Shown piece by piece: positions 1-32,818 of a stretch of DNA of 32,818 bases. Position 1 is the stretch's first letter, and every line of letters begins with the position of its first letter. Location of the stretch: positions 1-32,818 of the forward strand of contig JAPPNE010000081.1 in NCBI GenBank assembly GCA_028818775.1. The letters run 5' to 3'. Source of the stretch: Deltaproteobacteria bacterium (GTDB lineage Bacteria; Desulfobacterota; Binatia; UBA9968; JAJDTQ01). Under the pieces are notes generated by a model that saw nothing but the letters and a program-made list of their open reading frames with translations, did not search any database and was not told the origin of the DNA. The translations under genes and the position numbers were made by a program.

Positions 1-54
1 GCTGGAGAGCGGTCCCGAGTTGGGCACCCGGATGCCGAATTCGAATTTACCCAT
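1..54 (-). CDS. LLM-class flavin-dependent oxidoreductase, N-terminal fragment (runs off left edge)
   Basis: Only the first 18 codons lie in the window, reading MGKFEFGIRVPNSGPLSS. This resembles the first beta strand of luciferase-like monooxygenases, which often open with a K-F-x-F-G-x-R-x-P-x-S-G pattern. GGAG and GAGG stretches precede the ATG at positions 54-52, so the start is credible. The gene begins 11 bases after the stop of the alpha/beta hydrolase on the same strand. It is therefore probably the third gene of the operon that starts with another LLM oxidoreductase at 2063. Family assignment rests on a very short stretch and on context; substrate and cofactor (FMN or F420) cannot be told. 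Confidence 0.55.
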   Translation of the reverse strand, partial: MGKFEFGIRVPNSGPLSS

Positions 55-65
55 GCCTCGTGCTC

Positions 66-980
66 CTAGGGTTCGGTGATGCCGATGCGGTCGTACTTCA
101 GGTGGCGGTTGTACCAGTCCACCACCCCGCCGGCGATCTGGTCGAAGTAGTCGTTGTAGACCCCGTAGTGGGTGGTCTTCTTCAGCATGACGAGCTTCTT
201 GGGCTCGCCCGCCTTCTCGTACATGCGGACGGAATGCTCCTCGGGCGTGGTGGCGTCGTACTCCACCGCGACGAACAGCACGCCCCGAGGCGAGATCTTG
301 TGGACCACGTCCTCCGGGGCGTAGTCCAGGATCGCGTCGGCGCACTGCAGCGGCATCTGGTTGGGGATTTTGGAGGCGACTTCCTTCTTGATGTTGGTGG
401 TCTTGCGCTCCGGGGTCTGGACCATGATCTCCTCGCGCGCCGCTACCAGCTCGCCCGAACCGTTCAGCACCCGCTGCCGGCGGTCTTCCTCGATGCGCTT
501 GAGGTAGTCGATCCATTCGTACTCCCGGCGCATGGAATGGAGCCAGTCGCGGCCGTTGCAGACGCCGAGGTAGCACACTACGGCCTTGACCCGCTCGTCG
601 GTGCCGCCCACCAGCACGGCGTTGCCGCCGCCGGTGCCGCCGGAGCCGTAGGTGGCGATGCGGTCGGAGTCCACGTCGTCGCGGGTCTCCATGTAGGTGA
701 TGGCGTTGCGGATGTCCTCGGCTTGCCAGGTGGGCATGACCCAGCCCTTCTGCGGGCCCTCGCTCTGCCCCCAGCCGCGGTAGTCGAAGCACAGGCACGC
801 GTAGCCCGCCTCGCACAACCGCTCGAACATCAGGATGTAGTGCTTGGCGTCCTTGAGTCCCAGAAAGCCCGGACCCTGGACGATGCCCGGCCAGGGCTTT
901 CCCTGGTCGCCGTCGGGCAGGTAAAGGGTCCCGTGGACCTTGTAGCCTTCGCTGTAGAAGTAGACGTCCTCTGTTCGCAT
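66..980 (-). CDS. alpha/beta hydrolase (dienelactone hydrolase/CocE-like) with atypical nucleophile elbow
   Basis: This 304-residue soluble protein has an alpha/beta hydrolase layout. An early strand is followed by the oxyanion region (PGIVQGPGFLGLKD, about residues 30-43) and a CFDYRGWGQSEG segment (about 63-74). The nucleophile elbow follows YMETRDDVDSDRIATYG near residue 112. A late Asp lies in VEYDATTPEE and a C-terminal His in KKTTHYGVYND, giving the expected acid and base. The elbow reads G-S-G-G-T-G-G-G-N, where relatives usually have G-x-S-x-G-G, so the usual Ser position appears to be Thr or shifted. GGGAGA lies just before the ATG. It sits between two LLM oxidoreductase genes on the same strand, suggesting a shared catabolic operon in which it might cleave an ester, lactone or thioester intermediate. 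No signal peptide is seen. The fold call is secure; the reaction is not. Confidence 0.85.
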   Translation of the reverse strand: MRTEDVYFYSEGYKVHGTLYLPDGDQGKPWPGIVQGPGFLGLKDAKHYILMFERLCEAGYACLCFDYRGWGQSEGPQKGWVMPTWQAEDIRNAITYMETRDDVDSDRIATYGSGGTGGGNAVLVGGTDERVKAVVCYLGVCNGRDWLHSMRREYEWIDYLKRIEEDRRQRVLNGSGELVAAREEIMVQTPERKTTNIKKEVASKIPNQMPLQCADAILDYAPEDVVHKISPRGVLFVAVEYDATTPEEHSVRMYEKAGEPKKLVMLKKTTHYGVYNDYFDQIAGGVVDWYNRHLKYDRIGITEP

Positions 981-1073
981 GTGGTTCTCCCAGGGAGCCT
1001 CCGGTCGGGGGCGACGCGCCGGTCGCCGGCACGGCGCCCCCAGCCGCGGGCTTCCGGACCCCGACTCCTCCGC

Positions 1074-2063
1074 CTAGGCGCGCACCGCCGGCAGGACTTC
1101 CTTGCCCAGCAGCTCGATCTGCTCGTACCAGTCCTCGTAGCGGAACCGGAGGTCGTAGACGATGTGGTTGAGACCGCCTTCCTCGTAACGCTGCGTATCG
1201 CGGACGATGTCCTCCGGCGTGCCCGCCAGCAGCAGTCCCTCGATGTCCTTGAGCTCGGAGAAGGTCCCGGACGCGGGCTTGACCCAGGTGGGCTTCTTGT
1301 TGCCCTCGTTGATGAGACCGGGCGCGTTGACCTTGCTCACCGCGGTGTCCTTGTCCTTGGCGATGCTGGTGATGGGGATGGCCCCGGTGGTCACCATGGG
1401 CTTGCCGGCCTTGTCGCACAGGTCGTGCAGGTACTTGATGCACTTGTGGAACGTAGCCAGCGGGATCCGTCCGGGCATCCACCCGTCGCAGTAGTCCACG
1501 GCGCGCCGGCACGAGGCCGGGGTGCCGCCACCGTACCAGATGGGGATGGGGGCCAGGGGCGTGGGCTTCAGCTCGACGTCCTCGAAGGAGTAGTACTCGT
1601 CCTCGTAGTTCACCTTTTCGCCGGCCCACAGCCGACGCACGAGGTTGGAGTTGACCTTGGCCATGTTGAAGCGGTCCTCGCGGGTGTTCTTGAGCCCCGC
1701 CGCGGCGAACTCGTGCTGGAACGTTCCCGCGCCGATGCCCATGATTACCTTGCCGTCGGCCAGGACGCTCAGGGCCGCCATGCACTGGGCGAGGTGGATG
1801 GGGTGGCGGTGGGAGATCATCGTACCGGTCCCCAGGATCAGCTTCTTGCACACCGACGAAATCGCCGACAGGATCGCGACGCATTCGATATGGGTGTTGT
1901 CCGTGCCCTCCATGCCGTGGGGCTCGAAGACCAGGTGGTCACGGACCCAGACGGAGTCGAATCCCAACGACTCGGCCAGCTTCGATCCCTCGATGCACTT
2001 CTCCACCGATCCCTGATCCCCGAAATGGGGCAGCAACAGTCCGAACTTCAGTTTCGTCGCCAT
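1074..2063 (-). CDS. LLM-class flavin-dependent oxidoreductase (luciferase-like monooxygenase fold)
   Basis: This 329-residue protein has the bacterial luciferase-like TIM barrel. It opens with KLKFGLLLPHFGDQGS, followed by AESLGFDSVWVRDHL (about residues 31-45), a hallmark of F420- or FMN-dependent LLM enzymes. The segment ILGTGTMISHRHPIHLAQCMAAL matches the conserved third to fourth strand region, and KVIMGIGAG and PIPIWYGGGTPASCRRA follow as expected. I chose the ATG at 2063 because AAGGAGG lies 7 bases upstream; an open frame extends 31 codons further but has no such site. The gene is first in an operon with a hydrolase (93-base spacer) and a second LLM gene. A good promoter lies 250 bases upstream. 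Members oxidise many substrates, so substrate and F420 versus FMN use stay open. Confidence 0.9.
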   Translation of the reverse strand: MATKLKFGLLLPHFGDQGSVEKCIEGSKLAESLGFDSVWVRDHLVFEPHGMEGTDNTHIECVAILSAISSVCKKLILGTGTMISHRHPIHLAQCMAALSVLADGKVIMGIGAGTFQHEFAAAGLKNTREDRFNMAKVNSNLVRRLWAGEKVNYEDEYYSFEDVELKPTPLAPIPIWYGGGTPASCRRAVDYCDGWMPGRIPLATFHKCIKYLHDLCDKAGKPMVTTGAIPITSIAKDKDTAVSKVNAPGLINEGNKKPTWVKPASGTFSELKDIEGLLLAGTPEDIVRDTQRYEEGGLNHIVYDLRFRYEDWYEQIELLGKEVLPAVRA

Positions 2064-2229
2064 GCTCAAACCTCCTTGCGGCTTCCTTTGGATATTGACT
2101 TGGCTGGCTCGGGGAGGGACGCTCACCCGTCCCCGCAACCGGCTCGCCGGAAACAATTGGCCGAAACGGCGCCGTCAAGCGCCATTTCGATTCATCAACT
2201 TGGGGATGCTGTTGCTGCGAAGGACCATG

Positions 2230-2257
2230 AACAATGCGGCCGGGGAGGAGCATTGTT
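2230..2257. promoter_or_regulatory. inverted repeat in the LLM operon leader, possible operator
   Basis: The arms AACAATGC (2230-2237) and GCATTGTT (2250-2257) are perfectly complementary, with a 12-base GC-rich spacer. The repeat lies about 45-75 bases downstream of the transcription start predicted from the promoter at 2310-2339, within the 5' leader of the LLM-hydrolase operon. It could be a roadblock operator or an RNA hairpin. No regulator gene for it is identified nearby other than the LytTR protein, whose sites normally look different. Confidence 0.35.
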
Positions 2258-2309
2258 GGACCGCATCGCGGCAGTGACGCCCTGCACGATGTTCCGAGCC
2301 GAAAAACTT

Positions 2310-2339
2310 TTTATAGACTCCGCTCGCGAACACTGTCAA
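2310..2339 (-). promoter_or_regulatory. sigma70-like promoter for the LLM-hydrolase operon
   Basis: Read on the minus strand, a perfect TTGACA (-35, 2339-2334) is followed after 18 bases by TATAAA (-10, 2315-2310). The next gene downstream is the LLM oxidoreductase starting at 2063, giving a leader of about 240 bases that contains the inverted repeat at 2230-2257. The match to consensus is 6/6 and 5/6. The surroundings are otherwise GC-rich, so the AT-rich -10 stands out. Confidence 0.6.
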
Positions 2340-2441
2340 GCGTGTGCCCAGCGCGCCGGATCACAAGTCAGCCGCCGGCACAGGCTTAGGGTCGTGCAGC
2401 GACGAAGTCAGGTCCGGGAGCTGTGGGCGGGACGGTGAGGG

Positions 2442-3404
2442 TCACGGACACTCTTGCTCGCTCGTCACCGAGGGGGACCGCGGGCGGTCGAGGGCGGCGC
2501 GAGTCTGGGCGAGGTACGTGCGGCTGACCGGAACCATGTGTCCGCCCGTGAGCTGCAGGAACATGCGTTGGTTGCGCTTGGTCCAGCCGCTCACGTGTCG
2601 AAGCGAAACCCAATAGGATCGGTGTACGCGGATCCCCTCGTTGGCCAGTTCATTGATGGCGTCGGCGAAACGCATCAGCAGGGTGCAATGGCCGGTGGCG
2701 GTGACGACCTCCACGTAGTGGTCGCTCATCTTGAGGTAGACGACGTCCTCGCCGGCGTCCGCGGGCAGACGGCGAAGAAACGGAGACCGGGGTGCCGCGG
2801 TGTCCCGGTCGACCGCGACAGGAGACCCCGTGTAACCGTGGAGGGTGTCCGTCGGGGCCGGTTCGGGCAGGGTCTCGGTCCACGGATCACCGGCAGCCTC
2901 GTTCTTGAAACGTTGGCTGACCAGGTAGTGGACGACAGCCCCGCATATCAGGACGGAAAACGTCAGGAACAGGTACACGGTCGGCCAGTCGTCGCGTGCC
3001 AATATTGCAGGGGAAAGCAGTGTGTCGACGCCGTAGGCGATGGCCGTGGTTGTCGGCGTGGCGATGAACGTGGCCCCGACAACCGCCAGCGTAATGCCCA
3101 GCGGACTCCAGAACCGCGTGAGGTAGAGCGTGACCACGTACTCGGCGTAGCACAGGGGCACAGACAAGGCCGAGCACAGGCTGAGATAGACCGTGCGTTG
3201 GGTCCAGGTGAGTTCATTCGTGCCCAAGGGGCATATGACGGTGTACGCGCCCAGATAGAGACCCAACAGGATCAGGACCCTCTTGAAGATATAGGGGCTT
3301 AGTGCTTCGCGATACGCGGCTTCCCAAGGATGTCTCTTGTCGCCGTCCACCTCATCATCCGAAACCGACGAAGAGTACGAACTGCCCATGTTCCACCACT
3401 TCAT
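2442..3404 (-). CDS. membrane-anchored LytTR-family DNA-binding regulator
   Basis: This 320-residue protein has an N-terminal membrane part and a C-terminal LytTR DNA-binding domain. Four hydrophobic segments are visible (about residues 41-60, 69-90, 98-120 and 140-163). After a Pro-rich linker, the LytTR domain spans about residues 217-310. It reads EDVVYLKMSDHYVEVVT, LLMRFADAINEL, GIRVHRSYWVSLRHVSGWTK and then VPVSRTYLAQTRAAL, the canonical order including the H-R-S-Y/F-x-V motif. It lacks a receiver domain, so it resembles one-component LytTR proteins in which the membrane part senses a signal or partner. The ATG at 3404 has only a weak SD; the ATG at 3389 (MGSSYSS) is an alternative. A tandem 19-bp repeat overlies its promoter, suggesting autoregulation. 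Its targets are unknown; the divergent bicupin gene is one candidate. Confidence 0.85.
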   Translation of the reverse strand: MKWWNMGSSYSSSVSDDEVDGDKRHPWEAAYREALSPYIFKRVLILLGLYLGAYTVICPLGTNELTWTQRTVYLSLCSALSVPLCYAEYVVTLYLTRFWSPLGITLAVVGATFIATPTTTAIAYGVDTLLSPAILARDDWPTVYLFLTFSVLICGAVVHYLVSQRFKNEAAGDPWTETLPEPAPTDTLHGYTGSPVAVDRDTAAPRSPFLRRLPADAGEDVVYLKMSDHYVEVVTATGHCTLLMRFADAINELANEGIRVHRSYWVSLRHVSGWTKRNQRMFLQLTGGHMVPVSRTYLAQTRAALDRPRSPSVTSEQECP

Positions 3405-3415
3405 TCGCTAGAAGG

Positions 3416-3453
3416 CTCTTCTCGGGGTAAACTTCTCTTCTCAGGATAAACTT
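3416..3453. repeat. tandem 19-bp direct repeat at the LytTR promoter, likely regulator binding sites
   Basis: Two abutting 19-bp units (3416-3434 and 3435-3453) match at 17 of 19 positions. Read on the minus strand, each unit begins AAGTTTA and ends GAGAAGAG. LytTR proteins generally bind pairs of short direct repeats about two helical turns apart, so a 19-bp period is close to expectation. The unit at 3435-3453 overlaps the candidate -10 of the LytTR gene and the other unit lies in its leader, which would fit autorepression. Confidence 0.5.
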
Positions 3454-3477
3454 ATTTGACCGATCGATTATTGTCAA
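3449..3477 (-). promoter_or_regulatory. candidate promoter of the LytTR gene
   Basis: On the minus strand, TTGACA (3477-3472) is followed after 17 bases by TAAGTT (3454-3449), a weak -10. The LytTR start codon is about 45 bases further on. The same region contains TTGAC and GTCAA half-sites (3456-3477) around CGATCG, which may be an additional operator. The -35 is perfect but the -10 is poor. Confidence 0.4.
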
Positions 3478-3589
3478 CAGTGGATTTCGGACGCAGCCGC
3501 CCGCCTTCTTGTGGTAGGAGCGGAATTCGTCTAGAAAATGCACAGGTTAACGGACACGCTCGCCGCGCGGCGGGCAGGGAGAGGAAACG

Positions 3590-4537
3590 ATGAGCGACTT
3601 TTATAGTGAATGGTTGAGCGCCACCGAACGGAACGAGCAGTTTGTCGAGAACGCGCCGCGAGTCGCGCGCCACAAGGAGCTGGAGTGGATCAAGACGCGG
3701 CAGGACGCCAGGGCTGCGTTGATGATCGCGCCCGAGAAAGGCTTCCCTACCGGCGGCAGCATGATGATGCGGGCGGAGATTCCCGTGGGATGGCACACCG
3801 GGCGTCACAGCCACGGCGAGGAAGCCATCTACGTCGAGAGCGGCACCGGTTTCATGGTGCTCGACGGGAAGCGCTATGACTTCGGGCCGGGCACGGTCCT
3901 CCACGTGCCCTATCGTTCCGAACACCAGTTGTTCAATACCGGCGACGTCCCGGTGGGGTACATATCCGGGCTCGCCTGGCACCTGGAGGCCTCCGTCTAC
4001 ATGGGCCGCATGGATCAGTTCGAGGACTGCGGCCCCAACGATTCGGCGGCGCTGGAGGCCATCGGACCGGAAGAATCACAGGACTGGCCGGAAGACGGCC
4101 GGCGCATCTCCATGCACCAGGACCAGCACGAGCTTTCGGCCGAGTCCAAGCACGGCGCCACCTACTTCCTCATGGGCCGCAGCGGCAACCGCAACGGCTT
4201 CAAGGCCACCGCCGCGGCCATCAGCTCCATCTTCGTCGAGCTGCCGCGTTCGAAGAGCCACAGCCACGCCCACCCCGAGGCGTATCTCTACGCGCTCATG
4301 GGAGCCGGCTACTCGGAGATCGGCGGCAAGCAGTACACCTGGGAGCAGGGGGACGCCGTCCACGTGCCCCCGGGCATGATGCACCACCAGCACTTCAACC
4401 CCAGCGACGGCGAGACCCGCGAGCTGCGCTTCGAGTTCGGGATCCGCTACTGGCTGGTGGACCAGTGGAAGGGGTACACCACCATCGACAAGCATCTGAA
4501 GGCCATGTCGATGGACGAGGACGACGAGGACAAGTAG
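3590..4537 (+). CDS. bicupin protein (two cupin_2-type domains)
   Basis: This 315-residue protein contains two cupin barrels. The first has the metal motif GWHTGRHSHGEEAIYVESGTG (about residues 67-87), with H-x-H and a Glu, and a second-motif His in VPYRSEHQLFN. The second has SKSHSHAHPEAYLYALMG (about 224-241) and VPPGMMHHQHFN. Both sites keep the His/Glu set that normally holds Fe, Mn or Ni, so this could be a dioxygenase, isomerase or other metalloenzyme of gentisate dioxygenase-like architecture. An SD-like GGGAGAGGAAA precedes the ATG. It is divergent from the LytTR gene and convergent with ptrB. The C-terminus ends in an acidic tail (MDEDDEDK). It resembles the bicupin at 6791-7846 in layout but not closely in sequence. 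Substrate unknown. Confidence 0.85.
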   Translation: MSDFYSEWLSATERNEQFVENAPRVARHKELEWIKTRQDARAALMIAPEKGFPTGGSMMMRAEIPVGWHTGRHSHGEEAIYVESGTGFMVLDGKRYDFGPGTVLHVPYRSEHQLFNTGDVPVGYISGLAWHLEASVYMGRMDQFEDCGPNDSAALEAIGPEESQDWPEDGRRISMHQDQHELSAESKHGATYFLMGRSGNRNGFKATAAAISSIFVELPRSKSHSHAHPEAYLYALMGAGYSEIGGKQYTWEQGDAVHVPPGMMHHQHFNPSDGETRELRFEFGIRYWLVDQWKGYTTIDKHLKAMSMDEDDEDK

Positions 4538-4550
4538 CCCGGCCGTCAAT

Positions 4551-4592
4551 CCGCCCGCGCGACAATCCGTTCCACGCGGACGCGCCGGGCGG
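4551..4592 (+). terminator. possible rho-independent terminator after the bicupin gene
   Basis: The arms at 4551-4561 and 4581-4592 pair as CCGCCCG-CGCG with CGCGC-CGGGCGG (one bulge), followed by GTTTCC. The stem is strong but the U tract is weak. It lies between two convergent genes, 14 bases after the bicupin stop. Confidence 0.35.
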
Positions 4593-4609
4593 GTTTCCGA
4601 CGCGGGCGG

Positions 4610-6664
4610 CTACTCGCCGATCCCCGCCAGATCCAGCAGAAACGCGTATTCCAGGGCGATCTCGCGGTAGCGCTTGAAGCGTCCGGACGCGCCGCCGTGC
4701 CCGGCTTCCATGTTGGTCTTGAGCAGCAGCCGGTTCCCATCGGTCTTGGTGGCGCGCAGCCTGGCCACCCACTTGGCCGGCTCCCAGTACTGCACCTGGG
4801 AGTCGTGCAGGCCGGTGGTCACCAGCATGTGCGGGTAGTCCCTTGCCGCGACGTTGTCGTAGGGCGAGTAGGACAGGATGTAGTCGTAGAACTCCTTGTC
4901 ATTGGGGTTGCCCCACTCGTCGTACTCGCCCGTTGTGAGGGGGATGTCCGGGTCCAGCATGGTGGTGACCACGTCCACGAACGGCACCTGCGCCACCACC
5001 CCCTTGAAGAGGTCCGGCCGCAGGTTCACCACCGCCCCCATCAAGAGGCCGCCGGCGCTCCCGCCCATGGCGAAGAGCCGTTCCCGCGACGTATAGCGCT
5101 GCTCGACCAGGTGCTCGGCGCACGCGATGAAGTCCGTGAACGTGTTCTTCTTCCGGAGCAGCCTGCCGTCCTCGTACCACGCCCGCCCCATCTCCTCGCC
5201 GCCGCGGATGTGGGCGATGGCGAAGACGAAGCCACGGTCGAGCAGGCTCAGGCGCGCCGAGCCGAAGCCGGCGTCGAGGCTGTGGCCGTAGGAGCCGTAG
5301 CCGTAGAGGAGCAGCGGGCGGCGGCCGTCCCGTTCCATCCCCTTGCGGTACACCAGCGAGATGGGCACCCGGGCGCCGTCCCCGGCGGTGGCGTGGAGCC
5401 GCTCGGTGCGGTAGTCGCCGCTGTCGAAACCGCCCAGCACCTCCTCCTGCTTGAGCAGGGTCTTCTCCCGCGTCACCATGTCGTAGTCGTAGATGGAGCT
5501 GGGCGTGGTCATGGAGGTGTAGCCGTAGCGCAGCACCGTGGTGTCGAACTCCGGGTTGACGCTGGTGCCGGCGGCGTAGGCGGGCTCGCCGAACTCCAAG
5601 TAGTGCTCCGACGAGCCGTCCCACGGCATGATGCGGATGCGCATCAGCCCGTCGTGCCGTTCCTCCAGCACCAGGTGGTCGCGGAACACCTCGAAGCCCT
5701 CCAGCAGCACGTCGGGGCGGTGCGGGATGACTTCCTCCCAGTGCTCCTTGCCGGTACGGTCCAGGGGCGTCGACACGAGCCGGAAGTTCCTGGCCTCGTG
5801 GTTGGTGTGGATGAAGAAGCGGTCCTCGAAGTGGTCCACGGCGTGTTCGTGTCCCCGTTCCCGCGGCACGAAGACGGTGAACGCGCCGGTGGGGTCGCCG
5901 GCGTCCAGGTAGCGGTACTCGCTGCTCAGGGTCTGGGAGGAGACGATCATCAGGTATCGCTTGGACTTCGTCTTGAACACGTGGGCCGAGAAGGTGTCGT
6001 CGGCCTCCTCGTAGACGAGCACGTCCTCCGCCGGATCGGTTCCCAGCACGTGGCGGTAGATGCGGCACGAGCGCAGGGTCTCGGGGTCCTGCTTGGCGTA
6101 GAAGAGGGTGCGGTCGTCGTTGGCCCAGGTGACGTTGCTGGTCACCTCCGGGATGACGTCGGGCAGCGTCTCGCCGGTGGCGAGGTCCTTGAAACGGATG
6201 GTGTAGATGCGCCGCCCCTGGGTATCCTCCGTGTACGCCAGCAGATCCTGCCCGAAGCTCACCGCGATCCTCCCCACCGAGAAGAACTCGTGGCCCTCGG
6301 CGAGCGTGTTGACGTCGAGCATCAGCTCTTCCGGGTTCTCCAGGGACTCGCGCTTGCGCGCGTACAGCGGATACTCCCGGCCCTCCTCGAAACGGGTGTA
6401 ATAGTAGTAGTCGTCCCGCCGGTAGGGCACGGACATGTCCGTCTGCTTGATGCGTCCCTTGATCTCCTCGAACAGGGACTCCTCAAGCCCCTGGACGTGG
6501 GCCATGACCTCCTTGGTGTGGGCGTTTTCCGCCTCCAGATAGGTCACGGTGTCGGGGTTGTCCCGTTCCCGCAGCCAGTAATAGTCGTCGGTGCGCACGT
6601 GACCGTGTTGCTCGAGTCTCTTGGGAACGATCTTGGCGGTGGGTGGATTGAGGGTGCGTTCCAT
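4610..6664 (-). CDS. ptrB: oligopeptidase B (S9A family serine peptidase)
   Basis: This 684-residue cytoplasmic peptidase cleaves short peptides after basic residues. The N-terminal propeller follows the family pattern, opening with PPTAKIVPKRLEQHGHVRTDDYYWLRERDNPDTVTYLEAEN (quoted as residues 8 to 48 in pieces: R-x-D-D-Y-Y-W-L-R and YLEAEN). The C-terminal alpha/beta hydrolase domain carries YGYGSYGHSLDAGF, IAHIRGGEEMGRAWYEDG, the nucleophile elbow MGGSAGGLLMGAVVN and the acid in TGLHDSQVQYWEPAKW. The catalytic His is in MEAGHGGASGRFKRY. Its length matches E. coli PtrB (about 690). The start at 6664 gives the usual N-terminus. It is divergent from a bicupin gene and convergent with another, apparently monocistronic. 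The S9A call is secure; oligopeptidase B versus prolyl oligopeptidase is favoured by overall sequence and length. Confidence 0.92.
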   Translation of the reverse strand: MERTLNPPTAKIVPKRLEQHGHVRTDDYYWLRERDNPDTVTYLEAENAHTKEVMAHVQGLEESLFEEIKGRIKQTDMSVPYRRDDYYYYTRFEEGREYPLYARKRESLENPEELMLDVNTLAEGHEFFSVGRIAVSFGQDLLAYTEDTQGRRIYTIRFKDLATGETLPDVIPEVTSNVTWANDDRTLFYAKQDPETLRSCRIYRHVLGTDPAEDVLVYEEADDTFSAHVFKTKSKRYLMIVSSQTLSSEYRYLDAGDPTGAFTVFVPRERGHEHAVDHFEDRFFIHTNHEARNFRLVSTPLDRTGKEHWEEVIPHRPDVLLEGFEVFRDHLVLEERHDGLMRIRIMPWDGSSEHYLEFGEPAYAAGTSVNPEFDTTVLRYGYTSMTTPSSIYDYDMVTREKTLLKQEEVLGGFDSGDYRTERLHATAGDGARVPISLVYRKGMERDGRRPLLLYGYGSYGHSLDAGFGSARLSLLDRGFVFAIAHIRGGEEMGRAWYEDGRLLRKKNTFTDFIACAEHLVEQRYTSRERLFAMGGSAGGLLMGAVVNLRPDLFKGVVAQVPFVDVVTTMLDPDIPLTTGEYDEWGNPNDKEFYDYILSYSPYDNVAARDYPHMLVTTGLHDSQVQYWEPAKWVARLRATKTDGNRLLLKTNMEAGHGGASGRFKRYREIALEYAFLLDLAGIGE

Positions 6665-6790
6665 GCGTCCACCTTAGCAGAATTCGCCGCGCCCACGAAC
6701 GCGGCGCGCTCTCGCATTCCGTCGCCAAAGGCTGTAGTGTCGCGTCTGGCCTGTGCGCAACCGGAAAGGACACCGGGAGAGGAGGGCGTC

Positions 6791-7846
6791 ATGGTGACCA
6801 GGGCCGTCAAGGAGTTCGAAGTCCATCCCTACGTGCAGTTCATGAGCGACCGGTTCGGCGCGTATGACCGCTGGATCGAGTCCGAGGGGTTGCCGGTGGT
6901 GAGCGGCTCCCACGTCCAGGACGTGCGCCGCATGGAGTTGGGCGCGTGGCCGCGCCGTGGCGGCAAGGGCGCCTACCTGTCGTTCTCGGACCAGCGCGTG
7001 GCCGACGGCTACGTGTGCGAGATCGCCGCGGGGGCAAGCCTCGAGCCCCAGCGGCACCTGTTCGAGGAGATCGTGCTCATCACCCAAGGGCGCGGCGCGA
7101 CCACGGTGTGGTACGATGAGGCGCGCAAGCGCACCTTCGAGTGGGAAACCGGGAGCCTGTTCGCCATCCCGCTGAACGCCTGGCACCAGCACTTCAACGC
7201 CAGCGGCCGGGAACCGGCGCGCTACTTCGCCCTCACCAGCGCCCCGGTGGTGTTCGAGCTCTACCGGGACCCGGGCTTCATCTTCAACACGGACCACGTC
7301 TTCAAGGACCGCTTCGACCCGGCCCAGGAGGACTTCTTCAGCCGCGACGGGAAGTACAACACCGACTATTACGGCGGCATCCTGGAGAACAACTTCATCA
7401 GCAACATCCGCGACATCAAGCTGGTGCCGCGGGAGAAGCGCGGCAAGGGCAACCGCAACATGTACATCCACATGGCCGGCAGCACCATGCTCGCCCACGT
7501 CTCGCAGTTCCCGGTGGGGACCTACAAGAAGGCCCACCGGCACGGCCCCGGCGCCCACATCTACATGCTCGACTCCACGGGCTACTCGCTCATGTGGCAG
7601 GAGGGCGAGAAGCCCCAGCGCTTCGACTGGCAGGAAGGCACGGTGATGTCGCCGCCGGCGGGGAGCTGGCACCAGCACTACAACACGGGCCCCGAGCCCT
7701 GCCGGTTCGTGGCCCTGCACGCCTCCACCGCCGTTCAGGGCGAGGAGCGGGGCGTCGAGCAGATCGAGTTCGAGGACGAGGACCGGGCGTTGCGGCAGAT
7801 GTACGAAGACGAGTGCGCGCGCAACGGCGTCACGGCACGGATGTGA
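6791..7846 (+). CDS. bicupin protein (cupin-domain metalloprotein)
   Basis: This 351-residue protein has two cupin domains. In the first, AAGASLEPQRHLFEEIVLITQGRG (given in parts: LEPQRHLFEEI and LITQGRG) supplies a His/Glu motif, and IPLNAWHQHFN the second motif. In the second, FPVGTYKKAHRHGPGAHIYML and SPPAGSWHQHYN play the same roles. The proteins most like this are annotated ethanolamine ammonia-lyase-like or generic cupins. I chose the ATG at 6791, which has GGAGAGGAGG upstream; the open frame extends much further only because of GC bias. It lies 14 bases upstream of a VOC-family gene on the same strand, so the two are probably co-transcribed. Two metal-binding protein families together suggest a catabolic oxidative step. 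The reaction is not identified. Confidence 0.85.
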   Translation: MVTRAVKEFEVHPYVQFMSDRFGAYDRWIESEGLPVVSGSHVQDVRRMELGAWPRRGGKGAYLSFSDQRVADGYVCEIAAGASLEPQRHLFEEIVLITQGRGATTVWYDEARKRTFEWETGSLFAIPLNAWHQHFNASGREPARYFALTSAPVVFELYRDPGFIFNTDHVFKDRFDPAQEDFFSRDGKYNTDYYGGILENNFISNIRDIKLVPREKRGKGNRNMYIHMAGSTMLAHVSQFPVGTYKKAHRHGPGAHIYMLDSTGYSLMWQEGEKPQRFDWQEGTVMSPPAGSWHQHYNTGPEPCRFVALHASTAVQGEERGVEQIEFEDEDRALRQMYEDECARNGVTARM

Positions 7847-7860
7847 CGAAAGGAGCAGTC

Positions 7861-8316
7861 ATGAGCGAGAGCACGCCCAGGAAAGCCCGTGCCATGGGCA
7901 TCAACCACGTGGTTCTGGAGGTAGGGGACCTGGACGAGGCGTTGGAGTTCTACGGCGCCATCTTCGACTTCACCCTGCGCGGCCGGAGCGACCACAACGC
8001 CTTCATCGACCTCGGCGACCAGTTCATCCAGTTGAGCCTGGGCAAGACCCAGGAGGCCGACGGGAAGCGCCACTTCGGTTTCGTGGTAGACGACCGGGAG
8101 CCGGTGCGCGCCGCCCTCGATCGCCTCGGCGTCGAGCCCCTGGACCAGCGCCTCAACTTCCGCGACCCCTGGGGCAACCGCATCGAGGTGGTGCCCTATG
8201 ACGACGTCCAGTTCTCCAAGGCGCCCAACGTGCTCAACGGCATGGGCCTCGGCGGACTGAAGAAGACGACTGGCGCCGTCGAGGAACTCACCAAGAAGGG
8301 GATGGCGCCGAACTGA
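7861..8316 (+). CDS. VOC-family protein (glyoxalase/bleomycin resistance/dioxygenase fold)
   Basis: This 151-residue protein contains one vicinal oxygen chelate module pair. It starts MGINHVVLEVGDLDEALEFYG (quoted from NHVVLEV and LDEALEFYG), with the metal His in the first strand. DHNAFIDLGDQFIQLS follows in the middle, and FRDPWGNRIEVVPYDD supplies the conserved G-N-x-I-E with the metal-binding Glu. AAAGGAG lies 7 bases before the ATG. It follows the bicupin gene by 14 bases. The final 30 residues (GMGLGGLKKTTGAVEELTKKGM) go beyond the core fold and may be a flexible tail. VOC proteins cover glyoxalases, ring-cleaving dioxygenases, epimerases and resistance proteins; the sequence alone does not choose. 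Confidence 0.85.
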   Translation: MSESTPRKARAMGINHVVLEVGDLDEALEFYGAIFDFTLRGRSDHNAFIDLGDQFIQLSLGKTQEADGKRHFGFVVDDREPVRAALDRLGVEPLDQRLNFRDPWGNRIEVVPYDDVQFSKAPNVLNGMGLGGLKKTTGAVEELTKKGMAPN

Positions 8317-8340
8317 CGTCCGGCGCCACCAAGCCCGTCT

Positions 8341-9378
8341 TCAGGGTTTCGGCTTCTTGAAACCCGTCAGGATTTGCAGGTACTCGCGGATGTCCGGCGC
8401 CATGGTGTCGAAACCGATCAATGCCTTGCGGATCTCCTCGGGCGACACGTAGTCGACCGCGAGGTCCGCTTTCTTGGCATCGGCGAGGAAGGCGGAATTC
8501 TCCGTCACGGACTTGAACGCCTTTTGCAGGATCGCGACCCGGTCCTTGGGCGTGCCCGGCGGCAGCGTGAAGATGCGCGTGATGCCGTTCTGCAGGTTCC
8601 AGACCTTGAACGCCTCCAGGTTCTTGCCGGTCAACACATCCTGGAACAGCGGCAGGTCCTTGACCTCGGGGTTGCCGCGCCGCTGGGCGATGATGAACGG
8701 AATGAGCTTCCTGTCGCCGGTGTTGTCGAGCATGCTGCGGGCCGTGATCCTCATGGAGTCCCAGGTCCAGCACGCGCCGTCCACCTCGCCCTTGTCCATG
8801 GCCAACCGCACCCGGGCGGTGCCGCCGTACCCCGTGATGCTCTTGAACTTGGTGCCCAGGTCCCGGTTCAGGAACAGAAACGGGTCGGTGGTGATCCCCG
8901 GGGCGCGTGTGCCGCCCATCTTGAGCTCCCGCCCCGACTTGACGATGTCGTCCAGTGTCTTGAGTCCGGTGCGCCCCATGATCGCGCACGCCACCGCGTC
9001 CCGCGTCGGCACCCCGATGATCTCGAAACGCCGGGGAACGATCTTCACCTTCTTGTCGCCCATGGCGTGGGCCAGCACCAGTCCCGGACTCCACACCCCC
9101 AAGGTCAGCCCGTCGGGTTTGGCCTTCTTGTAGATGAAATTCGCCGTCACCAGGCTCCCCGCGCCGGGCAGGTTCTGCACCACCGGGGTCGGACTCCCTG
9201 GAATGTACTGCCTGATGTAGCGGGCGACGAAACGGGTGTAGGTGTCGTAGCCCCCGCCCGGCGAGAAGCCCACCAGCATGCGCAGGTTCTTGCCCTTGTA
9301 GAATTCCTCCGCCCCCACCGCGGCATGGCCCAGGACGAGCCCCAGCACCACGGCCAGCGACATGATCATGCGAATCAT
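8341..9378 (-). CDS. TctC/Bug-type periplasmic solute-binding protein
   Basis: This 345-residue exported protein belongs to the tripartite tricarboxylate transporter substrate-binding family. It has a signal peptide (MIRMIMSLAVVLGLVLGHAA, cleavage near AVGAEE). Next come LRMLVGFSPGGGYDTYTRFVARY, split here as LRMLVGFSPGGGYDTYTR and FVARY, and then VVQNLPGAGSLVTANFIY. These are the typical G-F-x-P-G-G-x-x-D and N-x-x-G-A-G motifs of TctC proteins that bind carboxylates. The ATG at 9378 is preceded by AAGGAGG at 7 bases; a TTG two codons upstream would abut the SD and is unlikely. No TctA/TctB membrane genes are adjacent, so it is an orphan binding protein, as is common for this family. It is convergent with the VOC gene (24 bases). 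Ligand unknown. Confidence 0.88.
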   Translation of the reverse strand: MIRMIMSLAVVLGLVLGHAAVGAEEFYKGKNLRMLVGFSPGGGYDTYTRFVARYIRQYIPGSPTPVVQNLPGAGSLVTANFIYKKAKPDGLTLGVWSPGLVLAHAMGDKKVKIVPRRFEIIGVPTRDAVACAIMGRTGLKTLDDIVKSGRELKMGGTRAPGITTDPFLFLNRDLGTKFKSITGYGGTARVRLAMDKGEVDGACWTWDSMRITARSMLDNTGDRKLIPFIIAQRRGNPEVKDLPLFQDVLTGKNLEAFKVWNLQNGITRIFTLPPGTPKDRVAILQKAFKSVTENSAFLADAKKADLAVDYVSPEEIRKALIGFDTMAPDIREYLQILTGFKKPKP

Positions 9379-9429
9379 CGGCAACCTCCTTGGAGTAATT
9401 TCCGGTCTTGCGCCCGATTGGACCGGCTA

Positions 9430-9458
9430 CCCGTAACAGCGTGCTTTTCGTGTGTCAA
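9430..9458 (-). promoter_or_regulatory. weak candidate promoter for the TctC-like gene
   Basis: On the minus strand, a perfect TTGACA (9458-9453) is followed after 16-17 bases by TTACGG/TACGGG, a poor -10. It lies about 55 bases upstream of the gene start. Only the -35 argues for it. Confidence 0.3.
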
Positions 9459-9567
9459 CCTGCGGTGTTCACGCGGCCATTAAGCCTTTGAGTACTGGGC
9501 ATGGGGGTGACCGCCTCTTCCGAGACTTGGGCGGTACGTTCGCGAACTACCCTTTGAATGAACAAGA

Positions 9568-11393
9568 TCAGGGGTTCAGGACGACGCGGCTCAGCCGACG
9601 CCAACGACTGTCTTGGCGCAGACTGGGTTTTGCCTCCCCGATTGCCTCGACGACGAGATCCAGCTTGTAAGGTACTTGATCGGGATCGTCCGGAACCAGC
9701 TTGTCAATAAGGGCCAGCGTGGCATCCGGGAAACGCGTTGCCGGCGCGTCGTCCGCCGCCAAGTCTCCCTGGCCCAGGGGAATGGCAAACAGGCCGCCCT
9801 TACGGATCGGGATGAGATGTGGCGATATGGTACGAACCACCTCCGGGAACATGTCTCCAGCGTTTTCCACGAGATCCGCGAATCGACGCGATGTCTCTTC
9901 CGTCCGAAAGCGATCCTCCCGTGGACAAGCCTTTTCTACGAAAGGCTTGCCAAAGCGGCGCCACTTCTTCGGGTCGCCGTCGAGCACCGTGTGGTTAAGG
10001 AAGTCGATGCTGTGCGCACGCCCCGCGTCATTAGTTTCTTGAAGCGCACGACGAGCTTCGTCGTAAGAGACGTACGCCGAATTCTTCCGTCGCCAAAAAC
10101 ATGCCAGGACGAGAAACTCGTGAAGGCGGAGAAATGCCTCGTCCGACCAACCCCATCTCGACGCATGGGCGAACACGTTCAAGAAGTGCGGCTTCAGTAA
10201 TGAGAACAGAGAGGGGGGCTCGGACGGAACCGTGGAGTTGGCCGGACGAGCTGGGTCATCGTCAAGGCCATACTCCAGGAGAGGATCAAAGTCCGGTTGT
10301 GCACCGACGGGATCGCGACCAATGTCGCCGTACCGGACACGGTGGTCAAACACGCAAAGCCATTCGCCGGAGGGTGGCCGATCGGCATCCGCGAACAGCT
10401 TGGCACCAACGTCAGTTCTGACGAGTGACGCGACCTGACCACGTTCATGCGGGGAGAGTTTTCGCGGCCCCCTTCTTGCGAGATCCACGACCGTCCGGCG
10501 CCAAGCCAAGGGATCGTCTGCTCGATCCGCCCAAGCAGAAAGAGTGCTCCACAGTGCCGTATGGCTGTCCGTAGAGGGGTAGGCTAGAGCGCGGACTCCG
10601 CTGTCACGCCAGCGAGGCTGGACTTCTTCCTGGGCACCGCTGTCGAATGCAAAGAGTCTAACGGCACGACCTTGTCCGCCAGCGTGAAGGCCTTGAAGGA
10701 GGTATCTCACCGGTGGATCATTGGCGGAGTACCCAAGCAGTACGACGATATACTGGTCGAGCAGGGCGCTTACGAAACGGGTGGCCCAACCCTCCGCCAA
10801 GTACGCCCGCCCGAAGTCAGAACTGCTGACGACGAGATTTTGGCGACCCTCGCCGCGGTTGATCCTGTTGTCTATCCGTCCGTGGAGATAGACATGCCGT
10901 CGAATGACTGCATGCCGGTCAGATCCGGTAGCGCAGGCGCGACGTGGGTCTTCAATCTTTGTTGGCCGGCTTTTTCGAACAGGCGATCGAAGTTGGTAGT
11001 GACGATCTGAGGCTTGCCGTTGCTGCTCCGTGACAAGCGAAGGACCGTCTCATGAGTCGACAAATTCGCGCCGCGCGGCGTCTTGAGTCTCTTGGCGATC
11101 AGGTAATCAACCTCGCTCGCGGGGTATTCTTGCTGAAGCAAATTGAATATCTGATCGAGGGAGGGACGGGCTCCGACAGGGATCGTCTTGTCTTCCCACA
11201 TCGACAGCATCTTCCGCGACTGAGCGTTGGCGGATGCACCGAGTTGTTCGACGACGAACTTCGCCAAATCCCGAAAATCCGGCATTCCGGAAGGATAGGA
11301 GACCCCGGCGCCGCACAGGAAAACGACCTGCCCGTTGTCCCGTTCTTCGAGCAACTCGTCGGGGATGTTTGGTCCTTCCGGAAGGAAGCGCAT
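9568..11393 (-). pseudogene. SIR2-like (SIR2_2 + DUF4020-like) defence protein, frameshifted into two parts
   Basis: Two open frames form one protein. Part 1 (11393-10872) has the NAD-binding start FLCGAGVSYPSGMPDFRDL and TTNFDRLFEKA, then ends at a TAG at 10874. Part 2 (same strand, next frame) continues from about 10896 as HVYLHGRIDNRINRGEG, then VVSSSDFGRAYLAEGW and LLGYSANDPPVRYLLQGL. It runs to 9568 with a long C-terminal domain resembling DUF4020. The H-V-Y-L-H-G motif is standard in SIR2-like proteins just after the T-T-N-x-D block. The total span is 1826 bases, one short of a multiple of three, so one inserted base would restore about 608 residues. Family members deplete NAD+ in abortive defence. 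The start ATG at 11393 has no clear SD and lies 66 bases after the ImmA-like gene. GC is visibly lower than in the flanks. This could be real decay or a sequencing indel. Confidence 0.8.
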
Positions 11394-11459
11394 CGTTGAT
11401 CAAATCGGGTGGGCTTACTGTGCTGCTCGACTGGGTTGCGGCAGGAAGTATGGGTTTGA

Positions 11460-12860
11460 TCAGTTCGCCGGATCTACCGCGGCGGAGACGCGGGCGATTC
11501 GGTGGTTCTTGACTTGGTGTTCGATGACGTACGGCGAAACACCATATTCCACCGCCAACTCGTCGATGTCGTCGGCATCGACGACAGGTTGCGGGATTCT
11601 GTCTCGTAGTCCAGAAGCGGGCGCGAGAAACTCGGCTGCGAAGGCACGGTTGCGTTGTTGCCGCTCCGAGTAGGTCTTCGTGAGCAGCGTATCGAAGTCC
11701 GGCGACAGCAAGACTTCCCCGAGGGCGCGGCAAAAATGAAAACGTTGGCTGTCGCCACGAAGTGCCCGCAAAGCAAACGCCGGGCTCCCGTCGTCCGTGC
11801 GGGTGATGATGCCGTCTACCAGCGCCGGCCAGCCGCTTGAGGCCGCCAGCGGTCTGGTTACTTTGCGGATTGAACCAGCATCTTCGCCGAGAGCTTCCGC
11901 CAAGTGCGGCATGGTGGGCAATGGTTGGCCGTCTAGATTCAGGTGTTGGCGGAGCCGCCGCGCGCAGTTGTACCCAGCGTGCCACGGGTACCCGACACCC
12001 CGAGGCTGTGCGTCAGGGAGAAATTCAAGGTGTTCGTGAAAGATGCCCAAGGATAATGGTACTGCGATTTCATCGGGATAGGCTTCATGACGCAAGGATA
12101 GAATGCGGTGTAGAGGTAGGCTCCGGTGTTTCTTTGTCCTCCACAACGCGTCTGCAATCCCGAACCATTCCTCGTCCGAGTCTTCCGCATTGACGGCGGG
12201 AACGGCTTCGCCCAGCAATCTACCCAGACTGTCTGCGAACATGATCACCCAGTGAGACTGGCGGTCGTCGAGAGCGTAGGGATCCCAACCCAACCCGGCG
12301 GCTGTTTGGCAGAACTGTGCTTCGTCCTTGTCCGCCGTTTGGATTGCTTCCCATTCTTCCTGGAGGAAGGTGCCGTCGACGCCCATAGATACAAGCCGTC
12401 GGATCACCCGGTCAATGACGTCGGCGCAACGTTCACGAAACTCGTCGCTGTCCATCCACAGTTCGCCCTGTTCCAGGAACTCTACCTTGGTCCAAGGGCT
12501 TTGGTCCCGTTTCCAGGTGAGATGGGTCCAAGAGCCGGAGGAAACGACATCAAGGCTGGGGAATGCATACCCTTCTCGGTTGGCGCCGAGCGAATGTCGG
12601 CGATGGAAGTCGGGATTTCCTTCCTTCGCGGGACTCCCGAACTCGTGTGTCAGGAACCACCAGTTGGTAACCAGCCACTCCGCCAAGGGGTAGATCGGGA
12701 CGTAGACAAAGTCACGGACGGTTTTCGCCCGGGTATCCAGTACACGGGTCACAACCGAGTCGGCGGCCTTGATCTGCAGCGAAGCCCAAGTCGCGCACAA
12801 CTCCGGTCCCCTGACCCCTTCTGCGTCGACCCAATCAAATTCAATGCTAAGTGGCGGCAT
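11460..12860 (-). CDS. degenerate ImmA/IrrE-like protein, putative partner of the SIR2-like protein
   Basis: This 466-residue cytoplasmic protein is in the low-GC island. The first 320 residues match nothing I can name; they contain PIYPLAEWLVTNWWFLTHEF (about residues 53-72). The C-terminal third resembles ImmA/IrrE-type domains. RFHFCRALGEVLL lies where the zinc motif H-E-x-x-H normally sits, then QQRNRAFAAEFLAPASGL matches the E-x-x-A-N-x-F-A-x-x-L-L-x-P segment. A final VDADDIDELAVEYGVSPYV resembles the usual helix pair with L-A-x-x-F-x-V-S. The zinc ligands H-E-x-x-H are absent, so peptidase activity is unlikely. I chose the ATG at 12860, which overlaps the stop of the preceding small gene by 14 bases and suggests translational coupling. 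An ATG at 12893 is possible. ImmA-like proteins often act as sensors or regulators in phage-related loci; the role here is inference. Confidence 0.65.
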   Translation of the reverse strand: MPPLSIEFDWVDAEGVRGPELCATWASLQIKAADSVVTRVLDTRAKTVRDFVYVPIYPLAEWLVTNWWFLTHEFGSPAKEGNPDFHRRHSLGANREGYAFPSLDVVSSGSWTHLTWKRDQSPWTKVEFLEQGELWMDSDEFRERCADVIDRVIRRLVSMGVDGTFLQEEWEAIQTADKDEAQFCQTAAGLGWDPYALDDRQSHWVIMFADSLGRLLGEAVPAVNAEDSDEEWFGIADALWRTKKHRSLPLHRILSLRHEAYPDEIAVPLSLGIFHEHLEFLPDAQPRGVGYPWHAGYNCARRLRQHLNLDGQPLPTMPHLAEALGEDAGSIRKVTRPLAASSGWPALVDGIITRTDDGSPAFALRALRGDSQRFHFCRALGEVLLSPDFDTLLTKTYSERQQRNRAFAAEFLAPASGLRDRIPQPVVDADDIDELAVEYGVSPYVIEHQVKNHRIARVSAAVDPAN

Positions 12861-13056
12861 AGAGCGACTCGATGCCCTTCGGCCATTCATCAATGTCCAG
12901 CGGATATCCCTTGTATGAACCGCTCCCGCGGTTCACCAGCCGAGCCTCAAAGACAGTGTCGCCGTGCATGTACCACACATAACGCGGGAATTCTCCCTCC
13001 CACGGAGAGCCGACAGCCCCCCGGCGAATCGCCGACCGCAGCCATTCAGAGACCAT
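12847..13056 (-). CDS. small protein of unknown function, first gene of the SIR2 operon
   Basis: This 69-residue product starts MVSEWLRSAIRRG and ends GYPLDIDEWPKGIESLYAAT. It contains an aromatic-rich middle (EFPRYVWYMHGDTVFEARL), no membrane segment and no motif I recognise. The frame is open further upstream, but that part lies over the 3' end of larE and looks like chance coding. The ATG at 13056 has no strong SD (GGAC at about 9 bases). Its stop overlaps the start of the ImmA-like gene by 14 bases, the main reason to believe it. The lower GC matches the two genes that follow. It could be an antitoxin-like or accessory subunit of the defence operon, but that is a guess. Confidence 0.5.
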   Translation of the reverse strand: MVSEWLRSAIRRGAVGSPWEGEFPRYVWYMHGDTVFEARLVNRGSGSYKGYPLDIDEWPKGIESLYAAT

Positions 13057-13198
13057 TTCGCGGTCCGTGACGTCCCGAGGACAGCAAGAAGCGTCTGCGC
13101 GGAGTTGAGGCTGGCCCGCGAAGCTTGGAATGTCTTTGTGCTCCCTGCTTCCCTCGCGCTGCCAAGCGAAACCGAAGGGCGGGTACAGCAGAACTGCG

Positions 13199-14134
13199 CT
13201 AAGCGTTCTTGGTAGTCTCGTTCCGGACGGTCTCGTTGAGGGAGCCGGTGCGGTAGCCCTGGAGGTCGATGCTGACGTAGGTGAAGCCGGCGTCCTTGAA
13301 GCGCCGGAGGATCTCCTCGCGCACGTCCGGACGCAGCAGCTTGTCGAATTCGTCCGGCGCCACCTCGATGCGCGCCAGCTCGTCGTGGTAGCGCACCCGG
13401 TGGACGCGGAAACCAAGTTCGCGGAGCACCCGCTCGCAGCGGTTCACCTGGGTGAGCTTCTCGGGGGTGATGGCGGTGCCGTAGGGGAATCGGCTGGAGA
13501 GGCACGCCAGGGCGGGCTTGTCCCAGACCCGGAGCCCCATGCGCCGGGCGGCCTCGCGGATGTCCGCCTTGGTGAAGCCCAACTCGTCCAGCGGCGAGCG
13601 CACGCCGCGCTCGCGCGCCGCTTTCCGGCCGGGACGGTGGTCGCCGCGGTCGTCCAGGTTGAAGCCGTCGAGCACATGCGGGATGCCCAACGCCGCGGCC
13701 TCGTCGATGGCCTTGCCGTAGAGTTCGGTCTTGCAGAAATAGCAGCGGTTGACGGGGTTGGCGGCGTAGCGCGGATCGTCCAGTTCGTAGGTGTCGATGA
13801 GCAGGTGCCGGGCGCCGATGCTCTCCGCCAGGCCGCGGGCGTCCGCTCCCTCCTCGGGCGCGAGGCTGGGAGAGACCGCGGTGAGCGCCAGGGCGTTGTC
13901 CCCCAGTACGTTCACCGCCTCGGCCAGCAGGTAGCCGGAGTCGACGCCGCCGGAGAAACAGACCACCACGTGGCCCATTTCCCGCAGCAGCGCCTGAAGC
14001 CCGGTTACCTTTTGCGCCAGTTCGGCGTCCTCGAAAGGGTGATGCCCTAGCTCCGCTCCGTGAGCCCCCCGCACCCCTCCGTCATTCCCGCGAAAGCGGG
14101 AATCCAGGAAGGGTGGTGTGAAGGAGCCCTTCAT
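13199..14134 (-). CDS. larE: LarE-type ATP-dependent sulfur transferase (PP-loop family)
   Basis: This protein has up to 311 residues. It carries the PP-loop VVVCFSGGVDSGYLLAEAV, the CYFCKTELYGKAIDEA block, DGFNLDDRGDHRPGRKAA and the KPALACLSSRFPYGTAIT segment. That order is the LarE/NCAIR-mutase-related PP-loop pattern. LarE adenylates a pyridine dicarboxylate carrier and donates sulfur to build the nickel-pincer cofactor of lactate racemase. The Cys in ACLSSR is at the conserved position used as sulfur donor or cluster ligand in the family. LarB and LarC are not in the window, so another sulfur-transfer job is possible. The N-terminus is uncertain: the ATG at 14134 lacks a good SD, and its first 20 residues translate a dispersed repeat (14080-14108). 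A GTG at 14074 or the ATG of the MGHVVVCF segment are alternatives. It follows the GST gene by 25 bases. Confidence 0.85.
   Translation of the reverse strand: MKGSFTPPFLDSRFRGNDGGVRGAHGAELGHHPFEDAELAQKVTGLQALLREMGHVVVCFSGGVDSGYLLAEAVNVLGDNALALTAVSPSLAPEEGADARGLAESIGARHLLIDTYELDDPRYAANPVNRCYFCKTELYGKAIDEAAALGIPHVLDGFNLDDRGDHRPGRKAARERGVRSPLDELGFTKADIREAARRMGLRVWDKPALACLSSRFPYGTAITPEKLTQVNRCERVLRELGFRVHRVRYHDELARIEVAPDEFDKLLRPDVREEILRRFKDAGFTYVSIDLQGYRTGSLNETVRNETTKNA
14080..14108 (-). repeat. dispersed 29-bp palindromic repeat, copy 1 (inside the larE 5' end)
   Basis: A perfect palindrome with arms ATTCCCGC and GCGGGAAT around a 4-base loop (14084-14103) is flanked by CCTGG and GACG. The whole 29-base unit recurs identically in the opposite orientation at 17263-17291. 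Read in frame with larE it encodes D-S-R-F-R-G-N-D, a peptide produced when this type of intergenic repeat is mis-annotated as coding. The core resembles the dRS3-like ATTCCC-N8-GGGAAT class of small repeats. Confidence 0.75.
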
Positions 14135-14159
14135 CGACGTCAGGACCGATGTCCTCGCC

Positions 14160-14723
14160 CTACGGCGTCGACTTCACCTTCGGCCGCTCCAGCAGCGAGT
14201 CGCGCCAACGCTTGACGTTGGGCAGGTCCTCGGTGATGGACGTCCGGTAGGAGTCCTCACGGGTGAAGAACGGGATGTAGGTGATGTCCGCCAGCGAGTA
14301 GTCGTCGACGATGTAGTCGCGGCCGGCCATGCGTTTCTCCAGCGTCTCCAGGTGCTCCCGCAGGCGCCTCTTGTTCTTCTCGACCTCGTGGTCGTGGCGG
14401 ATGTTGCCCGCCGCGGCCTGGAGCCGGGTGTTGCAGAAGTCGATCCAGATGCGCACCTCGGCGCGCTTCGTCAGGTCCTTGGGCATCAGCGGCACCTCGG
14501 GGAACTTCTCGTCCAGGTACTCGTTGATGACCGCCGATTCGTAGATCACCGCGTCTCCGTCCACCAGCACGGGGACCTTGCCGTAGGGGTTCAGCGTGAC
14601 CAGCTCTTTGGACTTGTTCTTGAGGTCGCACTCGACCAGGTCGTAGGGGATGTCTTTCTCTGCCAGGACAAGCCTTGTCCTGTGGGCGTACGGTCAAGGA
14701 CCGTAGGACAGTAGTCGCAACAT
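14160..14723 (-). CDS. glutathione S-transferase family protein, probable selenoprotein (UGA at codon 10)
   Basis: Read through one in-frame UGA (14696-14694), the gene encodes 187 residues. The N-terminus is MLRLLSYGP-U-PYAHRTRLVLAEKD, then a thioredoxin-fold G-site with NPYGKVPVLVDGDAVIYESA (cis-Pro and E-S motif, about residues 45-64). The helical C-terminal domain includes the YSLADITYIPFF helix. AAGGAGG stands 6 bases before the ATG at 14723, so the frame clearly starts upstream of the UGA. The UGA occupies the Cys of the C-P-[FY]-A-x-R motif of omega/beta-like and SspA-like GSTs, and a SECIS-like hairpin follows. Starting instead at the ATG at 14570 would remove the glutathione site. 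Family enzymes transfer or reduce thiols; a selenol would be a stronger nucleophile. The operon partners are a CDGSH protein, a cupin and LarE. The alternative is a nonsense mutation, less likely given the position and hairpin. Confidence 0.8.
14664..14696 (-). promoter_or_regulatory. UGA codon with putative bacterial SECIS element
   Basis: On the mRNA, UGA (14696-14694) is followed after 18 bases by the apical loop of a perfect 7-bp hairpin: CAGGACA, loop AGGCU, UGUCCUG (14682-14664). A further A-U pair could tighten the loop to GGC. The bacterial SECIS model, as I recall it, asks for 16-37 bases from UGA to the apical loop, a stem of at least 4 bp and a G among the first two loop bases. All three are met. 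E. coli fdhF has a similar GG-containing loop. Confidence 0.7.
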
Positions 14724-14803
14724 GTCTTCCTCCTTCGAAGCCGCGGCCCGCTCCAGTGCCGGCCGCCGTTCGGGCGGGCTCGAAACCTGCCCCCGTTCCA
14801 AAT

Positions 14804-15190
14804 CTATGCGATGATCGGCTCCTTCACCGGCGTATGGCTGGGGCGCCGCGGCACCCGCGTGCGCGGCTTGCCGTCCACCTGGGAGTTGCCCGCGCCGAAC
14901 AGCAGCAGACGGTCTCCGCCCGTGTTGCACAGTTGGTAAGGCTGGCCCGATTTCAGCAGGATCGTGTCGTGGGGATTCAGGACGAACTCGTCCTCGGGCG
15001 TCCGCACCGTGCACTGGCCTTCGAGGACCATGAAGATATGGTCGTCATTTTCGTGGTAGTGCATGTCGTCCTGCATGTTCGCTTCGCAGTTGATGGTCCA
15101 GTAATAGGCCAGGTCCGTGCGCCACAGCTTGAGATGGCGGACCTCCGGGTTTGCCTTGGCCTCCTCGATGGGGTTCTTCACCTCGTACAT
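14804..15190 (-). CDS. small single-domain cupin protein
   Basis: This 128-residue protein is one cupin barrel. Motif 1 is MQDDMHYHENDDHIFMVLEG (about residues 39-58), with H-x-H and a third His in place of the usual Glu position. Motif 2 is LNPHDTILLKSGQPYQLCN, where the usual His is replaced, so metal binding may be partial or differently coordinated. Such proteins are often sensors, isomerases or small dioxygenases. AAGGAGGA precedes the ATG at 15190. It lies 33 bases after the CDGSH gene and 80 bases before the GST gene, all on the minus strand. Its function is unassigned; the operon suggests redox or sulfur/selenium metabolism. Confidence 0.8.
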   Translation of the reverse strand: MYEVKNPIEEAKANPEVRHLKLWRTDLAYYWTINCEANMQDDMHYHENDDHIFMVLEGQCTVRTPEDEFVLNPHDTILLKSGQPYQLCNTGGDRLLLFGAGNSQVDGKPRTRVPRRPSHTPVKEPIIA

Positions 15191-15223
15191 GCGCCTGTCC
15201 TCCTTCCGACTCCGGGGTGGCGG

Positions 15224-15472
15224 CTACTTGTTCGCCACCAGCTTGCCGTGGGTGCCGTCGCAGTAGGGCCGGGTCTTCGACCGCCAGCACGAGCAGATGG
15301 CCATGGTCCGGGGCCTGTCCACGGTGATCTCCCGCGGCGTGATGGACGTCACCTTGTGCGAGCCGTCGCAGAACGGGAAGTTCTGGGTGCGCCCGCACAT
15401 GCAGTAGAACCGGCTCGGAGACTCCTGCCGGACGATCACCGGCTCGATCAGATCATCGTACGCCAAACCCAT
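15224..15472 (-). CDS. CDGSH-type iron-sulfur protein with two clusters
   Basis: This 82-residue protein has two CDGSH motifs: CMCGRTQNFPFCDGSH (about residues 24-39) and CSCWRSKTRPYCDGTH (about 60-75). Each fits C-x-C-x2-[ST]-x3-P-x-C-D-G-[SAT]-H, which binds a [2Fe-2S] cluster through three Cys and one His. Bacterial two-motif members are soluble electron or cluster carriers. The true ATG is at 15472, with GGGAGGA upstream; the longer open frame overlaps the ATPase gene and is spurious. It is the first gene of the CDGSH-cupin-GST-larE operon. I see no clear promoter in the 130 bases before it. Function in the operon is inferred to be redox-related. Confidence 0.9.
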   Translation of the reverse strand: MGLAYDDLIEPVIVRQESPSRFYCMCGRTQNFPFCDGSHKVTSITPREITVDRPRTMAICSCWRSKTRPYCDGTHGKLVANK

Positions 15473-15605
15473 GCGAGGTCCTCCCTTGGTACGTGCGCCT
15501 TCGGTCAACCGGGAAACCACTTGATCCGCTGACCACCGACGCCTCAAACATATACTCCAGTTTGCCGCGGAGAGCCAGACGAAGGCCGTGCCGTATCTGC
15601 CACGG

Positions 15606-16994
15606 TCACACCAGCAGGCCCATGACCGTACCGGCGTCGACGACATGGAGACGGTGCTCAGTGTCCTCGGGCATCCGCTCCGGAACGAACAGCGCCTGGT
15701 GCAGCTCGATATCCTCGGCTCCCGCAAGGTCGCCGAGGTGGACGGGTACGTCCGCGCCGGGGACCTTGACCGGCTGCGTCGTCCACTTGGCCTCGCCCAC
15801 CAGCAGTCGCTTGCCGTCCACCGAGCGTGCGACGATGTCGAGTTCCGGGGCGTTGCCGCGCCAGTATCGCAGCGCCGGCTCCCACGGACCCAGCCGGCCC
15901 AGGGTCGTATCGGAACGGTGAAGAAGGGGCACCGCGCTGCGGCACAGCTCCTCCCAGGCAAGAGCCTCAAGGCCGCGCCGGTGCCGCTGCCAGTACGCGA
16001 GCCGCGTCTCCGGGGGCGCGGCGGCCAGGGCCGCCCGATGCGGGGCGACTACCCGGAACCACAGGCGCAGAAAGGGATCGTCGATTCGGTAGAGGCTGCG
16101 TTTGCCGGACTTCGGGTCGGTTCCGAACGGCGTGTCGCGGCGTACGAGACCCATCTCCGCGAGTGAGGCGAGTGGCCGCGACAGACTGGAAGCCGGCTTG
16201 CCGAGACGGCCCGCGATCTCGCTGACCCGGTGCGCCCCGTTGCCGATGACGTCCAGCAAGGGGCGCAACGCCGTGGCCGGAGGGGTCTCCTCCCGCAACA
16301 GCCGATCAGGTTCTCCATGAAGCGGACCCGCGGGGTCGAGAACCAGAGCGTCCAACGCGGCTTCGATGTCGTTTCCGAACGGTTCGGCAAGCTCCCAGTA
16401 GCGAGGTATGCCTCCCCATAGCGCATAGACGGTCACCAGGTCGCGATGCCTGTCGAAGGGGAAAGCCTCGGCGAGATGCCCCGGCGGCAAGGGGCCGACC
16501 GCAAAGGCTTCGGCAGCCCGGCCGTAGAGCGGCGCCGTGGAGTCGAGTATCACGCTGTGCATCATGCGCTGACTCGATCCGCACACGGCCAGCCGCAACC
16601 GCCGCTCCGGGCGGTCCAGCCAGTTCTGCAAGACTCCGGGCAGCGCGGGGTCCGCCTCGATCAGATAGGGCAGCTCGTCGAGCACCCACGGCCCCTCCCA
16701 GCCGGCGCGGTCAGCCTCGGCCGAAACCCGCGTTAAAAACGAGCGCCAGTCCGGGTACTCGACGTCGGCAAACCCCGGGAATCGTTCAGCGACGGCCGTC
16801 GCCAAGTAGCGCCGCTGCACGGGCGAGGACGACTGATCCGCCACCGTATACAGGCCGTCGTGACCCTGCGACCACTCGATGAGCAATCGCGATTTCCCGA
16901 TCCGCCGGCGTCCCCAGATGACCGCGAAAGCGCCGGCCCGGGACAACACATGGTCCAGCCGCTCCATTTCGTGGCGACGGTCGAGGAACTGCAT
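15606..16994 (-). CDS. AAA ATPase with C-terminal DUF234/PD-(D/E)xK-like domain
   Basis: This 462-residue protein opens with FLDRRHEMERLDHVLSRAG and the Walker A motif VIWGRRRIGKSRLLIEW (about residues 25-41). Walker B is GPWVLDELPYLIEADP (about 100-115) and a sensor-like CGSSQRMM follows (about 139-146). A winged-helix segment reads HRVSEIAGRLGKPASSLSRPLASL, split as HRVSEIAGRLGK and PASSLSRPLASL (about 265-290). The C-terminal part has PELDIVARS then LLVGEAKWT, the D-x(n)-E-x-K nuclease-like signature of DUF234. These archaeal-type ATPases are widespread in bacteria and spread horizontally; their role is poorly known, with links to mobile elements and toxin-like loci. The ATG at 16994 has no SD, but an excellent -10 lies 7 bases upstream, which points to a leaderless transcript. 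It stands alone, with no partner gene. Confidence 0.85.
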   Translation of the reverse strand: MQFLDRRHEMERLDHVLSRAGAFAVIWGRRRIGKSRLLIEWSQGHDGLYTVADQSSSPVQRRYLATAVAERFPGFADVEYPDWRSFLTRVSAEADRAGWEGPWVLDELPYLIEADPALPGVLQNWLDRPERRLRLAVCGSSQRMMHSVILDSTAPLYGRAAEAFAVGPLPPGHLAEAFPFDRHRDLVTVYALWGGIPRYWELAEPFGNDIEAALDALVLDPAGPLHGEPDRLLREETPPATALRPLLDVIGNGAHRVSEIAGRLGKPASSLSRPLASLAEMGLVRRDTPFGTDPKSGKRSLYRIDDPFLRLWFRVVAPHRAALAAAPPETRLAYWQRHRRGLEALAWEELCRSAVPLLHRSDTTLGRLGPWEPALRYWRGNAPELDIVARSVDGKRLLVGEAKWTTQPVKVPGADVPVHLGDLAGAEDIELHQALFVPERMPEDTEHRLHVVDAGTVMGLLV

Positions 16995-16998
16995 TGTC

Positions 16999-17037
16999 TT
17001 ATTATGCTGAAAAACATTATGTTATTCAACATAATAA
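16999..17037 (-). promoter_or_regulatory. ATPase promoter overlapped by inverted repeats (probable operator)
   Basis: On the minus strand, TTGAAT (17029-17024), a 17-base spacer and CATAAT (17006-17001) form a good promoter. Its start point would fall on or next to the ATG at 16994. The same DNA has a perfect inverted repeat ATTATGTT/AACATAAT (17016-17035) and a wider pair TTATTATG (16999-17006)/CATAATAA (17030-17037). A repressor bound there would cover both the -35 and -10. The AT-rich block contrasts sharply with the GC-rich surroundings. Confidence 0.6.
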
Positions 17038-17262
17038 TCAAGAAGCGCTGACATATTTCAGCGAATCCACCAGCCCCGAAGACGAAGCCTCCCGGTTGTC
17101 TTTCAGGCTGACGCGCCGGCCTCGGTATCCACTTGGCCTGACACCGCCTTTCGGAAGATCTCGTTCAACCGCGCACGAATGGCCTCCGGTTCCAGAAGGC
17201 GGGGCGTCCCAGGCCCGAGAAGGCTTCACCGTGCGGCGGGAGTGTTGGCCGACCTCCTCACC

Positions 17263-17291
17263 CCTGGATTCCCGCTTTCGCGGGAATGACG
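17263..17291 (+). repeat. dispersed 29-bp palindromic repeat, copy 2
   Basis: Identical in all 29 bases to the unit at 14080-14108 but in inverse orientation. The palindrome arms are ATTCCCGC (17268-17275) and GCGGGAAT (17280-17287). An outer CCCCTG/CAGGGG pair could extend the hairpin. It lies upstream of the nuo promoter and downstream of no gene, so it is not acting as a terminator here. Confidence 0.75.
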
Positions 17292-17395
17292 ATTCAGGGG
17301 GTTGTTGCCTTTCTCAGATGGGGTTTGACACAGCCTGTTTCACGGGAATGACGGGTCGGCCTTTCGTGCCCTGAAGTTGTCGTGGGTGCCCTTAG

Positions 17396-17424
17396 TTGAC
17401 ACCCCTCAACCCATATATTACGCT
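17396..17424 (+). promoter_or_regulatory. candidate promoter of the nuo operon
   Basis: TTGACA (17396-17401) is followed after 17 bases by TACGCT (17419-17424). A better-looking TATATT at 17414 is too close at 12 bases. The nuoA start is 63 bases downstream. The -35 is perfect and the -10 mediocre; it is the best promoter-like signal before nuoA. Confidence 0.45.
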
Positions 17425-17487
17425 GCCTTCCCAGCCTCCGCATGACTCTCCTGACAGGACCGTGCGCGGCATTGTGACCGATTGACC

Positions 17488-17895
17488 ATGGGTAGCGAGA
17501 CGCTCTGGCCGCTGGGTCTGTACTTTCTGATTGCTCTCGTTGTGGCGGGAAGCATGATCGGGTTGTCGTTCGTCCTGGGCGAGCGGCACAAGGACCGCGC
17601 CACCGGGCAGCCGTACGAGTCGGGCATCCTCTCCACCGGCTCGGCGCGCGTGCGCCTGTCGGTGAAGTTCTACATCGTCGCGATGCTGTTCGTGATCTTC
17701 GACCTCGAAGCGGTATTCATCTTCGCCTACGCCGTGGCATACGAGGAGGTGGGCTGGGCCGGCTACGCCGGCATGGTGGTGTTCGTGGCGATTCTGGTGG
17801 TGGCGCTGATCTACGAATACCGCATGGGCGCGCTCGACTGGGAGCCCATCCGTCTGAGGCGGGCCAAGGCCGGTCGGGAAAGGATCGGCACTTGA
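17488..17895 (+). CDS. nuoA: NADH-quinone oxidoreductase subunit A
   Basis: This 135-residue membrane subunit of complex I sits at the junction of the peripheral and membrane arms. Three hydrophobic helices are visible (about residues 6-28, 63-83 and 90-110). The signature [20 protein letters not shown] followed by [19 protein letters not shown] is classic for NuoA/ND3, including the conserved D-x-E in helix 2. The ATG at 17488 is chosen over a TTG two codons upstream. No clear SD is seen. It is first in the 13-gene nuo operon, and its stop overlaps the nuoB start (TGATG). Confidence 0.95.
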
Positions 17896-18524
17896 TGCAA
17901 TGGTCGCTGTCCAAACCCCAGGCCGCGGAGCCGCAGAGGGGCGCCTTCGACGACGCCATACGGCGGCTTCTGGTGATGGCGCGCCTCGAGGACTTGGTGC
18001 GGTGGGGGCGCAAGAACTCCATGTGGCCGTTCCACTTCGGGCTCTCCTGCTGCTTCGTGGAAATGGCCACGAGCCTCACCAGCAAGTTCGACGTCGCCCG
18101 CTTCGGCGCCGAGGTCATCCGCGGCACGCCGCGGGAGGCGGACGTCATCGTGATCGCCGGCACCCCCTTCATCAAGATGGCGCCGGTGGTGCGGCGCCTG
18201 TACGAGCAGATGATGGAGCCCCGCTGGGTGATCTCCATGGGCGCGTGCGCCAACTCCGGCGGCATGTACGACATCTACAGTGTGGTCCAGGGGGTGGACA
18301 AGATCCTTCCCGTGGACGTGTATGTGCCGGGATGCCCGCCCGCTCCCTGGGCCTTCCTGGAGGCGTTGACCCTGTTGCAGAAGGCCGTGGGCAACGAGCG
18401 CCGGCCCCTGAGCTGGATGGTGGGTCCCCAGGGCGTGGAGAAGGCGGTGCTGCCCGCCATGCGCGACGTCAAGCGGCCCGACCGGGTTCGCGCCACGAGC
18501 CTGCGCACGCCGGACGAAGTCTAG
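17895..18524 (+). CDS. nuoB: NADH-quinone oxidoreductase subunit B
   Basis: This 209-residue peripheral subunit holds the terminal cluster N2, which passes electrons to quinone. The cluster ligands are visible: the tandem Cys in [13 protein letters not shown] (about residue 52), the Cys of [14 protein letters not shown] and that of [17 protein letters not shown]. The start ATG overlaps the nuoA stop by one base. The stop TAG at 18522-18524 lies in the CTAG that borders a MITE-like insertion. The C-terminal 50 residues are longer than minimal NuoB and Arg/Lys-rich, without known function. Confidence 0.95.
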
Positions 18525-18710
18525 TGTCCTGTCTCACAAATGGCGTTGTGAAGATGCGCGGGCATTTTTGTCGTCGGCAAGGCGCGATGACGAGCAGTGG
18601 CGGGCACCACGCGAGGAAGACCCCTGGGTCAAGCCCGAGGGTGACGTAACGCAGCCGACGGCGAAAAGGACCCGCAGATTCATGACGCCATTTGTGGGAC
18701 AGGACACTAG
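18521..18710. mobile_element. MITE-like non-coding element between nuoB and nuoCD, flanked by CTAG
   Basis: A 182-base segment (18525-18706) lies between two CTAG copies. Its ends are inverted repeats: TGTCCTGTC-T-CACAAATGGCGT on the left against TGTCCTGTC-C-CACAAATGGCGT from the right, 21 of 22 matching. Weaker complementarity continues inward (GAA, CTGCG/ATGCG, CGTCGGC). It has no coding capacity. Removing it with one CTAG leaves the nuoB TAG stop, two bases and the nuoCD ATG, an ordinary operon junction, so the CTAG is probably a target duplication. The right end supplies AGGA 8 bases before the nuoCD ATG. No transposase with such ends is in the window. Confidence 0.75.
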
Positions 18711-18712
18711 CC

Positions 18713-20461
18713 ATGAGTGACGCCCCCGCCGCGGTCGCGGAGCTCGAAGGCCGCTTCGGCGCCGATGCCTTCACGGTGCAGGAGACCCGTTCCGGCTTTC
18801 CCACCCTGTGGACGTCACGGGACAACCTCCCGGCTTTCCTGAGGTTTCTCAAGACCGAGGTGCCGCGCCCCTTCGGCACGCTGTACGACCTCACCGCCAT
18901 CGACGAGCGCTTCCGCAAGCACCGCGACGGCCAGCCCGAGAGCGATTTCACCGTCCTTTACCATCTCCTTTCCTACGAGCGGAACGAGGACCTGTGCATC
19001 AAGGTGGCGCTGCCGGACGGCGACGCCGCGCTGCCCACGGCCACCGGTCTGTGGCCCTCGGCCAACTGGTACGAGCGCGAGGTGTGGGACATGTTCGGCG
19101 TGCGCTTCGACGGACACCCGGCGCTGCGCCGCATTCTCATGCCGCTCACTTGGGAGGGCCACCCGCTGCGCAAGGAGCATCCGGCCCGGGCCACGGAGAT
19201 GGGTCCGTTCCAGCTTCCCGACGAACGTCAGGACCGGGAGCAGGAGGCGCTGCGCTTCCGCCCGGAGGACTGGGGCATGAAGCGCACCCGCGAGGGGTCG
19301 GACTTCATGTTCCTGAACGTCGGCCCGCAACACCCCGGCACCCATGGGGTCATCCGCATCATCCTGCAGCTCGACGGCGAGGAGATCGTCGACTGCCTGC
19401 CCGAGATCGGCTTCCACCACCGCGGCGCCGAGAAGATGGGCGAGCGCCAGTCGTGGCACTCGTTCATCCCCTACACCGACCGTATCGACTACCTCGGCGG
19501 GGTCATGAACAACCTGGCCTACGTCCTGTCGGTGGAGCAGTTGGCCGGCATCGACGTGCCGCACCGCGCCCAGGTGATCCGCGTGATGATGTGCGAGCTG
19601 TTCCGCATCGCCAGCCACCTGGTGTGGTACGGCACCTTCGCCCAGGACGTGGGCTCTCTCTCCGCGGTGTTCTACACGTTCAACGACCGCGAGCGCATCT
19701 TCGACATCGTCCAGGCGGTGTGCGGCGGACGCATGCATCCGAGCTGGTTCCGCATCGGCGGCGTGGCCCACGACCTGCCCAAGGGCTGGCAGGCCATGGT
19801 GCGGGACTTTGTCAACTACATGCCGGACCGGCTCGCGGAATACGACAAGATCGTGATGCAGAACCGCATCTTCAAGGCGCGCACCCAGGGCATCGGCGCG
19901 TACACCGCGGAGGAGGCCATCGACTGGGGCGTCACCGGCCCCGGCCTCCGCGCCTGCGGCTACGAGTGGGACTTCCGCAAGAAGCGGCCCTACTCGGGCT
20001 ACGACCAGTTCGACTTCGACGTTCCCATCGCCCGGAAGGGCGACTGCTACGACCGCGCGCTGGTGCGCGTCGAGGAGATACGCCAGAGCCTGCGCATCAT
20101 CGACCAGTGTCTCAAGAACATGCCCGCCGGGCACTACAAGTCGGATCATCCCCTGGCCACGCCGCCGCGCAAGGAGCGCACGATGCACGACATCGAGACG
20201 CTCATCAACCACTTCCTGAGCGTGAGCTGGGGGCCGGTGATCCCGGCCGGGGAATCCTTCGTGGGCATCGAGGCCACCAAGGGCAACAACGGCTACCGCC
20301 TGGTGAGCGACGGCGGCACCATCCCGTACCGGGTGCGCATCCGCACGCCGTCCTTCGCCCACATGCAGATGATCCCGCTCATGAGCCGCGGCGTCATGGT
20401 GCCGGACCTGCTGGCGATCCTGGGCAGCATCGACTTCGTGCTGGCGGACATAGACCGATGA
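18713..20461 (+). CDS. nuoCD: NADH-quinone oxidoreductase subunit C/D fusion
   Basis: This 582-residue fusion has NuoC (30-kDa-like) in about residues 1-185, with [19 protein letters not shown] and the RRILMP segment. NuoD (49-kDa-like) follows from about 195: [39 protein letters not shown] and [17 protein letters not shown]. The quinone-site His and the C-terminal D-P-x-x-x-x-D-R-like tail are represented ([12 protein letters not shown]). Its length matches E. coli NuoCD (about 600). The ATG at 18713 is used; the upstream TTG at 18692 is inside the MITE. An AGGA supplied by the MITE end stands 8 bases upstream. The fusion form is known in several proteobacterial lineages and elsewhere. Confidence 0.95.
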
Positions 20462-20495
20462 AGGACGCGAAGCGAAGTCGAAGGGCGACGACGAC

Positions 20496-20975
20496 ATGCT
20501 GACGCAAGACGAGCGCGAGAGGATCCGGGCCGAGGCCGCCCACTACGACCACCCCCAGGCCGCGTGCGTGGAGGCGCTGAAGATCGTCCAGGAGCACCAT
20601 CGCTGGGTGTCGGACGAGCACCTGAAGGAAATCGCCGCGCTGCTGGACATGAGCCCGGAGGCGCTGGACAGCGTCGCCACCTTCTACAACCTGATCTTCC
20701 GCAAGCCGGTGGGCGAGAACGTCATCCTCCTGTGCGACAGCGTGAGTTGCTGGATCATGGGTTACGAGGGTATTCGTGCCCATCTCAAGGAACACCTCGG
20801 CGTGGAGTTGGGGGAGACCACCGCGGACGGCAAGTTCACGCTGCTCCCCATGGCTTGCCTGGGCACCTGCGACCGGGGGCCGGCGATGATGGTGGGGAAC
20901 GAGCTGTACCGCAACCTGGACAACGACAAGGTGGACGAGATACTTGCCCGCTACCGGCATCCGTCGGGTGCCTGA
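20496..20975 (+). CDS. nuoE: NADH-quinone oxidoreductase subunit E
   Basis: This 159-residue subunit of the NADH dehydrogenase module has a thioredoxin-like fold and a [2Fe-2S] cluster (N1a). The Cys ligands are visible in LLCDSVSCWIMG (about residues 80-85) and MACLGTCDRGPAMMV (about 121-125). The helical N-terminal domain contains ALKIVQEHHRWVSDEHLKEI and SVATFYNLIFRKPVG. It lies 34 bases after nuoCD; that spacer is a G/A-rich stretch with a weak SD-like GAAGGG. The gene ends 14 bases before nuoF. Confidence 0.95.
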   Translation: MLTQDERERIRAEAAHYDHPQAACVEALKIVQEHHRWVSDEHLKEIAALLDMSPEALDSVATFYNLIFRKPVGENVILLCDSVSCWIMGYEGIRAHLKEHLGVELGETTADGKFTLLPMACLGTCDRGPAMMVGNELYRNLDNDKVDEILARYRHPSGA

Positions 20976-20989
20976 CCGGACTGGACGAT

Positions 20990-22276
20990 ATGGCGAACGG
21001 ATCATCCATGGACAAGCCCCTGACCGGGGACCTGCTGCCCGACGGCAGCGTGCTGGACCTCGCGGCCTACGAGAGGGTGGGCGGGTACGAGGCGCTGCGC
21101 AAGGTGCTCAAGGAGATGACCCCCGCCGACGTCCTCAAGGAGGTGACGGACTCCAGGCTCCGGGGGCGCGGCGGCGCGGGCTTCCCTACCGGCCAGAAGT
21201 GGAGCTTTGTGCCCATGGGCGACAACGCGCCCACGCCCAAGTACCTGGTGGCCAACGCCGACGAGATGGAGCCGGGGACCTTCAAGGACCGCCTGATCCT
21301 GGAAGGGAACCCGCACCTGCTCATCGAGGGGATGATCCTTTCCGCCTACACCATCCAGGCCACCCAGGGTTACATCTTCCTGCGCTGGGCCTACAAGCTC
21401 GCGGCGGAGCGCATCACGCGCGCGCTGGCCGAGGCCTACGACAAGGGCTACCTGGGCCGGAACATCCTGGGCTCGGGCTACAGCTTCGAGCTGCACCTGC
21501 ACACCAGCGCCGGACGCTACATGTGCGGCGAGGAGACCGGGCTCCTGAACGCGCTGGAGGGCAAGCGCGCCAATCCCCGGGCCAAGCCGCCGTTCCCCCA
21601 GGTGAGCGGCCTGTTCGGCAAGCCCACCATCGTGCAGAACGTCGAGACCCTGTGCAACGTGCCGCCCATCCTGCGCAACGGCGCCCAGTGGTACCTGGGT
21701 CTGAGCCGCAGCGAGGACGGCGGCACCAAGCTCTACGGCGTGAGCGGCAAGGTGCGGCGGCCGGGCGTGTGGGAGCTGCCCCTGGGGACCACCATCCGCG
21801 AGATCCTCGAGCGGCGCGCCCGCGGCATGCGCGAGGGCTACAAGTTCCGCGGCCTCCTGCCGGGCGGCGCCTCCACGGATTTCCTCGTGGAGGACCACTT
21901 GGACGTGAAGATGGACTACGGCTCGGTGCAGGCGGCGGGCAGCCGCCTGGGTACCGGCCTGATGGTCGTCCTCGACGACCAGACCTCGGTGGTGGGCATG
22001 GTGCTCAACCTCGAGCGCTTCTTCGCCCAGGAGTCCTGCGGCTGGTGCACGCCGTGCCGCGACGGCCTGCCCTGGACCGCGCGCATTCTCCAGGGGCTCC
22101 TGGAAGGGCGTGGGCGTCCCGGCGACCTGGAGCGGCTGGAGATGCAGACCCGCATGATGGGGCCGGGCAACACCTTCTGCGCGCTGGCGCCCGGCGCCAT
22201 GGAGCCCTTGCAGAGCGCCCTCAAGTACTTCCGGGAGGACTTCGAGAAGCTCATTCCCAAGAGCGACGCAGCGTAA
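20990..22276 (+). CDS. nuoF: NADH-quinone oxidoreductase subunit F (NADH- and FMN-binding)
   Basis: This 428-residue flavoprotein accepts hydride from NADH. The glycine-rich NADH site LRGRGGAGFPTGQKWSFV is at about residues 57-74, the FMN-binding NADEMEPGTFKDR at about 89-101 and CGEETGLLNALEGKRANPR at about 183-201. The [4Fe-4S] N3 ligands are in ESCGWCTPCRDG near residue 350, with the fourth Cys in NTFCALA. I chose the ATG at 20990 (MANGSSMDKP); ATG 21008 is a possible alternative. SD is weak. The E-F-G order is standard for the NADH module. Confidence 0.95.
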   Translation: MANGSSMDKPLTGDLLPDGSVLDLAAYERVGGYEALRKVLKEMTPADVLKEVTDSRLRGRGGAGFPTGQKWSFVPMGDNAPTPKYLVANADEMEPGTFKDRLILEGNPHLLIEGMILSAYTIQATQGYIFLRWAYKLAAERITRALAEAYDKGYLGRNILGSGYSFELHLHTSAGRYMCGEETGLLNALEGKRANPRAKPPFPQVSGLFGKPTIVQNVETLCNVPPILRNGAQWYLGLSRSEDGGTKLYGVSGKVRRPGVWELPLGTTIREILERRARGMREGYKFRGLLPGGASTDFLVEDHLDVKMDYGSVQAAGSRLGTGLMVVLDDQTSVVGMVLNLERFFAQESCGWCTPCRDGLPWTARILQGLLEGRGRPGDLERLEMQTRMMGPGNTFCALAPGAMEPLQSALKYFREDFEKLIPKSDAA

Positions 22277-22281
22277 CGATC

Positions 22282-24981
22282 ATGGCCACCATCTACGTCG
22301 ACGGCCGGCCCTACGAGGTCGACCCCGCCAAGAACCTGCTGGAGGAATGCCTCTCCAAGGGGCTCGACTTGCCGTACTTCTGCTGGCACCCCGCCCTGGG
22401 GTCGGTGGGCGCCTGCCGCCAGTGCGCGGTCAAGCAGTACCGGGACGAGAACGACCAGCGCGGCCGCATCGTCATGGCATGCATGACCCCGGCCATGGAC
22501 GGCGCGCGCATTTCCATCAAGGACAAGGACGCGGCGCAGTTCCGCGCCGGCATCATCGAGCTCCTGATGAGCAACCACCCGCACGATTGCCCGGTGTGCG
22601 ACGAGGGCGGCGAGTGCCACCTGCAGGACATGACGGTGATGACCGGGCACAACTACCGCGGCTACCGCTTCGGCAAGCGCACCTTCACCAACCAGCAGCT
22701 TGGGCCGTTCATCAACCACGAGATGAACCGCTGCATCACATGCTACCGCTGCGTGCGCTACTATCGCGACTACGCCGGCGGCAAGGACCTGGACGCCTTC
22801 GCCTCCCACAACCACGTCTACTTCGGGCGCCACGAGGACGGCCCCCTGGAGAACGAGTTCAGCGGCAACCTGGTGGAGATCTGTCCCACCGGCGTGTTTA
22901 CCGACAAGACGCTGAAGGAGCACTACACCCGCAAGTGGGACCTGCAGACCGCGCCGTCGGTGTGCGCCCACTGCAGCCTCGGGTGCAACACCATCGCGGG
23001 CGAGCGCTACGGCCAGCTCCGGCGCATCCTCAACCGCTACAACGCCCAGGTGAACGGCTACTTCCTGTGCGACCGCGGCCGTTTCGGTTACGGCTTCGTG
23101 AACGGCGACCGGCGCCTGCGCCAGCCGCGCCTGCGCCAGGACGGCGAGAGCCGGCCGGTAAGCGGCGCGGAGGCGCTCAAGCGGACGGCGCTCCTCCTGG
23201 GACGGCAGTCCCGCGTCATCGGCATCGGCTCGCCGCGGGCGTCCGTGGAGGCCAACTTCGCGTTGCGGACCCTCGTGGGATCGCGGAACTTCTTCAGCGG
23301 CATGGCCCCCGGGGAAGAGCACCTGGTGGCGCGCATGCTGCACGTGCTCCGCGGCGCCGGGGTGCGCACGCCGTCGCTGCGCGAGGTGGAGTCCGCCGAC
23401 GCGGTCCTGGTGCTGGGGGAGGACGTCACCCAGACGGCGCCGTTGCTGGCACTGGCGATTCGCCAGGCGGTGAAGCAGGCGCCGCGCAGGGAGGCCATGC
23501 AGTTGCGCATTCCGCGCTGGGACGACGCGGCGCTGAACGAGGTGATGCAGCAGCAGAAGGGACCGCTGTACATCGCCACGCCGGCGGGCACCCGGCTCGA
23601 CGAAGTGGCCACCCAGTGCTTTCGGGGAGCGCCCGACGACGTGGCGCGGCTGGGTTTCGCCGTGGCGCGCGCGCTGGACGCCACCGCTCCGCCGGTGCGA
23701 GGGCTGTCGCGGGAAGAGCGGGCGGCGGTCCAGGCCATCGCCGGTGCCCTGCGGCAGGCGGAACGGCCGGTGGTGGTGTCCGGGTCCGGATGCGGCAGCG
23801 AGGCGGTGGTGGACGCGGCGGCGCAGGTGGCGCGGGCGCTCGGCGGGGCCGGGGCCGCCAACCTGTGCTTCACCGCGGCCGAATGCAACAGCTTCGGCCT
23901 GGGACTGCTCAACGCCATGGGCACCGCCGAGGCCTTCCAGCGGGTGGCCGACGGCTTGGTCGACACGGTGGTGGTGCTGGAGAACGACCTCTACCGCCGG
24001 GTGGGCCGCGCCTCGGTGGAAGCCATGCTGGCGTCCGCCCACGTGGTGGCCATCGACCACTCGGCCACGGACACGGTGGCCGGCGCCGAGGTGGCGTTTC
24101 CCTCGGGTACCTTCGCCGAGACCGAGGGCACGATGGTGAACAACGAGGGCCGCGCGCAGCGCTTCTACCAGGTGTTCGTGCCCGAGGGCGAGGTGAAGCC
24201 GGCGTGGAGCTGGCTGGGGGAGCTGGCCCAGGCGGCCGGACGCACCGAGTTGACGGGGCTGCGCTCGCCCGACGATCTCCTGGCCGCGCTGGGGCGCGCG
24301 GTGGCGGCGTTCGAGGGACTGCCGGAACGCGTGGCCGGCGCGTCGTTCCGGGTGAACGGGGAAAAGGTGCCGCGGCTGTCGCCGCGCGCCAGCGGCCGCA
24401 CGGCCGTGTCCGCCGACGTGAACGTGCACGAGCCCAAGCCGCCGGAAGACCCGGATTCTCCCTTGGCGTTCACCATGGAGGGCTATCCGCAGCAGCCGCC
24501 GTCGCCGCTGATCACGCGTTTCTGGGCGCCGGGCTGGAACTCCGTCCAGTCGCTCAACAAGTTCCAGGCCGAAGTGGGCGGGGCGCTCGCCGGGGGCGAC
24601 CCCGGCCTGCGGCTCATCGAGCCGGTGGCCAACGGGGCCGCCGCCTACACCGACGAGATCCCGCCCGCGTTCAGGCGCCGCGCGGGCGAGTTCCTGGTGG
24701 TGCCGCTGCACCACATCTTCGGCTCCGACGAGCAGAGCGCGGCGACGCCGGCGGTGGCGCAACGGAGTCCCGGGCCGTACGCCGCGCTCAGCCCGGAGGA
24801 CGCGCAGACGCTGGGCGTCCAGGATGGCGAGTTCGTCGAGATCGAGCTCGACGGGGGGATGTTCCAGTTGCCGGCGCGCCTCATGTCGAGCATGACCGTC
24901 GGCGTGCTGGGCGTGCCCGTTGGAATCGGCAGCCTCCGGGGCGTGGACCTTCCGGCCAGGAGCCGCTGTCGCAGGGTGTGA
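22282..24981 (+). CDS. nuoG: NADH-quinone oxidoreductase subunit G
   Basis: This 899-residue subunit carries several Fe-S clusters of the electron wire. An N-terminal [2Fe-2S] ferredoxin domain has [20 protein letters not shown] and CMTP (about residues 33-70). Next are [17 protein letters not shown] and the [14 protein letters not shown] segment with ICPTGVF, and then [11 protein letters not shown], which is the extra N7-type ligand set before the molybdopterin-like domain. The large C-terminal domain (about residues 260-899) is the inactive molybdopterin oxidoreductase fold. Start ATG 22282 follows nuoF by 5 bases. The C-terminal portion, from about residue 700, has Pro-rich linkers and the [16 protein letters not shown] segment seen in NuoG. 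Its length is close to E. coli NuoG (about 908). Confidence 0.94.
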
Positions 24982-24982
24982 C

Positions 24983-25939
24983 GTGACGGACGTGTTGCTA
25001 CAGGTCGCGGTGATCCTCGGGGTGCTGAACGCACCCTTGATCCTGGCCGCGCTGCTCATCTGGCTGGAACGGCGCTTCCTGGCACTCTTGCAGGACCGCT
25101 ACGGACCCAACCGGGTGGGTCCGCTGGGGCTCGGCATCGTGCTGGCGGACATGATCAAGATCTTCACCAAGGAGGACTGGGTCCCGCCGTTCGCCGACCG
25201 GGCCGTGTTCACCTTGGCCCCGGCGGTCATCGTCATCACCGGGCTCATGTCCGTGGCGGTGATCCCCATCACCGAGACCATCGGCGTCACCGACCTCAAC
25301 ATCGGGCTTCTCTTCTTCCTCGCCATGTCGTCCATGGGGGTCTACAGCGTGGTGCTGGCGGGCTGGGCCTCCAACAACAAGTACGCGCTCCTTGGGGGGC
25401 TCCGGGCGTCGGCGCAGATGGTCAGCTACGAGGTTTTCATGGGGCTCTCGCTCATGGGCGTGGTGCTCATGGCGGGGTCCTTCAGCCTGCGCGATATCGT
25501 CGCGGCCCAGCAGGACATCTGGTTCATCGTGCCCCAGTTCCTGGGGTTCGTCATCTTCTTCATCGCGGGGCTGGCCGAGACCCATCGTCTGCCTTTCGAC
25601 CTGCCCGAGGCCGAGGCCGAGCTGGTGGCGGGGTTCCACTCGGAGTACTCGGGGATGAAGTTCGGCATGTTCTTCGTCGGCGAGTACGTGGGCGTGACGG
25701 TGATCGCGGCGATGATCGTGACGCTGTTCTTCGGCGGCTGGATGGGGCCGGTGCTGCCGGGGATCGTGTGGTTCGGGCTGAAGCTGCTGTTCTTCATCCT
25801 GATATTCATCCTGTTGCGGGCGGCGCTGCCGCGGCCGCGCTTCGATCAGTTGATGGCTTTCGGCTGGAAGGTGCTCCTGCCGCTGTCGCTGCTCAACCTG
25901 GTGGTGACGGCCGGGGCGCTGCTGCTTTGGAAGGCTTGA
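24983..25939 (+). CDS. nuoH: NADH-quinone oxidoreductase subunit H
   Basis: This 318-residue membrane subunit forms part of the quinone chamber. It has about eight helices. The conserved [20 protein letters not shown] (about residues 23-42) and the first acidic loop, [20 protein letters not shown], are present. Further on is [20 protein letters not shown] and then [17 protein letters not shown], matching NuoH signatures including the [11 protein letters not shown]-x-E-Y quinone-loop motif. The start is GTG at 24983, one base after the nuoG stop; there is no suitable ATG. The gene ends 45 bases before nuoI. Confidence 0.95.
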
Positions 25940-25984
25940 GGGTTTGCCGATGTCGTCGTGCCCGAACGTCATGAGGAACCATCG

Positions 25985-26500
25985 ATGCTAAGCATGCTGC
26001 GGACCATCTGGACGGTGTTGCTGCACCTGTTCCGGCGCCCCATCACGGTTCAATACCCCGAGGAGAAGCCGTACCTGCCGCCGCGGTACCGCGGGCGGAT
26101 CATCCTGTCGCGGGATCCGGACGGCGACGAACGCTGCGTGGGCTGCTACCTGTGCTCCGCCGCCTGCCCGGTGGACTGCATCGCGCTCCAGGCCGGGGAG
26201 CGGCCGGACGGCCGGCGCTATCCCGAGTTCTTCCGCATCAACTTCTCGCGCTGCATCTTCTGCGGCCTGTGCGAGGAGGCGTGTCCGACCTATGCGATTC
26301 AACTGACGCCGGACTTCGAGCTGTGCGACTACAACCGGCAGAACCTCGTGTACGAGAAGGAGGACCTGCTGATCAACGGCCCGGGCAAGTATCCCGGCTA
26401 CAACTTCTACCGGGTCGCCGGCCTCGCCGTCAGCGGCAAGGAAAAGGGTGCGTCCGAGAACGAGGACAAGCCCGTGGACGTGAAGAGCCTGTTGCCGTGA
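25985..26500 (+). CDS. nuoI: NADH-quinone oxidoreductase subunit I
   Basis: This 171-residue ferredoxin-like subunit has two [4Fe-4S] clusters (N6a/N6b). The motifs are [15 protein letters not shown] (about residues 51-65) and [19 protein letters not shown] (about 90-108). An N-terminal amphipathic stretch ([21 protein letters not shown]) anchors the protein to the membrane arm. I chose ATG 25985, with GAGGAA 7 bases upstream; a GTG at 25958 would add 9 residues. Its stop overlaps the GTG start of nuoJ by 3 bases. The C-terminal 25 residues are charged and variable. Confidence 0.94.
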
Positions 26501-27012
26501 CGCTCATCTACTATCTCGCGGCCGCCGTCGCGGTCATCTCGACGGCCATGGTCATCACCCGCTCCAACGCGGTGCACGCGCTGCTGTACATGATCGTGTC
26601 GCTGCTGTCGCTGGCGCTGATCTTCTTCACCCTGGGGGCGCCCTTCGTGGCGGCCCTGGAGGTGATCATCTACGCCGGCGCCATCGTGGTGCTGTTCGTG
26701 TTCGTGATCATGATGCTCAACCTCGGCGCCGAGGTGACCGCCCGGGAACGCCGCTGGCTGCAGCCCAAGGCATGGATCGGTCCCGCGATCCTTACGGCCA
26801 TCCTGTTCGTCGAGTTCCTGGTGGTGGTCGCCACCGAGCCCGCCGCCGCGGGCGCTCCCGCGGGCGTGGGCGTCAAGCGCGTGGGCGCCGCCCTCTACGG
26901 CCGCTACGTGCTGGGGGTGGAGCTGGCCGCCATGCTCCTGCTGGCCGGTCTGGTGGGCGCGTTCCACCTGGGCCGCCGCGTGCCTTCCGAGGGCGAGGAG
27001 GACGAGTGCTGA
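26497..27012 (+). CDS. nuoJ: NADH-quinone oxidoreductase subunit J
   Basis: This 171-residue membrane subunit has five hydrophobic helices. The NuoJ/ND6 signature is at about residues 20-80: [20 protein letters not shown], then [20 protein letters not shown] and VIMMLNLG. The start is GTG at 26497, overlapping the nuoI stop (GTGA). Its stop overlaps the ATG of nuoK by one base. The segment [17 protein letters not shown] is the usual variable loop before the last helix. Confidence 0.93.
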
Positions 27013-27320
27013 TGGCCGCGGTCCCCATGGAGCACGGACTCGTGCTGGCGGCGGTGCTGTTCGGGCTGGGGCTCACGGGCGTCCTGGTGCGCCGCAACAT
27101 CATCTTCGTGCTCCTGTCCCTGGAGATCATGCTCAACGCCGCCGCCCTGGCCTTCGTGGTGGCGGGGGCGCACTGGGGCCAGGCCGACGGACAGGTGATG
27201 TTCTTCTTCATCCTGGCCATGGCCGCGGCCGAAGTGGCGGTGGGTCTGGCGCTGGTGGTGCAGCTCTACTATCGCTTCAACACCCTGGACGTGGACACGG
27301 TGAGCGATCTGAGAGGCTGA
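27012..27320 (+). CDS. nuoK: NADH-quinone oxidoreductase subunit K
   Basis: This 102-residue three-helix membrane subunit is homologous to Mrp[21 protein letters not shown] (about residues 28-47) contains the conserved helix-2 Glu, and [20 protein letters not shown] (about 60-79) the second conserved Glu; both are required for proton pumping in the family. The ATG at 27012 overlaps the nuoJ stop (TGATG), with GAGGAGG upstream. An ATG at 27027 is a shorter option that gives the more usual M-x-H-G-L start. Confidence 0.93.
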
Positions 27321-27321
27321 C

Positions 27322-29232
27322 ATGCTCGAGCTGCTGTGGCTGATACCCGCCTTTCCTCTCGCCGGCTTCGCCGCCCTCACGCTGGTGGGGTCGCGCCTGT
27401 CGCGCACCGAGGTGGCCTACGTGGGCGCGGGCTCCGTGGGCCTGTCGGCGGTGGTGACGCTGCTCGTGGGGCTGAGCTTCATGGCCGCGCCGCCCGCCGG
27501 CGGCAGCTTCGTCCAGACCCTGTGGGTGTGGGTGGACGTGGCCGGCTTCCGTCCCGCCTTCGCCTTCCATCTCGACGCCCTGTCGCTGACGATGATCTTC
27601 GTCGTGACCTTCGTGGGCTTCCTGATCCATCTCTACTCCGTCGAGTACATGATGGAGGAGGAAGAGGGCTACAGCCGTTTCTTCGCGTACATGAACCTGT
27701 TCGTGTGCGCCATGCTGACGCTGCTCCTGGCCGACAACCTCATGCTGCTGCTGCTCGGCTGGGAGGGCGTGGGCCTGTGCAGCTACCTCCTGATCGGCTT
27801 CTTCTACAAGGACGAGGCCAACAGCCGGGCCGCGAGCAAGGCCTTCATCGTCACCCGGGTGGGGGACACGGCCATGCTCATGGCGCTGTTCCTGCTCTTC
27901 GCGGAGCTGGGCACCCTGGATATCCAGGCGCTCCTGGAGCGGGCCGGCCAGCAGTTTCAGCCGGGCTCGGGCATGGCCACCGCCGTGGCGCTGCTCCTGC
28001 TGGGCGGGGCCGTGGGCAAGTCGGCGCAGCTCCCGCTCCAGACCTGGCTGCCGGACGCCATGGCCGGGCCCACGCCAGTGAGCGCCCTCATCCACGCGGC
28101 CACCATGGTCACCGCGGGCGTCTACCTCATCGCCCGCACCCACGTGCTCTTCACCCTGGCGCCGGCGGTGCTGACGCTGGTGGCGGTCATCGGCACGCTG
28201 ACGCTGCTGATGGCGGGCTTCGCCGCGCTGGTGCAGTCCGACATCAAGCGGGTGCTCGCCTACTCCACCATCAGCCAGATCGGCTACATGTTCCTGGCCC
28301 TGGGAGTGGGCGCCTGGTCCGCGGCGCTGTTCCACTTCATGATCCACGCCTTCTTCAAGGCGCTGCTGTTCCTGGGGGCGGGCGCGGTGATCATGTCGCT
28401 GCACCACGAGCAGGACATGTACCGCATGGGCGGCCTGCGCCGGCAGATGCCGTTCACATTCTGGTGCTTCCTCATCGGCTCCGGCGCGCTGGCGGCCGTG
28501 CCGGTGGTCACCGCGGGCTTCTACAGCAAGGACCTGATCATCTGGAACGCGTACAACTCCGAGATCGGCGGCGTTTGGCTGTGGGCCGGAGCGCTGGCCG
28601 GGGCGCTTCTGACCTCCGTCTACACCTTCCGCATGGTGTTCCTGACCTTCTACCGCGAGGCTACGGAGTGGGTGCGGCATCTCATGCCCATCCGCGAGCC
28701 GGGCCCGTGCGTGCGCATTCCTCTGGGGGTCCTGGCGGTGCTGTCGGTGGCGGCCGGGGTGATCGAGCTGCCCCACACCATGGGCTCGCTGACCCTGTTC
28801 TCCGGTTTCCTGAACACGGCGCTGCCCGAGTATCACGGCGTGCACGCGAGCTACGGCACCGAGCTTCTGTTCGAGCTGCTGGCGGCGGCGGCGTCGCTGG
28901 GCGGCATCTGGCTCGTGTGGACGCTGGTGATGGCGTCGCCCGGGTCCATGGAGCGCATCGCGGCGCAGCCGTGGGCGCGCGGTCTGGAACGCCTGTGGTT
29001 CAGCGGCTGGGGCTTCGACGCGCTCTATGACGCGCTTTTCGTCAAGCCCTGGCTGTGGTGCGCGAAGGTCAACAAGGACGACTTCATCGATTTCTTCTAT
29101 CGCGCCGTCGCCTTCGTCACCGAGACGCTCCACTTCGTCGCGAGCATGACCCAGACGGGCGCGGTGCGGTGGTACGCCACCGGCATCGCGGTGGGCGCGG
29201 TACTGACCGTGGGACTGGTGATCATCCTATGA
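27322..29232 (+). CDS. nuoL: NADH-quinone oxidoreductase subunit L
   Basis: This 636-residue antiporter-like proton-pumping subunit has about 16 helices. LLLLGWEGVGLCSYLLIGFF (about residues 142-161) carries the key Glu of helix 5. GKSAQLPLQTWLPDAMAGPT (about 233-252) has the helix 7 Lys, and SDIKRVLAYSTISQIGYMFL (about 306-325) follows. The C-terminal region with RLWFSGWGFDALYDALF leads into the long lateral helix and final membrane helix typical of NuoL. ATG 27322 is 1 base after the nuoK stop. The stop overlaps the nuoM start (ATGA). Confidence 0.95.
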   Translation: MLELLWLIPAFPLAGFAALTLVGSRLSRTEVAYVGAGSVGLSAVVTLLVGLSFMAAPPAGGSFVQTLWVWVDVAGFRPAFAFHLDALSLTMIFVVTFVGFLIHLYSVEYMMEEEEGYSRFFAYMNLFVCAMLTLLLADNLMLLLLGWEGVGLCSYLLIGFFYKDEANSRAASKAFIVTRVGDTAMLMALFLLFAELGTLDIQALLERAGQQFQPGSGMATAVALLLLGGAVGKSAQLPLQTWLPDAMAGPTPVSALIHAATMVTAGVYLIARTHVLFTLAPAVLTLVAVIGTLTLLMAGFAALVQSDIKRVLAYSTISQIGYMFLALGVGAWSAALFHFMIHAFFKALLFLGAGAVIMSLHHEQDMYRMGGLRRQMPFTFWCFLIGSGALAAVPVVTAGFYSKDLIIWNAYNSEIGGVWLWAGALAGALLTSVYTFRMVFLTFYREATEWVRHLMPIREPGPCVRIPLGVLAVLSVAAGVIELPHTMGSLTLFSGFLNTALPEYHGVHASYGTELLFELLAAAASLGGIWLVWTLVMASPGSMERIAAQPWARGLERLWFSGWGFDALYDALFVKPWLWCAKVNKDDFIDFFYRAVAFVTETLHFVASMTQTGAVRWYATGIAVGAVLTVGLVIIL

Positions 29233-30797
29233 GCCTTGCCTGGATCCTGCTTCTGCCTTTCGCGGGCGGCCTCGCGGCGTGGATCGCGGGGCGGTGGAGC
29301 GACCCGTGGGCGCGCTGGATCGCGCTGGGGACGGCGCTGCTCCACCTGTTGCTGCTGCTGGTGACCTGGGGCGTGTTCTTCACCGAGGTCGTGCCCGCGC
29401 CGGGCGGCTGGCTGATGGCTTCCAAGCACCCCTGGATCCCGCAGTTGGGCATCAGCTTCCACTTGGCCGTGGACGGCATCAGCCTGTTGATGCTGCTGCT
29501 CGCGAGTTTCCTCACGGTCCTGGCGGTGCTGACCTCCTGGACGTCCATCACCCGCTCGGTGGGGTTCTACCACTTCAACCTGCTGCTGATCCTGACGGCC
29601 CTGTCGGGCGTGTTCATCGCCTTCGACCTGTTCCTTTTCTTCGCCTTCTGGGAGATCTCGCTGCTGCCGCTGTACTTTCTCATCGGCATCTGGGGCTACG
29701 AGAACCGCGTCTACGCCACCACCAAGTTCTTCATCATCACCCAGGGGAGCGGCCTGCTGATGCTGGTGGCCATCCTGGGGCTGGTGGTGGTGCACTGGCA
29801 GTCCACCGGCGTCCTCACCTTCGACTACCTGGACCTCGTGGGCACGGTCATGTCGGAGACCAAGGCGATGTGGCTGATGCTGGGCTTCTTCATCGCCTTC
29901 GCCGTGAAGCTCCCGGTGGTGCCGTTCCACACCTGGCTGCCCGACGCCCATACCCAGGCCCCCACCGCGGGCAGCGTGGCGCTGGCGGGCTTGGTGCTCA
30001 AGATCGGCGCCTACGGCATGCTCCGCATCGTGGTGCCCATGTTCCCTCAGGCGGCGGCGGACTTCGCCCTGGCGGCCATGATCCTGGCCGTGGTGGGCAT
30101 CCTCTACGGCGCGCTCCTGGCCCTGGGCCAGACCGACCTGAAGCGCATGGTGGCCTACACCAGCATCAGCCACATGGGCTTCGTGCTGCTGGGGATCTTC
30201 GCCGGGAACGAGCTGGCGCTTCAGGGGGCGGTGATCATCATGCTGTCCCACGGCTTCAGCGCCGCCGCGCTGTTCATCATGGTGGGAGACCTGCAGCACC
30301 GCACGCACACGCGCGAGCTGGGCCGGTTCGGCGGACTGTGGGCGGTGATGCCGCGCATGGGCGGGGTGGGGCTGTTCTTCGCCATGGCGTCGCTGGGGCT
30401 GCCCGGGCTCGCGAGCTTCGTGGGCGAGTTCCTGGTGCTGCTGGGGGCTTTCCAAGTGAACATGCCGCTGACGGTGCTGGCTTCGGTGGGCCTCGTGGCC
30501 GCCACCGTCTACTCGCTGTGGATGATGCAGAAGGTCTACTACGGGGCCAACACCGGGGACTGGCAGGTTGACGACACCAGCGGCCGGGAGATGACCATCA
30601 TGGCCTCGCTCATCGGCGCGACGCTGTGGCTCGGACTCTACCCGCAGCCGGTGTTGACCACCTCCGGGCATGCGCTCGCCGAGATGAAAAAGTTCGCCGC
30701 CGAAGCCCGCGCCACGGCCGCGCGCCCCGAAGGGACGGAAAGCGCGGCGTCCGGCGCCGTCGCGTCGACATCGCCGGTTGGAGGTGAGCGGCCTTGA
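29229..30797 (+). CDS. nuoM: NADH-quinone oxidoreductase subunit M
   Basis: This 522-residue antiporter-like subunit has about 14 helices. FAFWEISLLPLYFLIGIWGY (about residues 139-158) contains the helix 5 Glu. AFAVKLPVVPFHTWLPDAHT (about 223-242) has the conserved Lys, and DLKRMVAYTSISHMGFVLLG is at about 303-322. The ATG at 29229 overlaps the nuoL stop. The last 30 residues (Ala/Thr/Pro/Gly-rich, after ALAEMKKFAAEARA) are a low-complexity tail beyond the last helix. The gene ends within the TTGA overlap with nuoN. Confidence 0.95.
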   Translation: MSLAWILLLPFAGGLAAWIAGRWSDPWARWIALGTALLHLLLLLVTWGVFFTEVVPAPGGWLMASKHPWIPQLGISFHLAVDGISLLMLLLASFLTVLAVLTSWTSITRSVGFYHFNLLLILTALSGVFIAFDLFLFFAFWEISLLPLYFLIGIWGYENRVYATTKFFIITQGSGLLMLVAILGLVVVHWQSTGVLTFDYLDLVGTVMSETKAMWLMLGFFIAFAVKLPVVPFHTWLPDAHTQAPTAGSVALAGLVLKIGAYGMLRIVVPMFPQAAADFALAAMILAVVGILYGALLALGQTDLKRMVAYTSISHMGFVLLGIFAGNELALQGAVIIMLSHGFSAAALFIMVGDLQHRTHTRELGRFGGLWAVMPRMGGVGLFFAMASLGLPGLASFVGEFLVLLGAFQVNMPLTVLASVGLVAATVYSLWMMQKVYYGANTGDWQVDDTSGREMTIMASLIGATLWLGLYPQPVLTTSGHALAEMKKFAAEARATAARPEGTESAASGAVASTSPVGGERP

Positions 30798-32236
30798 ACC
30801 CCTTCAGCGCATTGACTCCCATCGTCCTGCTGGGTTTGACGCCACTGGTGCTCATGCTGGTGATCTCGTTCCACCGGAGCCACCGGCTCGCCGCGCTCAT
30901 CTCGCTGGTGGGCATGGGGCTGCCGCTGGTTCTGCTGGCGGGCACGGCCACCAGCGCCGTGCCGCCGCTGGCGCCGCTCCTGATCATCGACGGCTACGCG
31001 CTCTTCTACATCGGCCTTCTGTCGGCCGCGACCATGGTGGTGGTGGTGCTCTCGTACAGCTACCTGGAGCGGGTGCCGGGCAACCGCGAGGAGTTCTATC
31101 TCCTGCTCACGCTGGCTACCTTCGGCTGCGCGGTGCTGACCGCCAGCAACCACTTCATCTCGTTTTTTCTGGGGCTGGAGATTCTGAGCGTCTCTCTCTA
31201 CGGGCTCGTGGCGTATCTGCGCACGACGCGCACGGCGCTGGAATCGGGCATCAAGTACCTGATCCTGGCGGCGGCGTCGGCGGCCTTCCTGCTCTTCGGC
31301 ATGGCGCTCATCTACGCGGACCTCGGCACCATGGACTTCACCGCCATGACCTCGGTGCTGGCGGCCAAGACCCGGGAGCCCTCCGTGCTGCTCCTCGGCG
31401 GCTTCGCCATGGTGATCATCGGCGCCGGCTTCAAGCTCGCGGTGGTGCCGTTCCACATGTGGGCGCCGGACGTCTACCAGGGCGCGCCCACGCCCGTCAC
31501 GGCGTACCTCACCACGGTCTCCAAGGGCGCCATGGTGGCGCTGCTGCTGCGCTACGGTCAGTACGGCGGGCTCCTGGACTACGACTCGGTGGCCTCGGTG
31601 CTGGCGGTGATCGCGGTGCTCTCCATGTTCCTCGGCAACCTGCTGGCGCTCTTGCAGGACAACCTCAAGCGCTTGCTGGCCTATTCCTCCATCGCCCATC
31701 TCGGCTACCTGCTGGTGGCGGTGATCGCCGCCTCCCGCGAGGGGTCGCACGCGGTGACCTTCTACCTGGTGGCCTACTTCATCACTTCGCTGGGCATCTT
31801 CGGGATCATCACCGCGCTCTCGGACGAGCGCAAGGAAGCCGACGAGATCAGCGACTACCGCGGCCTGTTCTGGCGCCGCCCGTGGGTAAGCGGCGCGCTG
31901 TCGCTGATGCTGTTCTCGCTGGCGGGGATCCCGCTCACCGCCGGCTTCGTGGGAAAGTTCTACGTCCTCACCGCCGGCGTGCTCTCCGACCTGTGGGCGC
32001 TGGTGATCCTGCTGGTGGTGAGCAGCGTCATCGGCCTCTACTACTACCTGCGCATCATCATCACCATGTACCTGTCCGCCCCCGAGGACCCGTCCTCGCC
32101 CCTGTCCGCCACCCGCCGCTTCTCCCTCCCGGAGGGACTCGTGCTCGCCGGCCTCACGGTGCTGCTGATCTGGTTCGGCATCTACCCCGCGTCGCTGCTG
32201 AGCGCCATACAGGCGGCCGTGGGTACCTTGGCCTGA
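30794..32236 (+). CDS. nuoN: NADH-quinone oxidoreductase subunit N
   Basis: This 480-residue antiporter-like subunit has about 14 helices. The central ISFFLGLEILSVSLYGLVAY (about residues 120-139) carries the conserved helix-5 Glu. AGFKLAVVPFHMWAPDVYQG (about 212-231) holds the helix 7 Lys, and DNLKRLLAYSSIAHLGYLLV is at about 290-309. The start is a TTG at 30794 inside the nuoM stop (TTGA), preceded by GGAGG at about 9 bases, and no better start is seen. It is the last nuo gene. The FAD-dependent oxidoreductase begins 25 bases downstream. Confidence 0.94.
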   Translation: MNPFSALTPIVLLGLTPLVLMLVISFHRSHRLAALISLVGMGLPLVLLAGTATSAVPPLAPLLIIDGYALFYIGLLSAATMVVVVLSYSYLERVPGNREEFYLLLTLATFGCAVLTASNHFISFFLGLEILSVSLYGLVAYLRTTRTALESGIKYLILAAASAAFLLFGMALIYADLGTMDFTAMTSVLAAKTREPSVLLLGGFAMVIIGAGFKLAVVPFHMWAPDVYQGAPTPVTAYLTTVSKGAMVALLLRYGQYGGLLDYDSVASVLAVIAVLSMFLGNLLALLQDNLKRLLAYSSIAHLGYLLVAVIAASREGSHAVTFYLVAYFITSLGIFGIITALSDERKEADEISDYRGLFWRRPWVSGALSLMLFSLAGIPLTAGFVGKFYVLTAGVLSDLWALVILLVVSSVIGLYYYLRIIITMYLSAPEDPSSPLSATRRFSLPEGLVLAGLTVLLIWFGIYPASLLSAIQAAVGTLA

Positions 32237-32261
32237 GGGGCGAAAGGCTTCGCCGACGGCA

Positions 32262-32818
32262 ATGCCGAGAAGGGTTGCCATCATCGGCGCCGGCGTCTCC
32301 GGATTGGGCGCCGCGTGGGCGCTGCACCGGCACCCGGACCGGTTCGATTTTCGGCTGTTCGAAGCCCGCGGGCAGATCGGCGGCAATGCCGTTACCGGGG
32401 ACATGCCGCAGGACGACGGTACCTCGATTCCGTTCGACATCTCCGTCACCGCGTGCATCCCCTCCGTCTATCACCATATCCTTCTGCTCATGCGGCAATA
32501 CGGCATCGAACCGGTGGATACCCGGTTCAGCTACAGCGTGAAGTATCACGGCGGTGTCTATGCGCACGATTTCGACTCCGACATCAAGAGGCAGTTGCAG
32601 CCGGAAATCGAGAGATTCCAGAAGCTCCTGAGGCGCCTGAAGTGGTTCGGCCGGCTCAACCGCTCCAGGTCGAGACTGCTCAATGCACTGAATCCGTTCA
32701 ACTATTTCAGCATGGGCACGGTGCTCAACTTCGGCCGTTTCTCCGGAGACTTCAGGTACAAGATCCTGAAGCCGATGTTCGTCAACTTCCTGATGGCGAC
32801 GAACGTGTTCGACATGCC
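32262..32818 (+). CDS. FAD/NAD(P)-binding amine-oxidase-like oxidoreductase, 5' part (runs off right edge)
   Basis: The frame is open from the ATG at 32262 to the window end, giving 185 codons. The N-terminal dinucleotide-binding motif VAIIGAGVSGLGAAWALHR (about residues 5-23) fits G-x-G-x-x-G, with an acidic end at RLFEARGQIGGNAVTGDM, where the amine-oxidase-type G-G-x-x second glycine motif appears. FDISVTACIPSVYHHILLLM follows (about 58-77). This resembles predicted NAD/FAD-binding proteins of the amine-oxidase/desaturase-like family that act on lipids or carotenoid-like substrates. It follows nuoN by 25 bases and might be read from the nuo transcript, but a complex I role is not known. 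Family fairly sure; substrate unknown. Confidence 0.75.
   Translation, partial: MPRRVAIIGAGVSGLGAAWALHRHPDRFDFRLFEARGQIGGNAVTGDMPQDDGTSIPFDISVTACIPSVYHHILLLMRQYGIEPVDTRFSYSVKYHGGVYAHDFDSDIKRQLQPEIERFQKLLRRLKWFGRLNRSRSRLLNALNPFNYFSMGTVLNFGRFSGDFRYKILKPMFVNFLMATNVFDM

Follow-up and report, generated by a model that had tools for sequence, protein, structure and literature searches.

A probable selenocysteine-containing, glutathione S-transferase-like protein with a covarying SECIS hairpin in Candidatus Binatia

The window analysed here is a 32,818-nucleotide stretch of DNA (contig JAPPNE010000081.1, assembly GCA_028818775.1) from a bacterium of the class Binatia. Its minus strand carries, at 14160–14723, a gene for a protein of the glutathione S-transferase (GST) fold, designated Sec-GST, which comprises 187 codons and a TAG stop (codon 188, 14162–14160). 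The sequence AAGGAGGAAGAC, a strong Shine-Dalgarno signal, precedes the ATG at 14723, and the GGAGG region (14729–14735, minus strand), read directly, lies a few bases 5' of this start. The sole stop codon before the TAG is a TGA at codon 10 (14694–14696, minus strand), and read-through of this one UGA gives a complete product of 187 amino acids. An initial annotation of this DNA had described a GST gene running from 14723 to 14160 through a single UGA at codon 10, with both sides of the UGA in the same frame and the protein otherwise complete. Reading of the frame codon by codon bore this out, and GST homology was found on both sides of the UGA. It had also anticipated that standard ORF calling, which cuts Sec-GST at codon 9 or begins at 14570, would miss the beginning of the protein; indeed, an ordinary ORF caller gave only 14570–14160, a 136-residue ORF with a GTG start. 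The active-site motif of the window protein is GP-U-PYAHRTR, which contains a single reactive residue and lacks a second Cys.

Upstream of Sec-GST, on the same strand, are genes for a cupin domain protein (PF07883; 14804–15190) and a CDGSH iron-sulfur protein (PF09360; 15224–15472). A gene for a LarE-like ATP-dependent sacrificial sulfur transferase (TIGR00268, 325.7 bits over residues 42–300) is located downstream at 13199–14134, also on the minus strand. The order CDGSH-cupin-Sec-GST-LarE was kept in 7 of 9 genomes of the genus; of the exceptions, G001 retains the GST-LarE pair, and in G008 a contig end interrupts the region. In other genera, the flanks examined contained no match to any of the four neighbour proteins of the window. 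The CDGSH, cupin and LarE partners provide a hint of iron-sulfur or sulfur chemistry. Inverted copies of a 24-nucleotide palindromic repeat, GGATTCCCGCTTTCGCGGGAATGA, were observed at positions 14082–14105 and 17266–17289 of the window. Because the first of these copies falls at the beginning of the LarE ORF as listed, the first codons of this ORF are probably not coding, and the true LarE start is probably downstream of the listed ATG.

We found that TGA occupied codon 10 in all 43 copies of an alignment that included 40 copies from 32 genomes of the window's order and three from another family (f6), as well as in 12 more copies of that family, which argues against a chance occurrence. Exactly one TGA was present in each site-spanning orthologue from 58 genomes around the window, and its codon position was identical in every orthologue whose gene was read. 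The aligned copies were 36–98% identical to the window protein, showed no stop beyond the UGA and were conserved on both sides of it. A class-wide search of 148 genomes identified 39 copies in the window's order (clade A; 40 when a partial copy in G014 is counted) and 15 in family f6 (clade B), each with a single TGA, together with at least four Sec-GST copies in family f11 (clade C), and the total in Binatia was approximately 59 copies in three clades. In a search of 395 genomes across the phylum, matches at E-values up to 1e-32 came from class Binatia only; by sequence, Sec-GST is placed firmly in Candidatus Binatia. Besides, a fragment in G008 (L101), which spans residues 71–165 only and leaves the site outside, has a TAG and is apparently a disrupted additional copy.

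UGA is normally a stop codon, and two or three relatives have no visible Sec machinery, as might be expected if the codon were a nonsense mutation in a pseudogene or a misread base. However, the identical TGA in every site-covering copy from dozens of separately assembled genomes, the conservation on both sides with no other stops, and the covariation of the hairpin described below make this explanation hardly credible. The residue expected at the UGA also points to Sec. At this column, Cys is found in homologues that do not belong to the Sec clades, and Ser or Thr in more distant paralogues, in agreement with the suggestion that Sec occupies the catalytic position of Cys-type GSTs. Cys was present in 22 homologues on the tree and occurs in other GSTs of the class; a gammaproteobacterial homologue (L030) is also of the Cys type. 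A different reading of the UGA, for example as Trp by suppression, is at odds with this Cys column, with the presence of tRNA-Sec and SelB and with the conservation of the hairpin as RNA. Similarly, the 136-residue ORF that begins at GTG 14570 does exist, but a truncated protein made from it would lose the N-terminal region of GST_N, which is conserved in all copies. These two possibilities, even taken together, are very improbable.

A bacterial SECIS element had been suggested as a check on the UGA, and a hairpin of this type, CAGGACAA-GGC-UUGUCCUG, is present at 14664–14682 (minus strand), with 8 bp, a 3-nt loop starting with GG and a distance of 19 nt from the UGA to the loop. Published rules for bSECIS elements are an apical loop of 3–9 nt, a stem of 4–16 bp, a G in the first two loop positions, a distance of 16–37 nt from the UGA and a minimum free energy of at most −7.5 kcal/mol (PMC13188914). 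The window hairpin fits these rules (loop GGC, 7–8 bp, 19 nt, −11.6 kcal/mol), and, as described in the following, it covaries and lies in a region of low silent variation. No Rfam match was obtained across the window. Folding of the single sequence was considered as proof of a SECIS and set aside as too weak by itself: the stability of the lone hairpin was not unusual relative to shuffles (z −0.57), and a fraction of 0.47 of synonymous recodings folded as well as the window segment. Comparative tests were therefore used, and the case for the SECIS rests on the comparison of copies. Across copies, 97.8% of cells were paired versus 94.2% in shuffles (none of 500 shuffles as high), and when the helix was slid along the alignment only 27–49% of cells were paired. 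Three of the eight pairs change on both sides in a compensatory manner. With the 12 additional copies, 29 double-changed cells were found compared with 7.3 in shuffles; such counts are inflated by relatedness, yet the slid controls, which keep this relatedness, show none. Silent variation was lowest at codons 14–21, where the hairpin is located (normalized entropy 0.30 versus 0.73 for codons 27–180), and the codon for Arg17 was AGG in 43 of 43 copies. Moreover, Sec copies of the three clades folded better than their own synonymous recodings (mean z −1.7, −1.4 and −3.2), whereas Cys and Ser homologues did not (mean z −0.2 and −0.1, respectively).

The initial annotation had made its selenoprotein assignment depend on selA, selB, selC and selD, and SelA (582 bits), SelB (388 bits), SelD (372 bits) and tRNA-Sec (73.1 bits, cut-off 47, in agreement with ARAGORN) were all detected in the window's genome (4.1 Mb, 97.5% complete), with the three proteins also above curated cut-offs. 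The genes selD, selB and selA adjoin on contig C61 (C61:8657–13053). SelD itself (L111, C61:8657–9583) has an in-frame UGA at the usual Sec site (VKAAG-U-AAKLGP), followed by a hairpin, GGUGCAG-GUU-CUGCACC. It is thus likely a second selenoprotein, and this genome would have at least one more, independent Sec codon. Machinery was less complete in three other genomes. Two with an intact Sec-GST (G010 and G029) had no SelA, and neither SelB nor tRNA-Sec was above cut-off; in a third with Sec-GST (G020), tRNA-Sec was found, SelA was not, and SelB was not above cut-off. Since these are fragmented MAGs of 210–670 contigs and selA and selB are neighbours, the genes are likely to be on missing contigs, although these organisms may instead have lost the Sec trait. 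Considering the conserved UGA, the hairpin and the decoding genes, the window gene almost certainly codes for a genuine selenoprotein, with UGA codon 10 predicted to be read as selenocysteine.

Each of the three Sec clades was supported on the tree (99/95, 100/100 and 100/96), and Cys and Ser homologues surrounded these clades. A tree with one origin, in which all Sec rows were kept together, was 28 log-likelihood units worse (p-AU 0.04), and a single origin of the three clades was disfavoured, not firmly, on this basis. Constraining clades A and B together gave a p value of 0.06, and these two clades could represent one Sec gain. Long branches make the exact parentage of the Sec clades unsafe. 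The SECIS of clade C has a GGA loop located 32 nt from the UGA, 13 nt further downstream than the 19 nt observed in the window, and lies in other codons. This feature, together with the disfavoured one-origin tree, suggests that Sec was probably gained separately in clade C. In addition, four clade C sequences (L124, L133, L175 and L176) contain an extra hairpin (e.g., UAUGCGCG-CAAAA-CGCGCAUA) between the UGA and the GGA-loop hairpin. On the tree, clade C groups weakly with Ser-type GSTs; given that its SECIS is also elsewhere, Sec in this clade may replace Ser and not Cys. A fuller scenario, in which Sec was gained at least twice at the same GST position within one class, with clade C possibly derived from a Ser-type protein and a thiol other than glutathione possibly used, is proposed only tentatively. 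It would be a naturally occurring example of an active site that has probably gained Sec more than once.

The read-through protein matched Pfam domains GST_N_2, GST_N_3, GST_N, GST_C and GST_C_2, all above cut-offs, and its AlphaFold model had a pLDDT of 95.8 and a pTM of 0.90. It combines a thioredoxin-like GST_N domain with an all-helical GST_C domain, as characterizes the GST superfamily. By both sequence and fold, the closest solved structures were SspA and omega- and tau-class GSTs, with Z of about 25 to GSTs and SspA. Residues N45, P46, K49, V50, P51, E62 and S63 were invariant in the aligned copies and resemble the glutathione site of GSTs. With omega-class and related Cys-GSTs (GSTO1, DHAR and GSTL), the protein shares the fold, the [C/U]P[FY]A motif and a single reactive residue with no second Cys, but it has Sec in place of Cys, is shorter (187 residues), is bacterial and is known from sequence.

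The sequence data show the conserved UGA, a SECIS with covariation, the genes for Sec decoding, a GST fold and residues like those of the glutathione site; from these we infer Sec insertion in the cell, a catalytic cycle and the thiol used, as follows. SelB and tRNA-Sec would decode UGA codon 10, guided by the hairpin directly 3' of it, and the resulting enzyme would be a GST-fold protein with a single Sec, belonging to the Cys-GST (omega/SspA-like) type. Its selenolate, located where the first helix begins, would most likely attack either a peroxide or a mixed disulfide of glutathione. An Se-S-glutathione intermediate (selenenylsulfide) would then form, and Sec would be regenerated by another molecule of glutathione or by a different small thiol. 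The outcome would be glutaredoxin-like deglutathionylation and/or glutathione-peroxidase-like chemistry. Cys-GSTs are known to deglutathionylate substrates by one cysteine (PMC4138524), and a GST engineered with an active-site Sec, seleno-LuGST1-1, showed 50% of the glutathione peroxidase activity of the rabbit-liver enzyme (PMC12123629). The latter resembles the window protein in having an active-site Sec on a GST scaffold; it was, however, man-made by cysteine replacement, whereas the window protein is natural and its Sec insertion is predicted to be SECIS-directed. By analogy with these proteins, a putative glutathione-dependent redox activity (thiol-transferase and/or peroxidase) is the function that we somewhat favour.

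It is also conceivable that the protein is a selenoprotein but does not use glutathione, being an SspA-like regulator or an enzyme working with another thiol. SspA structures (6v91, 4qq7, 3mdk and 1yy7) were among the best PDB matches by sequence and fold, and SspA (NF007016) was the top NCBIfam match, although the window protein scored far under the cut-off (101.9 of 314 bits) and differs in having a Sec codon. Furthermore, a search of the window's genome with the TIGR01380 model only did not find this E. coli-type glutathione synthetase, which makes glutathione use uncertain. On the other hand, 4qq7, a putative SspA from Burkholderia cenocepacia, was solved with bound glutathione, the glutathione-site-like Pro and Glu-Ser are invariant, and a redox-active Sec suggests catalysis over regulation. 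A role apart from glutathione is thus rather unlikely, and glutathione-dependent redox activity remains the preferred function. The whole genome contained about 15 GST-like matches yet no match to TIGR01380.

GST-like selenoproteins as such are already known. Four predicted sequences were described from the Sargasso Sea in 2005 (PMC1088965) and 12 from GOS in 2008 (PMC2398784), which agrees with the statement in the initial annotation that such proteins had been proposed from marine metagenomes. Its remark that they are poorly described experimentally also holds, as the family was still listed as uncharacterised in 2026 (PMC13188914). This family (COG0625/PF13409; representatives PPR62222.1 and MEK9676863.1) and the proteins described here have in common a Sec where homologues have Cys, a bacterial SECIS and knowledge from sequence alone. 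Compared by family name and size only, the Sargasso Sea and GOS sequences are few (4 and 12) and marine, whereas approximately 59 copies were found here in one class. Our search of the literature for a link between Binatota and selenoproteins found none. What is new is the placement in Binatia, the three Sec clades, the SECIS covariation, the likely repeated origin and the genus gene order CDGSH-cupin-GST-LarE. For about 20 years, this predicted family was represented by only a few marine reads; there is now a large, well-bounded set of full-length genes with genomic context and a covariation-backed SECIS. With this set, it becomes practical to express the protein, label it with selenium and compare Sec directly with Cys.

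Two further loci were observed on the minus strand of the window. At 9568–11393, consecutive portions of the SIR2 anti-phage protein Dsr1 are matched by two ORFs in different frames, with the middle of the profile unmatched; this locus is probably a defence gene that has been disrupted or shortened. At 15606–16994, an ATPase_2/DUF234 protein matches the candidate defence family PDC-S27.
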